Of a DNA stretch of 63,830 bases, positions 1 through 63,830 are shown piece by piece. The notes below the pieces were generated by a model that worked only from the letters and a program-made list of their open reading frames with translations, was not told the origin of the DNA and ran no database searches. Origin of the DNA: an uncultured Actinomycetes bacterium (GTDB lineage Bacteria; Actinomycetota; Actinomycetes; Nanopelagicales; Nanopelagicaceae); contig CAILSO010000053.1 in assembly GCA_903836945.1 (NCBI GenBank), positions 1-63,830 of the forward strand, written 5' to 3'. Each line of letters starts with the position of its first letter. Within the stretch, counting starts at the first letter, position 1. The position numbers and the translations under genes are program-made.

Positions 1-673
1 TAGCGGTTACATCCCAGCCCCAGTAATAGAAGGCTGCAACAAGTGCGCCAGCAAAGAATGCGCTTGAGCTATGGAATGCAGATGGCGCAAACCAATGCCA
101 AGAGAACTTATGTGCTTCGGCTCCGTGGAAGATTGCGAGTATTGCAAATAGCGCAAGTAGGCCAACTTCGACTGTTGACATGATTACCTGAACCTTTGCA
201 GTGATGGTTACTCCATAAGCAACTGCGGCAACCATCATCAAGAAGAAGGCTGTTCCGAAGAGTGTTACCCAGCCCTTGCTGTTAGCAAGCTTGTCTGAAA
301 AGAGACCAAGGAATGAAGAACCAGCTGGAAGTGTTGCGGCAACCATAAAGATTGAAGAACACATTAAGAGTGACCAGCCAGCTATGTAGCCAAGTGCTGG
401 GTGAAGTCCGCGTCGAACCCATGCGTATGTTGCACCAGAATTCGATTCAGTTCTACCTAGATAATTAAAAGCAAAAACAATTCCAAACATTGCAACACCG
501 CAATAAAGAAGTGCGGCTGGGCCAGCTAAACCAACAGCGGCAATTAATAGCGCAGTTGATGCAGCGATTGAATAAGCAGGTGCAGAACCTGCAACTCCCA
601 TAACGGCGGACTCGAAGAGTCCTAAAACATTGGGAGCTAGTTTGTGTTCATGATGTTGGTGCGAACTTGCCAT
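1..673 (-). CDS. APC-family amino acid permease, N-terminal part (runs off window)
   Basis: This is the first ~224 residues of a membrane transporter whose 3' part lies beyond base 1. A short polar start rich in His (residues 3-9) is followed by strongly hydrophobic stretches consistent with about six membrane helices. The first helix region carries the Gly/Ala/Ser-rich pattern (GVAGSAPAYS) typical of the APC superfamily, and a YVRRG/YAWVRRG-like segment follows in the next loop. The ATG at 671-673 has a GGAGG ribosome site 7 bases upstream, which fixes the start. Members import amino acids or polyamines by secondary transport; the substrate cannot be read from this half. It is divergent from iolG, but nothing ties it to inositol. 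Confidence 0.8.
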   Translation of the reverse strand, partial: MASSHQHHEHKLAPNVLGLFESAVMGVAGSAPAYSIAASTALLIAAVGLAGPAALLYCGVAMFGIVFAFNYLGRTESNSGATYAWVRRGLHPALGYIAGWSLLMCSSIFMVAATLPAGSSFLGLFSDKLANSKGWVTLFGTAFFLMMVAAVAYGVTITAKVQVIMSTVEVGLLALFAILAIFHGAEAHKFSWHWFAPSAFHSSSAFFAGALVAAFYYWGWDVTA

Positions 674-799
674 TTTTTGACCTCCAGGTTGGAGAGGGCA
701 TCCGAAGAAGCGTGAGCAGATACAAGGAGAACCGTAGCAGTGCGAAAGAAATGTAAGTAGGATCTGCCCAGATTATTTACCTCAAATTAGGAGACCGTC
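674..799. promoter_or_regulatory. Intergenic region between divergent permease and iolG
   Basis: These 126 bases must hold promoters for both the permease (leftward) and iolG (rightward). The iolG ribosome site AGGAGA lies at about 788-793. I see no convincing -35/-10 pair and no copy of the palindrome found at 11059-11074, so I cannot say whether iolG is under the same regulator as the other inositol genes. Confidence 0.4.
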
Positions 800-1807
800 A
801 TGAGTTCTAAGAACCTGCGAATTGGCATCATCGGTGCCGGTCGAATTGGAATTGTCCATTCTGGCAGCGTCGCCGATACTCCAGGTGCCGAGATTGCCAT
901 CATCGCAGATGCGGTTGAAGAGAGCGCAGCCAAGCTCGCCGGCCAGTACGGTGTTAAGCACACCACTGATGTATCTGAGATCTTTAAATCTGGTGATGTC
1001 GATGCGATCATCGTCGGTTCCCCTACCCCAACCCACGTCGACCTAATTAGCCGAGCTGTGGATGCTGGAATCCACGTGATGTGCGAGAAGCCGGTCGATC
1101 TCGATATTAATAATGCTTTGACCATCAAGGAGAAGGTTGCGAATGCCAAGACAAATGTCTCAATCGCTTTCAACCGTCGCTTCGATCCAAACTTTGCCGC
1201 CGTTCATGCGCGCTACAAAGCTGGAGAGATTGGTCGCCTACAGCAATTAGTCCTAACTAGCCGTGACCCGGCGCCACCACCACGCGCTTATATTGCAGTT
1301 TCTGGTGGAATCTTCCGCGATCAAGCAATCCATGATTTCGATATTGCTCGCTTCTTCGTTGGCGATATTGCCGAGGTATCAACCTTTGCCTCAAATGAGG
1401 TCGTGGCCGATGCAAAGGCCGAGGGCGATTTCGATACCGCGATCACAAACTTGCGCTCAGTAAATGGTGAATTAGTGACAATCATTAATACTAGATATGC
1501 CTCATATGGTTATGACCAAAGAGTTGAAGCTTTTGGCGAAAAAGGAATGTTGATTGGAAACAATCTAACCTCAACCATGGTTACTTCATTTAATGCAAAT
1601 GGGGCCGATCAACGTGATGCTTATATGCCATTCTTCCTAGAACGATATGCCGCTTCTTACCGTAAAGAATTGCAACTATTTATCGAGAGTATTCAGACCG
1701 GAAAACAACTTAACCCAACTTACGAAGATGGTTGCAAAGCGCTAATTATCGCTGATGCTGCAACCGAATCCGCAAAGTCGGGTCAAGTAGTAAAGGTTAA
1801 GAACTAG
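800..1807 (+). CDS. iolG: Inositol 2-dehydrogenase (Gfo/Idh/MocA family)
   Basis: Oxidises myo-inositol to 2-keto-myo-inositol (scyllo-inosose) with NAD+, the first step of inositol breakdown. The 335 residues match the usual IolG length. An N-terminal Rossmann fold starts with GIIGAGRIG (residues 9-17); the CEKPVD motif near residue 96 carries the conserved Lys, and IHDFDIARF near residue 176 carries the family catalytic Asp/His pair. The ATG has AGGAGA six bases upstream. It is the only iol gene of the left arm on the plus strand and converges on iolE: the two stop codons share the palindrome CTAG at 1804-1807. Gfo/Idh enzymes vary in substrate, but the iol context makes inositol the best call. 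Confidence 0.88.
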   Translation: MSSKNLRIGIIGAGRIGIVHSGSVADTPGAEIAIIADAVEESAAKLAGQYGVKHTTDVSEIFKSGDVDAIIVGSPTPTHVDLISRAVDAGIHVMCEKPVDLDINNALTIKEKVANAKTNVSIAFNRRFDPNFAAVHARYKAGEIGRLQQLVLTSRDPAPPPRAYIAVSGGIFRDQAIHDFDIARFFVGDIAEVSTFASNEVVADAKAEGDFDTAITNLRSVNGELVTIINTRYASYGYDQRVEAFGEKGMLIGNNLTSTMVTSFNANGADQRDAYMPFFLERYAASYRKELQLFIESIQTGKQLNPTYEDGCKALIIADAATESAKSGQVVKVKN

Positions 1808-2688
1808 AGCTCAGCCTCGATTGCGCGCAGAAATGCAACACTCTCTCTAGCAAACTCAACTGGGCCACCACCTGCTGCTGGCTCCTCAAAGATCGCTAGG
1901 TCTTGCTCTAAAACAAACCAACCGTCGTATCCGGCTGCAACCAGGTTCTTTACGATCGCCTTCATATCGATATCGCCTTTTCCAAGTGGTGCGTAAAGGC
2001 CATTGATCATTGCATCGTAATAGGTACGCGCTCCGCTTCGAACTTCCTCGGCGCGAATCGCATTTGTATCCTTCATATGTACATGGGCAACGCGGTCGGC
2101 ATGCTTAGCGGAAAAAGCAACCGGATCGCAGCCGCCGATAAACATATGGCCAGTATCAAGACAGAACTTAATTGTTGAACCATTAATGATTTTCATGATG
2201 TCTGATTCGGTTTCAACCATGGTGCCCACATGTGGGTGAAGTACTGCATCTACTCCTTGAGCTTCGCAAGCCGCGCGAATCTTATTTAGGTTATCGAACA
2301 TAACCTGCCATCCGGCATCATCTAATTCAGGGCGCTTCTCATCATAACCCTCGATGCCAGTGTTAGCTGCAAGAACCAACTCGTAAGCACCAGTTGCTTT
2401 ATAACTTTCCAGCTCCTTTAATACCTCTGGCATTGGATCATGGTCTGCTTTATGCAAAACGATTGGAAAGAATCCTCCGATTGCTTCCATGCCATGCTCT
2501 TTTAGAACGCGCGCACGATTTTCTGCATCGACTGGCAGGAATCCAAGTGGGCCAAACTCAGTAGCGCCTAAGCCAAGATCAGCCATCTCCTTTAATACTC
2601 GTGCTGGTCCCATTTGATGACCCCAATTTGGTGCCTCGCAAACACCCCAAGAAATTGGAGCTCCGGCGATCTTTAGTTTCTTTCCCAT
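1804..2688 (-). CDS. iolE: Myo-inosose-2 dehydratase
   Basis: Dehydrates 2-keto-myo-inositol to 3D-(3,5/4)-trihydroxycyclohexane-1,2-dione, the second step of the pathway. It is an AP-endonuclease-2-like TIM barrel of 294 residues, the standard IolE length. Likely metal and substrate residues sit in the family motifs: the N-terminal APISWGVCE, HPHVGTMVE, CLDTGHMFIGG, HVHMKD and the C-terminal FVLEQD. The ATG at 2688 has AAAGGA upstream. It is the last gene of a tightly packed minus-strand operon that begins at 11029 and also contains iolD, the next enzyme of the route. Its stop overlaps that of iolG by four bases. Confidence 0.93.
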   Translation of the reverse strand: MGKKLKIAGAPISWGVCEAPNWGHQMGPARVLKEMADLGLGATEFGPLGFLPVDAENRARVLKEHGMEAIGGFFPIVLHKADHDPMPEVLKELESYKATGAYELVLAANTGIEGYDEKRPELDDAGWQVMFDNLNKIRAACEAQGVDAVLHPHVGTMVETESDIMKIINGSTIKFCLDTGHMFIGGCDPVAFSAKHADRVAHVHMKDTNAIRAEEVRSGARTYYDAMINGLYAPLGKGDIDMKAIVKNLVAAGYDGWFVLEQDLAIFEEPAAGGGPVEFARESVAFLRAIEAEL

Positions 2689-2704
2689 TTTTTTCCTTTC
2701 GTCG

Positions 2705-3637
2705 TTATTTTAAATTTGCGATTGCTTTTGGTGTTCGTCCTTCTAGTACATCTCTAACTCCTTGGGCAGCATCAACTGATGTTGCCAAAGTAGCTTTAAT
2801 ACTTAGCCCCATGACATGTGGTGTTAAAGCCACATTTTCATGGTCAAAAATTGGATGGTGAATCGGTGGCTCTGGATCAAATACATCTAATCCAACTCCC
2901 CCAATTTTTCCAGAATTAAGGGCAGTTAAGGCAGCGTCGAGATCGATCAAGGCACCGCGACTACAGTTAACAAGGACAACACCAGTTTTCATCTTTGCAA
3001 TTGATTTCGAATCAATTAAATTCTTACTCTCCTCGGTTAGAGGAATATGTAATGTGATTACATTTGCTTTTTCAAGAAGTTCATCAAGGCTGGCAACCTT
3101 TATCTCGCTTGGGATTTGAGCAAAAGGATCGAAAGCGATCACCTGCATCCCGAAAGCTTTTGCAATCTCACAGACCCGTTTGCCGATTCGGCCATATCCA
3201 ATAACGCCAAGTACCTCTCCCTCTAAATCGCCAACCGGGTACTTGGTTCGATCATTGAATTTACCTTCAGCCACCAATTTACTAAGGGGGCCAAGACGCT
3301 TAACTAGATGCAGAATATGAGCAAAAGCGCCTTCGGCTACCGCATTTGTATTGCTTCCTGGAGTAATTAGAACAGGAATCTTTCGTTGATCGGCCTCAGT
3401 TAGATCAACTAAATCTGTGCCAACGCCGGTGCGCGCTATGACTTTTAAATTTGGCATCTTGGCAAAGATGGCTTTATCAAAAACATAAGCGGCTCTGACT
3501 ATTGCGCCGGTAGCTTGTTGGAAATCAGATTCGGATGGGTTTGGAATGAATCTAATCGCTTCGCCTAAAATTGGTTGCACAACAGAACTTGCCACCGGAC
3601 CGAGTCCAATGACAATTTGTTCTGTTGAATTAGTCAT
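2705..3637 (-). CDS. D-isomer-specific 2-hydroxyacid dehydrogenase
   Basis: An NAD-dependent oxidoreductase that interconverts a 2-hydroxyacid and a 2-oxoacid (phosphoglycerate/glyoxylate/hydroxypyruvate reductase group). The 310 residues contain the Rossmann motif GVIGYGRIGKR, the catalytic Arg in NCSRGALID, and the catalytic His in LTPHVMG; the ARTGVGTDLVD segment belongs to the substrate domain. I place the start at 3637, two bases after the stop of the upstream gene. An earlier in-frame start at 3691 would overlap that gene by 52 bases. It lies inside the inositol operon although the standard route needs no such enzyme. It may act on a product of the adjacent HpcH/HpaI aldolase; this is inference. 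Confidence 0.82.
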   Translation of the reverse strand: MTNSTEQIVIGLGPVASSVVQPILGEAIRFIPNPSESDFQQATGAIVRAAYVFDKAIFAKMPNLKVIARTGVGTDLVDLTEADQRKIPVLITPGSNTNAVAEGAFAHILHLVKRLGPLSKLVAEGKFNDRTKYPVGDLEGEVLGVIGYGRIGKRVCEIAKAFGMQVIAFDPFAQIPSEIKVASLDELLEKANVITLHIPLTEESKNLIDSKSIAKMKTGVVLVNCSRGALIDLDAALTALNSGKIGGVGLDVFDPEPPIHHPIFDHENVALTPHVMGLSIKATLATSVDAAQGVRDVLEGRTPKAIANLK

Positions 3638-3639
3638 AA

Positions 3640-4860
3640 TTATTTTGCGATCGCTGCCGTTGTGCCAGATGCCGGCTTTACGCTTACCCACTTCTTACTT
3701 TCGGCGGATTCTTCTATTGCGCTAACCACCCGTGCGGCTGCCACCGCATCGTGGATATTTGAATTCTTGACAACGCCACCAAAATACGCCTCAAGGAATT
3801 TGCGAGCTTCAACTATTTTCAAATCGTCATAACCCATCGAGGTTCCGGGTCCTGGTTGAAAGTTTCCAAAGTCGCCAAAAGTTGGGCCGGCCATAACTCG
3901 TTGATATCCCACATGCTCACCTTTGCGACCGAGCGCGATCTCTAACTCATTCATCTTTTCAAAATCCCATTTAACCGAGCCTTCGGTTCCATAGATTTCA
4001 AAGGTGTAGCTTGCTCGTGGGCCAACGGCTACTCGTGATGCTTCGATTGTTCCCACCGCACCTGCGGCTATCGCATTATCTGCAAAACGAATTAGCGCGC
4101 CACCATAATCTTCATTCTCTACTGGCTCTTTCTTTCCACCTTCGATCACATCGAAGTGGGTACCGGTTCCCATTTGAAGCACTGGGCGTTCGGTAATAAC
4201 CGTCTTGGTAATTCCACTTACCTCGGCAATCGGTCCCACTAAATACTGAACTAAATCAGCCAAGTGACCCATGAGATCACCTAAGACACCACTGCCGGCA
4301 AATTTACGAATGAAACGCCATGAAAGTGCGCCATTTGGTTCTGCTGAATAATCAGCAAAGAAGGTTCCGCGAATATTTGTGATTCGACCTAGTTGACCAC
4401 TTTCAATTAATTGCTTGGCATGTTCAACTGCTGGAGCATTTCGATAGTTAAATCCGATCGAAGTAACAACTCCTGCCGCCATGGCAGCTTTCTCAACTGA
4501 TTCGGTTTCAGCTGCATTACGGCCAACCGGCTTCTCAATCCAAAAAGCCTTTCCAGCCTTTGCTGCGGCGATACCAATCTCGGCGTGAAGAAAATTAGGC
4601 GCACAGATGGAGACCACATCTACCTCTGGATCATTTAATACATCGTGGTAATCCAAAGTGACTTTCTCATAACCCAAAACATCGCGCGCATAATCTGCTC
4701 GCTCTTGTACGTTATCGGCGGCGATCACTAGCCGGGGTTTGATACCAAGCTCTGGATAAACAATCGGCAAGGCTAAATAGGCGCGGGAGTGGACCTTGCC
4801 CATCCAACCAACGCTGATGAGTCCAACTCCTACCGGGCGCTTTGAAATCTGATCTGCCAT
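3640..4860 (-). CDS. Gfo/Idh/MocA-family oxidoreductase, 406 aa
   Basis: A second NAD(P)-dependent Gfo/Idh/MocA oxidoreductase in the inositol operon, longer than IolG by about 70 residues. It shows the nucleotide-binding start (LISVGWMGKVHS), the EKPVGRN motif with the family Lys, and a GDLMGHLADL segment in place of the usual catalytic Asp/His block. A likely ribosome site AGGGGA precedes the ATG at 4860. It could be a dehydrogenase for another inositol isomer (scyllo or D-chiro) or for a related sugar; the sequence does not decide. Upstream is the HpcH/HpaI aldolase (5-base gap) and downstream the 2-hydroxyacid dehydrogenase (2-base gap), so all three should be made together. Confidence 0.8.
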   Translation of the reverse strand: MADQISKRPVGVGLISVGWMGKVHSRAYLALPIVYPELGIKPRLVIAADNVQERADYARDVLGYEKVTLDYHDVLNDPEVDVVSICAPNFLHAEIGIAAAKAGKAFWIEKPVGRNAAETESVEKAAMAAGVVTSIGFNYRNAPAVEHAKQLIESGQLGRITNIRGTFFADYSAEPNGALSWRFIRKFAGSGVLGDLMGHLADLVQYLVGPIAEVSGITKTVITERPVLQMGTGTHFDVIEGGKKEPVENEDYGGALIRFADNAIAAGAVGTIEASRVAVGPRASYTFEIYGTEGSVKWDFEKMNELEIALGRKGEHVGYQRVMAGPTFGDFGNFQPGPGTSMGYDDLKIVEARKFLEAYFGGVVKNSNIHDAVAAARVVSAIEESAESKKWVSVKPASGTTAAIAK

Positions 4861-4865
4861 GTCCC

Positions 4866-5633
4866 CTACTTCCGTAATTGCTTTACATACTTGGATATGG
4901 AATTAGCCAAGATTGTTGAATCAGAACCGATGATCACAAATTTAAATCCGCGGTCACGTAGCTCTTCTGCCGCATCCGCATCCAAGGCCACAATTCCGGC
5001 AACCTTCTTATGTTTATTAGCCGCTTCAACTACTTGCTTAGTTGCCTCAATAAATTTTTCACTCTTAAAATCGCGCGGCACTCCTAGTGCAAAACTAAGA
5101 TCAAGTGGGCCGACAAAGAGAACATCAACCTCGGGGATCGCGGCAATCTCTGACACGTTCTCAAGGGCACCTAGAGTTTCAATTTGAATGATGCAGGCAG
5201 CCTGACTGCCATCTGAGAGACCGGTTAAATCATTTCCCCAAAGCGCGGAACGGTTGTATGTGGCAACACCACGAACTCCATTTGGTGGATAACTTATGTA
5301 TTTGATTACTTCTTGTACTTCAGCAACGCTTTTAATTTGGGGCACCATGATTCCCGCAGCGCCTGCATCTAAAGCACGACCGATTCGAATTCGTTCTTGT
5401 GATTCAACTCGAACGATGGTTGGGATTCCATATGCACCAGATGCAACAACGGTTGGGCCAATATCTGATTCGCTTGCAGAACCATGTTCTAAATCAAGTA
5501 AGACCCAATCCAAACCGGCAACGGCAGCAATTTCGGCAGCCACGGGAGTCCCAAGACCTAAGAATGTTCCGTAAGTTTGAACTCCGGAGCGAAGTAATTT
5601 GCGTAATTCGCCGTTACTTAGCGGTGAATGCAT
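4866..5633 (-). CDS. HpcH/HpaI-family (GarL-like) class II aldolase
   Basis: A pyruvate-forming or pyruvate-using aldolase of the HpcH/HpaI TIM-barrel family, 255 residues as usual. The metal and catalytic positions known from HpaI are all visible: His in LDLEHG, Arg in IVRVES, the metal Glu in IIQIET and the metal Asp in VGPLDLS. Members cleave 4-hydroxy-2-oxo acids or 2-keto-3-deoxy sugar acids to pyruvate (or oxaloacetate) plus an aldehyde. The ATG abuts the iolD stop (TAAATG), so translation is probably coupled. The inositol route uses a different aldolase, so this enzyme marks a second activity in the operon. Confidence 0.86.
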   Translation of the reverse strand: MHSPLSNGELRKLLRSGVQTYGTFLGLGTPVAAEIAAVAGLDWVLLDLEHGSASESDIGPTVVASGAYGIPTIVRVESQERIRIGRALDAGAAGIMVPQIKSVAEVQEVIKYISYPPNGVRGVATYNRSALWGNDLTGLSDGSQAACIIQIETLGALENVSEIAAIPEVDVLFVGPLDLSFALGVPRDFKSEKFIEATKQVVEAANKHKKVAGIVALDADAAEELRDRGFKFVIIGSDSTILANSISKYVKQLRK

Positions 5634-7598
5634 TTAGGCATGCCATCTCTGGGTTGAGAGTCCGGCATCGTATTCCTTCTTTACTTCAGCAACCCAAGGC
5701 TGAGTTGAAACTTCAGCAGGCGCCACATCCCACCAAACATTTGAAGCTGGCAAGTTTGCATGTTGAATCGTTGGAACAACAATCACAACTGGTCCGGCAT
5801 CGTTTCGAGTTGCTTTAAAAGCCTCGCGAACTTCATCTGCCGTCGTTGCATAAATTGCCTTTGCGCCCATACCTTCAGCCATCTTGATCAGATCAATCTT
5901 CAAGTAATCACCTTCAAGTCGTGGTGCGGTTCCACCTTTTTCAGCAGCTTGCGCAACGGTCGGACCATCTTGGCGATAGCGGAATTCATTTCCAAAGTGA
6001 TGGCCCGAACGCCACATCTGAAGTCGGCGAATAACTTGATAACCATGGTTCTCTGAAATAACGACGGTCATTGGAAGTCCTTCTTGGCAAGCGGTAACCA
6101 ATTCGGTTGGGGCCATAACAAAAGTGCCATCGCCAATAAATACAGTTACGCGCTTTGAAGTATCTGGCGTCGCCCAGCGAACGCCCATACCTGCCGGAAT
6201 TTCATAACCCATGCAAGAAAATCCGAATTCCAGGTGAGCAAATTTTCCATTGGTGGCATCCCAGGCCTTTTGGATATCACCGGGAGCACCACCTGCGGCG
6301 GCAATAATTGTGTCGCCAGATTGATGCGCTTCATTCATGAGTCCAATTAACTGACCTTGCGTAAGAATTGCATTTGTAACAGGTGAATCTGGAAGCGTTG
6401 ACTTATCAAAGATGGCATCTGGATCAATCGCTTGCGCTAACTGCTTACTCCAAATCGCAACTCCATTATCAATCTTTGCCGACCACTCTGCCGGAATTTG
6501 ATAGCCGGCAACTGCCTTAGCCAATTCAACAAGTGATAGTTTGGCATCGCCCAAGATTGCGGTCGCGCCTTGCTTTATTGCATCGTGTTCAGTGATATTT
6601 ATCGAAGCAAACTTCACATCTGGATTTTGGAACATTGATTGGGAACCAGTTGCAAAGTCGGTCAATCTGGTACCGATGGAGAGGATCAGATCGGCTTCTG
6701 CAACTAACTTATTAGTCTCAGGCGAGCCTTCAAGTCCAAGCCCCATCAAATGCCACTTGCCTGGGTTTTGAATCGAACCCTTACCACCAAATGTTTCGGA
6801 GACGGGAATTCCCGTCGCATTTGCAAATGCCTCGAGTTCCTTTGTTGCCGTTGAATAAATTACTCCTCCGCCAGAAATAATTAGCGGCTTCTTCGCGGAC
6901 TTAATTAATTTTGCAACTGCAGCAATATCTTCGATATCTGGAATGGTTCGACGGATTTTCCAAACTCGCTCTTCAAAGAAAGCTGCTGGAAAATCAAAAG
7001 CGTGGGATTGCAAATCTTGCGGCAGAGCGATTACTACAGCGCCGGTCTCAGATGGATTTGCTAGAACTCTAAAAGCATTTGGTAATGAATATAGAAGTTG
7101 TTCTGGACGAGTGATCCGATCAAAATATCTTGCAATTGGGCGGAAGGCATCATTAACTGAAATATCTGGCCCGAGTGGGTGTTCAAGTTGCTGAAGTACT
7201 GGCCCCTGGCGACGAGTCGTATATGAATCACCAGGAAGAAGTAGAACTGGCAGGTGATTAACTGTTGCAAGCGCAGCTGGAGTTACCATATTCATGGCTC
7301 CAGGCCCGATCGATGCAGTGATGGCAAATGTTTGCGTGCGATTAGAAGCCTTTGCAAAACCAACTGCCGCGTGCACTAGCGCTTGTTCATTGCGACCTTG
7401 AACAAAGGGCAAAATATCGTTGTATTGATCGAGCGCTTGTCCTAAACCAGCGACATTTCCGTGACCAAAGATTCCCATAGCTGCCGGAATGAAACGGCGC
7501 TTAACGCCATCGCTCAACGTATATTGGGCAGCAATAAATCTAATAACTGCTTGCGCAACGGTTAAGCGTTCAGTCTTGCCGTAGTTTGGTTGTGTCAT
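5634..7598 (-). CDS. iolD: 3D-(3,5/4)-trihydroxycyclohexane-1,2-dione acylhydrolase
   Basis: A thiamine-diphosphate enzyme that opens the inositol ring, turning the cyclic dione into 5-deoxy-glucuronate. The 654 residues have the three-domain layout of the acetolactate synthase family: an N-terminal domain with the TPP-activating Glu (GRNEQALV, Glu71), a central domain, and a C-terminal TPP/Mg domain with GDGTF at 489-493 and an NHGYQV segment. The length equals that of known IolD proteins and is longer than acetolactate synthase. The ATG at 7598 has GGGAGA upstream. It sits between the aldehyde dehydrogenase gene and the HpcH/HpaI aldolase gene with almost no spacing. Confidence 0.94.
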   Translation of the reverse strand: MTQPNYGKTERLTVAQAVIRFIAAQYTLSDGVKRRFIPAAMGIFGHGNVAGLGQALDQYNDILPFVQGRNEQALVHAAVGFAKASNRTQTFAITASIGPGAMNMVTPAALATVNHLPVLLLPGDSYTTRRQGPVLQQLEHPLGPDISVNDAFRPIARYFDRITRPEQLLYSLPNAFRVLANPSETGAVVIALPQDLQSHAFDFPAAFFEERVWKIRRTIPDIEDIAAVAKLIKSAKKPLIISGGGVIYSTATKELEAFANATGIPVSETFGGKGSIQNPGKWHLMGLGLEGSPETNKLVAEADLILSIGTRLTDFATGSQSMFQNPDVKFASINITEHDAIKQGATAILGDAKLSLVELAKAVAGYQIPAEWSAKIDNGVAIWSKQLAQAIDPDAIFDKSTLPDSPVTNAILTQGQLIGLMNEAHQSGDTIIAAAGGAPGDIQKAWDATNGKFAHLEFGFSCMGYEIPAGMGVRWATPDTSKRVTVFIGDGTFVMAPTELVTACQEGLPMTVVISENHGYQVIRRLQMWRSGHHFGNEFRYRQDGPTVAQAAEKGGTAPRLEGDYLKIDLIKMAEGMGAKAIYATTADEVREAFKATRNDAGPVVIVVPTIQHANLPASNVWWDVAPAEVSTQPWVAEVKKEYDAGLSTQRWHA

Positions 7599-7613
7599 TT
7601 TATTCTCCCGATC

Positions 7614-9005
7614 TCACCATGGACGCCCATGGAGAATTATTGTTTTTTCTTCAGTCATCTCTTCGACGGTTGATCGAACGCCTTCTTTACCTACGCCGCT
7701 TGATTTAAGTCCGCCATAAGGCATTAGGTCGGCTCGCCAAAGTGGTGTCCAGTTGATATGAATAATTCCGGCATCAATCTCTCGCGCTGCCTGAATCGCA
7801 AAATCAGTATTCTTTGTAAAGATTCCTGCGCCCAATCCGTAAGCGGTGTTATTTGCTAATGCAATTGCTTCGGTTGCACTTGTTGCTGAAGAAATGGCGA
7901 CAGCTGGACCAAATAATTCATCCTGAGCGATGCTCGCTAATGGATTTACTTCGGTGATTATCGCGGGAGAAATTATGGTTCCGGTCCGCTCGCCACCGGT
8001 TATCAATTTCGCGCCATCGTTGATCGCTTGGGCAATCGAGCTCTCAACTCGCAAGGCTTCTGCTTCACTAATTAGAGTGCCAACTTTTGTGGACTCAGCG
8101 CTTGGATCGCCAACGACAATCGCCTCTACCTTCGGCTTTAAGGCAGCTATGAAATCTGCCATAACCTTCTCATGAACAATCACTCGTTGTACTGAGATAC
8201 AAACTTGCCCGGCATTGATATATCCCCCGAGAGCAACTGCATTTGCGGCGTACTCGATGTCGGCATCATCTAAAACAACTACTGGACAACTCGAACCAAG
8301 TTCTAGGGATAATTTCTTTACTCCTGCAACACTGGCAATGTGCGTACCGGTTGCTGTTGAACCAGTGAATGAAACTTTGCGCACCCGCGAATCCATAACA
8401 AGGGCATCACCTAAGGTGGCCCCGGAACCGGTAATAACTTGTAGTACGCCTTCTGGAAGACCAGCATCATAAAAACATTGAGCAAGCGCGAGAGCCGTTA
8501 AAGGAGTGGTACGCGCAGGCTTTAGAACAACGCTATTTCCAACTGCAAGAGCAGGTGCGATCTTATGAAGAACCAGCAGCGCCGGATAATTGAAAGGACT
8601 AATCGCAACAACTACCCCAACTGGTTGGCGCAAGGTGAAGCCGAGTTTTTCCAGACCGGTTCCCTTATTCGCATCCAATGGAAGTGTGTGGCCATACAGC
8701 TGCGAACCTTCGAAGGCAGCTAAGCGAATTATTTCGCCAGATCTTGATGCTTCACCTCTCGCTTCAACCAAACTCTTTCCATTTTCAGCAGAGATAATCT
8801 GCGCAATGGCCTCTGATCTTTCATCAGCGAGCTGCGCGGCCTTCATCAATATTGTCGCGCGAATATTTGCTGGGGTCCTGCGCCAGCTTTCAAATGCTTT
8901 GGCTGCCTGTGAAATAGCAATCTCGGCATCTGCAACGCTTGCAACTGCAACTTCTCCGACTACTCGACCATCAAATGGTGAATGAACTGTTTCGGTACGA
9001 GACAT
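7614..9005 (-). CDS. NAD(P)-dependent aldehyde dehydrogenase
   Basis: A 463-residue member of the aldehyde dehydrogenase superfamily that oxidises an aldehyde to an acid. The catalytic Cys lies in INAGQVCISVQ, the general-base Glu in SLELGSS, the conserved Asn in ISPFNYPA and the cofactor loop in VSFTGSTATG. The catalytic Glu separates it from the CoA-acylating enzyme at 12994-14490. The sequence resembles the lactaldehyde / phosphonoacetaldehyde / non-phosphorylating glyceraldehyde-3-phosphate group, but the substrate is unknown. The ATG directly follows the stop of the LacI gene (TAAATG). A natural guess is that it takes the aldehyde released by the HpcH/HpaI aldolase encoded two genes further on. 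Confidence 0.85.
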   Translation of the reverse strand: MSRTETVHSPFDGRVVGEVAVASVADAEIAISQAAKAFESWRRTPANIRATILMKAAQLADERSEAIAQIISAENGKSLVEARGEASRSGEIIRLAAFEGSQLYGHTLPLDANKGTGLEKLGFTLRQPVGVVVAISPFNYPALLVLHKIAPALAVGNSVVLKPARTTPLTALALAQCFYDAGLPEGVLQVITGSGATLGDALVMDSRVRKVSFTGSTATGTHIASVAGVKKLSLELGSSCPVVVLDDADIEYAANAVALGGYINAGQVCISVQRVIVHEKVMADFIAALKPKVEAIVVGDPSAESTKVGTLISEAEALRVESSIAQAINDGAKLITGGERTGTIISPAIITEVNPLASIAQDELFGPAVAISSATSATEAIALANNTAYGLGAGIFTKNTDFAIQAAREIDAGIIHINWTPLWRADLMPYGGLKSSGVGKEGVRSTVEEMTEEKTIILHGRPW

Positions 9006-10061
9006 TTATTTCACCTTTAACTTTGCTTTTGAGGAGTTTCGAACAATCAACCTGGGTTCAAGTAAATGTGTGGTTCCAAGTTTTGGTGTAGATAGGTTTT
9101 CTTGCGTTAAAAGTTGCGCTGCCTTCTGGGCAATCGCCATATTTCCCGGATCAACCGAACTTAACGAAATCTGTTTCAGATTTGAAAGGAAGGTGTTGTC
9201 ATAACCAACCACCGCTATCGATTTATTTGTTGAGCCAAGTACAGCCTCTTGCACTCCGATAGCCAATAGATCGTTGTATGCCGTGATTGCGGTTGGGGCG
9301 CTCTTAGACTCAATTAACTTTGTAGCGGCTTCGAAACCAGATCTTTCATAGTGGGTGTCACATTCTTCGATTGAAATATATTTTGCCAAGCCAAACTCGG
9401 TCATCGCATTTACATATGCCTCACGGCGAGCAATTGATACATTGCCCTCTTTTGCGCTTATGTGCGCAATACGAGTATGACCGTTGTTGAAAAGATGTTC
9501 AATTACCAATCGCATTCCAAGGGCGTCATCGGCTCTCACCGTAGAAGCACGATTTAAACCTTTTGGAATCGCACTTGCCACAACAATCTGTACATTTTCT
9601 GGAAGCGCTGATAATTCATGGATAGTCGGGATTGATCCAACTACCAAAACGCTCTTAGGGCGCAGATCAATTAAGGCATTTACGGTTCTGCGATCTAATA
9701 CTTGATTGCCTTGTGCATCCGGCAACATTGCAGAGGTCATAAAGCCATATTGACCGCGTGCCTCTAATTCAGCTCGAACATGGTCAACAATTTCGGCAAA
9801 GAGCGGATTGTGCAGGTCAGCGACCAAGATCCCAACAAAAGTTCCGGAATCTGCCGCAAGTGATCTAGCTAAGAAGTTTGGCGAGAAACCTAGTTTTGTA
9901 GCAGCCTCAAGCACTCGCGCCTTGCGATGCTCGCCGACAACTTCTGGTGATGAATAAACCAATGAAACCAAAGACTTTGATACTCCAGCAAGGGCGGCAA
10001 CATCACGAATGGTGGGGCGCTTTTTCGCCTTAAAACTTCTGCTCATTATTGTATTAGTCAT
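9006..10061 (-). CDS. LacI-family transcriptional regulator of the inositol locus
   Basis: A DNA-binding repressor-type protein of 351 residues. The LacI helix-turn-helix lies at residues 15-38 (TIRDVAALAGVSKSLVSLVYS), after a basic start, and is followed by the hinge helix (ARSLAA) and a periplasmic-binding-protein-like sensor domain (GTFVGILVADLHNP onwards). The ligand is probably inositol or a pathway intermediate. It is the second gene of the minus-strand operon and overlaps the SDR stop as TAATG. The palindrome at 11059-11074 between the two divergent arms has the form of a LacI-family operator with central CG and is the likely target, so the protein probably controls its own operon and iolC-iolB. 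Confidence 0.88.
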   Translation of the reverse strand: MTNTIMSRSFKAKKRPTIRDVAALAGVSKSLVSLVYSSPEVVGEHRKARVLEAATKLGFSPNFLARSLAADSGTFVGILVADLHNPLFAEIVDHVRAELEARGQYGFMTSAMLPDAQGNQVLDRRTVNALIDLRPKSVLVVGSIPTIHELSALPENVQIVVASAIPKGLNRASTVRADDALGMRLVIEHLFNNGHTRIAHISAKEGNVSIARREAYVNAMTEFGLAKYISIEECDTHYERSGFEAATKLIESKSAPTAITAYNDLLAIGVQEAVLGSTNKSIAVVGYDNTFLSNLKQISLSSVDPGNMAIAQKAAQLLTQENLSTPKLGTTHLLEPRLIVRNSSKAKLKVK

Positions 10062-11029
10062 TAAGCAACCTCGGGCTTGGTGATAAATGAAATTTCGCCG
10101 GTATCAATCTCGTTTTTCAAGCACTCCAATAATTTGCGAAGTGGGAGGGCTCCCAGGCCCAACTTCTGCTTAGTCACAACATTAGAAAGCGAGGTATCTA
10201 CTGGGACGGCTCCAGGGAAAAGATCAGCCTGCGGTGGGTCGCTCTCGCGAAGTAAGGCACTATCCAAATCAAATACTTCACAAACTAAACGGGCATAATC
10301 CATACGTGCAATTGCATCATCGCCTACCAAATGAAATGTTCCCGCGACCTTACGGGAAATTATTCTTTCGATTTCAGCGCCGCATTCGGCCGCGTGTGAA
10401 GGTGCGGTCATTTTATTTACTCGTTCGCCACCAAAAACTGTAAAAGTTTTTCCAGCTCGCAAATCTGAAACTAGTGATGTTACAAAGTAGCCAAAGCCAA
10501 CATCTTGAGTGCGCGGACCAACCTCTTGGGTTTGATGGACTCCCATTACGCCTTCAATTCTTGCAATCGCACCATTTTTTGGGGCAAGATCGCGAACTAC
10601 TTGTTCGCCTAAACTTTTTAGGACTCCATAAAAATTAACGGGGTTTCCCGGATCAGATTCTGCAACATTATGTGAAGTGCCATCCATAACCCAACCCGTT
10701 GAGATATAGATCGGTTGAACATTTTCTTGATTTGCCGCATGTACAACCCGTTGAGTAAGACCGACAAAAGCGTCATATGCAAAAATGCGATCTTGTTGCA
10801 AACGATTGAAGTCATTGGCAATTGCGCTATGAACTATTGCATCGAAGCCTGAGATGGATTTTGAAATCGAATTGATACTCGACAAATCAGTTACGCGAGT
10901 TTCCCATGGAAGTTTTGGCGCATCAGAAGATCGGACAAGTCCGACAACTTCATGACCGGCTAGCTGCAAAACCTTGGCGATATTGCCGCCAACGAATCCG
11001 CTGGAACCAGTGATAGCTACCTTTGCCAC
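10061..11029 (-). CDS. NAD-dependent epimerase/dehydratase (extended SDR family)
   Basis: The first gene of the minus-strand inositol operon. Its 322 residues show the extended short-chain dehydrogenase pattern: GSSGFVGG at residues 8-15 for NAD(P) binding, a Ser/Thr near YISTGWV and the catalytic YGVLK motif. It resembles the dTDP-4-dehydrorhamnose reductase (RmlD) group, whose members reduce or epimerise sugar derivatives. The start is GTG at 11027-11029, with GGGGGAAG eight bases upstream. No such enzyme belongs to the standard inositol route; it may act on an inositol derivative or isomer. Substrate unknown. Confidence 0.8.
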   Translation of the reverse strand: MAKVAITGSSGFVGGNIAKVLQLAGHEVVGLVRSSDAPKLPWETRVTDLSSINSISKSISGFDAIVHSAIANDFNRLQQDRIFAYDAFVGLTQRVVHAANQENVQPIYISTGWVMDGTSHNVAESDPGNPVNFYGVLKSLGEQVVRDLAPKNGAIARIEGVMGVHQTQEVGPRTQDVGFGYFVTSLVSDLRAGKTFTVFGGERVNKMTAPSHAAECGAEIERIISRKVAGTFHLVGDDAIARMDYARLVCEVFDLDSALLRESDPPQADLFPGAVPVDTSLSNVVTKQKLGLGALPLRKLLECLKNEIDTGEISFITKPEVA

Positions 11030-11031
11030 CT

Positions 11032-11059
11032 TTGCACTTCCCCCGCTCTGTGCTAATCT
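11032..11059 (+). promoter_or_regulatory. Candidate promoter of iolC operon
   Basis: TTGCAC (11032-11037), a 16-base spacer and TAATCT (11054-11059) form a good vegetative promoter reading right, with a start expected near 11066. The -35 lies only three bases upstream of the SDR start codon on the other strand. Read by eye, not tested. Confidence 0.55.
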
Positions 11060-11074
11060 TTGGACCGTTCCAAA
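11059..11074. promoter_or_regulatory. LacI-type operator between divergent inositol arms
   Basis: A 16-base near-perfect palindrome TTTGGACCGTTCCAAA, with 7 of 8 positions paired and CG at the centre, as in operators of LacI/GalR regulators. It covers the expected start points of both promoters, so one bound repressor would block both arms. The LacI gene is the second gene of the leftward arm. Confidence 0.65.
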
Positions 11075-11103
11075 AGACTAGCGGCTGAGGGCCTTTCTAT
11101 CAA
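11075..11103 (-). promoter_or_regulatory. Candidate promoter of SDR-lacI-iolD-iolE operon
   Basis: On the minus strand, TTGATA (11103-11098), a 17-base spacer and TAGTCT (11080-11075) give a near-consensus promoter with a start expected near 11068. It faces the iolC promoter, and the two polymerase sites overlap. Confidence 0.6.
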
Positions 11104-11128
11104 GGGCCAAAGGGGGAAGATTTACCCA

Positions 11129-12100
11129 ATGAGCACTTGGAGTAATTTCGACCTAATCGCCATCGGACGAGTCAGCGTTGATGTCTATCCCCTTCAATAT
11201 GGGGTTGGTCTTGAAGATGTAAAGACCTTTCAAAAATTTTTAGGCGGAAGTGCAACGAATGTCGCTTGCGCCGGAGCTAAATACGGCTTGAACACCGCAA
11301 TCATTACACGCACTGGAAATGATCCTTTTGGTAATTACATTCACCAAGAACTAAAACGACTAAATGTTTCCGACAAGTATGTATCTGGGGTGGCCGGTCT
11401 GCCTACCCCGGTCGTATTTTGTGAAATATTTCCACCAGATAACTTCCCACTTTATTTTTACCGCGAACCAAAGGCGCCCGATCTAGTAATCAATGAAGCC
11501 GAATTGGATCTTGAGGCTATTAAATCAGCGAAGATTTATTGGTCCACCGTTACAGGACTATCCCAAGAACCATCACGCAGTGCGCACTTTGCAGCTTTGC
11601 AGGCACGGGGCCGCAAAGAGCACACCATTCTTGACCTTGATTACCGATCAATGTTCTGGGCCTCGCCTAAAGAAGCTACCGTTGAGATTGAAAAAGCACT
11701 TTCGCAAGTAACCATTGCGGTTGGGAATAAAGAAGAGTGCGAGGTTGCAATTGGGGAGACAGAGCCGCTTCGAGCCGCAGATGCATTACTTGAACGTGGT
11801 GTGCAACTTGCAATTGTTAAGCAAGGTCCAAAGGGTGTTCTAGCAAAGAGCAAAGAAGAGACGGTAGAAGTTCCGCCATATATGGTCGAAGTTGTAAATG
11901 GTTTGGGTGCTGGCGATAGCTTTGGTGGGGCGCTTTGTTATGGCCTAATTCAAGGCTGGCCGCTTCGAAAAATACTTGAATTTGCAAATGTAGCTGGGGC
12001 AATTGTCGCTACTCGCTTGGAATGTTCAACCGCGATGCCAACTCTTGAAGAAGTCGAGGATGTTTTAGCCGAGATCAATGCCAAAGGAGGCTTAAAGTAA
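11129..12100 (+). CDS. iolC: 5-dehydro-2-deoxygluconokinase (PfkB family)
   Basis: Phosphorylates 2-deoxy-5-keto-gluconate to its 6-phosphate, ready for aldol cleavage. The 323-residue PfkB/ribokinase protein has the substrate signature GGSATNVACAGAKYG and the C-terminal VNGLGAGDSFGGAL motif, whose Asp is the catalytic base. The start is ATG 11129 (MSTWSN), about nine bases after AGGGGGAAG; an in-frame ATG at 11060 would lie inside the predicted promoter/operator region. The stop overlaps the next ATG as TAATG. It is the first gene of the right arm. Confidence 0.9.
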   Translation: MSTWSNFDLIAIGRVSVDVYPLQYGVGLEDVKTFQKFLGGSATNVACAGAKYGLNTAIITRTGNDPFGNYIHQELKRLNVSDKYVSGVAGLPTPVVFCEIFPPDNFPLYFYREPKAPDLVINEAELDLEAIKSAKIYWSTVTGLSQEPSRSAHFAALQARGRKEHTILDLDYRSMFWASPKEATVEIEKALSQVTIAVGNKEECEVAIGETEPLRAADALLERGVQLAIVKQGPKGVLAKSKEETVEVPPYMVEVVNGLGAGDSFGGALCYGLIQGWPLRKILEFANVAGAIVATRLECSTAMPTLEEVEDVLAEINAKGGLK

Positions 12101-12975
12101 TGAGTATCTCCTTTGAGAAATTACGCGAGATTCGTGCGCAGAAACCCGAGAAAATTGCACAAGCTCTAGCCAACCGAAGGAAGCGTTCGCTTCTGAAGGG
12201 TGACAATAAATTATTTATCGTTGCCGCAGATCATCCTGCTCGTGGCGCGCTAGCAGTTGGCGATGCTCCTACTGCAATGGCTGATCGTTATGAATTATTA
12301 GAAAAATTGGTGAAAGCCCTGGAACGTCCTGGTGTCGACGGCGTCCTTGGAACCCCAGATATCATCGAAGATTTAGCTCTTCTAGGGGTACTTGATAACA
12401 AGATCTTGGTTGGCTCGATGAATCGCGGTGGCATTCGCGGCGCTAGTTTTGAGATGGATGACCGCTATACCGCATATGACATCGCGGCAATTAAGAAAGC
12501 TGGCCTTGATTTCGCCAAGAATCTAATTCGCATCAACCATCAAGATCCTGCAACAGTAGCGACGCTTGAGGCATCAGCCAAAGCAATTAATGATGCGGCA
12601 GTTCTAAAGATTCCAATTATGTTAGAGCCATTCATTTCTAAATGGGTAGATGGCGCAATCAAGAATGATCTCTCCCCTGATGCAGTCATCCTTTCAATTG
12701 CAATTACTTCAGGGCTTGGCAATTCAAGTGCCTACAGCTGGTTAAAACTTCCGGTAGTGCCAGAGATGGAACGAGTAATGCGATCCACCACATTGCCAAC
12801 CCTGCTATTAGGTGGCGATACCGAAAAGGATCAAGATAAAGCATTTGCATCTTGGGCGGCGGCTTTAAAGTTGCCAGGAGTTAAAGGTTTGACTGTTGGA
12901 AGAAGTTTGTTATATCCAAATGATGGAAATGTCATTGCAGCAGTAGACACTGCCGCAAAATTAGTGCACGGTTAA
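12100..12975 (+). CDS. Cgl0159-family (beta/alpha)8 protein, probable DKGP aldolase
   Basis: A 291-residue TIM-barrel protein of the family found beside iolC in actinobacterial inositol clusters (named after Corynebacterium Cgl0159). By position it should cleave 2-deoxy-5-keto-gluconate-6-phosphate into dihydroxyacetone phosphate and malonate semialdehyde, the job done by IolJ elsewhere; no other gene here fits that step. Visible features are FIVAADHPARG near residue 40, a Lys-rich KAGLDFAKNLIRIN segment, LEPF near residue 175 and a TVGRSLLYP phosphate-site-like end, in keeping with class I aldolases. The ATG overlaps the iolC stop. The aldolase role is inferred from context. Confidence 0.78.
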   Translation: MSISFEKLREIRAQKPEKIAQALANRRKRSLLKGDNKLFIVAADHPARGALAVGDAPTAMADRYELLEKLVKALERPGVDGVLGTPDIIEDLALLGVLDNKILVGSMNRGGIRGASFEMDDRYTAYDIAAIKKAGLDFAKNLIRINHQDPATVATLEASAKAINDAAVLKIPIMLEPFISKWVDGAIKNDLSPDAVILSIAITSGLGNSSAYSWLKLPVVPEMERVMRSTTLPTLLLGGDTEKDQDKAFASWAAALKLPGVKGLTVGRSLLYPNDGNVIAAVDTAAKLVHG

Positions 12976-12993
12976 TCGAGAGCGGAGAAAAAT

Positions 12994-14490
12994 ATGTCAA
13001 ACCTTCCTGTAGTTAATCACTGGATTAATGGTTCTGAATATGTGAGCAAGTCAGGTCGCACCTCCCCGGTCTTTGATCCTGCACTCGGTGTTGAAACCAA
13101 GCGCGTTGCCTTGGCTAACAAGGAAGAGATCGAAGCTGCGATTTCTAGTGCCGCAAAAGCATTCCCAGCCTGGCGCGATATGTCCTTGGCTAAGCGCCAA
13201 GCAATTGTCTTTAACTTCCGCGAATTACTAAATGCAAAAAAGGGCGAACTTGCTGAAATCATCACCAGCGAACATGGAAAAGTTCTCTCCGACGCTTTAG
13301 GTGAAATCACGCGTGGGCAAGAAGTAGTTGAATTCGCCGTAGGCATTCCACATCTACTTAAAGGTTTTTACTCTGAAAATGTTTCAACTGGTGTAGATGT
13401 TTACTCAACTCGCCAACCACTTGGTGTAGTTGGAATCATCAGCCCATTTAATTTCCCAGCAATGGTTCCAATGTGGTTCTTCCCTATTGCAATCGCAGCT
13501 GGCAATACCGTAATTCTGAAACCTTCTGAGAAAGATCCAACTGCTGCAATTTGGATGGCAAAACTTTGGAAGGAAGCTGGATTGCCTGATGGTGTCTTCA
13601 CGGTACTAAATGGCGATAAAGAATCTGTCGATGGTCTGCTGACACATCCAGAAGTTCAATCAATCTCTTTCGTCGGTTCAACACCGATTGCGCAATATGT
13701 ATATGAGACCGGTGCAAAACATGGCAAGCGAGTTCAAGCACTTGGCGGAGCTAAGAATCATATGTTGGTGCTGCCCGATGCTGACCTCGAGCTAGTTGCT
13801 GACTCTGCCATCAATGCCGGATTTGGTTCGGCTGGCGAGCGCTGCATGGCAATCTCCGTTGTGGTTGCCGTTGAACCTGTCGCTGATGCGCTTATCGAAA
13901 AGATTGTTACTCGCATGGAGAAGCTAAAGATCGGTGATGGACGCCGCAATTGCGACATGGGACCTCTAGTAACCAAAGAACATCGTGACAAGGTCGCTGG
14001 TTATATTGAGGTAGCGATGAAAGATGGCGCAAAGGTTGTAGTCGATGGTCGCGGCATCAAAGTAGATGGTGAAGTCGGTGGCTTCTGGCTTGGACCCACC
14101 CTTATTGATAACGTTCCAACGACATCAAAGGTCTACACCGAAGAAATCTTCGGGCCAGTCCTATCAATTGTTCGCGTCAAGAGTTATGACGAGGGCGTTA
14201 AATTGATCAATACCGGTGCGTTTGGAAATGGAACCGCAATCTTTACCAATGACGGCGGCGCTGCTCGCAGATTCCAGAATGAAGTTGAAGTCGGAATGAT
14301 CGGAATCAACGTCCCTATCCCAGTACCAGTTGCTTACTACTCATTCGGTGGTTGGAAGAACTCACTATTTGGCGATACCAAGGCTCACGGCGTAGAAGGA
14401 GTCCACTTCTTTACTCGTGGCAAGGCCATAACTAGCCGCTGGTTGGACCCAAGTCATGGTGGAATTAATCTCGGATTCCCACAAAACTAA
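12994..14490 (+). CDS. iolA: CoA-acylating (methyl)malonate-semialdehyde dehydrogenase
   Basis: Turns malonate semialdehyde, NAD+ and CoA into acetyl-CoA, CO2 and NADH, the last step of inositol breakdown; homologues called MmsA also act on methylmalonate semialdehyde from valine. The 498 residues match the family. The catalytic Cys is Cys284 in SAGERCMA. The position of the usual base Glu reads QALGGAKNH, the hallmark of the CoA-dependent branch that lacks this Glu. ISPFNFPAMVP is also conserved. A GGAG site precedes the ATG. Placed between the presumed aldolase and iolB. Confidence 0.92.
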   Translation: MSNLPVVNHWINGSEYVSKSGRTSPVFDPALGVETKRVALANKEEIEAAISSAAKAFPAWRDMSLAKRQAIVFNFRELLNAKKGELAEIITSEHGKVLSDALGEITRGQEVVEFAVGIPHLLKGFYSENVSTGVDVYSTRQPLGVVGIISPFNFPAMVPMWFFPIAIAAGNTVILKPSEKDPTAAIWMAKLWKEAGLPDGVFTVLNGDKESVDGLLTHPEVQSISFVGSTPIAQYVYETGAKHGKRVQALGGAKNHMLVLPDADLELVADSAINAGFGSAGERCMAISVVVAVEPVADALIEKIVTRMEKLKIGDGRRNCDMGPLVTKEHRDKVAGYIEVAMKDGAKVVVDGRGIKVDGEVGGFWLGPTLIDNVPTTSKVYTEEIFGPVLSIVRVKSYDEGVKLINTGAFGNGTAIFTNDGGAARRFQNEVEVGMIGINVPIPVPVAYYSFGGWKNSLFGDTKAHGVEGVHFFTRGKAITSRWLDPSHGGINLGFPQN

Positions 14491-14494
14491 GGTC

Positions 14495-15385
14495 ATGAAC
14501 TTTCATTTCAAAAAGGGATCCTTAACCCAGGGTCCTTGGGAAGTAATTGTTAACGATCAACTTCCCGGGTGGCAGCACACTGGAATGCGGGTTGGCTCAT
14601 TTGAAAGTTCAAAAGAATTCAAGATTGCGGCCGATAAGGTAGAAAGATTGATCTGGCCGCTAGATGGGGCAGGCATAAAGGTTGAATATGAAGTTGCTGG
14701 AAGCGTTGAGACCGTAGATCTAGCAGGTCGCAAGAGTGTTTTTCATGGCCCAACCGATCTGCTTTACCTTTCGATTGATACCTCAGTGACTATCACTGGC
14801 AGTGGTCGATTTATTATCGCCGAAGCTCGTGCAAAGAATTCGTATCCGGCAAAATTTATTCCAGCAAATCGAGTGCCAGTCTTTATACGTGGGACTGGAC
14901 CTTCTTCAAGGCAGGTTCATAATTTTGGTGTTCCTGAAGAATTAATTGCTGATCGATTTATCGTTGTTGAGGTAATTGTTCCGGGTGGAAATTGGTCCGG
15001 TTCTCCGGCGCATAAACACGACACATATATTCCAGGTGTGGAATCAAACCTAGAAGAGATTTATTATTTCGAATCTGCAGTTGCGAGAGGTTTACCGGTA
15101 CAAGAAGAAATTGATCCAATTGGTTATATCCGCGGCCACTCTTCCGATCAACGAGAATTTGATTTACTTGCTGAGGTTCGCACTGGTGATGTTGTCTTGG
15201 TTCCTCATGGCTGGCATGGTCCAGTAATGGCAACCCCAGGTTATGACTTGTACTTTATGAATGTAATGGCGGGACCTGATCCCGATCGTTCTTGGAATAT
15301 CACCGATGACCCAACTCAGAGTTGGATCCGGGAAGTTTGGCAGGGGCAACTACCTGATCCACGCCTGCCATACACCGCGAAATAG
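14495..15385 (+). CDS. iolB: 5-deoxy-glucuronate isomerase
   Basis: Isomerises 5-deoxy-glucuronate to 2-deoxy-5-keto-gluconate, linking IolD to IolC. It is a KduI/IolB two-cupin protein of 296 residues. Metal ligands are visible in the C-terminal cupin: HKHD in SPAHKHDTY, Glu in LEEIYYF, and a His in LVPHGWHGP. ATG 14495 lies four bases after the iolA stop with an AAGG site overlapping that stop; an in-frame GTG/ATG further upstream would lie inside iolA. Last gene of the right inositol arm. With iolG, iolE, iolD, iolC, the aldolase and iolA it completes the pathway. Confidence 0.92.
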   Translation: MNFHFKKGSLTQGPWEVIVNDQLPGWQHTGMRVGSFESSKEFKIAADKVERLIWPLDGAGIKVEYEVAGSVETVDLAGRKSVFHGPTDLLYLSIDTSVTITGSGRFIIAEARAKNSYPAKFIPANRVPVFIRGTGPSSRQVHNFGVPEELIADRFIVVEVIVPGGNWSGSPAHKHDTYIPGVESNLEEIYYFESAVARGLPVQEEIDPIGYIRGHSSDQREFDLLAEVRTGDVVLVPHGWHGPVMATPGYDLYFMNVMAGPDPDRSWNITDDPTQSWIREVWQGQLPDPRLPYTAK

Positions 15386-15402
15386 TAAGCGAAACCGCGC
15401 GT

Positions 15403-15408
15403 TAAGAT
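15403..15408 (+). promoter_or_regulatory. -10 box for leaderless trhO
   Basis: TAAGAT ends six bases before the GTG start of trhO and there is no ribosome site, so the transcript probably begins at the start codon. The pattern recurs at other genes in this window. Confidence 0.45.
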
Positions 15409-15414
15409 TTACCC

Positions 15415-16323
15415 GTGGAACTACAAAAGGTAATCCTCTATTACGGCTTTGCCCCGGTAGGCGATCCAAATGCGCTAAAGCTTTGGCAGCGCACCCTTTG
15501 TGAATCACTTGGCCTTAAGGGTCGAATTATTGTTTCTAAACATGGAATTAATGGAACTTTGGGTGGCGATATGTCAGCCCTAAAGAAATATGTGAAGGCG
15601 ACCAAGGAATATCCAGGTTTTAATCGAATTGATTTTAAGTGGTCGCAAGGAACCGGAACTGACTTCCCAAGATTGAGCGTAAAGATTCGTCCCGAGTTGG
15701 TCTCCTTTGGATATCCAGATGAGATCAAGGTTGATGAGAACGGTGTTGTAAATGGGGGCAAACATTTGGCACCTTATGAGGTAAATGAATTAGTTAAAGA
15801 ACGTGGTGAGGAAGTTGTCTTCTTCGATGGTCGAAATGCCTTTGAGGCAAAGATTGGCAAGTTTAAGGATGCGGTTGTTCCAGATGTAGCAACCTCAAGA
15901 GATTTTGTCGCCGAAGTTGAAAGTGGGAAATACGACCATCTAAAGGATAAGCCGGTTGTGACCTATTGCACCGGTGGAATTCGCTGCGAAATTCTTTCGG
16001 CAGTAATGATTAATCGTGGCTTTAAAGAGGTTTACCAAATTAAGGGCGGCATTGTCCGGTATGGAAATAAATACGGCGATAAAGAGCTTTGGGAAGGTTC
16101 GCTTTATACCTTCGATAAGCGCATGGCGGTCGACTTCACCGAAGAAACCAAGATTGTTGGCGAATGTGACAAATGTGGCTCTAAAACCAAACAATTTTAT
16201 AATTGTGGCACAAAAACTTGCCACGAATTAAATCTCCTATGTGAACCTTGCTCAAAGGTTAAAGAGAATTTCATATGTCATCATGATGCTTCAAAGGCTC
16301 ACGATCGGGAACTAATCGGTTAG
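15415..16323 (+). CDS. trhO: tRNA uridine(34) hydroxylase, rhodanese-like (TrhO/YceA)
   Basis: Hydroxylates U34 at the wobble position of certain tRNAs, the first step toward 5-(carboxy)methoxyuridine. The 302 residues show the family order: an N-terminal alpha/beta domain (ILYYGFAPV ... [11 protein letters not shown]), a rhodanese domain with the catalytic loop CTGGIRCE near residue 185, and a C-terminal Cys-rich tail (CDKCG, CGTKTCH, LLCEPC) that probably binds zinc. The GTG start at 15415 has no ribosome site but a -10 box just upstream. The stop overlaps that of the convergent membrane protein gene by four bases. Not functionally tied to the inositol genes before it. Confidence 0.9.
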
Positions 16324-16724
16324 TGAGATACTTTCTTTCGCTTTGGAAATAATCCAATAACAAAGCAAAGCAGCGCCAGTAGCGCCCCATAAATTCCAAT
16401 GCGAACAAAACTGTGATCTAAGAGCGAATTCTCTATTGCAACTGCCAGGCCGCCTTTAGAGTTATTTCCAGATTTAATGGCAGATTGTGCCACCGATGTA
16501 AGTGCGCTCTTATTTAGAACGGCAAAGAGTGAGTAAGCGGCAAAGATGAATCCCAAAATTACAAAGGTGATTCTGCGTTTCTTAGAGAAGTAAATAAATA
16601 TAACGAATAGCAATGCTGCGATATCAACCAAGGTCCAGAAGGTGCCACTGAATTCAACTTGGACCTTCTTATAATCTGGGTTGCTGGTTGTTAGTAGCCC
16701 TAACCAAATTCCGGAGTATGGCAA
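16320..16724 (-). CDS. Small membrane protein of unknown function
   Basis: I do not recognise this family. The 134 residues counted from a TTG at 16724 contain two clear membrane helices (about 30-50 and 54-75) and a third near 108-128, with a basic C-terminus (PKRKKVSH). The reading frame stays open for another 21 codons upstream, where it encodes one more hydrophobic stretch (IAGVFGAILLFIS). It could start at an ATT (16787-16785) that overlaps the upstream stop as TAATT, giving 155 residues and four helices. The true start is unsettled. It follows the Gfo/Idh gene on the same strand. Confidence 0.6.
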
Positions 16725-16786
16725 GGAGATAAAGAGCAGGATTGCGCCAAAAACCCCAGCAATTCGCGCCCCAATATTTTTAGAAA

Positions 16787-17752
16787 TTATGGGCGCCCCA
16801 TCGCGGCAAAGCCAGCATCGAACAACTCTGCAAAGCGCAGCGACTCTTCAAGTGGCATGACCCAATCCTTCTTACCGCGTACTCGGCGGGCAAAGGCATC
16901 AGACATCAATTGGTATGGATCGCAAGCTTCGAAGTGTTCAATCTTGGTCTTGCCCTTAACTTCGGTAATCAGTGAACTTGGGTTGTTGTGGGAATTGAAA
17001 GAATCATTTCCACCGGTGCGAATAGAACCCTTGCTTCCTTCAATAATCAACCAATGTGAAAGTTGAATATTTGAAGAGGCTACGGTCTCTGCCTTTGCTC
17101 CGGCAACGGTGTAATTAAGACGTGTGGTCTCATCTACGCCACTCTTGTGCCAAACAACTTGTGCCTTTAGATCTTGCACAGGTGGAAAGCCCATAATCCA
17201 AAGTGGGGCAACGGTTGAGTAAGGTCCTAGGTCATAGAGAATTCCGCCGCCAATTTTTGGATCGAGGCGGATGTTTCCATCATCTAATCCATCGTAGGTA
17301 AATGCTGAACGAATTCTTTCTACTTTACCGATTTTATCTGCGGCAACTAACTCTTGAATTCTTTGGGAACGTGGATGCCAACGATTCCAACTTGCCTCAA
17401 CGAATAACTTTCCGGTCTCCTTAGAGACTGCAATTGCTTCGCGAACTTCAGCGGCGTTCATGCCTAACGGCTTCTCACAAAGAACATGCTTTCCGGCGCG
17501 CATTGCCTTAATCGCCCAAGGAAGGTGGAAGGCATTTGGAAGTGAGATATATACGGCCTCGACCTTTGGATCGGCCAAGAGTTCTTCGTAACTGGTGTAG
17601 ATCAATCCAGTTGGTGAAATTGTGTATGCCTTATCGCGATCACGAGATGCGACTGCATAGATCTCACCATAACTTGATTTTGAAATTGCTGGATAAAGCG
17701 CACGCTTTGCAATTCCACCGGCACCGATAAATCCCCAACGAAGTTTTTCCAT
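16787..17752 (-). CDS. Gfo/Idh/MocA-family oxidoreductase, 321 aa
   Basis: An NAD(P)-dependent sugar or polyol dehydrogenase of the Gfo/Idh/MocA family, nearest in pattern to the D-xylose / trans-dihydrodiol dehydrogenase group. Visible are GFIGAGGIAKRA at residues 7-18, the CEKPLGMN motif near residue 91 with its Lys, and GGGILYDLGPY near residue 168 in the place of the usual catalytic Asp/His. The ATG at 17752 has a TAGGAT box seven bases upstream and no ribosome site. It lies apart from the inositol operon and its substrate is unknown. Confidence 0.8.
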   Translation of the reverse strand: MEKLRWGFIGAGGIAKRALYPAISKSSYGEIYAVASRDRDKAYTISPTGLIYTSYEELLADPKVEAVYISLPNAFHLPWAIKAMRAGKHVLCEKPLGMNAAEVREAIAVSKETGKLFVEASWNRWHPRSQRIQELVAADKIGKVERIRSAFTYDGLDDGNIRLDPKIGGGILYDLGPYSTVAPLWIMGFPPVQDLKAQVVWHKSGVDETTRLNYTVAGAKAETVASSNIQLSHWLIIEGSKGSIRTGGNDSFNSHNNPSSLITEVKGKTKIEHFEACDPYQLMSDAFARRVRGKKDWVMPLEESLRFAELFDAGFAAMGRP

Positions 17753-17759
17753 GTTGGCA

Positions 17760-17765
17760 ATCCTA
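17760..17765 (-). promoter_or_regulatory. -10 box for leaderless Gfo/Idh gene
   Basis: TAGGAT on the minus strand, seven bases before the ATG at 17752. The identical hexamer stands six to seven bases before tetR and folD. Confidence 0.45.
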
Positions 17766-17785
17766 ACTTGGAAATTGGATGTCGC

Positions 17786-18766
17786 CTAGTCTTTTCGAGG
17801 CTTGATTCCCTCGTTAGCGTAGTAATTGCGCCAGATCGCTCTATGAATTGGAATTCGAACTGGAATTGCTCGAATACCCGGAATCAGCGGCATCAAAACC
17901 AATCCAAGTGAAAGCGCACCCATAATGAACATAATGTAGGCATCTGCATTTGCGCCGATCGGATGCGAATCACTGTTGTTAAATGGTGGAATTTGATACC
18001 AGAAGGAATACAACCAGAGCCAAGCTTGACCTGGGTATCTTCCAGTCTCATTCATCATTCCCCAAGTGCCACCTTGAAGATTTGCAGCAGTACCGGCGTC
18101 ATCAAGGTAAGCACCGTCGCCAAAGAATAAGATTTGTTTAGTGCTATCTGTTTGAAAGAAACCACCCTGCGAAAGCAGCGCTGCATCTAGGGCGCCACTC
18201 TTTGCCATCTCGGTTAACCCTTTTGCAAGAGCTGGAACTGGACCAAAATCCCCTGCGGGAACTGCCATTACTTTTCCATCTTTCTTAGTTATTGCATTAT
18301 CCAAATTAGATGCCCATTTAGTCTTTTGGGCACTTGTTGCAGATTTCCATGTTGCAAGAGCTGCCGCAACTTCTACAGGCTGCACTTCCAAAGTGAGAGG
18401 TTTTATAACAAAATCCTTCGCTGGCGTAACTCGGTGAGTAACCCCTGCCCATTTTTGAAGAAATAGTGGGCCAACATTTAGCCCATCTCCATTTGAATTG
18501 TACGGTCTGCCATATGTAGTACTCGTGCTAGTTCCAGCTAATTCTTGGACTGTAGTGGCATAGAAGTTATCGGAATTACTTTGTGCCCAACCCCGAAAAG
18601 TTAAGGTTTTCTCATCCGGAGAACCAAATAAGAACGAAAGTGAAACTACTAGCAGGCTCACTACTACAACTGCAATTACGCCTTCTTTGATAATGTCATA
18701 TTCGCGCAATTTTCCAGACCAAGGTTTGGTGTCAAAAACCTCTTTTGAGTTCAGTTTTTTTCTCAT
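17786..18766 (-). CDS. Cytochrome b subunit IV-like protein with large extracytoplasmic insert
   Basis: The third gene of a cytochrome b cluster. The 326 residues have one membrane helix at about 29-48, a ~190-residue hydrophilic stretch (about 50-245) expected outside the membrane, then LYSFWYQIPPF (about 253-262), a second helix at 276-296 and a basic tail. The late WYQIPP-like segment and helix recall the C-terminal half of cytochrome b (PetD/subunit IV), but the PEWY motif of the quinol site is not seen and the helices are fewer. The insert has no CXXCH haem motif. The ATG overlaps the upstream stop (ATGA). It is probably membrane partner of the b6-like protein; exact role unknown. Confidence 0.6.
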   Translation of the reverse strand: MRKKLNSKEVFDTKPWSGKLREYDIIKEGVIAVVVVSLLVVSLSFLFGSPDEKTLTFRGWAQSNSDNFYATTVQELAGTSTSTTYGRPYNSNGDGLNVGPLFLQKWAGVTHRVTPAKDFVIKPLTLEVQPVEVAAALATWKSATSAQKTKWASNLDNAITKKDGKVMAVPAGDFGPVPALAKGLTEMAKSGALDAALLSQGGFFQTDSTKQILFFGDGAYLDDAGTAANLQGGTWGMMNETGRYPGQAWLWLYSFWYQIPPFNNSDSHPIGANADAYIMFIMGALSLGLVLMPLIPGIRAIPVRIPIHRAIWRNYYANEGIKPRKD

Positions 18767-19389
18767 TTCGAGTCTACTTTCGTATTGTTCTCATCGGCGT
18801 CAATCGGAGGAACAACTCCGCGCTTTCGAACCATGATCACATGCACAAAAGTGATAGCGCCAAGAATTAATGGTAGGAATGCGACGTGAAGTAGAAGCAT
18901 CTGCCCAAGGTTTGTAACATTGAAAAATGCTCCAATCCCGACAGAGTTGAAACCATCTTTTGCTTCAAAGGCAATCCACTGTGAATCGAAATTAGTTTGA
19001 ATCAAATATCCAGTAAAAGCAGTAGCAATAGAAGCGACAAATGCGATAGAGCCGGTTATCCATGTCATCAATCTCTTGCCACGCCACGCGGCCATCCAGA
19101 ACTTTCCCCAAAGGTGAATCACCATAAAGACAAAGAAGAGTTGCACGCTCCAGAAGTGGAGGCTATTTACCCAATGTCCAAATGAAGAGGTGTGATACCA
19201 AGCAGGTCCAGCAAAGGCTAACGCCAAACCAGATATTAAAATAATGCTAAACGCGGCGAGAGTCAGAACGCCAAAAACGTATATCCAAGAAGCTACATAG
19301 GCGGGTTGAGTATCGGGCAATAACTTTTCAATTGGCAAGTTTCGCTGCCAGGCTTCACGAACTTTTGCGGTCCACAATTTCTTGCTCAT
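18763..19389 (-). CDS. Cytochrome b6-like di-haem protein (cytochrome b N-terminal domain)
   Basis: A 208-residue membrane protein with four helices and the four haem-ligand histidines of the cytochrome b family: His78 and His92 (14 apart) in one helix, His168 and His183 (15 apart) in another. The 15-residue spacing is that of b6f-type rather than mitochondrial bc1-type cytochromes b. It should carry two b haems and move electrons from (mena)quinol across the membrane. Its ATG overlaps the stop of the small upstream gene and its stop overlaps the subunit IV-like ATG, so the three are made together. No Rieske protein, cytochrome c or oxidase gene lies in the window, so the electron acceptor is not known. 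Confidence 0.82.
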   Translation of the reverse strand: MSKKLWTAKVREAWQRNLPIEKLLPDTQPAYVASWIYVFGVLTLAAFSIILISGLALAFAGPAWYHTSSFGHWVNSLHFWSVQLFFVFMVIHLWGKFWMAAWRGKRLMTWITGSIAFVASIATAFTGYLIQTNFDSQWIAFEAKDGFNSVGIGAFFNVTNLGQMLLLHVAFLPLILGAITFVHVIMVRKRGVVPPIDADENNTKVDSK

Positions 19390-19571
19390 TTCTTATCCCC
19401 CTTGCGCCGATCAGGGAATGGAAGAAAAAGTGCTAGCCCAAAGATAGTGAACATCAGCAAAATAACAATCAAATTTGTTACCGATACTTGAATCCAGCCC
19501 CATTTTAAATAAACAGCATGAAGATTCATGAAGTGTGAAAACCAACCCGACATGGCCTGTCCGTTCCGCAT
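19386..19571 (-). CDS. Small single-helix membrane protein of cytochrome b cluster
   Basis: Sixty-one residues with one long hydrophobic helix (about 28-51) and a basic end (PDRRKGDKK); the N-terminal part is polar with several aromatic residues. Small single-helix subunits are common in quinol-cytochrome complexes, and the ATGA overlap with the b6-like gene points to a subunit of the same complex. The start at 19571 has TACGGT six bases upstream; a second Met at residue 7 is also possible. No family recognised. Confidence 0.6.
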   Translation of the reverse strand: MRNGQAMSGWFSHFMNLHAVYLKWGWIQVSVTNLIVILLMFTIFGLALFLPFPDRRKGDKK

Positions 19572-19659
19572 TTACTAGACCGTAAATGCTTACAGGGTCA
19601 GGCTACGTGCATTAAAACGCAGAGAGAGTTCTTTTGCGAGTGCTAACACTCAAAGCAAA
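19572..19659. other. Intergenic region with short inverted repeat
   Basis: These 88 bases separate the cytochrome cluster start from the end of lldD. At 19638-19651 lies GAGTG-CTAA-CACTC, a perfect 5-base inverted repeat. It has no T run in either direction, so it is not an ordinary terminator, and it lacks the second arm of a CIRCE element. It may be an operator for the cytochrome genes. Confidence 0.3.
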
Positions 19660-20877
19660 TTACCTGACTATAAAACTCACGTGCTCTGGTTTTAATTCAT
19701 CTAATGAACGAGCACCGAGAAGTTTCATGGTGCGAGTCATTTGAGTGCGCAAAATTTCAAGCGAGCGATCTACACCCTCCTTACCCCCAGCCATTAGGCC
19801 GTACAGGTAAGCGCGACCGATCCAAGTGAAGTTTGCACCAGCGGCAATGGCAGCTACAACATCTGCACCATGCATAATTCCAGTATCAACATGGATCTCA
19901 TATTTCTTACCAAGGGCCTTGCGAACTTCTGGGACTAAGTGAAATGGAATTGGGGCCCGATCTAATTGCCGGCCACCATGGTTTGAAAGAGTTATGGCAT
20001 CCGCCCCAGCCTTAACGGCTAGCTTGGCATCTTCCACGTTTTGAATACCTTTAACAACCAGATTTCCATCCCATTGCTTTCGGATCCACTTTAGATCTTC
20101 AAAGGTAACTGTTGGATCGAACATTGAATCGAGAAGTTCGGCAACTGTGCCCTTCCATGAATCAAGAGATGCGAAGGTAAGTGGGTCGGTGGTTAAGAAA
20201 TTAATCCACCAAGCTGGTCTTGGAATAGCATTTAAAATCGTTTTTGAAGTTAGCGAAGGTGGAATTGTCATTCCATTTCTAACATCGCGAAGTCTGGCAC
20301 CAGCTACTGGTACGTCAACGGTCAATACCAAAGTATCGAAACCAGCTTTTTTAGCGCGATCGACTAGACCCATGCTGCGATCGCGATCTTTCCACATGTA
20401 TAACTGGAACCAATTTCTTCCATCAGGAGCAAATCGAGCAACATCTTCAATTGATCGAGTACCCATTGTCGAAAGCGTGAATGGAATTCCCGCATCGCGC
20501 GCTGCTTTTGAGCCAGCTTCTTCGCCTTCGGTTTGCATCATTCGAGTGAAACCTGTGGGAGCAATACCGATCGGCATCGCCATCGTTTTACCCAACATAT
20601 TTACCGAAAGATCAACCTTCGAGACATCGCGCAGAACACGTGGTTGAAATTCAATATCCTCAAATGCCTTGCGAGCTCGGGAGAGAGAGCTCTCTGAATC
20701 GGCGCCACCATCGGTGTAGTCAAATGGTGCTTTGGGGGTTCGACGTTTCGCAACATCTCGAAGATCATAAATAGTTAGAGCTCTGGTCAATCTACGCTTT
20801 TTGCTACTAAGAATTGGCTTACGAAATCGCAATAGGCCAGCCAGGGCTTTAAAGCCCGGAAACTTTCGCTTTGTCAT
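19660..20877 (-). CDS. FMN-dependent alpha-hydroxy-acid oxidase/dehydrogenase (LldD-like)
   Basis: Oxidises an L-2-hydroxyacid (lactate in LldD, others in relatives) to the 2-oxoacid using FMN. The 405 residues hold the family sites: [10 protein letters not shown] near residue 55, [31 protein letters not shown], the Lys in LVVKGI, the catalytic His and Arg in [12 protein letters not shown], and the FMN phosphate loop DTGIMHG / GRAYLYG. The basic N-terminus is longer than in simple oxidases. Mycofactocin-associated MftD belongs to the same family, but no mft genes are nearby. It is divergent from the split UxaA-like dehydratase with only 44 bases between the starts, so the two may share regulation. 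Confidence 0.87.
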
Positions 20878-20921
20878 ACCCCTATTTAACCAGCCTTTTC
20901 CGCTGTATCCTTAATTTTCTA

Positions 20922-21200
20922 ATGCGCTCCCTCTTGATCTTAAACACAATAGACAATATCGCCGTTGCATTGGCCGATTTAGAGTCCGGATCAATAATTG
21001 AACAAGATGGCTTGCAAATCGAAGTTCTAAATCAAATCCCACGTGGCCATAAGATCGCAACGAAACCCATTTCAAAAAATGAAGGTGTTATTAAATATGG
21101 CGAACGTATGGGCCATGCAACTTCTGATATTAAAGTTGGTGAGCACGTTCATACCCACAATGTCCTAGGTGATCGCCTCTCTGCGGAACAAGTTAAATGA
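20922..21200 (+). CDS. SAF-domain small subunit of UxaA-like dehydratase
   Basis: Ninety-two residues matching the N-terminal SAF domain of altronate/galactarate dehydratases (and the small subunit SuyA of sulfolactate lyase). Visible motifs are the start LILNTIDNIAVAL, QIPRGHKIAT, the KYGERMGHAT segment and the HVHTHN end, where the family has its conserved HxHN. I choose ATG 20922 over an in-frame ATG at 20871, which would overlap lldD on the other strand. The gene overlaps the next by four bases (ATGA). In most bacteria this domain is fused to the catalytic part or pairs with one large subunit; here two follow. Confidence 0.8.
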   Translation: MRSLLILNTIDNIAVALADLESGSIIEQDGLQIEVLNQIPRGHKIATKPISKNEGVIKYGERMGHATSDIKVGEHVHTHNVLGDRLSAEQVK

Positions 21201-22009
21201 AGCGCCAGGGATTTGACCGGGCCCTTCGTGGGGTAGGAATTCGCGACTATCAATTAATTCTCCCCTCAGTTGTCTGTTCGACTCGCATCGCAAGTCGAAT
21301 TGCGAATGAGGTCGGCTCCAAGACTTTTGCCCACCAACATGGGTGTGGAATTATCGGAAATGATGTTGAAGGTATATCTGATTTTTTCTGTGATTTAGCA
21401 AAGCATCCAAATGTCGGAACCGTACTAATTGTCGGCCTTGGCTGTGAAACTATTCAGGGAAATGAACTCGCGGCAAAGGTTAAGGAAAGTAATCCGACTA
21501 CTAGCTATTTAGTCATCCAGGAAAGCGGTGGCGTTGCCGGAACTTTTAACGATGGGATTACCGCGGCAAAACTCTTGAAATCTACCTATCCCCCACATCT
21601 AAAAAATCTGGATGAATTAGTGGTTGGTGTGGAATTTTCAAATTCAAATAGCGAGATTGAATCTCTAATCGCGGAGCTAAAGGCGAGCGGGATCAAATTT
21701 GAAATTGCAGATCAGAATAAGAATCCAGGTTTAAATTTTTCAGAGTTGATGCGTAGGGGCGTGCACCTAATAGTTTCATTCACTGAACCAAATCAACCAC
21801 CATCTGGCTTCCCGCTGATCCCGACCATAAATATTGCAAGTGATAGCGCGCTCCACAGCGCTCTGGCTAAAGAGTTTGATCTTCCTAACGGATCCACTTC
21901 ATCGGCAATCCTAAACTTCATTCTCGATGTTGCTGATGGCAAAGAGACAAAATCCGAGCTCTCCAAGGCAGGCGAAATTATTGCGCCCCGGGTGGTGCGA
22001 AGTGTCTAA
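21197..22009 (+). CDS. UxaA-family protein, paralogue keeping the N-terminal metal/active-site motifs
   Basis: A 270-residue relative of the large part of altronate/galactarate dehydratase. It keeps the first-half motifs: GVGIRDYQLILPSVVC, AHQHGCG near residue 46, KHPNVGTVLIVGLGCE near residue 70-85 and IQESGGVAGTFNDGI. Its second half is shortened and degenerate: the place of LECGGSD reads VEFSNSN, the TPGHD motif is missing, and FTxGRG reads SFTEPNQ. The protein still ends with an alignable DVADGKETKSEL segment, so it is a full-length but shrunken paralogue and not a fragment. It is coupled to the SAF gene before it and to the 386-residue paralogue after it (8-base overlap). Confidence 0.78.
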   Translation: MKRQGFDRALRGVGIRDYQLILPSVVCSTRIASRIANEVGSKTFAHQHGCGIIGNDVEGISDFFCDLAKHPNVGTVLIVGLGCETIQGNELAAKVKESNPTTSYLVIQESGGVAGTFNDGITAAKLLKSTYPPHLKNLDELVVGVEFSNSNSEIESLIAELKASGIKFEIADQNKNPGLNFSELMRRGVHLIVSFTEPNQPPSGFPLIPTINIASDSALHSALAKEFDLPNGSTSSAILNFILDVADGKETKSELSKAGEIIAPRVVRSV

Positions 22010-23162
22010 ATCACTGACTGGTTACCCACGAGCCGATGGAAGAGTGGGTTTTAGAAATCAAGTCTTAGTCATGCCTCTACATTCAGCTCTCTGTGCAACC
22101 GCTCGACGAATAAGTGAGGAGAGTGCAGCAGTTGCCATCACTCATGACTGGTCGGGTGAGATTGATGCTGACTTTGCGAGAATATTTAAAGTGATGACTG
22201 GCTTTGCTGCGAATCCAAATATCTTTGCCACAATCTTTCTTACCCTTGGTACTCCCGGTGAATTAGAAATTATTGATAAGAGTAAGTCAATCGGCCTTTC
22301 AAATTCGACCATTGTTAATGTAAGTGAAATTGGCTCTATGGAACTCTTATATGAGATTGCACTTAAAGAGGCCATTTCGTATTTAGCTTTGGCGGATCAA
22401 GTTGCCAGAGTCAGCGTTCCCTGGAGTTCTCTGCACTTAGGGCTTGAATGTGGCGGTTCCGATGCGCTCTCCGGCATTACAGCCAATCCCGCTCTTGGCG
22501 TGGCAAGTGACATGTTGGTTGAACTCGGAGCGGTTTCGGTATTGGGCGAGACCACAGAAATATTAGGCGCTGAACATTTATTAGCTGCACGCGCCTTAGA
22601 TCCAAACGTTGGTAAGCAAATTATCGAAACTGTTGCTAGGTATGAGAGGTCCATTAATTACGAAGGGATTGATATGCGCGGTGCCCAACCTTCACGAGGA
22701 AATATTGAAGGCGGATTAACAACGCTAGAAGAGAAATCCCTTGGTGCGGCAAAGAAGGCCGGAAGTGCACCATTTACTGGTGTTCTGGAATATGCAGATC
22801 CCGCTCCAAAACCCGGTTTATATTTTATGGACACTCCTGGTCATGACATCGAACAATTAACTGGATTTGCGGCTGCCGGAATAAATATTGTGGTCTTCAC
22901 ATCAGGTCGCGGCACCCCAACTGGGAGCGCAGTGGTTCCGACAATAAAGGTCTCTACAAATACTCAAATGGCGCTATCTATTCCGGATTTGATTGATTTA
23001 AATGCTGGAACCATCGCTGATGGCACTCAGACTTTACGCGAAGTCGGTGAATTAATTTTTAATGAAATTGTTGATGTTGCAAATGGAAAATTAACAGCAG
23101 CCGAACTTGGAAGACATCAGGAGTTTTCCCTGTCGCGCATGTATGGGACGCAGATTAATTAG
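22002..23162 (+). CDS. UxaA-family dehydratase, paralogue keeping the C-terminal motifs
   Basis: A 386-residue protein with the length and layout of the catalytic part of altronate/galactarate dehydratase or SuyB. The start GYPRADGRVGFRNQVLVMP and the second half (LECGGSDALSGITANPALG, ETTEILGAEHLL, MDTPGHDIEQLTG, FTSGRGTPTGS, DLNAGTI) are strongly conserved. In the first half the family Cys/His motifs are lost: the place of HxxGCG reads THDWSGE and that of GLGCE reads TLGTPGE. The 270-residue neighbour has exactly those motifs. Start taken as GTG 22002 inside the previous gene (8-base overlap); an in-frame ATG at 21927 would overlap by 83 bases. Substrate unknown. Its 3' end overlaps the convergent methyltransferase by 8 bases. 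Confidence 0.8.
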   Translation: MSKSLTGYPRADGRVGFRNQVLVMPLHSALCATARRISEESAAVAITHDWSGEIDADFARIFKVMTGFAANPNIFATIFLTLGTPGELEIIDKSKSIGLSNSTIVNVSEIGSMELLYEIALKEAISYLALADQVARVSVPWSSLHLGLECGGSDALSGITANPALGVASDMLVELGAVSVLGETTEILGAEHLLAARALDPNVGKQIIETVARYERSINYEGIDMRGAQPSRGNIEGGLTTLEEKSLGAAKKAGSAPFTGVLEYADPAPKPGLYFMDTPGHDIEQLTGFAAAGINIVVFTSGRGTPTGSAVVPTIKVSTNTQMALSIPDLIDLNAGTIADGTQTLREVGELIFNEIVDVANGKLTAAELGRHQEFSLSRMYGTQIN

Positions 23163-24339
23163 CTGCCAATCGTTCTTCTAGGGCTGGTTTTACCTGCCAC
23201 ATACCAATCAATTCTTGATATCGCTTAAGTTCTTCAGGATCTACGGGTGCTCCAGTTTTAACAGCCCGAATCATGATGTTGCGCGGAGTGTGGTTGCCAC
23301 CAATAAATTCAATAATTTCACTTCGGTATCCATGAAATTTCAAAATTTGCGCACGTAGCGTGTCGGTTAATAAATCTCCCAAGCGCTCCTTAACCAGGCC
23401 ATATCGTGTTAGTAAGTTCCAGGGTTCCGGGCTTTGTGTCATCTGAGTTTGTAGGTCGTGCTGACAGCATGGGGCAACTAATATCAATTTTGCACCGGAG
23501 TTAACTGCCCAGGCCAAGGCATCATCGGTAGCGGTATCGCAGGCATGAAGTGCGATAGCTATATCTACCTTTGAAGTAGCAGCATCATCGATTGACTGCG
23601 CTCTAAATTCAATGGTTTCGCTGATTCCCAATTTTGCAGCAATCTCACTATTTTTCTTAAATGAATCTGGTCGAATATCAATTCCAACAACCTTAACCGC
23701 AAGGCCCAGGCTTCGCAGATATTGATGGGTTGCAAAGGTCAAATAAGCACTTCCACACCCGAGATCGGTCACAATTAATGGATCTTGCTCTGTTGGCTTT
23801 GGGATCTGCCCGGCAGAAATTGCACTATTTAAAGTTGGTACCAAAAGTCTTAGAAATTCTTCAACTTGTAGATACTTATCCATCCGAGTGGGTTTTACGA
23901 CGCCCTTTGCATCTGAGATTCCGATCTCAATTAGATATGGATCTGAGGGCGATAGCAATCTTTCTTTAACCCGATCATGTTCTAGATTCTGCTCTCGCAC
24001 TGCCTTATCTTCGTGAAGGAGCGCCTCACCCTTTTTCGTTATGCGAAGTGAAATAGTTTGATCGGTTGATTCAACCAGGATATTTGCGTAACCGCTTCTA
24101 ATTAAAGAAGCGAAATCTAACTCCCCGATTTGATAATTTTTTGTCGTAGTCTGTCGGCCATCATTTTCGGCAACTTGCAATGAAATCTTCTCTTTAATCT
24201 TTACTGGGCGAATATCAATGCGTTCTGATTGAACCTGCATATTTCTGCGATGCCCTGAAAGCACTACCCGAACTAAGTTTTGTGATTGCGCAAAAGCACT
24301 CTCAACTTGCGCAAAGGCTAGATCTAAATCGCGTGACAT
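23155..24339 (-). CDS. Class I SAM-dependent methyltransferase, 394 aa
   Basis: A two-part protein. The N-terminal ~170 residues have no motif I recognise. The rest is a Rossmann methyltransferase: DLGCGSAYLTFATHQYL binds SAM, GIDIRPDS follows strand 2, and ALHACDTATDDAL with APCCQHDL marks the GSTCD-like branch of methyltransferases. The CCQ segment recalls RNA or protein methyltransferases in which Cys takes part, but the substrate is unknown. The ATG at 24339 abuts the dapC stop. Confidence 0.72.
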   Translation of the reverse strand: MSRDLDLAFAQVESAFAQSQNLVRVVLSGHRRNMQVQSERIDIRPVKIKEKISLQVAENDGRQTTTKNYQIGELDFASLIRSGYANILVESTDQTISLRITKKGEALLHEDKAVREQNLEHDRVKERLLSPSDPYLIEIGISDAKGVVKPTRMDKYLQVEEFLRLLVPTLNSAISAGQIPKPTEQDPLIVTDLGCGSAYLTFATHQYLRSLGLAVKVVGIDIRPDSFKKNSEIAAKLGISETIEFRAQSIDDAATSKVDIAIALHACDTATDDALAWAVNSGAKLILVAPCCQHDLQTQMTQSPEPWNLLTRYGLVKERLGDLLTDTLRAQILKFHGYRSEIIEFIGGNHTPRNIMIRAVKTGAPVDPEELKRYQELIGMWQVKPALEERLAAN

Positions 24340-25407
24340 TTAAAGCGCACTTAGAATTCGTGCCGCCGCATCAGAAATTTGAAGATCGGTTGCGGTCAGA
24401 GCAATGCGAATATGCTTTGCGCCATCAGGGCCATAAAAACTTCCCGGAGTAGCAACAATTCCCAGATCGGCTAGCCAGCTAACTGAATCCCAATCCTTTT
24501 CATTTCTGGTGCACCAGATATATAAACCGGCATCGCTGTAATCAACCTTGAAACCCGCCGATTCAAGTGCTGGAACTAGTTGTTTACGCCGGTTGCGATA
24601 ACGCTCTGCCTGCTCTTGGACATGCTTCTCATCTTTTAAAGCCACAGTCATCGCGCGCTGAACTGGAAGGGGCACCATCATTCCGGCGTGCTTTCGCACC
24701 TCGCGGATTTCTGCGATAACTTGCGTATCGCCCACGATTAGCGCTGCTCGGTAGCCCGCCAAGTTAGAGCGCTTTGAGAGTGAATGCACTGCAAGTAAAT
24801 TCTTATTATTTCCAGCTGCCAATTTAAGAATTGAAAGTGGTTTCATATCTCCTGCTGGGAAATTTATATAACATTCATCGCTTACAAGTAAGGAATTCTT
24901 TTCTCGTGCATATTTAATACATGAAATTAATTCTGCTTCGGAGTGGATTCTTCCAGTTGGATTTGATGGCGAATTAATCCAGGCCATATCGCTATCGGGC
25001 CAGGTGGCTGCGTCAATCTCTACTTCTGTCGCTTTACTTCCATGAATCATGGATCCGACTAAATAAGTCGGGTATGCAACTTTAGGATAAAGAATATTTT
25101 TCTTCTCTAAGATTGACGGAAGCCAGGCAACTAATTCTTTAGACCCAATTGTTGGAAGAAAATCGAAGTCACCACTGGCGCCTAAAGTATTAGCCGCCCA
25201 ATTTTTAATCGCTTCTCGAAGTTCTGGCGTACCAATGGTTACTGGGTAACTCGGTGAATTAGCCGCCTCAATTAACGCTCTTTGAATAAATTCCGGTGTC
25301 TGATCTACTGGTGTTCCTTGCGAAAGATCGATCCCACCATTTGGATGCGATTTTGCCCGCGCCGAATATGGCGCCAGTGCATCCCATGGAAAATCTGGAA
25401 GCTTCAG
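24340..25407 (-). CDS. dapC: Succinyldiaminopimelate transaminase (DapC), apparent CTG start
   Basis: A PLP aminotransferase that makes N-succinyl-LL-2,6-diaminopimelate in lysine and cell-wall synthesis; dapD at 41732 supplies the preceding step. The 355 residues begin KLPDFPWDALAPY, as in actinobacterial DapC, and contain PTIGSKELVAWLP, the NSPSNPTGR pocket motif, DECY and the PLP lysine in HSLSKRSN. No ATG, GTG or TTG lies in frame between the stop at 25414-25416 and an internal ATG at 25050 that would remove a third of the enzyme. The reading frame is intact, so I infer a CTG start at 25407, ten bases after the ferredoxin stop, without a ribosome site. Confidence 0.83.
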   Translation of the reverse strand: MKLPDFPWDALAPYSARAKSHPNGGIDLSQGTPVDQTPEFIQRALIEAANSPSYPVTIGTPELREAIKNWAANTLGASGDFDFLPTIGSKELVAWLPSILEKKNILYPKVAYPTYLVGSMIHGSKATEVEIDAATWPDSDMAWINSPSNPTGRIHSEAELISCIKYAREKNSLLVSDECYINFPAGDMKPLSILKLAAGNNKNLLAVHSLSKRSNLAGYRAALIVGDTQVIAEIREVRKHAGMMVPLPVQRAMTVALKDEKHVQEQAERYRNRRKQLVPALESAGFKVDYSDAGLYIWCTRNEKDWDSVSWLADLGIVATPGSFYGPDGAKHIRIALTATDLQISDAAARILSAL

Positions 25408-25417
25408 TTGGTACTAC

Positions 25418-25735
25418 TTAAGATTTAGCAGGAATGGATTTAACAGCTGCGTGATCAGTATTTGTTGGGCCGACCTTGCTCGCACCACCAGGTGAACCAA
25501 TCTCTACGAAGAACTCGCCATTGATTCCGCCAAATTGTTTCCACTGTGAAGGGATGTCGTCCTCATAATAGATTGCTTCAACTGGGCAAACTGGCTCGCA
25601 GGCGCCGCAGTCAACGCACTCATCGGGTTGGATGTAGAGCATGCGGTTACCTTCATAGATGCAATCAACCGGGCATTCTTCGATGCATGACTTATCTTTA
25701 ACATCGACACATGGTTCTGCAATTACGTAGGTCAC
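25418..25735 (-). CDS. fdxA: 7Fe-8S-type ferredoxin
   Basis: A 105-residue electron carrier of the mycobacterial/Streptomyces FdxA (FdxC) type. Cys ligands lie in CVDVKDKSCIEECPVDC, where the first cluster keeps the spacing of a 3Fe-4S site, and in CVDCGACEPVCP for the 4Fe-4S site, followed by a typical acidic tail. The start is GTG at 25735 with GGGGGAA upstream. The ferredoxin-dapC order is the same as in mycobacteria. It is divergent from the SH3-like/cysS pair. Confidence 0.92.
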   Translation of the reverse strand: MTYVIAEPCVDVKDKSCIEECPVDCIYEGNRMLYIQPDECVDCGACEPVCPVEAIYYEDDIPSQWKQFGGINGEFFVEIGSPGGASKVGPTNTDHAAVKSIPAKS

Positions 25736-25797
25736 GCTTATTCCCCCACTCGAGTTCTGGCCAACAATTACTGGCTAATAGGTAGAGAATACTGCCT

Positions 25798-26028
25798 ATG
25801 TCCAGTGAATTCTCGCAACCCAAGCCTGCCCCGATGGAGAGTGAAATTGGCTTGCGCGTCTCAATCAGAATGCATGACCCCGAAGGCGGTTTCAGGGATC
25901 TGCTTGGGACTTTAGCCACACTGACATCAGTGACCAAGAAAGACGGAACTACCGTCACCTTCGATCCAACAACAATCGCACTCTGGAAGGTTGTACCTTC
26001 TGACACTACGATGAGACGTCAATCATGA
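25798..26028 (+). CDS. Small stand-alone SH3-like domain protein (GNAT N-domain-like)
   Basis: Seventy-six residues: a short polar start, then an all-beta-looking segment (GLRVSIRMHDPEGGFRDLLGTLATL ... VTFDPTTIALWKVVPS). The pattern resembles the SH3-like domain that precedes the acetyltransferase domain in a group of actinobacterial GNAT proteins (CG3035-type N-acetylglutamate synthase); the acetyltransferase part is absent here because cysS starts within the last codons (ATGA overlap). I hold the family match loosely. The ATG has no ribosome site, but GAGAAT lies seven bases before it. Confidence 0.55.
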   Translation: MSSEFSQPKPAPMESEIGLRVSIRMHDPEGGFRDLLGTLATLTSVTKKDGTTVTFDPTTIALWKVVPSDTTMRRQS

Positions 26029-27428
26029 AAACCGGGCTCTACCTCTTTGATACCAAGGAGCGAGAGGTTTTGGAAATTGCGGCAAGTAATGGTCAGACCG
26101 TGCGCATCTATTGCTGTGGCCCAACCGTTTATCGTGATGCGCATGTCGGAAACTTACGAACATTTTTATTAAGTGATTTAATAGTCAGAACTCTTAATTA
26201 TTCAAATATAAAGACTCTGCTTATTCAAAATATTACTGATGTTGGACATATGGGCGAGGATTTTGAGGGTAACGAGATCGGTGAAGATAAAATTCTCTCT
26301 CAGGCAAGTTCAGAGGCAAAAGATCCATTTGATATTGCCCGTCTCTATGAAGCTAGGTTTCATGAAGACCTTTCGCTCTTAAATGTAATTCCGGCTAATA
26401 ATTATCCGCGTGCGAGTGAGACGATTGAATTAATGATCTCACTTATTAAAAAATTGATATCAAAAGGGCATGCCTATCTAGGAAGTGATCGCACGGTCTA
26501 CTTCGATGTTCGCACCTTTGAAAGTTATGGCGCAATCTCAGGAAATAGATTGGATTCACTAAAGCCTGGTCACAGATACGAATATGTTGATGATGGCGCT
26601 AAGCGATTCCACGCAGATTGGGCCTTATGGAAGGCGGCAGGAAATCGAACACAAATGGTCTGGGATTCACCTTGGGGAATTGGATTTCCAGGATGGCATA
26701 TTGAATGTTCTGCAATGTCACTTGAATTACTAGATGGGGCCGTCGATCTTCATTTAGGTGGGATTGACTTGCGCTTTCCGCACCACGAAAACGAGCGCGC
26801 CCAATCAAATGCTGCGGTAGATCGAGAAGTAGTAACAAATTGGGTTCATGGTGAACACCTTCTTTTTGAAGGTCGAAAAATGTCTAAGAGCGCCAATAAT
26901 GTAGTCCTTTTGAAAGACTTAGTGGCGCGAGATTTGGATCCGCTCTCACTGCGCCTTGCGCTCTTAGAAAATAGATATCGAAGTCAGATGGATCTAACTT
27001 GGGACTCTCTGAAAGCAGCAAATAGCACTTTAAATAAATGGCGCGAAAAATTCGCTGATACTTCCGGTGAAGTCGATTCGCAAATCCTTGAGGACAAGAG
27101 TAAAGAAATAGCCACTAATTTTAATCAGGACCTAGATTCTCCAAGGGCAGTTCAAAAGCTGCGTAAGTTAGAGAAGGATGAATCCATAAACCCGGCAACC
27201 AAACGTGCGATTGCAGAGAAGGTCGATCAACTCTTTGGTCTGGATTTAACTCGCAAGGCAGCGCAAAAGCGGCAACCCAAAGAAGAGCTATTACAAATGC
27301 TAAATAGCCGGGCAATTGCTCGCCAGAATAAAGAGTTCAAGGCGAGTGATGAGATGCGCGATCAGTTACTGGCAAATGGAATTTCGGTACGTGATACTCC
27401 CCTTGGGCAAGAATGGGATTGGCTTTAA
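26025..27428 (+). CDS. cysS: Cysteinyl-tRNA synthetase
   Basis: Charges tRNA-Cys. The 467 residues are the normal length. Class I signatures are HVGN near residue 42 (YRDAHVGNLRTF) and KMSKS near residue 286 (GRKMSKSANN). Zinc ligands appear in YCCGPTV, HIECSAMS and HHENERAQS. A mycothiol ligase MshC would share these motifs but starts differently and is shorter, so I reject it. The gene overlaps the small SH3-like gene by four bases and ends two bases before a convergent membrane gene. Confidence 0.94.
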   Translation: MKTGLYLFDTKEREVLEIAASNGQTVRIYCCGPTVYRDAHVGNLRTFLLSDLIVRTLNYSNIKTLLIQNITDVGHMGEDFEGNEIGEDKILSQASSEAKDPFDIARLYEARFHEDLSLLNVIPANNYPRASETIELMISLIKKLISKGHAYLGSDRTVYFDVRTFESYGAISGNRLDSLKPGHRYEYVDDGAKRFHADWALWKAAGNRTQMVWDSPWGIGFPGWHIECSAMSLELLDGAVDLHLGGIDLRFPHHENERAQSNAAVDREVVTNWVHGEHLLFEGRKMSKSANNVVLLKDLVARDLDPLSLRLALLENRYRSQMDLTWDSLKAANSTLNKWREKFADTSGEVDSQILEDKSKEIATNFNQDLDSPRAVQKLRKLEKDESINPATKRAIAEKVDQLFGLDLTRKAAQKRQPKEELLQMLNSRAIARQNKEFKASDEMRDQLLANGISVRDTPLGQEWDWL

Positions 27429-27429
27429 T

Positions 27430-27744
27430 TTAAATCTTCCGAAGTGCTGAGAAAGTAACCGTAGCAATTCCAAAGAGCAAAAATAAATCTCCAGTCAAAT
27501 TACCCAAAATAAGAAGTTCGTTGCCATTGCCTGGCGTCCCCGCTCTGAGCACTACTGCTAGCCAACTTAGGGCAGAGATAAATTTGAATTTGCGACTTCC
27601 TAGACTTCTACCTAAGAACCAAATTCCGACTCCAGTTGAAATTAATGTAACTAATAATCCAACCGGTACCAAGGTGTTGTACAACAAAACTCCGGCTATG
27701 CCCAAAACCACCCCAACAACTACTGACTTTAAGTAGTTAATCAA
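27430..27744 (-). CDS. Small membrane protein downstream of mshB (DUF6113-like)
   Basis: About 104 residues with three or four hydrophobic helices separated by short loops (a GRSLGSRKFKF loop near the middle). Actinobacterial mshB genes are often followed by a small membrane protein of the DUF6113 group, and length and position fit, but I see no diagnostic motif. The start is uncertain: a TTG at 27744 gives an 8-base overlap with mshB, while GTG 27762 and ATG 27771 lie further inside it. Function unknown. Confidence 0.6.
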   Translation of the reverse strand: MINYLKSVVVGVVLGIAGVLLYNTLVPVGLLVTLISTGVGIWFLGRSLGSRKFKFISALSWLAVVLRAGTPGNGNELLILGNLTGDLFLLFGIATVTFSALRKI

Positions 27745-28606
27745 AGAGATCGCTCTCCCAACCCTTTTCATCTAGCTTTGTGCTTTTCACGCCCTTAACC
27801 AAGGTGTAGTACTCGTGACCCCAGACTTGATTTCCTAAATTATTTGAAAGCGCAAAGAACGGCCCATCTAGTTCGATCTGAGTTGGGTGGGCTGCCATCG
27901 CGGCCATCTTTTGATCAATAAAAGCGGTTCCGTCAATTAAGGTAGTGACCACTTCATCCGGCTTTGCAAATGGCAAATCATCCGCACTCTCGGCACCAAA
28001 GAAATCTGAACCAATCTCTTTCATCTTTTCAATTCCGGCTTGGATTACCGACTTTGGCATCGTGTTCCAATAAATCTTTGAGATCTCCCAAGGTTGACCA
28101 TCACCATAGTCAGCCTTACTAGCTAACTCTGCAGCGCGCATAGCAACTCGATGAGCTTGAATGTGATCGGGATGTCCATAACCACCGATCTCATCATAAG
28201 TAATCAAAATTTCTGGCTTTATCTCACGAATTATCTTTACTAGATAGCTCGCCGCTTCATCCAAATCAACCTGCCAGAAAGAATCACTTCGATTATTTGG
28301 TTCGGTCCCCATCATTCCGCTATCGCGATATTTCTTATCTGGTGCGCCAAGGAATCTGTGATCTCTTACATTTAGCGCCTTCATGGCATTGGTGAGTTCA
28401 GTTTCGCGATGCGTTCCTAATTGATCGGTCTGTGCGCTTGCTAGATGAGCAAGTTCTGGAACTAGAACTTCACCCTCCTCGCCGCGTGTGCAGGTTACGA
28501 GAGTTACACCAACACCCTGGGCAACATACTTAGCCATGGTTGCGCCATTGTTAATGGTTTCATCATCTGGGTGTGCGTGAACTAAAAGGATTTGCCGTTG
28601 TTTCAT
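27737..28606 (-). CDS. mshB: Mycothiol biosynthesis deacetylase
   Basis: Removes the acetyl group from GlcNAc-inositol, giving GlcN-Ins for mycothiol, the low-molecular-weight thiol of actinobacteria. The 289-residue PIG-L-type protein has zinc ligands in AHPDDE (residues 11-16) and GHPDH near residue 147, the GEEGEV loop, and YRDSGMMGT. That last motif fits MshB; the related amidase Mca has a different one. The ATG abuts the moeZ stop (TAAATG). Mycothiol contains inositol, so this organism both makes and degrades inositol compounds. Confidence 0.9.
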   Translation of the reverse strand: MKQRQILLVHAHPDDETINNGATMAKYVAQGVGVTLVTCTRGEEGEVLVPELAHLASAQTDQLGTHRETELTNAMKALNVRDHRFLGAPDKKYRDSGMMGTEPNNRSDSFWQVDLDEAASYLVKIIREIKPEILITYDEIGGYGHPDHIQAHRVAMRAAELASKADYGDGQPWEISKIYWNTMPKSVIQAGIEKMKEIGSDFFGAESADDLPFAKPDEVVTTLIDGTAFIDQKMAAMAAHPTQIELDGPFFALSNNLGNQVWGHEYYTLVKGVKSTKLDEKGWESDLFD

Positions 28607-29794
28607 TTAGTAAATTGGTAGTGATGGATCAATTTGCTTAACCCAGGCAACTACCCCTCCCGCTACATGTGTTGCATCAGCAAAACCGGCTTGCTTTAGC
28701 ACTGCTAAACATTCAGCAGATCTAACTCCAGATTTGCAATGCAAAATAATTGGCCGATCTTGTGGCAACTTTTCAAGTGCGCTGCCATTTAAGAATTCTT
28801 GCTTAGGAATCAAGGTCGAACCTGGAATTCGAACAATCTCAAACTCCCCCGGCTCGCGAACATCGATCAACATAAAATTCTCATGCGCATCCATCTTGGC
28901 TTTAAGTTCGGTCACGGAGATAGTGGAACCAGTAACTGCCTCCTCGGCACCTGAAGAGAGCATGCCGCAGAAGGATTCGTAATCTGGAAGTAATTGCGTT
29001 TGGGAAGGATGTTCTGAACAGATCGGGCAGTTAGGATCTTTTCGAATCTTCACCTTGCGATAGCTCATCTCAAGTGCGTCATAGACCATTAACTCACCAA
29101 CCAAGGGTTCGCCAATACCAGCAATTAACTTGATTGCTTCAGTTGTTTGAATTGAACCAATTGATGCGCAAAGCACGCCAAGCACGCCACCTTCGGCGCA
29201 ACTTGGCACCATTCCTGGAGGTGGTGGCTCTGGATAAAGGCAGCGATAGCACGGACCGTGTTCGGCCCAGAAGACGCTGGCCTGGCCATCAAAGCGATAA
29301 ATCGAACCCCAGACGTAGGGCTTCTTAAGTAAGACAGCCGCATCATTTACTAAATATCTGGTTGCAAAATTATCTGTTCCATCAACAATTAGATCGTATT
29401 GTGAAAATAGTTCCATCACATTATCTACATCTAAACGAACTTCGTGAATATTGACTTTTACATATGGATTGATTTCAGCAATTGATTCTTTGGCACTTTG
29501 TGCCTTGCTCTTACCGATATCGGATTGCCCGTGAATGATCTGACGTTGTAAATTTGATTCATCGACTACATCGAACTCAACTATTCCAAGAGTTCCAACT
29601 CCGGCTGCCGCCAGATACATCAGAGCTGGCGAGCCAAGTCCACCTGCGCCAACACATAGAACTTTCGCATTCATTAATCTGCGCTGTCCCATCATTCCAA
29701 CATCCGGAATAATTAAATGTCGGCTATAACGACGGACCTCATCGACGGTTAACTCTGGGCCTGGTTCTACATGTGGCTTAGGTGTTGCCGACAC
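28607..29794 (-). CDS. moeZ: Adenylyltransferase/sulfurtransferase MoeZ
   Basis: Activates the C-terminus of small sulfur-carrier proteins (for molybdopterin, thiocarboxylate or cysteine synthesis) and loads sulfur on them. The 395 residues comprise an E1/ThiF-like domain, with GAGGLGSPALMYLA for ATP, Cys pairs YRCLYP and CPICSEH for zinc, and a C-terminal rhodanese domain with catalytic Cys353 in LHCKSGVRS. I take GTG 29794 (VSATPKPHVEP) as the start; it has GAGAGAAA just upstream. An in-frame ATG at 30004 would run through the tetR gene on the other strand. Next to a tetR-DUF3107 pair, as in mycobacteria. Confidence 0.92.
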   Translation of the reverse strand: MSATPKPHVEPGPELTVDEVRRYSRHLIIPDVGMMGQRRLMNAKVLCVGAGGLGSPALMYLAAAGVGTLGIVEFDVVDESNLQRQIIHGQSDIGKSKAQSAKESIAEINPYVKVNIHEVRLDVDNVMELFSQYDLIVDGTDNFATRYLVNDAAVLLKKPYVWGSIYRFDGQASVFWAEHGPCYRCLYPEPPPPGMVPSCAEGGVLGVLCASIGSIQTTEAIKLIAGIGEPLVGELMVYDALEMSYRKVKIRKDPNCPICSEHPSQTQLLPDYESFCGMLSSGAEEAVTGSTISVTELKAKMDAHENFMLIDVREPGEFEIVRIPGSTLIPKQEFLNGSALEKLPQDRPIILHCKSGVRSAECLAVLKQAGFADATHVAGGVVAWVKQIDPSLPIY

Positions 29795-29890
29795 ATTTCT
29801 CTCTTCTCGCTTGCAAATCTTGAACCTTAATCCTAGCGATGAACGCTTGGGTATTTTTGCAAAGAATTCGCATCTTTTCCCGCCAGACCT

Positions 29891-29896
29891 TAGGAT
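29891..29896 (+). promoter_or_regulatory. -10 box for leaderless tetR
   Basis: TAGGAT, seven bases before the ATG at 29904, with no ribosome site. It is identical to the boxes before the Gfo/Idh gene (17752) and folD (60664). Confidence 0.5.
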
Positions 29897-29903
29897 TAGC
29901 ACA

Positions 29904-30533
29904 ATGGATACTGAAAAGAGCACGGAAAGCAATTCAAATAAAGGTCGCTTACCGCGCGATGAGCGTCGTGCGCAACTATTGGCCGCTGCCTTGGAAGTAT
30001 TCACTGCAGCTGGTTATCACTCTGCAGCAATGGATGAGATTGCTGATCGTGCAAATGTAAGCAAGCCAGTTCTTTATCAGCATTTCCCATCAAAATTAGA
30101 TTTATATTTAGCCGTCCTTGATCTCCATATTGATTCACTAATCTTTGAAATTCAAAAAGCTGTTGCTTCGACTTCAGATAATTCCGAGCGCGTAACCGCA
30201 ACCGTCGATGCCTATTTTGATTTTATAAATAGAGAGGGCGAAGCATTTCGCCTTCTTTTTGAGAGCGATATGAATGTGGAACCGCAAGTGCGCGAACGTT
30301 TAAATCGCATGACCTATGACTGTGCCGCCGCATTTTCGGCTGTTATCTCACTGGATACCGGTCTGAATAAAGATGCTTCAATGATGCTCGCGGTTGGATT
30401 AATTGGAACTGTTCAAACCTCAGCACGCCACTGGTTAGCCCGTGATGGCAAGATTGATCGTTCAGCGGCCGGCGAACTCGTCTCCAACCTAATCTGGCGC
30501 GGAATCTCGGGATTCCCAAAATCCAACTCATAA
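29904..30533 (+). CDS. TetR-family transcriptional regulator
   Basis: A 209-residue repressor-type protein. The helix-turn-helix lies near residues 35-60 (AAMDEIADRANVSKPVLYQHFPSKLDLY), followed by an all-helical ligand domain. It is the orthologue by position and pattern of the TetR gene beside moeZ and DUF3107 in mycobacteria; its targets are unknown to me. I choose ATG 29904 (MDTEKST) because the -10 box TAGGAT stands just before it; an in-frame ATG at 29811 lies in the promoter region and its added residues look non-coding. Confidence 0.88.
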   Translation: MDTEKSTESNSNKGRLPRDERRAQLLAAALEVFTAAGYHSAAMDEIADRANVSKPVLYQHFPSKLDLYLAVLDLHIDSLIFEIQKAVASTSDNSERVTATVDAYFDFINREGEAFRLLFESDMNVEPQVRERLNRMTYDCAAAFSAVISLDTGLNKDASMMLAVGLIGTVQTSARHWLARDGKIDRSAAGELVSNLIWRGISGFPKSNS

Positions 30534-30569
30534 CTCGCGCTAACTAACCTGAAGGATTAAACTTAAAAC

Positions 30570-30827
30570 ATGGCTACTAAGAAGAGCGCAAGCAGTGCAC
30601 GTACCGAGATCCGTATCGGAATCACAGATGCACCACAAGAATTGCACATCGAGAGCGAGCTTGAATCTGAAAAAGTAATCGCTTTAGTTACTGCCGCAAT
30701 AGATTCTGGTAAATCAATAACTTTGACCGACGTCAAGGGTCGAATCACTGTTATCCCAAATGGGAAAATTTCCTTTATCGAAGTTGGCGAAAGCGCTGAA
30801 CGCAAAGTTGGCTTTGCTAACGCTTAA
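30570..30827 (+). CDS. DUF3107 family protein
   Basis: An 85-residue actinobacterial protein of unknown function. The core EIRIGITDAPQELHIESE ... LTDVKGRITVIPNGKISFIEVG ... RKVGF follows the DUF3107 pattern closely (mycobacterial homologue TB9.4). A short basic/Ser-rich extension precedes it. GAAGGA lies upstream of the ATG. It follows tetR as in mycobacteria. Its stop codon abuts the stop of the convergent marC gene with no base between. Confidence 0.88.
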   Translation: MATKKSASSARTEIRIGITDAPQELHIESELESEKVIALVTAAIDSGKSITLTDVKGRITVIPNGKISFIEVGESAERKVGFANA

Positions 30828-31451
30828 TTAAAGGTTGAAAAATCCCTTTATTGAAGTAACGATCATCTCTACTGCAATCGCAGCAAGAAGTAGGCCAGCA
30901 ATTCTCGCCAGAAGTGTCACGCCAGATTCCTTGATTAAATCAAGAATTTTCGTGGAGAACATCAGCGTCAATCCAATTACGCAGTGAACCGCAATAATTG
31001 CGGCGGCTAGAGCTAATTTCATATTTACAGAATGCGCCTGCTGTACGAAGACGATAGTTGTGACAATCGCACCTGGGCCCGCCAATAGCGGCGTACCGAG
31101 TGGAACCAAGGCCACATTTACATCCTTGCCATTTGATTCAGTGCTGGAATCCTTTCCTGTCAATAATTCAAGGGAGATTAAAAGCATTAGTAATCCGCCG
31201 GCACCTTGCAAGGCATTTACCGATACATGTAAATAGTCGAGGATTAATTTTCCAAAGAGTGCGAAGGCGACGATAACGGTGAGGGAAACAGCTGCGCCTT
31301 GCCAAGCCAATCTAATTCTCTTCTTTGGGGCGACATCGCTGATTAAGGCAAGAAAAACCGGCGTAGCTCCAGGTGGATCGAGAATTACGAAGAGGGTAAT
31401 GAAAGCTTGAAGCCCGAAGGTCACAGCTGAAACTGCTAATGCGCCATTCAT
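30828..31451 (-). CDS. MarC-family integral membrane protein
   Basis: A 207-residue membrane protein with six predicted helices. The first helices carry the MarC signatures FVILDPPGATPVFLAL and, later, PLGTPLLAGPGAI. The related E. coli MarC was first linked to antibiotic resistance, but no transport substrate is established. The gene overlaps the PHP gene by four bases (ATGA), suggesting one transcript. Confidence 0.87.
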   Translation of the reverse strand: MNGALAVSAVTFGLQAFITLFVILDPPGATPVFLALISDVAPKKRIRLAWQGAAVSLTVIVAFALFGKLILDYLHVSVNALQGAGGLLMLLISLELLTGKDSSTESNGKDVNVALVPLGTPLLAGPGAIVTTIVFVQQAHSVNMKLALAAAIIAVHCVIGLTLMFSTKILDLIKESGVTLLARIAGLLLAAIAVEMIVTSIKGFFNL

Positions 31452-32293
31452 TTACGAACCACTCTCCTTGCATCTGCCTTAGCCTCTAAAATTTCAAAAG
31501 CTTCTTGGCTTGTTGTGAACTCACCTAATTGATTTAGTTTACCGTTGCCATGGTAATCACTTGAACCAGTTGCCACTATGTTGAATTCTTTTACGATCTT
31601 TGCCAGCAATTCCTGCTGCTCTAGAGTGTGATCTCGATGTGAAACCTCAATGCCATCTAAACCAGCTTTGACCATCGAATCAAAACTTGCTACCGATACC
31701 GTTCGGCCGCGAAGTGAAGCTAATGGATGTGCAATCACTGCAACTCCTCCGGCGCCCTTGATTAACTTAATAACCGCCTCTGGGGTTGGCGAGTAGTGCG
31801 AGATATAGTATTTAGAATTGTTGTGAAGTAATTCCGCAAAAGCCTCTTCCCGATCCTTTACTACTTTCTTAGCGACCAAGGCATCAGCTAAGTGTGGCCG
31901 CCCCAAGGTTGCACCGTCGGAGAGTTGGGCTAAAACTTCCTCCATCGTAATTGAAATACCTGCCTCGTTTAAGCGGTTAATAATTTTTTCCATACGCCCA
32001 ATTCGGTTATCTCGGGTTGTTGAGAGAACTTCGCTTAATTCCTTATTGTTTGGGTCAAATAAGAGACCCAGCATATGAACGCTGATTCCATCCTCGGTCT
32101 GACAGGAAATCTCAGAACCTAAAATGAGATCTAAACCGGGGCGTAGATAAAGTGTCGCCTCATCCCAGCCAGCGATTGTGTCGTGATCAGTCAGTGCAAT
32201 TTTTGTTAAGCCAGTTGCTAATGCCTTATTTATCAACTCGCCAGGCGTATCAGTCCCATCGCTGACATTTGAATGGGTATGCAAATCAATCAA
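31448..32293 (-). CDS. PHP-domain phosphoesterase (TrpH/RNase AM-like)
   Basis: A 281-residue metal-dependent phosphoesterase. The PHP metal motifs are MIDLHTHSNVSDG at the start, ALTDHDT near residue 38, a central GRPHLA, AVIAHPLAS, and SDYHG near residue 245. Characterised relatives hydrolyse 3',5'-nucleoside bisphosphates or act as 5'-3' exoribonucleases. The start appears to be TTG at 32293, one base after the EamA stop. It is the middle of a run of minus-strand genes from Nramp/EamA to marC. Confidence 0.85.
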   Translation of the reverse strand: MIDLHTHSNVSDGTDTPGELINKALATGLTKIALTDHDTIAGWDEATLYLRPGLDLILGSEISCQTEDGISVHMLGLLFDPNNKELSEVLSTTRDNRIGRMEKIINRLNEAGISITMEEVLAQLSDGATLGRPHLADALVAKKVVKDREEAFAELLHNNSKYYISHYSPTPEAVIKLIKGAGGVAVIAHPLASLRGRTVSVASFDSMVKAGLDGIEVSHRDHTLEQQELLAKIVKEFNIVATGSSDYHGNGKLNQLGEFTTSQEAFEILEAKADARRVVRK

Positions 32294-32294
32294 T

Positions 32295-33185
32295 CTATTT
32301 CACTTCTTTACTTCGGTAGACAAAGACGGTGCACCCGATCAGCAATCCAATAATTCCGGGGATAATTCCGGCAGGTGGTTTCTGGTTTAGCCAAAAATAG
32401 GCCAAGATCGCACTAACTGGAACTTCAAAGAAGACAATGAGCGATACAACTGCTGGAGATACTCGCTTGAGTGAAAGGTTAAACATTGTGTGCCCAAGTA
32501 ATTGCGCGCCAACTATTAAAGCGATCACTAGCCACCATTGACGGGCTACAAAATGAAGAACTTGTGAGTGCGATACCAGCGCAATTGGTAGAGCGGTTAG
32601 GGCGCACATTCCATAACAAAAGAAGGTGTAAGTTGAAGTGGAAAGGGCTACTTGTGCCTTTGAACCAATCAACATATAGGCAGCTGCAAGAGCAGACCCA
32701 ATTAGGGCGGCCATATCTCCAAGGAAGCTATGAAAACTAATTCGCAGATCCACACCAGTAATTAAAAGTACCGATAGGAAGGCGATTGTCATTCCGATCC
32801 ACGCACGCTTTGGAATATCGCCACCTTGTGAACGCAACCAGATAGCGGCAAAGATCGGCTGCATTGCAGTGAGGGCAGTACCCGCAGCCACACTGGTGTA
32901 TCTCATCGCAAGAAAGAATCCAATGAAATGAAGTGCTAAAAGAAATCCCGAGAAGATCGATATTTTTATTGCACTTCGTTGGGCCGGACTCTTCCACTCA
33001 CGTTTTTTGAGTGCAAAGGGCGCCATCACTATTGCCCCGCCAAGATTTCGCCAGAAAATTAGCGATGGGACCGGCATCAAGCTATTGGCAATTACTGGGC
33101 CGGAACTTCCAATTCCTAGAACTCCTAAGGATAAAAATGCAATATCGCGCCCAGCCGGAAGTGCTGTGTGGTCATTCTGCTTCAT
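32295..33185 (-). CDS. EamA-family (drug/metabolite) transporter
   Basis: A 296-residue membrane protein with ten predicted helices formed by two EamA repeats; FWRNLGGAIVMAP in the first and ALIVGAQLLGHTMFN with VVSLIVFFEVPVSAILA in the second are typical. Members export metabolites or amino acids; substrate unknown. GAGGAG precedes the ATG at 33185. It stands between the Nramp-like gene and the PHP gene. Confidence 0.85.
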   Translation of the reverse strand: MKQNDHTALPAGRDIAFLSLGVLGIGSSGPVIANSLMPVPSLIFWRNLGGAIVMAPFALKKREWKSPAQRSAIKISIFSGFLLALHFIGFFLAMRYTSVAAGTALTAMQPIFAAIWLRSQGGDIPKRAWIGMTIAFLSVLLITGVDLRISFHSFLGDMAALIGSALAAAYMLIGSKAQVALSTSTYTFFCYGMCALTALPIALVSHSQVLHFVARQWWLVIALIVGAQLLGHTMFNLSLKRVSPAVVSLIVFFEVPVSAILAYFWLNQKPPAGIIPGIIGLLIGCTVFVYRSKEVK

Positions 33186-33197
33186 CTAGTTAACTCC

Positions 33198-34463
33198 TCA
33201 AGGAAATACTGTGAACCAGAGCATGCAGGCAATTGCGATAGCCACGATCCCGATAATGATTGCGTAAATATTTCGCATGGTCTTTGTCGCCACAAATTCA
33301 CCCATTAAACGCTTATCTCTGGAGATGCCAAACATGTAGATCAATAGCGGCAAAAGTAGAACTGCATTCAATATCTGAGTAACCACAAGAATGGTGATCA
33401 ATGGAGCACCTGGAATCAAGATAAGAATCGCACTTACTGAAGTAATAACACCGAATGTTGCATAAAAGAGCGGCGCCTCTTTTGGCGAGTCATCTAATGC
33501 AGCAGGACGGCCGGTTAGATCACTCACTGAATATGCAGTACTGAGTGGCAAAATCGAAGCTGCAAGCAGCGCGGCTCCGATAAGACCAATTGCAAATAAA
33601 TCCTTAGCCAAAGTTCCGGCAAGTGGCTTAAGCGCCTGTGCTGCTTTGGATGCATCATCAATGGTTATTCCCTGCTTATTTAAAGTTGCGGCGCAGGTAA
33701 TGATTACGAAAAATCCAATAATTCCGGTTAACAAAGAGCCTGTCCAAACATCTACCCGCAAGAGCTTTAGATCATCACGAGTTAATCTCTTATCTACTGC
33801 ATAAGATTGAATGAAAGCCAGCCCCCATGGTGCCAAGGTTGTACCTAAAGTCGCGGTTGCGATGTAAACCGCATCGTGGGTAAATGGCATGGTCGGAGTA
33901 ATTACGCCTTTAAATGCTTGACCCCAATTTGGGTGGGATAGGTATCCAGCGATTATGTATGCAAGAAAAACCCCAGAAACTAAAAAGAAAACCTTTTCGA
34001 CTCTTGCAAATGAACCTCGTAGAACAAGAAATGAAACTAATAGACCAGCAATTGGCACTGTCAAATACTTACTCAAACCAAATAATTGACCAGCTGCTGC
34101 AATTCCCGCAAATTCTGCGGTCATAGTCCCGATATTTGCGATTATTAACGCCGTTGCACTCAATGTTCCGGATCTGGCGCCATACTTCTGGCGAACCAAA
34201 CCAATCATTCCTTGCCTGGTAACAACACCAATTCGAGCACCTAAATCTTGAAAGACGATCAAGGCAATTGTGGATGCCACCAAAGTCCAAAGTAATTGAT
34301 AGCCATACTTTGCTCCGAGAACCGAATAAGTAGTGATACCTGCAGGATCATCATCAGATAAGCCAGCAATAACTCCTGGACCCATCACTGCGAGCAGGGC
34401 TCCTAATCTAATTTTCTTAGGAGAAATTGGTGTGCTCTTCTTCTTATCTTTCACCTGATCCAT
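33198..34463 (-). CDS. Nramp-related divalent metal transporter (NRMT-like)
   Basis: A 421-residue membrane protein of the Nramp superfamily, about eleven helices. The metal site in helix 1 reads LSDDDPAGITTY where Mn/Fe Nramp proteins have a DPGN-type motif. In helix 6 the place of the metal-binding Met in the MPH motif reads TLAPWGLAF, so that Met is absent. Loss of this Met is the mark of the magnesium-transporting Nramp-related branch. The ATG overlaps the stop of a soluble MgtE_N/CBS protein (TAATG), the regulatory half of the magnesium channel MgtE. Motifs and context together point to Mg2+ uptake; this is inference. Confidence 0.82.
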   Translation of the reverse strand: MDQVKDKKKSTPISPKKIRLGALLAVMGPGVIAGLSDDDPAGITTYSVLGAKYGYQLLWTLVASTIALIVFQDLGARIGVVTRQGMIGLVRQKYGARSGTLSATALIIANIGTMTAEFAGIAAAGQLFGLSKYLTVPIAGLLVSFLVLRGSFARVEKVFFLVSGVFLAYIIAGYLSHPNWGQAFKGVITPTMPFTHDAVYIATATLGTTLAPWGLAFIQSYAVDKRLTRDDLKLLRVDVWTGSLLTGIIGFFVIITCAATLNKQGITIDDASKAAQALKPLAGTLAKDLFAIGLIGAALLAASILPLSTAYSVSDLTGRPAALDDSPKEAPLFYATFGVITSVSAILILIPGAPLITILVVTQILNAVLLLPLLIYMFGISRDKRLMGEFVATKTMRNIYAIIIGIVAIAIACMLWFTVFP

Positions 34464-35794
34464 TAGAAGGCACCGCTTCCCGGATTTTCGCCTTCGGAAG
34501 AGAGCGCATCAACTAAGTCATCAGCAAGGATTCTGCCAACCGGTTTATTTTTCTCGTCGATAACGATTACCGAAGAGCCCCGGTTGTTATTAAATTCTTC
34601 AATTACTTTATCAAGCCGGGTATCTTCTCGAATCGCGGTTGGATATGGTGGGCCGATTAATTCAGATAATGGCGCACTAGATTTTGCGGCAACAAGTTCA
34701 ACGATTTGAATGTGATCTAAAAGCTTTCCTTTGCCGTCCACGACAACTACTCCATCTGAAATATCACGATCACGATTTTCAACCAAGAGCTTTAGCGCTG
34801 ATGCAACCGTGTCGGTTTCGTGCGTAATCAAAAGGTGGGTAGTCATAATTCCACCCGCCAAAGTTTCATCAAAGGAGACCAACTTACGAAGCGTTGTAGA
34901 AACCTTGGAATCCATCTCGCCCAAAATACTTTCACGGTGGTCATCAGATAAATCTCTAAGGATTTCCGCCGATTCATCCGGCTCCATACGCGCGATCAAT
35001 TGTGCTGCGCGATCTGCTGGAAGACCACGAAGTAAACCTTGAAGCTCATCATCTTGCATCTCTTCAAGCGCATCAGCGGCAAGATCGGGATCGAGAAGTT
35101 CAACAAGTGCACCTTGTTCGCGGCCACTTAAATCTTCAATCAAGTCGGCGAGATCGGCTGGGCGAAGCTGGCTTAGGGCTGCGCGCGATTCACTTGAACG
35201 CACCACTCCAGTGCCATCTGCAAGTGAGGCCACGGTGGCCCAATCGACAACATGTTCTGGGGTTGCCCGGCGTCCAAAGGTTCCCGGCAAAATTCGACGA
35301 ATAAAAGATCTAAAAGAGATATCTACGCCAACAACTCTGATCTCTTTATCTAGCGGAGCTAAATACAAATCAGATGAACGGACAACTCGAAGGCCATTTA
35401 CATCGACGATCTGGTGATCCAATACATCCGCATCTAACAATGATTCACCTTCGCGGCGTTGGTAATCCTGCAAATTTATCTTGGTGGAAGAAAGGAGAAT
35501 CTCATTTCTTGTTAACTTTGAGATTCGAGCGCCGTCAATAAAAGAGCGTCGCTGCCCTACTTTTACAATTAATCCAGAAACTGGTGGGTATGTTTCCTCG
35601 CCATGTCGTACGACGATATCGACCAACTTGCCGATGAGTTTTCCATCATTATCTTTAACTGGCCGATTAATAAGCCCGGCTACTGAAACTAAGGATTCTC
35701 TAATCGTCTTTCGTTCTAGAACAGAATCACGACGACCAACAAGTCGTTTGGCCACCGTATTGATTCCGGAAACTGGTGGCGTCTTCATACCCAA
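34463..35794 (-). CDS. PRC-barrel, MgtE_N and CBS domain protein (soluble Mg sensor-like)
   Basis: A 443-residue soluble protein. A PRC-barrel-like part (about 35-190, with GKLIGKLVDIVV) is followed by an MgtE N-type superhelix (about 205-310: LRPADLADLIEDLSG ... LLRGLPADRAAQLIARMEPDE) and a pair of CBS domains (about 315-440: MTTHLLITHETDTVASAL ... PVGRILADDLVDAL). The membrane channel of MgtE is entirely absent. In MgtE the N and CBS parts bind Mg2+ and close the pore when Mg2+ is plentiful. Coupling to the Nramp-like gene suggests it gates or controls that transporter. Mycobacterial Rv1232c has the same make-up. Confidence 0.84.
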   Translation of the reverse strand: MGMKTPPVSGINTVAKRLVGRRDSVLERKTIRESLVSVAGLINRPVKDNDGKLIGKLVDIVVRHGEETYPPVSGLIVKVGQRRSFIDGARISKLTRNEILLSSTKINLQDYQRREGESLLDADVLDHQIVDVNGLRVVRSSDLYLAPLDKEIRVVGVDISFRSFIRRILPGTFGRRATPEHVVDWATVASLADGTGVVRSSESRAALSQLRPADLADLIEDLSGREQGALVELLDPDLAADALEEMQDDELQGLLRGLPADRAAQLIARMEPDESAEILRDLSDDHRESILGEMDSKVSTTLRKLVSFDETLAGGIMTTHLLITHETDTVASALKLLVENRDRDISDGVVVVDGKGKLLDHIQIVELVAAKSSAPLSELIGPPYPTAIREDTRLDKVIEEFNNNRGSSVIVIDEKNKPVGRILADDLVDALSSEGENPGSGAF

Positions 35795-35797
35795 ATC

Positions 35798-36922
35798 TTA
35801 GGCGAGACCCAGCCTTACCCCGACCAGAGACTTTGAACGAACCATTAATTTTTGGATCAAACCTTCAAAGGCCAGCGTGGCCGGACTTTCTGGCTCGCTT
35901 ATGACTATCGGCAAACCGCCATCGCCACCTTCGCGAAGCGCAGGTGTGAATGGGATGGATGCAATCATTGGAACTTCCACGCCAACTAAAGTGCTTAAAC
36001 GTTTAGCAGCTTCTTGCCCGCCGCCACTTCCAAAAATAGAAATCTTCTCACCACATTTTGCGCATTCGGTATCAGACATATTTTCTACCACGCCAATTAT
36101 GTGTTGCTTTAATTGATGTGCAATTCGTCCAGCACGTTCGGCAACTTCTGCCGCCGCGACTTGTGGTGTGGTTACAACCAAGATTTCAGAAGCTGGAAGC
36201 AATTGACCAAGTGAAATTGCAATGTCGCCAGTTCCTGGAGGTAAATCTAAAAAGAGGAAATCTAAATCGCCCCAGTAGGCATCACTCAGTAATTGCTCTA
36301 AAACCTTGTGCAACATAGGGCCGCGGTAGGCAACCGGATCAGAGCGTTCTGGCTTGAACATCTCCATAGAAACAACTTTTACCCCAAAGGCTTCAACCGG
36401 AATAAATGTTTGATCAATCGCAGTAGGACGTTGTCCAAGAATTCCCATAAGGCGTGGCACCGAGTGGCCGTAAACATCGGCATCCAAAATGCCAACTTTT
36501 AATCCTTGCTTTGCCGCGGCAACTGCCAGATTTACTGTGACCGAGGACTTTCCTACGCCACCTTTCCCAGAAGCCACCCCAATTACTCTGGTTAGTGAAT
36601 CTGGTTGGGCAAAAGGAATAAATTTTTCTCGCCCACCGCGCAATAAGGTTTTCACATTATTTCGTTGCACTTCATTCATTACGCCAAATTTGAGATCAAC
36701 TTTCTTAATTTCTGATATCTCCAAAAGCGCACCAGCAATATCGCTCTGTAATTTTTCGCGCATTGGGCAGCCAGAAATTGTCAGCAAAATTGTTACTTCG
36801 GCAGTACCAGAATTAAATTCTACCGATTCCACCATGCCAAGTTCTGGTAACGGGCGATGCAACTCAGGATCGGATACTTTAGCGAGGGCCGCATTTATAC
36901 TTGTAATAATCTCTTGGCTCAT
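35798..36922 (-). CDS. mrp: Mrp/ApbC iron-sulfur cluster carrier ATPase
   Basis: A 374-residue P-loop ATPase that carries Fe-S clusters to target proteins. An N-terminal MIP18/DUF59 domain (about 1-90) precedes the Mrp/NBP35 domain with the deviant Walker A GKGGVGKSS near residue 119, DADVYGHS, DLPPGTGD and the cluster-binding pair CAKC near residue 277. It overlaps tatB by four bases. The mrp-tatB-htrA neighbourhood matches mycobacteria. Confidence 0.92.
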   Translation of the reverse strand: MSQEIITSINAALAKVSDPELHRPLPELGMVESVEFNSGTAEVTILLTISGCPMREKLQSDIAGALLEISEIKKVDLKFGVMNEVQRNNVKTLLRGGREKFIPFAQPDSLTRVIGVASGKGGVGKSSVTVNLAVAAAKQGLKVGILDADVYGHSVPRLMGILGQRPTAIDQTFIPVEAFGVKVVSMEMFKPERSDPVAYRGPMLHKVLEQLLSDAYWGDLDFLFLDLPPGTGDIAISLGQLLPASEILVVTTPQVAAAEVAERAGRIAHQLKQHIIGVVENMSDTECAKCGEKISIFGSGGGQEAAKRLSTLVGVEVPMIASIPFTPALREGGDGGLPIVISEPESPATLAFEGLIQKLMVRSKSLVGVRLGLA

Positions 36923-37224
36923 AGCAAATCCGGATCGATTTTTGCTGACTGGCTGATCTCAGAAATCTCCGCAACTGGTTGATCCAAAGCCTCATTTAAG
37001 TGACGGGCGATCAATTTCTTTGGATGCAAATCCTCCACCTGCAAATCTTCATATCCCGGTCCAAGGTTTTCGCGAAGTTCTGCTGTTGCATTATTTGCCA
37101 AGGCTCGGACCTTATTAATTAATCTTGCTAAGTCTCGCGTCACTTGCGGAAGCTTTTCTGGTCCAATTAGAAAAAAGGCAGCAAGGATTAATACGATGAA
37201 TTCGCCGCCACTTATTCCGAACAT
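36919..37224 (-). CDS. tatB: Sec-independent translocase protein TatB
   Basis: A 101-residue component of the twin-arginine export machine. It has a short periplasmic start, one membrane helix (about 7-21), the Glu-x-Leu-Pro hinge (GPEKLPQVTRDLA) and an amphipathic helix followed by a charged tail, the TatB/TatA layout. The length and the position beside htrA and mrp favour TatB over TatA. The ATG has TAGGCT six bases upstream and no ribosome site. tatA and tatC are not in the window. Confidence 0.87.
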   Translation of the reverse strand: MFGISGGEFIVLILAAFFLIGPEKLPQVTRDLARLINKVRALANNATAELRENLGPGYEDLQVEDLHPKKLIARHLNEALDQPVAEISEISQSAKIDPDLL

Positions 37225-37230
37225 GTCTTG

Positions 37231-37236
37231 AGCCTA
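37231..37236 (-). promoter_or_regulatory. -10 box for leaderless tatB-mrp transcript
   Basis: TAGGCT on the minus strand, six bases before the tatB ATG; the same hexamer precedes the CNNM gene at 56042. Confidence 0.4.
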
Positions 37237-37269
37237 CCTGTTAGATGCAAGTCTTCGCCGCTTGGATTT

Positions 37270-38415
37270 CTACTTCGCGGCAATCAGAGTCAGGCTTACA
37301 GAAATGCTCTTCTTGCCGCGCAAGATTTCTAATGTGATTTTATCACCGACGCTATGGGAGCGAACCGTGACAATTGCTTGGTCTGGGCTATTAATTGGAT
37401 TGCCATCAATCGCAACAATAATGTCACCAGGTTTAATTCCAGCTCGTGCGGCTGGTGATCCAGCAACAACAGCGCCAGGTTGATTAGCAATCATTGCGCC
37501 TACGCCAGTAAATCTTGTATCCAAAGAGAGGCCCATAATTGGATGCGTTGATGTGCCGGTCTTAATTAATTGCTCGGCAGTTTTTTGAGCTTGATTTATT
37601 GGAATTGCAAAACCAAGTCCGATCGAACCACTCTGCCCGGAAAAACTTGAGCCAAGTGAGGCAATAGCTGAGTTGACTCCAATAACTGCGCCAGAGAGAT
37701 CGACGAGTGGTCCACCTGAATTTCCCGGGTTAATAGCTGCATCAGTTTGGAGCGCATTGATAAAAGAAGTTTCTCCAGTTCCGCCACGTGAATTAACTGG
37801 GCGATTCTTTGCACTAATAATTCCAGAAGTCACTGTTCCGGATAATCCGAGTGGCGAACCAATCGCAATAACTCCATCACCTACTGCCACTTTATCGCTA
37901 TCACCGAGTTGTAGAGCTGGGGCATCTGTTACATCAATCTTTATAACAGCCAGGTCATAAGCGGTATCGTGACCTACCAATTTTGCTGGGTAACTCTTTG
38001 CATTAGAGAGAGTTACATGAATTTCGCCACCACCAAGTGATGCTTCAATCACGTGATTATTTGTAAGAATATAACCATTGTTTTGGATGAAGAAACCAGA
38101 TCCAGTATCCCCACCTTGACTACTTGTAACATTAATAGATACAACTGAAGGTGCCACTCTTGCGGCAATTCCGGCGATTGAATCCGGCTTGCGTTCAATG
38201 GTATTTGTCGTACTGACTAAATGAGTATTTGAAGTAAGCGCCATCGTGCTTCGTCCAACAAAGCTACCGACGATTCCTGCAATTATTGCCATCGTAATCG
38301 CGGTCAATAACGAGATTCGGTATTTAGGCTTTGGACTCTCGTATTGCGTTAGCGGCGCTTGTGATGAGATCCACCAGGGAGTCGCAGATGAATCCGGGGT
38401 TTCATTCGAGGTCAT
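37270..38415 (-). CDS. htrA: HtrA/DegP-type serine protease with PDZ domain
   Basis: A membrane-anchored protease for misfolded exported proteins. The 381 residues contain a cytoplasmic start, one helix (about 35-58), a trypsin-like domain with the triad His121 (LTNNHVIE), Asp154 (TAYDLAVI) and Ser233 (NPGNSGGPL), and a C-terminal PDZ domain (about 285-375, AGIKPGDIIVAIDG). The ATG lies two bases after the methyltransferase stop. In mycobacteria the matching gene belongs to the SigE envelope-stress locus, but sigE and rseA are not seen here. Confidence 0.92.
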   Translation of the reverse strand: MTSNETPDSSATPWWISSQAPLTQYESPKPKYRISLLTAITMAIIAGIVGSFVGRSTMALTSNTHLVSTTNTIERKPDSIAGIAARVAPSVVSINVTSSQGGDTGSGFFIQNNGYILTNNHVIEASLGGGEIHVTLSNAKSYPAKLVGHDTAYDLAVIKIDVTDAPALQLGDSDKVAVGDGVIAIGSPLGLSGTVTSGIISAKNRPVNSRGGTGETSFINALQTDAAINPGNSGGPLVDLSGAVIGVNSAIASLGSSFSGQSGSIGLGFAIPINQAQKTAEQLIKTGTSTHPIMGLSLDTRFTGVGAMIANQPGAVVAGSPAARAGIKPGDIIVAIDGNPINSPDQAIVTVRSHSVGDKITLEILRGKKSISVSLTLIAAK

Positions 38416-38417
38416 AG

Positions 38418-39077
38418 TTATATTTTATTTGCAATCAACACTCCGCCGCCAATCGGAAGCAGCGTAGAACGCCAGCGAGAATCTTCTTTAATTGCCTTGA
38501 TCGAATCCCGGCGTGCAATTGTTTCGGCATCGCGCTGGGTCGGGTCGGCGACGCGGCCAGAGTCGAGAGCGTTATCAATAAGAAGGACCCCATTTTCTTT
38601 GAGGAGTCTGAAACTTTCCTGAACAACATCAACCATATCTTTGGGTGAGCGAACAATCATTAGGTCATAGTTTGAATCTGCCAACTTGCCCACTACTTCA
38701 ATAATATTTCCGGTGATTAATCTAAATCTTTGAGCGGAAATTCCGGCCTCTTCAAAGATCAATCGGGCCGAGCCAGCGAGCTCACGCTCGGAATCGATCG
38801 AAGTAAGAGTGGAATCACTTACTGCGCCACTAAATACCCACAAACCACTTACGCCAGAACCGGTTCCAATTTCAACGATTGATCTTGCTCTAATTAAGCC
38901 AGAAATAAATTGGATTAAGCCGCCAACGCCAACACTGGGATCTTGCGCTGCAACTTCAATGCCATTCTTTCGGGCCTGTTGCATGAAGAAATCTTCATGC
39001 GGAAAGTTCTCAGAAAATGCGAAGCTATCACCACGTGGTGTGCTTCCAGTCGTATTCACATTTGCCATATTACCCAC
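38418..39077 (-). CDS. O-methyltransferase (class I SAM, Rv1220c-like)
   Basis: A 219-residue SAM methyltransferase of the caffeoyl-CoA O-methyltransferase-like group (COG4122). SAM motifs are VEIGTGSGVSGLWVF near residue 65 and LTSIDSERE; the LLIDNALDSGRV segment near residue 165 carries the Asp/Asn metal ligands of the family. Substrate unknown. It can start at GTG 39077 or ATG 39068 (fourth codon). The pairing with htrA follows the mycobacterial order Rv1220c-sigE-rseA-htrA, with the sigma and anti-sigma genes missing. Confidence 0.82.
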   Translation of the reverse strand: MGNMANVNTTGSTPRGDSFAFSENFPHEDFFMQQARKNGIEVAAQDPSVGVGGLIQFISGLIRARSIVEIGTGSGVSGLWVFSGAVSDSTLTSIDSERELAGSARLIFEEAGISAQRFRLITGNIIEVVGKLADSNYDLMIVRSPKDMVDVVQESFRLLKENGVLLIDNALDSGRVADPTQRDAETIARRDSIKAIKEDSRWRSTLLPIGGGVLIANKI

Positions 39078-39084
39078 AACTCGC

Positions 39085-40611
39085 TTAAAGAGTCGTTAGC
39101 CAATTAGTCAAAACACGAACTCCATATCCAGTTCCACCTTTTGGATTTTCGCCAGAATCACTTTCGGATCTAGCTGGCCCTGCAATATCTAGATGAACCC
39201 AATTGCGTTCTCCGGCGAAATGTTCTAAAAATAGCGCCGCTGTTACAGAGCCGCCATTGAAATCAGGTTTTTCTGCCGTGTGATTGAAATCAGCTACCTC
39301 ACTTGCCAAAGCAACCTTGTAGTCGTCAATAAGTGGCATGCGCCAAACTCTTTCACCGATTTCTTCCCCGGCTTTATAAATCTGTGCAGCCAGGCGATCA
39401 TCTCGCGTATACATCGCAGCATGAGTGCGACCAAGCCCAAGAGTTGCAGCGCCAGTTAGGGTTGCAATATCGATCAAATAATCTGGATCTAACTTTGCAT
39501 CTGCATAAGCCAAACCATCGGCTAGAACCAACCGGCCCTCTGCATCAGTATTAATTACTTCTACGGTCGTTCCACCGTAATGTTTTATGACATCAGATGG
39601 ACGTTGCGATGTTGCAGATAAGGAATTTTCAGCACACATCAACAAGGCAGTAACCCGGACTTTTGGTGCGCTCTTTCCAAGATGTGCGATATTTAAAACC
39701 GTAGCCAGAGCAGCCGCTGCGCCTGACATATCACTCTTCATGCCGACCATAAATTCATAAGGGCGCTTTAACGAGACTCCCCCCGTATCGAAGGTAATTC
39801 CCTTTCCAACAATCACAACGTGTGGCCAATTGGCAGAGCCGCGAGGCGTGTATGCAACTTCAATTAATCTTGGACCCGGCTTTGGTGAAGAATTTCCCAC
39901 CGCCAAAAGTCCGCCGAATTCCTTTAATTCACTTCCACTCTTTACCTTTATCGAAAGGGCGGCGTTCGAAATTTCATTTACTAAGTTCTTTGCTTGGTTC
40001 GCCATCCAAAGTGGGTTCTTTACATTGGCTGGTGTGTGGATCAAATCTCTCGTCTGCCAAACGCCCTTTGCCAGAATATTTGCAAAATCAATTTCATCTG
40101 AAAAGTTACCTAGTATCGCAAAGCTAGCTGGCTGTGGTTTCTTGCCAGACTTCGGAGCCGTTTTTTCATTCCAAATATAACTAGCCAAGATCAACGCGAT
40201 TGCGTGATTTGTTGCCGTATTTGAATTTGTGACAAGTCCATCTAAAACCCTTGAGCCAGAGCTCTTCACTTTGCGAGCCAGAGCAATTGCGGATTTACGT
40301 AGATCATCGCTCGAAGCGCTTCCAATTCCAACAAAGTAGATTCGTTTTAGTTCACCGATTGAAACGGGGTATTCGAATAACTCGCCAGCTTTGCCCGTGG
40401 CATCTGGCCAGTTTTTAAATATATCTTCAAATGAAAGGTTTAAATCTTTTGCGATCTTATGTAGAGCTTTGCTAATTTGAAGTTCGGCAGGTTCGGCAAG
40501 ATCACCACTTTTAACTGGAATTGCGATCGCGGTGAAATTTGAAAGCTTTAAAGTTTTTTCAGTTGCAATAGATACGACGGGAAATGCATTTAGTGATCGC
40601 GATGTGCTCAC
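39085..40611 (-). CDS. pepA: Leucyl aminopeptidase (M17 family)
   Basis: A cytosolic aminopeptidase that removes N-terminal residues from peptides, with two metal ions. The 508 residues are the family length. Catalytic motifs: VGKGITFDTGG with the metal Asp, the metal/active Lys in MKSDMSGAA, and NTDAEGRLVLADGLAYA, which carries the metal Asp/Glu and catalytic Arg. The N-terminal third is the divergent regulatory domain. The start is GTG 40609-40611 after a weak AAAGG site. Confidence 0.92.
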   Translation of the reverse strand: MSTSRSLNAFPVVSIATEKTLKLSNFTAIAIPVKSGDLAEPAELQISKALHKIAKDLNLSFEDIFKNWPDATGKAGELFEYPVSIGELKRIYFVGIGSASSDDLRKSAIALARKVKSSGSRVLDGLVTNSNTATNHAIALILASYIWNEKTAPKSGKKPQPASFAILGNFSDEIDFANILAKGVWQTRDLIHTPANVKNPLWMANQAKNLVNEISNAALSIKVKSGSELKEFGGLLAVGNSSPKPGPRLIEVAYTPRGSANWPHVVIVGKGITFDTGGVSLKRPYEFMVGMKSDMSGAAAALATVLNIAHLGKSAPKVRVTALLMCAENSLSATSQRPSDVIKHYGGTTVEVINTDAEGRLVLADGLAYADAKLDPDYLIDIATLTGAATLGLGRTHAAMYTRDDRLAAQIYKAGEEIGERVWRMPLIDDYKVALASEVADFNHTAEKPDFNGGSVTAALFLEHFAGERNWVHLDIAGPARSESDSGENPKGGTGYGVRVLTNWLTTL

Positions 40612-40644
40612 TTATTAATCAGGACCTTTGAGTACCTAGGCCGA

Positions 40645-40824
40645 CTACTTCTTGACGAGTGATACTGCGGCTTGAAGAGCATTTCCCAAGTTGGTCGCTT
40701 CTTCAACGTTTAATTCAACAACTAGGCGGCCGCCACCTTCCAATGGAATTCGCATAACTAAACTGCGCGCTTCCTTGGTTACTTCCATGGGTCCATCACC
40801 AGTGCGAGGTTTCATGGCTGCCAT
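40645..40824 (-). CDS. DUF3117 family protein
   Basis: A 59-residue protein. It starts MAAMKPRTGDGPMEVTKEAR and continues VMRIPLEGGGRLVVELNVEEA, an almost exact fit to the actinobacterial DUF3117 family (mycobacterial Rv1211). AGGAG lies upstream of the ATG at 40824. Function unknown. It is set apart from its neighbours by short gaps and is probably transcribed on its own from the 101-base region upstream (40825-40925), in which I see no other feature. Confidence 0.92.
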   Translation of the reverse strand: MAAMKPRTGDGPMEVTKEARSLVMRIPLEGGGRLVVELNVEEATNLGNALQAAVSLVKK

Positions 40825-40925
40825 GTGTTGCTCCTTTAAAAAATAAATCCGGACTTACAGGTTCTTTACTGGGATAAGTATCTCGCACAATTAGGGCGCA
40901 TGTGAAATCGAAAAAGTACGGCCAA

Positions 40926-41111
40926 CTACCCCTGATTTAACGCGGAAAGTAGACGAGATTTACCGGTAGTGATAACGCTCTCCACTGCTCGTTCTGGGAC
41001 CCCGAGCATCGTGGCAATCTCTAAATTGCTCATCCCTCGTATGTAATGCATGGTAAGGATTACCCGTTCTTCCTCGGGCAAACTAGCCAATAAATCGTTG
41101 ATGGCAGTCAT
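40926..41111 (-). CDS. Stand-alone sigma-70 region 4-like HTH protein
   Basis: Sixty-one residues that match region 4 of ECF-type sigma factors and little else: LPEEERVILTMHYIRGMSNLEIATMLGVPERAVESV, with the helix-turn-helix at about 28-50. No region 2 for core polymerase or -10 binding is encoded nearby. ATG 41111 overlaps the stop of the LOG-family gene (ATGA), which fixes the start. It could bind DNA by itself, act with RNA polymerase or be a relic, though coupling and an intact frame argue against decay. Confidence 0.75.
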   Translation of the reverse strand: MTAINDLLASLPEEERVILTMHYIRGMSNLEIATMLGVPERAVESVITTGKSRLLSALNQG

Positions 41112-41650
41112 GGCGTACTTACATAACAAGCCGCGATAGCGCTTTCAATTGTGGTGCACCAATTAACCAAATTATCTTGACCTGTCTTCATCATATTTAT
41201 CTCAGCCAAATAATCGATTGATTCCTTGAGTGGCGCAAAGGCTCCATAGGGATCACAAACTGTTATTGGCTTTGAATGATAGCCAAGTGAGCGCCCTACC
41301 CAGATCTCAAAAAATTCTTCAAGGGTTCCGATACCTCCAGGAAGCACGATAAAAGCATCAGCCAAATCTTCTAATTTAGCTTTTCGGCTACGCATGTCTG
41401 GAACAACGAAGAGCTCGGTGCATTCGCTATCAACAAATTCAACGCTGGTTAATCTTTCAGGAATAACTCCATAAGTCTTTCCGGATTGCGATCTTGTGCC
41501 TCTGGCAACCTGCCCCATCATTGAAACCTGGCCCGCGCCCCAAACTAAATCTGCACCACTTTTTGCCAGCGCAACACCAACATTGAAGGCCAGGTCGAGA
41601 TATACCTGATCAATGTTCGGCGCTGAAGAGCAATAAACAGCGATGCGCAT
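41108..41650 (-). CDS. LOG-family phosphoribohydrolase (TIGR00730)
   Basis: A 180-residue Rossmann-like protein with the LOG signature PGGIGTLEEFFE near residue 100 and the paired basic motif MRSRKAKL just before it. Relatives cleave N6-modified AMP (cytokinin ribotides) or other nucleoside monophosphates to the base and ribose-5-phosphate. Mycobacterial Rv1205 has this activity. It is the first gene of a pair with the small sigma-4-like gene and is divergent from dapD. Confidence 0.87.
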   Translation of the reverse strand: MRIAVYCSSAPNIDQVYLDLAFNVGVALAKSGADLVWGAGQVSMMGQVARGTRSQSGKTYGVIPERLTSVEFVDSECTELFVVPDMRSRKAKLEDLADAFIVLPGGIGTLEEFFEIWVGRSLGYHSKPITVCDPYGAFAPLKESIDYLAEINMMKTGQDNLVNWCTTIESAIAACYVSTP

Positions 41651-41658
41651 GAGCGCTA

Positions 41659-41678
41659 GTCTAGTTAGGTCTAGTTAG
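41659..41678. repeat. Tandem 10-base repeat between LOG gene and dapD
   Basis: GTCTAGTTAG occurs twice in direct succession (41659-41668 and 41669-41678), about one helical turn apart, just upstream of the LOG start. Such phased repeats can bind a regulator, but the copy number is too small to be sure. Confidence 0.45.
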
Positions 41679-41719
41679 ATTTAGCATCTATTGCTTTATT
41701 CTCATTGGCGATAATTTGA

Positions 41720-41725
41720 TAGCGT
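41720..41725 (+). promoter_or_regulatory. -10 box for leaderless dapD
   Basis: TAGCGT ends six bases before the dapD ATG. An alternative box TAATTT at 41712-41717, fifteen bases after TTGCTT (41691-41696), would give an 8-base leader. Neither leaves room for a ribosome site. Confidence 0.4.
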
Positions 41726-41731
41726 TCTCGC

Positions 41732-42649
41732 ATGAGAAACGCTTACGGGTATGGAATTTCAACCGTTACTAATACAGGTGAGTGCCTCGATACTTGGTAT
41801 CACACCCTCGGTCTTGGAAATATAGATTCGATCACAGCGCCAAATCTCAGTGAATTTTTAGGAAATGACGAAATTAGGAATGTGAAGAAGGAACTGGTCT
41901 CGATCGCTATCGATCTAGATGTAGCCCCAAAGGATGTACCAGATGCTTATTTGCGACTTCATCTTCTCTCGCATCGAATCGTAAAACCTCATGGTGTAAA
42001 TCTTGAAGGAATTTTTGGGATTTTAAATAACGTAGTTTGGACCTCATCTGGGCCATGTTCGGTTTCAACATTTAATGTAGTTGGCCCAAAGCTGCGGGCC
42101 AAATATGGAAATGTGACGGTCTTTGCGGTTGATAAATTCCCACGAATGGTTGATTACGTTATTCCAGAGGGAGTTCGTATCGCTGACGCAGATCGCGTTC
42201 GCCTTGGTGCACATCTTGCCTCCGGCACAACCGTAATGCATGAGGGTTTTGTAAACTTCAATGCCGGAACACTTGGTAAGTCGATGGTCGAGGGACGCAT
42301 TAGCGCCGGAGTTGTTGTCGGAGATGGCAGCGATATCGGTGGTGGTGCCTCAATTATGGGTACGTTAAGTGGTGGCGGAAAAGAAGTTATTTCAATTGGC
42401 GAACGTTCCCTACTCGGTGCAAATGCTGGAGTTGGAATCTCACTCGGAGATGACTGCGTTGTTGAATCTGGCACTTACATAACTGCTGGTTCAAAGATCT
42501 CACTTCCAGATGGAACAAATGTAAAGGCTCGCGAACTTTCCGGAGCCAACAATCTGCTCTTCCGCAGAAATTCAACTACTGGGGCTTTGGAAGCACTTCC
42601 TAAGACTGGTTCTTGGGGCGGTTTAAACTCAATTCTTCACTCAAATTAA
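41732..42649 (+). CDS. dapD: Tetrahydrodipicolinate N-succinyltransferase
   Basis: Transfers succinyl from succinyl-CoA to tetrahydrodipicolinate in lysine and diaminopimelate synthesis; dapC (24340) performs the next step. The 305 residues are of the long actinobacterial DapD type: an N-terminal domain, then a left-handed beta helix of hexapeptide repeats (about 145-270, with [33 protein letters not shown] and [15 protein letters not shown]). The ATG has no ribosome site. It ends two bases before the convergent SpoIID-like gene. Confidence 0.92.
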
Positions 42650-42650
42650 T

Positions 42651-43898
42651 TTAATTTGAAGTTGTTGTATCCGGCAACAGGACTGAAGCTGGGATACCGA
42701 ACCATGAAGAAGGAAGCTTCACTGCAACTTTGAAGGTACCAATCGGAATCGTTTTTCTCTCACCATTTGATGAATACCCGGTAATACTCAGTGCGCTTCC
42801 GGTCGCGCTTCGTTTTGCAATTGCATACCGAGTGACATCGCTTAGGTTAAATGCGCTAGCCATGGTTTTTTGATCAACTACTCGAACCCAAGATGCATAC
42901 TTTGGATTTAGCTTTGGATTTAAACTCCACGGATCGGGCACGCTAGAGAGATAAGGAATATCGGTTCCCCATACATCTACCGCCCGTTGAGTGATTCCAC
43001 CGCTTGATGAGAAGAAGTAGACGGTAATTGGCTGGCCGTTAAAGGTAATTGCTAGGCCTTGCGAATCACTCGAAAAAGTTTGGGCAACTGCTGATTTCCA
43101 AATTGAACCATACTTAATTTCAGATTCCTTCAAATACCCAGAGAAATTTTGATCATATTTAGAGTTATAGACATGACAATCACAGTCACGCCGCAAAACA
43201 CCTAACCTACTTAGGGCATAAGTGCGAGAGGCAATAATTTGGCTCTCCAGCGCCGCCTCTGGCCAAGAAGAAGGCACCTCACTAATTCCATCTAAGTATT
43301 CATCATGTAGGCGAATTGAATTTGTTACTTCAATTCGATAGCCCAAGCCCTTAACTGATACCGCCCGAAGTTCAAGATAGCCATGGTTGACCTTGAAAGT
43401 ATTTCCATCAAACTTTTCCATTACATAGTCGGTACCCAAACTCCACTGCATATTCCACAGTGAAGCTGTTCCTAAATCTGAGGTAGCTTTCGAAGCGTTT
43501 TTCGAGGTTGCTGCGATGGCTTTTCCGACAATCTGAAAGGACAAGGTTGAACGAGATTCGATTGCTTGCGAAGTGTTTGTATCACCTGTTAATTGAAAGT
43601 TGCCTGCAGGTGCTTGTGCAAAGGAGACCGATGTTAGTTGGTGGCCAATATTGACCCGAATTGTTTGAGTATCAACTACAGGTACTACGTCAGCACCTGG
43701 AAAGTAATACTTAAGAATTTGCGTCGCCGTTTTACCCTCTAGAGCTTGGCCCTTGGCCCCGATCTGGCTCATCCCGACACCGTGGCCAAAACCAGATCCT
43801 TTAAAGGTAAAAGAACTTGGTGCGCTGGTCGCAAAAGCGCTTGCTTGAAAAGAGGTTATAAGAACTAAGAACAATACGAGGAAGTTATATCTCTTCAT
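42651..43898 (-). CDS. SpoIID/LytB-domain exported protein
   Basis: A 415-residue secreted protein with a Sec signal peptide (MKRYNFLVLFLVLI ... ASAFA, about 1-25). SpoIID/LytB motifs follow: GSGFGHGVGMSQIGAKGQA near residue 32, ALESQIIASRTYAL near residue 220 and the Ser-rich VYFFSSSGGITQ. SpoIID is a lytic transglycosylase acting on peptidoglycan; in non-sporulating actinobacteria the role is uncertain but likely in the cell wall. ATG 43898 overlaps the glycosyltransferase stop (ATGA); an in-frame GTG/ATG further upstream would lie deep inside that gene. Confidence 0.86.
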   Translation of the reverse strand: MKRYNFLVLFLVLITSFQASAFATSAPSSFTFKGSGFGHGVGMSQIGAKGQALEGKTATQILKYYFPGADVVPVVDTQTIRVNIGHQLTSVSFAQAPAGNFQLTGDTNTSQAIESRSTLSFQIVGKAIAATSKNASKATSDLGTASLWNMQWSLGTDYVMEKFDGNTFKVNHGYLELRAVSVKGLGYRIEVTNSIRLHDEYLDGISEVPSSWPEAALESQIIASRTYALSRLGVLRRDCDCHVYNSKYDQNFSGYLKESEIKYGSIWKSAVAQTFSSDSQGLAITFNGQPITVYFFSSSGGITQRAVDVWGTDIPYLSSVPDPWSLNPKLNPKYASWVRVVDQKTMASAFNLSDVTRYAIAKRSATGSALSITGYSSNGERKTIPIGTFKVAVKLPSSWFGIPASVLLPDTTTSN

Positions 43899-44896
43899 TC
43901 TTCCTCGGAAATTAAACCTTCGGTAATTAAATTCTTGGGAGAGAGAACAAAACCCATACCCCAAACAAAGTGCATGGTGAGCAAAACAATCGGCAGAATA
44001 AATTTCTCAGATAAGGACTTTCCGATTACAAAACTTCCCAAAATTAATAGGACTAAATATGTTGCTGGTAAGGCTAGAAATATTGGGTTTAGCAAGAACC
44101 CCGTAGCAAGTGAAAGTAGTGTGCCTATTACCAATATTGCGGGTGCTAAGTAACGAAAGTTAACGGTGCCCTTGTGTTGTCTTGTAACCGCGCGACGCCA
44201 AGTACCATATTGAAAATATTGCTTGGCCAAGGTTCTCACGCTAGAGCGTGGTCGGTAGGTAACTAAAAGTGAAGGATCAAACCAGACAATTCCACCTTTT
44301 GATCGTAATCGATAATTTAATTCCCAATCTTGAGCTCGAGTAAATCGCTCGTCATAGCCACCGGCTGCAATCAGCGCCTTCTTTAAAAATGTTCCGAGAT
44401 AGACCGTATCTGCCGGCCCAGCTCCACCACCGGTATGGAACCTAGATGCACCAACACCCAACTTTGATCTCATTGCAGTTGCAACAGCTCTTTCAAATTT
44501 ACTTTTTCCAACCGCCGCCATTATTCCACCGACATTCACTGCTCCGGTGCGTTGCAATATTGATACAGCTTCGCGAAGATAGGTATTTGAGATTTCGGCA
44601 TGCCCATCAATTCGAGAAATTATTGGATAACGAGATTTTTCAATTGCCAAGTTCAAACCATTTGCAGTACGGCCGGTCGGATTGGAAACCAAAATTACTC
44701 GCGAATCACTCTTGGCTAACTCTTCGGCAATCTGAGTTGTCCGATCTTTGGATGGACCCAATGCGAGAATGACTTCGAACTCACTCGGATAATCCTGCTT
44801 AAGGATTGCGCCGATACTTTGAGCCAAGTCGCGCTCCTCGTTGAGGATCGGCAAAATAACCGATACTCCGGGCAACACCTCATTTGTAAGGCTCAT
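43895..44896 (-). CDS. Family 2 glycosyltransferase, membrane-bound
   Basis: A 333-residue GT-A glycosyltransferase. The nucleotide-sugar domain opens with GVSVILPILNEERDLAQSI and has the metal motif region RIDGHAEIS; ARAQDWELNYRLR is the usual acceptor-site ED/DxE block. Two or three C-terminal membrane helices (about 245-320) anchor it. It resembles succinoglycan or exopolysaccharide synthesis enzymes. Position beside UDP-glucose dehydrogenase and a SpoIID-like protein suggests envelope polysaccharide work. Confidence 0.85.
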   Translation of the reverse strand: MSLTNEVLPGVSVILPILNEERDLAQSIGAILKQDYPSEFEVILALGPSKDRTTQIAEELAKSDSRVILVSNPTGRTANGLNLAIEKSRYPIISRIDGHAEISNTYLREAVSILQRTGAVNVGGIMAAVGKSKFERAVATAMRSKLGVGASRFHTGGGAGPADTVYLGTFLKKALIAAGGYDERFTRAQDWELNYRLRSKGGIVWFDPSLLVTYRPRSSVRTLAKQYFQYGTWRRAVTRQHKGTVNFRYLAPAILVIGTLLSLATGFLLNPIFLALPATYLVLLILGSFVIGKSLSEKFILPIVLLTMHFVWGMGFVLSPKNLITEGLISEEE

Positions 44897-44924
44897 AACT
44901 GCCCACGCTACCGCTAACCCACAC

Positions 44925-44930
44925 TAGTAT
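44925..44930 (+). promoter_or_regulatory. -10 box for leaderless ugd
   Basis: TAGTAT, seven bases before the ugd ATG at 44938, with no ribosome site between. Confidence 0.45.
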
Positions 44931-44937
44931 CTGGTCA

Positions 44938-46254
44938 ATGACGCTTAGAGTTTCCGTAATAGGTACTGGATATCTGGGTGCGACCCATGCCGCGTGCATC
45001 GCATCACTTGGATTCCAGGTAATTGGCGTTGATGTTGATCCCGCCAAGATTGAATTATTGGCGAAAGGAAAAGTTCCGTTCTATGAACCTGACCTGGAAG
45101 ATCTCCTAGCCTCCGAAATTTCGGCCGGACGTCTGAGCTTTTCAACCGATTTTTCTGCGATTAAAGATGCGGATATTCACTTCATATGCGTTGGCACGCC
45201 ACAACAAGCAAATAGTTTGGCTGCAGATATGCGCTTTGTGAATGCCGCGCTGGATGCCATTGCACCACTAGCAAAGCCTGGCACATTAATTGTTGGAAAA
45301 TCTACGGTTCCAGTTGGGACTGCAGCTAGGTTGCGCGAAAGACTGCTTAAGGTAAATCCAGCGGTTGATCTTGCGTGGAATCCAGAATTTTTGCGTGAAG
45401 GTTTTGCCGTTGAAGATACCTTGCGACCAAATCGTTTGGTTGTCGGAGTAACTAATGATGCTGCTGAATCAAAATTAAAAGAACTTTACAAATCTAATCT
45501 AGATGCCGGTACTCCTTGGATTCGCGCCGATCTTCCGACCGCTGAACTTGTAAAAGTTGCGGCGAATTCATTCCTGGCAACGAAAATCTCTTTTATTAAT
45601 GCGATGGCCGAAATATGTGAGGCTGCAGGTGGAGATGTAACTGTGCTTGCAAAAGCAATCGGTTATGACCCTCGAATCGGTAATCGCTTCCTCCAAGCCG
45701 GAATCGGATTTGGTGGCGGTTGCCTACCTAAAGATATTCGTGCCTTCATGGCGCGCGCGGGTGAATTAGGTGCAGAACAAGCACTTGAATTCTTACGCGA
45801 AATTGATTCCATTAATTTAAGAGCCAGAGCGCGTGTAATTGAATTAGTCCGTAAAGACCTATCTGAAGATTTGCGTGGAAAGAAGATTGCCGTCCTCGGC
45901 GCAGCTTTCAAACCAGATAGTGATGACGTTCGCGATTCCCCGGCCCTAGATATCTCCGCCCAGATTCAAGCAGCCGGAGCTACGGTCGTAGTCCATGATC
46001 CAAAAGCGATTGCGAATGCCGAAAAAAGATTTCCAGCTCTAAGCTTTAACCAATCTATAGATGCAACTTTAGACGGCGCAGATTTAGTTCTGCATCTAAC
46101 AGAGTGGAAGATCTATCGGGAGATTGACCCTTCAAAAGTCAAAGGGCTGGTTAAGAATCCCACGATTATCGATGGCAGAAATGCGCTAGATCGCGATAAA
46201 TGGATAGCTGCTGGTTGGAAGTTTCGGGCTCTAGGTCGCGCAGATTTAAATTAA
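44938..46254 (+). CDS. ugd: UDP-glucose 6-dehydrogenase
   Basis: Oxidises UDP-glucose twice to UDP-glucuronate for envelope sugars. The 438 residues have the NAD motif [17 protein letters not shown] (9-25), CVGTP near residue 84, the catalytic Cys262 in [10 protein letters not shown], and the C-terminal UDP-binding domain with [15 protein letters not shown]. The ATG has no ribosome site. The stop overlaps that of convergent purE within the palindrome TTAA. A GDP-mannose dehydrogenase would have a similar fold, but the motifs fit the UDP-glucose branch. Confidence 0.9.
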
Positions 46255-46760
46255 AACCCAGCTCTATTATTTCGCTTGTTATTTAGATTTGCCCCTTTTT
46301 CCAAGGACTCTTTGCGCGCAGTATCCATCATCTCGGCAACCTTTGTTGCAATCGCGCTCTCGCTAACTCCCAAAATTCGCGCCGCAAGTAAGCCAGCATT
46401 CTTTGCATTACCGATTCCAACGGTTGCAACAGGAATACCAGCTGGCATTTGAACTATCGATAAAAGTGAGTCCATTCCATCTAAATGTTTTAGTGGCACT
46501 GGAACGCCAATAACCGGAAGTGTTGTAGCAGCTGCGATCATTCCTGGCAGATGGGCGGCGCCACCAGCACCAGCGATAATGACTTTAAAACCATTACTTG
46601 CTGAGCTTTTTGCAAAGGCCAGCATCTCTTCAGGAGTTCGGTGGGCGCTAACTACATTTACTTCGTACTCAATGCCAACACTATCTAGTGCTAACGCGGC
46701 CTCTTGCATTACTGGCCAATCAGAATCTGATCCCATAACAATTGCTACTTGCTTACTCAT
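46251..46760 (-). CDS. purE: N5-carboxyaminoimidazole ribonucleotide mutase
   Basis: Moves the carboxylate of N5-CAIR to carbon, giving CAIR, in purine synthesis. The 169 residues are the class I length; [10 protein letters not shown] at residues 9-18, SAHRTPEEM near residue 40 and [15 protein letters not shown] are diagnostic. I take ATG 46760, which follows GGAG and overlaps the purK stop by eight bases; an ATG four codons earlier is less well placed. It is translated together with purK. Confidence 0.93.
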
Positions 46761-47865
46761 CGATAGCTCCATTCATGTAGGCAACTGCATGTTCTACTTC
46801 TGATTGCAATTCTAGAAGATTTTCACCGCATAGTGTTATGTGGCCAATTTTGCGACCCGCACGGACCTCTTTGCCATACTGATGAAAGCGCAGAGCCGGA
46901 TTTCGAGCCATTAAATGCAAATAAGGGCGATACATATCGGTCTTCGCCCCGCCTAATACATTTCCCATTACTGCATATTTATTTCTAAGAGCCGTGCTTC
47001 CAAGTGGCAAATCTAAAATTGCCCGCAAGTGCTGTTCGAATTGACTTGTTATGCAACCATCAATGGACCAGTGCCCAGAGTTATGTGGACGGAGAGCTAA
47101 CTCGTTGATGTAAAAGTCTTCACCTTTAATAAAGATTTCAACTGCCATAACGCCAACTAAATCGATCGCCTTAGCAATTTGTAAAGCTGCACTCTGAACA
47201 TGTTCTGCCAACCCAGCTGACATATCTGGAACCGGAGTGATTGTCATCGTGCAAATTCCATCACTCTGAATTGTCTTTGTGGCGGGCCAAGTGGCCGCTT
47301 GGTTGTGTGCGGAGCGGGCGACCATCACCGAAATTTCAAAATCAAAATCTATCTTCTCTTCAAGTAGCAAGAGGCCGGCCTCTTTGTGAAGTTCGGCCAA
47401 TTGATCTGCCGAATTAATAACCCAAACGCCGCGGCCGTCGTAGCCGCCTGTCGGAACCTTGGCGATTAATGGAAATGGAATTTCTATCGCACCACCGTCA
47501 TACCTGCTCCATTTTGGATTTGGCAGACCCATTTCCGCAATTTTTTCCCGCATCACCAATTTATCTTGCGAATAAGAAAAAGATGAAGCCTTTGGATAGA
47601 CCCTTATTCCTGCTTGTTCAATTGCGCGAATTACCCGTTGTGGGACTAGTTCATGTTCGAAGGTAACTACGTCACATTGCTTAGCGAAAGCTAGAACATC
47701 AGCAGCATTGTTGTAGTCGCCGATTACATACTTGGAAACTTGTGCAGCTGAGTCATTTTCATTTGAAGTGAAGACTTTAAAATCGATTCCCAGATCATTT
47801 GCTGGCACCGCCATCATTCGCGCCAACTGTCCTGCGCCAATAACTCCAACCCGGGGGAAACTCAC
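46753..47865 (-). CDS. purK: N5-carboxyaminoimidazole ribonucleotide synthase
   Basis: An ATP-grasp enzyme that carboxylates AIR to N5-CAIR, the substrate of PurE. The 370 residues begin [13 protein letters not shown] (the typical GGGQLGRM-like motif), followed by the ATP-grasp core ([32 protein letters not shown]) and the phosphate-binding [13 protein letters not shown]. It is the first gene of the purK-purE pair and lies 12 bases downstream of birA on the same strand. Confidence 0.93.
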
Positions 47866-47877
47866 TGCCCAAGGCTA

Positions 47878-48621
47878 CTAGTTGCTGGTTGTTATGTGAA
47901 TTAGATCCCCGACAGTGACTTCACGACCAGATTTCAACACAAGTGCACCTGCCTCTGAAATAGCTTGTGCAACATCGGAAATTACTTCACCGCTTGGCAG
48001 GGTGATTGAAACTGCCTTTTCAAGAGTGCTGCAGTACTGCTCGTATTCCAAAAGATCGCAGCCTTGGTGAATGGTTTCCTTGAGGTTATTCAAAATAAGA
48101 ACTAGCAATTTATTTCGATCAATTATTTTCTGGGTTTCGAGAAAAATTGAGGATGCATGATTAACCGGTAAATCTTCTTCAGCGGTAGATACATTTATTC
48201 CAATCCCAATTATGACCCCATCGCCATAAGCTTCGCAGAGCAACCCGGCAATCTTCTTTTCATCAAATAAAATGTCGTTGGGCCACTTACATTTAAAGTT
48301 TTTTGAGTTAGTTATCTCATTAATTGACTTTGCAACTGCAACGCCGGCAAGGAGTGGAATCTTGCCAAAAAATTCTTTTGAAATATTTGGTTTCATGTAG
48401 CACGAGAATAAAAGTGCTGAAGATTTAACCGCTTCAAATTTTCGATCAAGCCGGCCACGACCAGCACTTTGATACTCGGCAGTAATTACATCACCATCTT
48501 TTGGTGAACTCTCTCGCAATTGCGTTTGTGTAGAAGTGCTCTCCTCCAGAACGGATACCCGCCAGTAGCCATCTTTGAGCGCAGCGCCGATTGCTTCGCT
48601 ACTCAATAGTTCTGGCTTCAT
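47878..48621 (-). CDS. birA: Biotin-protein ligase, group I (no DNA-binding domain)
   Basis: Attaches biotin to the carrier domain of the acyl-CoA carboxylase alpha subunit encoded nearby (51018-52733). The 247 residues lack the N-terminal repressor helix-turn-helix of E. coli BirA. The active loop is QSAGRGRLDRKFE near residue 55; KCKWPNDILFDEKKIAG and GIGINV bind biotin and AMP. ATG 48621 has a GAGAGCAAG ribosome site; a TTG four codons earlier is less likely. It is divergent from the carboxylase operon with 41 bases between the starts. Confidence 0.9.
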   Translation of the reverse strand: MKPELLSSEAIGAALKDGYWRVSVLEESTSTQTQLRESSPKDGDVITAEYQSAGRGRLDRKFEAVKSSALLFSCYMKPNISKEFFGKIPLLAGVAVAKSINEITNSKNFKCKWPNDILFDEKKIAGLLCEAYGDGVIIGIGINVSTAEEDLPVNHASSIFLETQKIIDRNKLLVLILNNLKETIHQGCDLLEYEQYCSTLEKAVSITLPSGEVISDVAQAISEAGALVLKSGREVTVGDLIHITTSN

Positions 48622-48662
48622 TCTTGCTCTCAATTCATTTAACGAGTGATAACTAGTACCGT

Positions 48663-50192
48663 ATGACCGTGACTGATGATATTCGTACTACCGCCGGAAA
48701 GATCGCTGATCTTCATAAGCGCCGACTAGAAGCTGCAACAAGTCCTGCTGCTGCAATTGAGAAGCGCCACGGCCAAGGAAAATTAACAGCTCGCGAGCGA
48801 ATCGCCCGCCTGGTAGACCCAAACTCATTCGTTGAATTTGATGAATTAATTCACGAAGGTGTCGTAACCGGTCACGCCACCGTTGATGGACGTGCAATCG
48901 CAATTTACTCCCAAGACTTCTTAATTTATGGCGGCTCACTTGGCGAAGTTGTCGGCGACAAGATTGTAAAAGTTATGGAATTTGCTTTGAAGGCGGGCAT
49001 TCCAATTGTTGGAATTAATGACTCTGGCGGCGCGCGTATTCAAGAAGGCGTTGCCTCACTAAGTCGATATGGTGAAATCTTCAAGCGAAATGTGAAGGCA
49101 TCTGGCGTAATTCCTCAGATCTCATTAATCATGGGACCTACCGCAGGTGGCGCCGTCTACTCCCCAGCTATTACTGACTTTGTAATTATGGTTAATGAAA
49201 CCTCTCAAATGTTTATTACTGGCCCTGATGTAATCAAAGCGGTTACCGGTGAAGAAGTTGGAATGGAAGAACTTGGCGGTGGTTTGACTCACAATACCAA
49301 GACTGGAAATTCTCATTACCTTGCCGACAGCGAAGATGATGCAATTGATTACGTAAAAGCACTTCTCTCATATCTACCCAGCAACAACATGGATGAGACG
49401 GTGGTTCTTCCAGCAACGGAGAGTGATGATGTTGCTCCCTCCGATCGCGCACTTGATTCCTTAATTCCCGATAACCCAAATAAGCCATACGACATGAAGG
49501 TTTTGATCGAGGCAACCCTCGATGAATCTGATTTCTTAGAAGTTCATACTTTGTTTGCGCCAAATATCATTGTTGGATTTGGGCGAATCGAAGGACATTC
49601 AGTTGGAATCGTTGCAAATCAGCCACAACAATTTGCTGGAACCCTCGATATCGGTGCCAGTGAAAAGGCGGCCCGCTTCGTTCGAACCTGCGATGCCTTT
49701 GGAATTCCAGTTATTACCTTGGTTGACGTCCCAGGCTTCTTGCCAGGAACCGAGCAAGAATGGAATGGAATTATTCGTCGTGGCGCAAAACTTCTCTATG
49801 CATATGGCGAAGCAACCGTTCCTCTGATCACAGTAATTACTCGCAAGGCATTCGGTGGCGCCTACATCGTTATGGGCTCCAAGCACTTGGGTGCTGATGT
49901 AAACCTTGCCTGGCCTACGGCACAGATCGCAGTTATGGGCGCGCAGGGTGCTGTAAATATCCTTCATCGAAAAGAGTTGGCCGATGCGAAGGATGTCGAA
50001 AGCAAGCGGAAAGAATTAATTGACGAGTATGAAGATTCGCTATTAAATCCATATATTGCCGCTGAACGAGGATTTATCGATGCGGTAATTTCACCGCAAG
50101 AGACTCGACACGAAATTACCAAGGCGCTAAGAGCTCTTCGTAACAAGCGAGTTGCCCTTCCACCACGTAAGCATGGAAATATTCCACTTTAA
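48663..50192 (+). CDS. accD: Acyl-CoA (propionyl/acetyl-CoA) carboxylase beta subunit
   Basis: Carboxyltransferase subunit that moves CO2 from biotin to acetyl- or propionyl-CoA, for lipids and for propionate. The 509 residues have two crotonase-fold halves: [19 protein letters not shown] and [12 protein letters not shown] in the first, [25 protein letters not shown] and [20 protein letters not shown] in the second. The order birA / accD / accE / maf / accA is that of mycobacterial accD5. TAACTA lies seven bases before the ATG, which has no ribosome site. It overlaps accE as TAATG. Confidence 0.93.
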
Positions 50193-50383
50193 TGAATTCA
50201 AATTCATCAAACGGCAAGAGCAAGCGCTTCACAATCACCAGCGGCACCCCAAGCGCTGAAGAGTTAGCAGCTTTAGAGAAGGCGTTGCCAACTCCGGTTG
50301 TTAAAAAAGTGGAGACGGCAAGTCTCTGGCGTAAATCGCAAATTCGCCAACCCCTGCCTAGAAAATGGGGGCAGACTTTCTAA
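50192..50383 (+). CDS. accE: Acyl-CoA carboxylase epsilon subunit
   Basis: A 63-residue protein between the beta subunit and maf, joined to both by TAATG overlaps. The core FTITSGTPSAEELAALEKAL ... SLWRKSQIRQPL fits the actinobacterial epsilon subunits (AccE5, PccE), which bind and stimulate the carboxylase. The N-terminal dozen residues are low complexity (Asn/Ser/Lys). Confidence 0.88.
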   Translation: MNSNSSNGKSKRFTITSGTPSAEELAALEKALPTPVVKKVETASLWRKSQIRQPLPRKWGQTF

Positions 50384-51021
50384 TGAGTAATTTAAATTCG
50401 CAAAACCCAAAGCGGCGAATAGTTTTAGCCTCGGCCTCTCCGGCGAGAAAGAAGTTATTGATCGCAAGTGGAATAAACGCAGAAATTATCGTGAGTGGCG
50501 TTGATGAAGAAGATCCAAAATTAACCACCCTTTTGCCATCTGAAATGGTTCTTGCCTTAGCGATCATGAAGGCGCATGCAGTACGTGAGCAAGTTGATGG
50601 CCCGGCGATAATTATCGGTTGTGATTCCACCTTTGAGTTCTCCGGCAAATCGCTAGGCAAGCCGCTCACTCCAGAAGTTGCAATTGCTCGAAGTAAAGAA
50701 CTTCGCGGCCAGAGTGGCTACCTTCATACCGGGCACTGCATAATCGATACCGAACAAGGGATCGAAATATCTGATATCTCAACATCAAAAGTTTATTTTG
50801 CCAATATGAGTGATTCTGAAATTGAATCCTATGTAGCAACTGGTGAACCGCTAAATGTTGCCGGCGGTTTCACTTTAGATGGTCTTAGCGCTCCCTTCAT
50901 TACACGAATCGAAGGAGACCCAACATCAATAATTGGACTATCTATGCCCTTGCTTCGCAAGGCTCTTAACTCTCTAGGTATTGAATGGTTTGATATCGTG
51001 GAAACAATGGTGAGCGCATGA
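50383..51021 (+). CDS. maf: Maf-family nucleotide pyrophosphatase
   Basis: Hydrolyses non-canonical or canonical nucleoside triphosphates to monophosphates as a house-cleaning enzyme. The 212 residues have the Maf start [12 protein letters not shown] (residues 14-25), [21 protein letters not shown] with the catalytic Asp region, and GGFTLDG. ATG 50383 gives a TAATG overlap with accE; an ATG at 50365 would overlap by 19 bases. Its stop overlaps the next ATG (ATGA). Its place inside the carboxylase operon is conserved in actinobacteria. Confidence 0.9.
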
Positions 51022-52733
51022 AGGCAGTACTAATCGCAAATAGAGGCGAAATAGCAGTTCGCGTTGCCAGAGCAGCCCGGGATCATGGGATTAAATCAAT
51101 TGCGATCTATTCAGATGAAGATCGTAATTCACTACATGTCGCGATGGCTGATGAGGCCTACGCGCTAAATGGTTTATCTGCGGCGGAAACCTATTTAGAT
51201 CAAGCAAAGATTATTGAGATTGCGAAGAAGTCTGGCGCCGATGCAGTTCATCCAGGTTACGGTTTCTTATCTGAAAATGCTGACTTTGCTGATCGCGTGA
51301 TTGCTGCAGGATTAATCTGGATTGGACCTCCCCCAGCAGCTATCCGTCTGCTCGGCGATAAAGTTTCTGCCAGAAAAATCGCAGCTACAGTTGGCGCTCC
51401 TTTAGTAGCCGGAACTATTGATCCGGTTGATACGCCGGAAGAAATTATTTCTTTCGCCAAGGAACATGGGCTACCAGTTGCCATCAAGGCGGCGCATGGC
51501 GGTGGCGGTCGCGGTCTTAAAGTAGCTCGCACTATGGAAGAAATTCCAGAACTCTTTGCCTCCGCTGTAAGAGAGGCAATTACTGGATTTGGCCGCGGTG
51601 AATGCTTTGTGGAGCGCTACTTAGATAAACCTCGCCACGTTGAGACTCAAGTTTTAGTCGATACCCATGGAAATGCTGTTGTAGTTAGTACTCGTGACTG
51701 TTCCCTACAACGTCGCCACCAAAAATTAGTTGAGGAAGCCCCGGCGCCGTTTTTAAGCCAGGCCCAAATAGATCAGCTTTACTCATCAAGCAAGGCGATT
51801 ATGAAGGAAGCTGGATATATCGGTGCTGGTACTTGTGAATTCTTAATTGGTAACGACGGAACAATTTCATTCCTTGAAGTTAATACCCGATTACAAGTTG
51901 AGCACCCAGTCAGCGAAGAAGTAACCGGATTAGATCTAGTACGTGAACAATTTAGAATCGCCGATGGCGAGAAGATCAACCCAGTAGATCCAATCATTCG
52001 CGGCCACAGTATTGAATTTAGAATCAATGGCGAAGATCCTGGAAATGGCTTCTTGCCCTCACTCGGAACTATTACAAAGTGGGAAGTTCCATTTGGTCCT
52101 GGGGTTCGAATTGATGCTGGTTTTGACTATGGCCACACCATCGGAACCCACTTTGATTCACTACTTGCAAAGCTAATTGTTACTGCTGCTACTCGAGAAG
52201 AAGCGATCTCGCGAGCAAGTAGAGCCCTTCGTGAATTTGAAATTGGTGGCCTAGCTACTGCGCTGCCTTTCCACCGTGCGATTGTTAATGATCCTAACTT
52301 CACCGAAAATTTCAAGGTTTACACCAGCTATATTGAAAATGAATTTAAGAATGAGATCCCACCATTCTCATTCAAGCAAGGTGTGGCTGATTCCAAGGCG
52401 GCCTCGCAAAAAATTATTGCCGAAGTTAATGGACATAGATTCGAAGTCTTGATGCATGTTCCAGAGCCTATTCAAAAGCGGCACCGCGTTAAGAGCAACG
52501 CCATCGGCAAAGTTGCCGGGGATTCCCTTGAGAGTCCCATGCAAGGAACAGTTGTGAAGATCGCGAAATCTAATGGCGACCGGGTTGAACCTGGTGATTT
52601 GATTGTGGTTCTTGAAGCTATGAAGATGGAGCAACCTTTGGTGGCGCACAAGGCCGGAACAATTTCAAAACTCCAAGTTGGGGTTGGCGAAACGGTTGCG
52701 AGCGGCAGCACGCTCTGCGTTATTGAGGATTAA
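51018..52733 (+). CDS. accA: Acyl-CoA carboxylase alpha subunit (biotin carboxylase + biotin carrier)
   Basis: Carboxylates its own biotin with bicarbonate and ATP. The 571 residues open with the biotin carboxylase fold ([33 protein letters not shown], the ATP loop [12 protein letters not shown], and [14 protein letters not shown]), then a linker, and end with a biotinyl domain whose acceptor Lys536 lies in EAMKMEQP. It is translated coupled to maf. The layout and neighbours match mycobacterial AccA3, which serves several beta subunits. Confidence 0.93.
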
Positions 52734-52734
52734 T

Positions 52735-53742
52735 TTACTTAACAGCCTTAAGCTTTGAAGCAATTAAATCAGCTCTAACCTGTGAGACTTTTGCTATTGC
52801 AGCTTGATTTGAATTGAGCGAAATGAATGCCACTCCGCTGTTAGCAAGAGAATACATACGACCGTAGACGCCAGCTTCGGGGTCAATAAACTCAGTTAGC
52901 GTCTTTCCCGAGATAGTAATTCCAGCGATATCTGAAACTGCAGTGTCATATCTCTTATTTACATATCCCACTAAATAAGGAGAGGCTGCCTTGGAATTTA
53001 GAAAGAATTGATCTGGTGCTAAACCTATTAAACGAATTGCTCGCTTTGCCTTATTTTGCGCAATCACCGAGGCTAGGACATCACCATTTCTAGACCAGGT
53101 TGAATAGATAAGGTCTATTCCGCCTTTGGAAAGATTTGTAACTTCGCTGCTCAAGTTGCCGGTGACTAGGCGGGTCGTAATTTTGATTTTTGGGGCAGCC
53201 AATTTTGCGCCGGCGATAAAGTTATTTTGATCGGTCAAATCTTTATTAGCAGCATCACCGATAAAGGCAATTTTTCCGCTCTTTGAATTTAGCGCTGCGC
53301 TAACTCCTGCTAGGTATGAACCTTGATCCTGGCGAAACCCAAGTGAGGCTACATTAATCTGACCGATCGAGGCATCGCCAACAATCGCAAATTGTGACTC
53401 TGGGAATTTTCCAGCGATATAGGCAACAGAATTAACAAAACTTGGGCCAACCGCAATGATGATGTTGTATCCGGCCTTTGCCAGAAATTCCAAACGATTC
53501 TCGCGATCAAATTCGGTTCCAACAGTTACCAATTCACGAACTGAAAGCGCCGAAAGACCAAACCGCTTTTTGGCAAGATCAATTCCAAGCGCAGCAGCAT
53601 CATCGAAAGATTTATCGCCACGGCCACCGACATCGTAAACAAGTGCAATCTTTATATTGTTGGCAGCACTTGCTTGTGAAGGAATTAAAAAAGTTACCAG
53701 GCTTACCAGAATCGCAAAGATAAGAATTGATGACTTACGCAC
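52735..53742 (-). CDS. BMP-family substrate-binding protein
   Basis: An exported binding protein of the basic membrane protein/PnrA family, which usually captures nucleosides for an ABC importer. The 335 residues start with a Sec signal (about 1-26, ending SQASA) and continue with [24 protein letters not shown], a family hallmark, then [18 protein letters not shown]. Unlike typical members it shows no lipobox Cys at the cleavage site, and no permease or ATPase gene of a nucleoside importer is adjacent. The start overlaps the trpS stop by eight bases. Confidence 0.83.
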
Positions 53743-54742
53743 GTGAGGTAATTCCTATTGCGTCGTAAACATCGGCCAGAGTCTTCTCGGCTACGGCGCT
53801 AGCCTTCTCGGCACCAGTCTTTAATATTTGATTTAGGTGAGTTGGATCAGTTAATAATTCCAAGGCTTTTTCCCGCACTGGTCGGAAATAATCAACTACC
53901 ACTTCGGCAACGGCGGCTTTAAAATCACCATATCCCTTGCCGGCAAATTCATTTTCGGCAGCACTTACTGGTTGGCCCGTCAGGGCTGAGTAGATTGTCA
54001 GCAAGTTGGAAATTCCGGCTTTGTTCTTCTCATCAAACTTTATTTCGCGTTCGGTATCAGTTACTGCGCTCTTCATCTTCTTAATATTTACTTCTGGCGC
54101 ATCCATCAAATCTATGATTCCACTTTGGGATTCGGCAGATTTACTCATCTTTGATGTGGGATCTTGTAAATCATAAATCTTTGCGCCGGCTTTTAAAATG
54201 TAGCCATTTGGAATAGTAAAAGTATCTTTGTACTGCGAGTTAAATCGGGTCGCTAAATCTCGAGTCAATTCGATATGTTGGCGTTGATCCTCACCTACGG
54301 GTACCTGGTGTGCTTGGTATAACAAAATATCGGCCGCCATCAGCATTGGATATGTAAATAACCCAACGACCGTTCGATCGGCACCAGACTTTTGTGACTT
54401 ATCTTTAAATTGTGTCATTCGACTTGCTTCGCCAAAACCAGTTAAGCATTCCATTACCCAAGCGAGTTGGTTGTGGGCGGGAACATGCGATTGAATGAAA
54501 AGTGTGCATTTTTCTGGGTCTAGACCGAGCGCTATTAATTGCGCAACCGAAGCTAAAGTTCGGCGGCGAAGTGCCTGCGGTTCTGGTGAAGCGGTAAGTG
54601 CATGCAGATCTACCACGCAATAAAAAGCATCATGAGTATCTTGTAATTCAACCCATTGTTTGACCGCACCTAAGTAGTTTCCTAAGTGGAAGGATTCGTG
54701 TGTCGGTTGGATACCCGAAAGCACTCTTTCCTTAGTTGCCAT
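53735..54742 (-). CDS. trpS: Tryptophanyl-tRNA synthetase
   Basis: Charges tRNA-Trp. The 335 residues are the bacterial length. Class I motifs are [18 protein letters not shown] near residue 9 (HLGN) and KMSKS near residue 196. [21 protein letters not shown] carries the tryptophan pocket. ATG 54742 (MATKERV) overlaps the CNNM stop by eleven bases and matches the usual N-terminus; an earlier ATG at 54763 would add seven odd residues. Confidence 0.93.
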
Positions 54743-56042
54743 GTGGCTTATCTTTCCATCCATCGCTTGATATCAACAATTGACCCGCCCGCTTGCCTTC
54801 GATGGAGAGAACGGTGATTCGAGCTCCCTCAAGATTAATCACATCATGCACCTCGGGAATTCGCCCTAAGCGATGCATTACAAATCCCCCAGCTGTCTCA
54901 TACGGGCCTTCGGGGATAGCGATACCTGTCTGATCGTAGAGATCTTCAAGTGAGATCAGGGAATCGATTTCATAATCACCGGTACGGGTTTGGGGCGTTA
55001 CTTCTTCATCCTCGAGATCGTATTCATCTTGAATATCGCCGATTAGGCATTCAACTAGATCTTCCAAGGTAACGATGCCGTCGGTTCCGCCATATTCATC
55101 AAGAACAATTGCAATATGAGCGCGCTTGGCTCGCATCTCGGCAAGTGCTTGAAGAACACCCTTAGTTCCCGGAAGAAACAGGACCGGTCGAATTAAATCT
55201 AAAATCGCGGAATCTGGTTGGGCAGAGATTTTTGGATTCAATAAATCTCGAACATGCAGGAAGCCAATTACCTCATCGGTACTTCCGCGAGTCACTGGGT
55301 ATCGCGAATGCGCATCGCTAACCATCGCGCTGATTGCCTCAGTGACGGTTAGGCCAACATCGAGAAAATCAACCTCGGTTCGGGGCACCATAATTTCATG
55401 AAGCTGTAAGTCGCTGGCATTAAATACTTCTTCAACAATGTCGCGCTCTTCAATAGATAGAGCAGTATGCCCAGTAACAAGATCCACTAACTCTGCTTCA
55501 GATATTTCACTTCGGACCTCGCGCGAATCCACCCCGAATAGCTTTACGACGGCGTCTGTAGATTTTGAAAGTAACCAAATTATGGGGCGAAATATTTTTG
55601 CAATCTGATCGATGGTTGGAGCAGCTGCGAGCGCAATTACCTCAGTTCGATACAAGGCTAAACGCTTTGGCACTAACTCACCTAGGACAAGTGAGATATA
55701 GGCGATGACGATGGTTAATGAAATCAGTGAAACGGTATTACTTAAATTCTTAGATAAACCCCACCGCTGCAAAACCGGAATTACATAAACGCCGAGCCTC
55801 TGTGAACCAAGCGCGGCAGATAGAAAACCGAGGAAGGTTATGCCTACCTGAGCAGCGGCCAAGAAGCGATTGGGATTTTGTGCCAAAGCAGCAACCCGGG
55901 CGCCCCGGCGACCTTTAGCTTCAAGCTGGCGGATCTGGGATTCGCGAAGTGAGATCAGGGAGATTTCGGCGGCAACGAAGAGGCCAGCGACCACAATAAA
56001 GAGCAGAACCAGCCCAATATCTCGAACGACATGCCAGTTCAT
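54732..56042 (-). CDS. CNNM/CorC-type hemolysin-family membrane protein
   Basis: A 436-residue protein with a DUF21/CNNM membrane domain (about 1-185, four helices, [15 protein letters not shown] after the first), a pair of CBS domains (about 210-335, [12 protein letters not shown] and [23 protein letters not shown]) and a CorC/HlyC C-terminal domain. Members are implicated in Mg2+ efflux or magnesium handling. TAGGCT stands seven bases before the ATG, without a ribosome site. With the Nramp-like/MgtE_N pair it is the second probable magnesium system in the window. Confidence 0.9.
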
Positions 56043-56049
56043 ATCGCCA

Positions 56050-56055
56050 AGCCTA
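56050..56055 (-). promoter_or_regulatory. -10 box for leaderless CNNM gene
   Basis: TAGGCT on the minus strand, seven bases before the ATG at 56042; same hexamer as before tatB. Confidence 0.4.
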
Positions 56056-56129
56056 TAGCGCGCGGCACCCCATAAAGGCTATCTTTGGCCACGCTCAACC
56101 GAGCAGCACTACCTCTTCCAAAGGATCGT

Positions 56130-56146
56130 CGGGCACGTACCGCCCG
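56130..56146 (+). promoter_or_regulatory. Small hairpin in leader of ABC ATPase gene
   Basis: CGGGC (56130-56134) and GCCCG (56142-56146) can pair around a 7-base loop just upstream of the AAGGAG ribosome site. It could stabilise the mRNA or affect initiation. A possible -10 TATCTT lies at 56080-56085. Confidence 0.35.
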
Positions 56147-56163
56147 GAAAAGGAGTCATGGAA

Positions 56164-57252
56164 ATGGCATCAGTTAAGTTCGAAAATGCTTCCCGTATTT
56201 ATCCGGGAACCACAAAGCCTGCAGTAGATAAGCTAAATCTTGAAATCAAAGATGGCGAATTTCTAGTTCTAGTAGGTCCATCAGGTTGCGGAAAGTCAAC
56301 ATCACTTCGCATGCTTGCTGGTCTTGAAGAAGTTGATACTGGTCATATCAGTATCGGGGACAAGGATGTAACTCACGTTGCACCAAAAGATCGCGATATC
56401 GCAATGGTTTTCCAGTCATATGCGCTTTACCCACATATGTCTGTTGCCGAGAACATGGGATTCGCGCTAAAGATTGCTGGAATTGATAAGGAAGAACGCG
56501 ATCGCCGCGTTAAGGAAGCAGCAAAGCTGCTAGATCTAGAAGATTATTTAGATCGCAAGCCAAAGGCACTATCTGGTGGACAACGCCAGCGTGTGGCTAT
56601 GGGTCGTGCAATTGTTCGTGAACCTCAAGTCTTCTTGATGGATGAACCACTTTCAAACCTTGATGCAAAGCTTCGTGTAGCAACACGTACCCAAATTGCT
56701 GCGCTACAACGTCGCCTAGGAATCACAACGGTTTATGTAACACACGATCAAGTTGAAGCTATGACCATGGGAGATCGCGTTGCGGTCCTTAAGGATGGCA
56801 TCCTTCTACAAGTTGATACACCTCGTAACCTGTACGACAAGCCAGCTAATGCATTCGTTGCTGGATTTATCGGTTCACCTGCTATGAACTTGCTAACCGT
56901 AAGTGCATCAGGTGGCAAGGCTAACCTTGGTGGCTTTAGCGTTGATGTACCTAGCAGCGCTGGTTCAACCATCACAGTTGGTATTCGCCCAGAGGGCTTC
57001 GTCCCAGCAACATCTGGTGGCTTTGAAGTACTTGTAGAAGTTGTTGAAGAACTTGGTTCTGATGCATTCATCTATGGAAAGCCAGCAGATCCTTCAGTTA
57101 AGTTTGCTCACTCAGTAGATGAAGAAGGAGCGCAAGTAATTGTGCGTTGGGATCCAAAGAATCCTCCAAAGCCAGGCGACAAGATCACAGTTTCAGCAAT
57201 CCCAAGTGCAATCCACTTGTTTGATTCTGCAACTGGAGCACGCCTAAACTAA
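56164..57252 (+). CDS. Sugar ABC transporter ATP-binding protein (MsmK/UgpC/MalK type)
   Basis: The ATPase that powers carbohydrate ABC importers. The 362 residues hold Walker A GPSGCGKST, the Q-loop VFQSYALYPHMSV, signature LSGGQRQRVAMGRA, Walker B VFLMDEPLSNLDA and the switch His in VYVTHDQ, then a C-terminal TOBE/regulatory domain (about 235-360). ATG 56164 lies eight bases after AAGGAG, a better spacing than ATG 56158, which lies two bases from it. No permease or binding protein is adjacent, so it probably serves several importers encoded elsewhere. It ends at a strong terminator. Confidence 0.9.
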   Translation: MASVKFENASRIYPGTTKPAVDKLNLEIKDGEFLVLVGPSGCGKSTSLRMLAGLEEVDTGHISIGDKDVTHVAPKDRDIAMVFQSYALYPHMSVAENMGFALKIAGIDKEERDRRVKEAAKLLDLEDYLDRKPKALSGGQRQRVAMGRAIVREPQVFLMDEPLSNLDAKLRVATRTQIAALQRRLGITTVYVTHDQVEAMTMGDRVAVLKDGILLQVDTPRNLYDKPANAFVAGFIGSPAMNLLTVSASGGKANLGGFSVDVPSSAGSTITVGIRPEGFVPATSGGFEVLVEVVEELGSDAFIYGKPADPSVKFAHSVDEEGAQVIVRWDPKNPPKPGDKITVSAIPSAIHLFDSATGARLN

Positions 57253-57264
57253 GTTAAAAGTAGG

Positions 57265-57296
57265 AAGCCCCAGGCCATTTGGTCTGGGGCTTTTTT
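57265..57296 (+). terminator. Intrinsic terminator after ABC ATPase gene
   Basis: A 12-pair stem (57265-57276 with 57281-57292, one G-T pair) with the loop ATTT, running into TTTTTT at 57291-57296. It is the only clear intrinsic terminator I find in the window. On the other strand there is no T run, so it acts mainly rightward and keeps transcripts out of icd. Confidence 0.9.
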
Positions 57297-57311
57297 AATT
57301 GCTTTCAGATC

Positions 57312-58526
57312 TTAGGCAAGCGCCTTTTGCAGGTTCTCATCAATTGCTGCAAGGAACTCTTGAGTATTTAACCAAGGAGCATCCTTGGAAATAAGAAGTG
57401 CTAAGTCTTTAGTCATTTTTCCACTCTCAACAGTTTGGATACAAACTTTTTCAAGAGTCTGCGCAAACTGGGCCAAGTCAGGATTGTTATCCAACTTTGC
57501 ACGGTGTGAAAGACCTTGTGTCCAAGCAAAGATAGATGCGATTGGATTTGTCGAAGTCGCTTTTCCGGCTTGGTGATCACGATAGTGGCGAGTCACTGTT
57601 CCGTGAGCAGCTTCGGATTCAACAATCTTTCCATCTGGTGTTGTGAGTACTGATGTCATAAGTCCAAGTGATCCGTAACCTTGTGCCACGGTATCTGATT
57701 GAACATCGCCATCGTAGTTCTTACAGGCCCAGACGTAGCCGCCTTCCATGCGAAGTGACATTGCCACCATGTCATCAATTAAACGATGTTCATACCAAAT
57801 TCCGGCGCTCTCAAACTTTGCCTTAAATTCAGCTTCGTAGATCTCTTGGAAGATATCTTTGAAGCGCCCGTCATAAGCCTTGAGAATTGTGTTCTTGGTT
57901 GAAAGGTAGACCGGATACTTGCGAGCAAGTCCGTAATTTAGAGAGGCGCGCGCAAAATCACGAATTGAATCATCGAGGTTGTACATCGCCATCGCAACAC
58001 CAGAAGCTGGAAAGTTAAATACTTCGTGTTCGATTGGAGCTGAGCCATCTTCTGGCACGAAGGTCATTGTCAATTTACCCTTGCCTGGTACGCGGAAATC
58101 GGTTGCCCGATATTGATCACCAAATGCGTGACGACCGATAACAATTGGTTTAGTCCAGTGTGGAACAAGGCGAGGCACATTGCTGATGATGATTGGCTCG
58201 CGGAAAATTACACCACCCAAGATATTGCGGATGGTGCCATTAGGCGACTTCCACATCTTCTTTAGGCCAAACTCTTCAACGCGAGCTTCATCTGGCGTAA
58301 TGGTGGCGCACTTGATTCCAACACCATGCTTTTTGATGGCATTAGCTGAATCAATAGTGACTTGATCATCCGTCGCATCGCGATTTTCAATCCCAAGATC
58401 ATAATATTCCAGATTGACATCTAGATATGGCAGGATCAATTTATCCTTGATGAATTGCCAGATAATTCTGGTCATCTCATCGCCATCAAGTTCAACTACG
58501 GTTCCTTGGACTTTAATCTTTGACAT
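57312..58526 (-). CDS. icd: NADP-dependent isocitrate dehydrogenase (dimeric type)
   Basis: Oxidises isocitrate to 2-oxoglutarate in the citric acid cycle. The 404 residues are of the eukaryote-like homodimeric type (type II), not the E. coli type: [14 protein letters not shown] near the start, [12 protein letters not shown] for the substrate Ser/Asn/Arg, [18 protein letters not shown], and the metal Asp residues in [13 protein letters not shown]-binding HGTVTRHYR is also present. A GAAGAGAGAGA stretch precedes the ATG. It lies 39 bases downstream of mdh, another cycle enzyme. Confidence 0.93.
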
Positions 58527-58565
58527 CGTTCTCTCTCTTCTTCTTTTCTGGATTAAATTTTTAGC

Positions 58566-59522
58566 TTAGAGATCTTTAACATCTGCTTGCTTTGCACGAA
58601 CTGCTTCGGCGGCAACCTTTAGCGCTTCAACTTCTGAAAGAGTAAGGGCGCCTTCAACTACCTTGCGAATTCCGCTCTTGCCGATTTCTGCCTCAACTCC
58701 AAGGTAGACACCGCTAATTCCATATTCGCCATCGACCCAGGCACACACCGGCATAACTTCACCAGAATCTTCTTTAACCGCCTTGGCCATGCGAGCCGCT
58801 GCTGCAGATGGTGCGTAGTAAGCAGAGCCAGTCTTAAGAAGTGCAACAACTTCTGCGCCACCATTACGGGTACGGTCAACCAATTCATCAATCTTTGCTT
58901 GTGGAAGGAGATCGGAAAGTGGCTTCCCATTTACGGTACAACGACTTGGAACTGGAACCATCGTCTCGCCATGTGAACCAAGTGTCAGAGTCTTAACGGC
59001 GCCAACTTCAACCTTTAATTCCTCAGCAACAAAGTGTGTAAATCTCGCGGTATCTAACATTCCAGCTTGACCCATAACGCGATTCTTTGGGAAGTTAGTT
59101 GCGATTTGTGCCAGCGCGGTCATCTCATCTAGCGGATTTGAAACCACAATAATCACAGCGTTTGGCGAGTGCTTTGCAATATTTTCTGCAACACCGCGAA
59201 CAATTCCAGCGTTAACACCAATTAAATCCATGCGGCTCATGCCAGGCTTGCGTGGCAGACCAGCGGTAATTACAACAACTTCTGAATTAGCTGTGGCTTC
59301 ATAGCCACCACCATCTGGCGTAGTAGTTGCGCCGACGATCTTTGTCTCGAATCCTTCAATCGAACGCGATTGATTCATATCCAAAGCTAAACCTTCTGGC
59401 TTACCTTCGAGAATATCGGTCAACACAACGGTTTCAAAGATGTTGTATTCGGCTAATCGAAGTGCGGTTGTCGAACCATAGAATCCAGCACCAACGACTG
59501 TAACTTTTCCTGAGCGGCTCAT
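58566..59522 (-). CDS. mdh: Malate dehydrogenase (LDH-like type)
   Basis: Interconverts malate and oxaloacetate with NAD. The 318 residues belong to the LDH-like malate dehydrogenase group: GAGFYGSTTALRL for NAD, AGLPRKPGMSRMDL with the Arg pair of the substrate loop (an Arg where lactate dehydrogenases have Gln), VSNPLDEMT, and the catalytic His in LGSHGETMVP. ATG 59522 (MSRSGK) is preferred over one five codons upstream because it follows AAAGAAG at the right distance. Upstream lie a perfect palindrome and a short hairpin. Confidence 0.91.
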   Translation of the reverse strand: MSRSGKVTVVGAGFYGSTTALRLAEYNIFETVVLTDILEGKPEGLALDMNQSRSIEGFETKIVGATTTPDGGGYEATANSEVVVITAGLPRKPGMSRMDLIGVNAGIVRGVAENIAKHSPNAVIIVVSNPLDEMTALAQIATNFPKNRVMGQAGMLDTARFTHFVAEELKVEVGAVKTLTLGSHGETMVPVPSRCTVNGKPLSDLLPQAKIDELVDRTRNGGAEVVALLKTGSAYYAPSAAAARMAKAVKEDSGEVMPVCAWVDGEYGISGVYLGVEAEIGKSGIRKVVEGALTLSEVEALKVAAEAVRAKQADVKDL

Positions 59523-59536
59523 AATGACTTCTTTCA

Positions 59537-59548
59537 ACTACTAGTAGT
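59537..59548. promoter_or_regulatory. Perfect 12-base palindrome upstream of mdh
   Basis: ACTACTAGTAGT lies 15 bases upstream of the mdh ATG, in the 54-base gap after DUF3017. It may be a regulator site in the mdh leader; no regulator is evident. Confidence 0.35.
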
Positions 59549-59576
59549 GGTTTTAACTTTCGCTACAGCGAGAATC

Positions 59577-59831
59577 TTACTTGGCGTGAGGCAGTGTGAG
59601 CGCCACCACAAAAAGTAGGGCCGCGATGCCCAAGGGAAGAATAAATTCGATCTTACGGTGGCGATTTGAGCGCAAAAATTGAATCGTGACGATTGCACTT
59701 GTTCCCAGAGCGATTAAAATTGCGCCAGATCGTACAACATTAAATACACCAAGCAGCGCCCCAAGAATAATTAACGCAAATGAAGTTATCCGTATTTGAT
59801 CAAAATACTTTTCAACCTTCGAAAAATTCAT
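59577..59831 (-). CDS. DUF3017 family membrane protein
   Basis: An 84-residue protein with three hydrophobic helices (about 16-31, 36-50, 62-80) and basic loops (LRSNRHRKIE). Size, pattern and position directly after folD agree with the actinobacterial DUF3017 family (mycobacterial Rv3355c beside folD). Function unknown. It overlaps the folD stop as TAATG. Confidence 0.83.
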   Translation of the reverse strand: MNFSKVEKYFDQIRITSFALIILGALLGVFNVVRSGAILIALGTSAIVTIQFLRSNRHRKIEFILPLGIAALLFVVALTLPHAK

Positions 59832-60664
59832 TAACGCTGTGCCATTTCAACAACATTTGAGAGCAACATTGCCCGGGTCATTGGTCCAACGCCACCGGGC
59901 ATCGGAGCAATGTAAGAGGCAAGTTCAGCGCAACTCGGATCAATATCGCCCAGTAATCCAGAGTCAGTACGAGTAATACCGACATCTAGTAATACCGCGC
60001 CAGCTTTGATCATCTCTGGCTTCAAGAAATGCGCCTGTCCAATGGCGGCAACGATGATGTCGGCCCGCTTGGTATGTGAAAGTACATCTTTGGTTGCAGT
60101 GTGCGTGATTGTTACCGTGGCATCATCGCCCTTGCGAGTTAGCAAAAGAGCAAGCGGGCGGCCAACGGTTAAGCCGCGACCCATTACTAGGACCTCTGCC
60201 CCTTTTGTTGGTATCTCATACCGCTTTAAAAGTTCGACGATTCCACGCGGCGTGCAAGGAAGCGGCGCACTTTCGCCAATCACTAACTTACCTAAATTTA
60301 GTGGATGCAATCCATCTGCATCTTTTGCTGGATCAATTGCTTCCAAAACCATATTTGGATTAATTCCCTTTGGAACCGGAAGTTGAACAATGTAACCCGT
60401 ACATTCAGAACTAGAATTTAAATCTGATATCGCCGAAAGTACATCGGCTTGCGTTGCCGTAGCCGGAAGATCAACTCGGATCGATTTGATTCCGACCTCA
60501 GCGCAATCGCGATGTTTGCCAGATACATATGAATGAGAACCTGGATCATCACCTACTAAAACCGTGCCCAGCCCCGGCTTTACAGCCATCTTTTCGACGA
60601 TTTCCCGAAGTTCACTCTTGATGGTTGTGGCGGTCGCTTTACCATCCAAAATCTTCGCGCTCAT
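59831..60664 (-). CDS. folD: Methylenetetrahydrofolate dehydrogenase/cyclohydrolase
   Basis: Interconverts 5,10-methylene- and 10-formyl-tetrahydrofolate, the one-carbon donor used by PurN and PurH encoded just upstream. The 277 residues have the catalytic region [14 protein letters not shown] (Tyr/Lys), [22 protein letters not shown], the NADP motif [13 protein letters not shown] and [14 protein letters not shown]. The ATG has TAGGAT six bases upstream and no ribosome site. Confidence 0.93.
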
Positions 60665-60670
60665 GCCGCA

Positions 60671-60676
60671 ATCCTA
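60671..60676 (-). promoter_or_regulatory. -10 box for leaderless folD transcript
   Basis: TAGGAT on the minus strand, six bases before the folD ATG; identical to boxes at 17760 and 29891. Confidence 0.45.
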
Positions 60677-60702
60677 TCTTTACTTACTTCATTAATTAAA
60701 AG

Positions 60703-62244
60703 TTAGGCGTGTGAAAAGTGACGTACTCCTGTGAAGAACATCGGAATATTTGCAGCAACTGCTGCGGCGATAACTTCCTCATCGCGAACACTGCCACCAG
60801 GTGCCACTACTGCGCAGACGCCAGCATCTAAAAGAAGTTGTAGGCCATCAGCAAATGGGAAGAAGGCATCACTTGCGGCAACGCTATTTTTGCAACGGTC
60901 GCCAGCGCGGTCCACAGCCAGCTTTGCTGAGTCGACTCTATTTACCTGACCCATTCCCACTCCGACTGATGCTCCTGATTTTGCCAGCAAGATCGCATTG
61001 CTCTTAACGGCTCGAACACTTCGCCAGGCAAATTCCAGATCGCGCATTACTTCAGCACTAACTTCCCCGCCAGAAACTTGGCGCCAGTTCTTGGCAAGAT
61101 CACCTTCGGCATTTATTAAGTCAGATTCTTGAATCAACATCCCACCAGAAATTGGTCGAAGTTCTTGTGGTGAAATCTTAAAATCAGCAATTTCCAGAAT
61201 TCGAATTGAAGGTTTCTTGGCGAGGATTTCAACAGCGCCAGCTTCATAGCCCGGTGCAACAACAACTTCGGTGAAAATTTCAGATAATTTATTTGCCATC
61301 GCAACACTTACCTTGCGATTGGCCGCTACAACTCCACCAAAGGCAGAGACCGGATCACACTCGTGAGCCGCCAAATATGCCACCGCAATATCTGGCGCTA
61401 TCGCAATTCCACATGGGTTTGCGTGCTTAATTATTGCAACACATGGTTCGCTATGATCATAGGAAGCACGAAGCGCGGCATCAGCATCGGTGTAATTATT
61501 AAATGACATCTCTTTGCCATGGAGCTGTTTTGCAGTAGCAATTCCGCCACTCCCAAAATTCTTATTCTTAAATACAGCCGCGCTCTGATGTGGATTCTCG
61601 CCATAACGCAGATCGGCAATTTTCTCCCAGATAGCACTTTGCCATTCGCCTGAATCCAACTCCTCGCCCAACCAATTTGCGATCGCCGTATCGTATTCAG
61701 CGGTCTTCCTAAAGGTGGCCAGTGCTAAGCGCTTACGTTCTTCTAAGGTAAATCCACCTTTATCAAGAGCTGTAAATAAGTCTGAATACTGATCTGTACC
61801 AGAGATAACGGCTACTGAATTATGGTTCTTTGCTGCTCCTCGAAGCATGCTTGGCCCACCAATATCAATCTGCTCGATGCATTCGGCAAATTGGGCGCCA
61901 CTGGCAATGGTTTCGCTAAATGGATAGAGATTAATAACAATCAAATCAAATGGTGCAATATCTTGCGCCGCTATTTCAGCTAGGTGTTGCGGGTTATCTT
62001 GATCAGCCAAGATGCCCCCGTGGATGCGTGGGTGCAACGTCTTAACTCGACCACCCATCATCTCCGGAAAACCGGTATAACTTTCAACTGGAGTTACTGC
62101 GATTCCCGCATCGGAAAGTGTTTTTGCTGTGGAACCAGTTGAGAGAATCTCAACACCACTGGCGACAAGTTTGCGACCCAGATCTAGCAGATCCTTTTTA
62201 TCGTAGACGCTAACTAAGGCACGCGAGATCTTTTTTCGTTCCAT
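60703..62244 (-). CDS. purH: Bifunctional AICAR transformylase/IMP cyclohydrolase
   Basis: Performs the last two steps of IMP synthesis. The 513 residues carry an N-terminal IMP cyclohydrolase domain ([34 protein letters not shown]) and a C-terminal AICAR transformylase domain ([20 protein letters not shown] with catalytic Lys/His, [11 protein letters not shown]). The ATG overlaps the purN stop as TAATG, so both are made from one mRNA. Confidence 0.94.
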
Positions 62245-62807
62245 TAAATGTGCTCCGGAATTCCATTGGAAATTAAATTCTTAAGCGTCTCGACGATGAG
62301 CCTGCGTTCGACAATCTTAATCCGTTCGTGAAGGGATTCCTCACCATCATCGGCCAAGATCGCAACTGGCTCTTGAATTATTACCTTGCCGGTATCTACC
62401 CCTTCATCCACCCAGTGCACTGTCGATCCCGTGACCGTGGCTTTTGCGGCAAGTGCATCAGCTACGGCATGCGCACCTGGGAAATTAGGCAGCAGGGCGG
62501 GGTGGGTATTGATTGTCTTAAATTTGTTTACAAACTCGGGCGGCAAAATTTTCATGAAACCGACGCTGATAACTAAATCCGGGTTTAATTTTGAGACCAG
62601 CGCTACCAATTCGCGATTCCAATCACTGCGATTTCCAGTTACTGGTAAATGAATCGCGGGAATCCCAAATTTCTCGGCACGACTAAGGGCTAGAGATTGT
62701 TTATCAGAAATTAGCGCCAGAAATTCAACTTCAAGATTCGCCTCAAAAATCGCCTGCGCTAAGGAGCCGCTACCAGAGGCTAAAAGAACAACTCGCAAGT
62801 TAGGCAT
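62244..62807 (-). CDS. purN: Phosphoribosylglycinamide formyltransferase
   Basis: Transfers formyl from 10-formyl-THF to GAR in purine synthesis. The 187 residues have [12 protein letters not shown] near the start for the phosphate, the catalytic [16 protein letters not shown] with Asn/His, and the Asp loop [11 protein letters not shown]. It overlaps the DUF6350-like gene by eight bases and purH by one, keeping the mycobacterial perM-purN-purH order. Confidence 0.93.
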
Positions 62808-63830
62808 GGGCTTTACTCTTTAATAACTTTTTAAAGAGTGTTGGTATGAAATGTCCAAATAGCAAGAGGGCTAATTGGGCCGTTAGGAATTCAAGTGGGA
62901 GTTTCCACCAAGTAATTCCAAAGGGAGTCAATTCTTTCGTCATTAAACTCCCACCAGATAAATATGAAATCAAAGTCAAAACAATTATCGCTGGTACCAA
63001 GTTTTGAATTACCGCCTTAGTTCTATCGCCAAAACCTGAAATATTTTTAAAGATTCGGAACTGATTAAAGGCCAATAAAATTAATAAAATAACTATGCCC
63101 CCGGCTAGGTATGGATTCTTACCTGTGGGCAATACGCCAAGTAGTGGGATCGCCGGTAGCGCGGCCAATTTAAAGTGAAAGGGATCGATCTGGGTATTGG
63201 CGCCAAGCATAAATCCCGACCCAAAAAAGTAAGAGATTGTGGCAATCGCTAAATTCGGCAGATATAGCAATTGCAATAGAAGGAAGAGAACTCCACCAAC
63301 CCAACCCGGCTGGATAACAACAGCTAAATCATTTACTACTTTGAAATGACTGATTAGAGAAATGGCATCTAAGGTGAGTGCGAAGCCGAGCAAAACTAGA
63401 AATAAGTACCAGAGGTAGCGAAATTTCTGCCAATTTATCGTTGTGAAATCGAGCGATGCAAAGAGTGCAAGACCTGCGACATAGAGCGGTACTAGATAGA
63501 TAACTGGCTTGATGCTCGGTGATGAAACTAGCGCCGCCGAGATCGTTGCAATGATGGCATACCAAAAAGTGACAAAGGAGCGAGCCGCCCGTTCATTTGA
63601 AAGAAAGAGCGCACTTCTAGCAACGCCGCTTCTTATTGCAAAAAATGGAAAGGCCGCGGCGCCTAGAGGTAGATATGAGAATGAACTTGGAATAAAAGAA
63701 GGCGCAAGTGCCAATTTAAATGGAACCAAGTGCGCCCCAAGCCAGAGCCAGATCGCAGCTCTGATTGGATCTGCGGTATTTCCAGTTGCACTTCCGGCAG
63801 TAGCCCAAGCAACCAACGCGATAAAGCTAA
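62800..63830 (-). CDS. DUF6350-like polytopic membrane protein (5' end beyond window)
   Basis: At least 343 residues, about nine hydrophobic helices, a basic C-terminus ([10 protein letters not shown]). The opening visible segment (VAWATAGSATGNTADPIRAAIWLWLGAHLVP) is typical of the region after the first helix in DUF6350/PerM-like proteins, which sit upstream of purN in actinobacteria. A TTG at 63816 is the first possible start in the window, but the frame stays open and hydrophobic to the end, so the true start is outside. The mycobacterial relative has been linked to cell division. Confidence 0.78.
   Translation of the reverse strand, partial: SFIALVAWATAGSATGNTADPIRAAIWLWLGAHLVPFKLALAPSFIPSSFSYLPLGAAAFPFFAIRSGVARSALFLSNERAARSFVTFWYAIIATISAALVSSPSIKPVIYLVPLYVAGLALFASLDFTTINWQKFRYLWYLFLVLLGFALTLDAISLISHFKVVNDLAVVIQPGWVGGVLFLLLQLLYLPNLAIATISYFFGSGFMLGANTQIDPFHFKLAALPAIPLLGVLPTGKNPYLAGGIVILLILLAFNQFRIFKNISGFGDRTKAVIQNLVPAIIVLTLISYLSGGSLMTKELTPFGITWWKLPLEFLTAQLALLLFGHFIPTLFKKLLKSKAHA

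Follow-up and report, generated by a model that had tools for sequence, protein, structure and literature searches.

A UxaA/GarD-family gene trio in which two reciprocally degenerate paralogues may share the iron site of one sugar-acid dehydratase

Results and discussion

The window analysed here, a stretch of 63,830 nucleotides from an uncultured bacterium of the Nanopelagicaceae, carries three overlapping genes, A, B, and C, which quite probably code for a single iron-dependent sugar-acid dehydratase belonging to the UxaA/GarD family. Judged from the sequences, this enzyme would be a heteromer in which domain 2 of B and domain 3 of C make up one site for iron and substrate and a SAF-domain protein is the third subunit. 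The basis for this proposal is homology, reciprocal motif loss, conservation, co-occurrence, and overlapping gene order, and from these we infer the physical complex, an iron site sharing three cysteines of one chain and one of the other, a single site per B-C pair, and the dehydration of sugar acids.

Gene organization and domain content

Gene A (positions 20922 to 21200, + strand) encodes a SAF-domain subunit of 92 amino acids (Pfam SAF, PF08666, E 8.6e-10). It is followed by gene B (21197 to 22009, + strand), coding for a UxaA-type paralogue of 270 amino acids with an intact domain 2 and a shortened and degenerate domain 3, and by gene C (22002 to 23162, + strand), coding for a UxaA-type paralogue of 386 amino acids with an intact domain 3 and a degenerate domain 2. 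The three coupled reading frames are as the preliminary description gave them; A and B overlap by 4 bp, the stop of A lying over the start of B, and B and C by 8 bp. Gene C begins with GTG, a start that is backed by the similar length of the protein in relatives. The Pfam search that had been suggested for the three domains found SAF in A, GD_AH_second in full in B (E 2.8e-28, 99.1 bits, profile positions 1-129 of 136, cut-off 27.3), and GD_AH_C in full in C (E 2.4e-93, 312.4 bits). The C-terminal part of B matched GD_AH_C at 21.6 bits, below the cut-off of 26.8, and C matched only the first part of GD_AH_second at 50.7 bits, above the cut-off of 27.3.

When the family alignments of B and C were compared profile to profile with hhalign, the match spanned both proteins in full (probability 98.9%, E 1.9e-17), and thus B and C are paralogues, as had been claimed; this alignment and the GD_AH_second match also bear out the homology of the 270-residue protein to the large UxaA subunit. 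B is 116 residues shorter than C, and the residues that it lacks are from its domain-3 part. One correction concerns the cysteine close to the N-terminus of C (in ALC), which is not conserved in relatives; therefore all three domain-2 cysteines have been lost from C.

By sequence the trio belongs to the UxaA/GarD superfamily (COG2721; UxaA, GarD 6u7l, and the D-arabinonate dehydratase C785_RS13685), with which it has the same three domains, SAF, GD_AH_second, and GD_AH_C, and all of whose conserved motifs and four candidate iron cysteines are present when B and C are pooled. Ordinary enzymes of the superfamily carry all the motifs on one large polypeptide, whereas in the trio they are divided over two paralogues. 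A separate SAF gene also precedes many ordinary large subunits. All three proteins scored below the cut-off of 730.85 bits of the galactarate dehydratase equivalog model (NCBIfam TIGR03248), with 226.7 bits for C, 35.1 for A, and 24.3 for B. GarD 6u7l was the sole clear solved relative found by sequence, and AlphaFold models built from three-sequence alignments had a mean pLDDT of 36 for B and 43 for C, too low for them to be used.

Division of the candidate iron-site cysteines and other motifs between B and C

Iron ligands that the whole superfamily would share, sulfolactate sulfo-lyase excepted, have been proposed by Watanabe and colleagues (PMC6336799), namely Cys134, 173, 208, and 276 of D-arabinonate dehydratase. 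The corresponding columns were matched here by spacing: the published cysteines are 39/35/68 residues apart and those of four SAF-fused members of similar type 34-37/33-35/65-68. Sites were counted over 41 trios, 28 from the window's order, three from another class of the phylum, and ten from haloarchaea. In B, Cys27 (21275 to 21277, + strand) lies in the column of Cys134, Cys50 in HQHGC (21344 to 21346, + strand) in that of Cys173, and Cys83 in GLGCE (21443 to 21445, + strand) in that of Cys208, and each of these candidate ligands is present in 41/41 B-type and 0/41 C-type proteins. Cys150 of C, in ECGGSD (22449 to 22451, + strand), lies in the column of Cys276 and is present in 41/41 C-type proteins and in one of the 41 B-type proteins. 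Eight more domain-3 residues that are conserved in the family (S and D of ECGGSD, N of ANP, both E of ETTE, N of PGN, and E and K of EEKS) are found in all 41 C proteins and are absent or merely sporadic in B.

All four candidate cysteines stand on one polypeptide in 29 of 30 ordinary proteins, the exception being a SuyB-like protein of Haloarcula (L096). Neither B nor C has such a single-chain set, and the pair has it, with three cysteines on B and one on C. The list of motifs kept and lost by each paralogue in the preliminary description was correct and holds in the 28 triplets of the order, where B retains LPSVxC, HQxGC, and LGCE and C retains ECGGSD, TPGHD, and GRGTPTGS, essentially without exception. 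The lost motifs do fall at proposed metal positions, since they include the four cysteines put forward as iron ligands (PMC6336799), and the suggestion that each paralogue supplies part of the motif set is upheld at the level of sequence by the division of three and one cysteines over the 41 trios.

Conservation and co-occurrence in the order

Of 151 sampled genomes of the window's order 28 contain B, and in each of them the genes stand next to one another as A-B-C. A search with the C profile found C (>690 bits) in the identical 28 genomes; thus B and C are never apart in this sample. All other matches to the C profile were below 263 bits and included, in five loci that were read, a SAF protein with a SuyB-like protein. 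The B frames have no internal stops, and gene overlaps of 1-8 bp are maintained in most trio genomes. Identity among the 28 genomes is 44-58% for B and 62-74% for C. The 56 invariant columns of B are centred on QLILPxVxCST, HQxGC, HPN, and LGCET and the more than 140 of C on ECGGSD, RGAQPSRGNIEGGL, EEKSLGAAKKAG, DTPGHD, and GRGTPTGS, while A has the conserved blocks IpRGHK, IKYGERMGHA, and HvHxHN.

The two halves of the paralogues are conserved in opposite ways. In B the between-genome identity is 62% in domain 2 versus 47% in domain 3, with domain 2 higher in 377 of 378 pairs, whereas in C it is 52% in domain 2 versus 79% in domain 3, with domain 2 higher in none of the 378. The corresponding identities for domains 2 and 3 are 59/52 in haloarchaeal B, 64/81 in haloarchaeal C, and 48/55 in ordinary enzymes. 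The distances of B and C are correlated (r 0.92). The window's genome has only one SAF protein, one B, and one C. A single scan of genome contigs with B alone yielded one ordinary relative, and a search of viral contigs yielded none.

Two orphan B-like proteins were seen at L109:5020-6123 (G085, 367 aa) and L110:7533-8657 (G069, 374 aa); they match the B profile only, have no adjoining C or SAF gene, and are missing both motif sets.

Trios outside the order and their origin

The preliminary description had proposed to look for the same triplet in related genomes, and besides the 28 genomes of the order the pattern recurs in two further lineages, one of them archaeal. Three genomes from another class of the phylum (L053, L080, L081) have a divergent A-B-C trio, and haloarchaeal plasmids carry trios in the order C-SAF-B. 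Ten such haloarchaeal loci were read, and sixteen haloarchaeal records, each with two places, were among the tblastn matches listed. The haloarchaeal C-type proteins have HQMGT and ELGTE and retain ECGGSD, TPGYD, and GRGSTTG; the B-type proteins have HDHGC and GLGCE and have lost motifs of the ECGGSD, TPGYD, and GRGSTTG type. Reciprocal motif loss is thus seen in three lineages, and because both large haloarchaeal proteins have their full or almost their full length it is not due to truncation. The plasmid records name all parts of the trio merely 'UxaA family hydrolase'. On a Halomicrobium urmianum plasmid (L092:629-1474, 4509-7155) the trio is near genes for a 2,4-diketo-3-deoxy-L-rhamnonate hydrolase and a TRAP transporter, and another haloarchaeal trio (L078) is near a GH28 gene; these neighbours hint at deoxysugar-acid and uronate substrates in haloarchaea too.

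In the tree the B proteins of the order group with those of the other class in a single clade (100/95), and so do the C proteins of the two groups (100/99); therefore the bacterial trio has a single origin in this sample. Haloarchaeal and bacterial B types were joined weakly in a B-only tree (67/89). C-only trees placed haloarchaeal C elsewhere, and a joint C clade was not rejected (AU test p 0.19 and 0.20). Separate bacterial and haloarchaeal origins are suggested, though not demonstrated, by the differences in gene order and in the length of B.

Genome context and predicted substrate

UxaC was detected in 17 of the 151 genomes, all of them among the 28 with the trio (P 1.8e-15, with relatedness ignored). 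It was not detected in the other 11 trio genomes, and the trios therefore probably do not all act on one substrate. Eight loci, belonging to three genera, have UxaC and a mannitol-dehydrogenase-type reductase facing the trio, and in the window's genome these two genes are on another contig. The mannonate dehydratase UxuA had no match in the window's genome, which is 90% complete, and absences from it are therefore provisional. With an altronate dehydratase added to UxaC and the reductase the galacturonate route would be complete, and thus D-altronate in the hexuronate pathway is our best guess for the substrate in the window's genome.

Beside the trio, and divergent from it, is a gene for an LldD-like FMN-dependent alpha-hydroxyacid dehydrogenase (19660 to 20877, - strand; its relative in L033 matches FMN_dh with E 3.9e-127). 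The LldD-like gene adjoins the trio in eight loci, including L048 with its different context, and it is a pathway partner and no part of the enzyme. In L048 the trio also adjoins an SDR and an FAA hydrolase whose nearest model is 2,4-didehydro-3-deoxy-L-rhamnonate hydrolase, with a score below the cut-off of that model, and in L049 it adjoins an alpha-L-fucosidase, an aldo-keto reductase, and a DHDPS-type aldolase. The neighbours in these two loci fit the breakdown of L-fuconate to pyruvate and lactate, and the fucose-linked ones suggest L-fuconate as the substrate in some relatives. D-altronate, L-fuconate, and D-arabinonate have a common C2-C4 configuration and one enzyme of the family acts on all three, only weakly on the first two (PMC6336799). 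We predict that the trio acts on acids with the C2-C4 configuration of D-altronate.

Two other observations concern these genomes. Alpha-L-fucosidase (GH29) clusters, with five matches, are present in three small genomes of the same family that have no trio (L116, G054:C9; L117, G098:C14; and G148:C60). In the window an aminotransferase frame at 24340-25414 (- strand) is open for ~357 residues with no ATG, GTG, or TTG near the expected start, and its relative in L033 starts with ATG and has 345 residues; a non-standard start codon or a sequence error is possible.

Proposed mechanism and alternatives

Domain 2 of GarD is reportedly the dimer interface. We propose that an ordinary large subunit was duplicated to give B and C. 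B would have retained domain 2, with the three iron-site cysteines, GLGCE, and QxxGG, while its domain 3 decayed, and C would have retained domain 3, with ECGGSD and the PGN, EEKSLG, TPGxD, and GRG loops, while its domain 2 decayed. A pseudo-symmetric B-C pair would then stand in place of the homodimer, with the SAF protein as third subunit, and one composite site would work, that in which domain 2 of B faces domain 3 of C, the reciprocal site being dead. Its iron would be held by three cysteines of B and one of C, giving one active site per B-C pair. If the sites of the homodimer span chains, the loss of one site alone would yield reciprocal loss in full-length chains, as in haloarchaea; at a later step B would be free to shorten, as in the window.

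An alternative, which we consider unlikely, is that C with SAF is a complete catalytic unit as in SuyAB, the (2R)-sulfolactate sulfo-lyase, and that B is an accessory protein with a regulatory, iron-delivery, or stabilising role outside the active site. SuyAB, like the trio, has its SAF domain on a small subunit of its own next to a large subunit, and it needs no B; SuyB-like proteins of the order (L106, L107, L111-L113) have CGxSD and, like C, are without the domain-2 cysteines of HxxGC and GLGC, and sulfolactate sulfo-lyase is the exception to cysteine conservation according to PMC6336799. Since SuyB-type proteins lack the three cysteines within a working two-part sulfo-lyase family, their loss alone is no proof that C depends on B. 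However, C-type proteins retain the ECGGSD, TPGHD, and GRG loops and group with sugar-acid dehydratases, away from the SuyB-like L096, and B keeps exactly the cysteines that are missing from C, with no exception in 41 proteins, which an accessory role would not demand. The trio is not SuyAB, which has two subunits, no B-type partner, and a sulfonate gene context, whereas B has all three cysteines, C has dehydratase-type domain-3 motifs, and the SuyAB-like loci are separate from the trio. Even more improbable, in our estimate, is that B and C share one site which catalyses another reaction such as C-S lyase chemistry. That chemistry occurs within the family, in SuyAB, and the trio neighbourhoods differ among genomes, but B and C together hold all four iron-site cysteines, unlike SuyB, the contexts with UxaC and a fucosidase are in keeping with sugar acids, and in the loci read none of the genes next to the trio was recognised as a sulfonate gene. 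As for a duplicated gene in decay, with both copies shedding motifs as they turn into pseudogenes, B is shortened and motifs are lost from both copies, yet the frames are open in 28 genomes, 56 and more than 140 columns are invariant, co-occurrence is strict, and the same pattern is found in haloarchaea; we reject this explanation as having next to no chance of being right. Its recurrence in other bacteria and in haloarchaea makes the arrangement look like a genuine enzyme design, as yet without a name, and not like decaying genes.

The SuyB-like loci of the order (L106, L107, L111, L112, and L113, from G002, G023, G037, G018, and G045) consist of SAF and a 388-aa SuyB-like gene, with neighbours that by eye were kinase-, aldolase-, 2-hydroxyacid dehydrogenase-, Ldh-, and exporter-like; in these small genomes they probably serve to break down sulfolactate or sulfoquinovose. 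A match in the SuyB-like score class was present in about 44 of the 151 genomes.

A heteromeric L-fuconate dehydratase has been proposed in Paraburkholderia mimosarum (A19U_RS0100650/655; PMC6336799). It belongs to the family of the trio, for which L-fuconate is also suggested, but it has two genes, apparently with SAF split from the large subunit, and a complementary second large paralogue such as the trio has is not reported for it. The preliminary description knew of no three-part enzyme of this kind, and in the open-access papers searched we too met with no family member made of three parts, the haloarchaeal trio included, an absence that is weak evidence. The trio is thus new within the UxaA/GarD family as far as the literature searched shows.

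Significance

The composite enzyme that we favour would make the trio a natural complementation experiment, for the residues kept on B and on C tell which surfaces form the active site of the family, and it predicts that the active site of this poorly understood family of iron-dependent dehydratases can span two chains. On balance we expect that the trios represent a class of obligate heterotrimers, in bacteria and archaea, that arose from an iron dehydratase homomer and has one composite site with iron ligands divided three and one between reciprocally degenerate paralogues, and this class may have evolved independently in the window's phylum (A-B-C, short B) and in haloarchaea (C-A-B, full-length B). 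This would be a repeated case of subfunctionalisation, seen both in small bacterial genomes and in haloarchaea, by which a homomer became a heteromer that is apparently obligate. Since the parts are annotated only under a general hydrolase name, hexuronate and deoxysugar-acid catabolism is probably under-recognised in the organisms that carry the trio.
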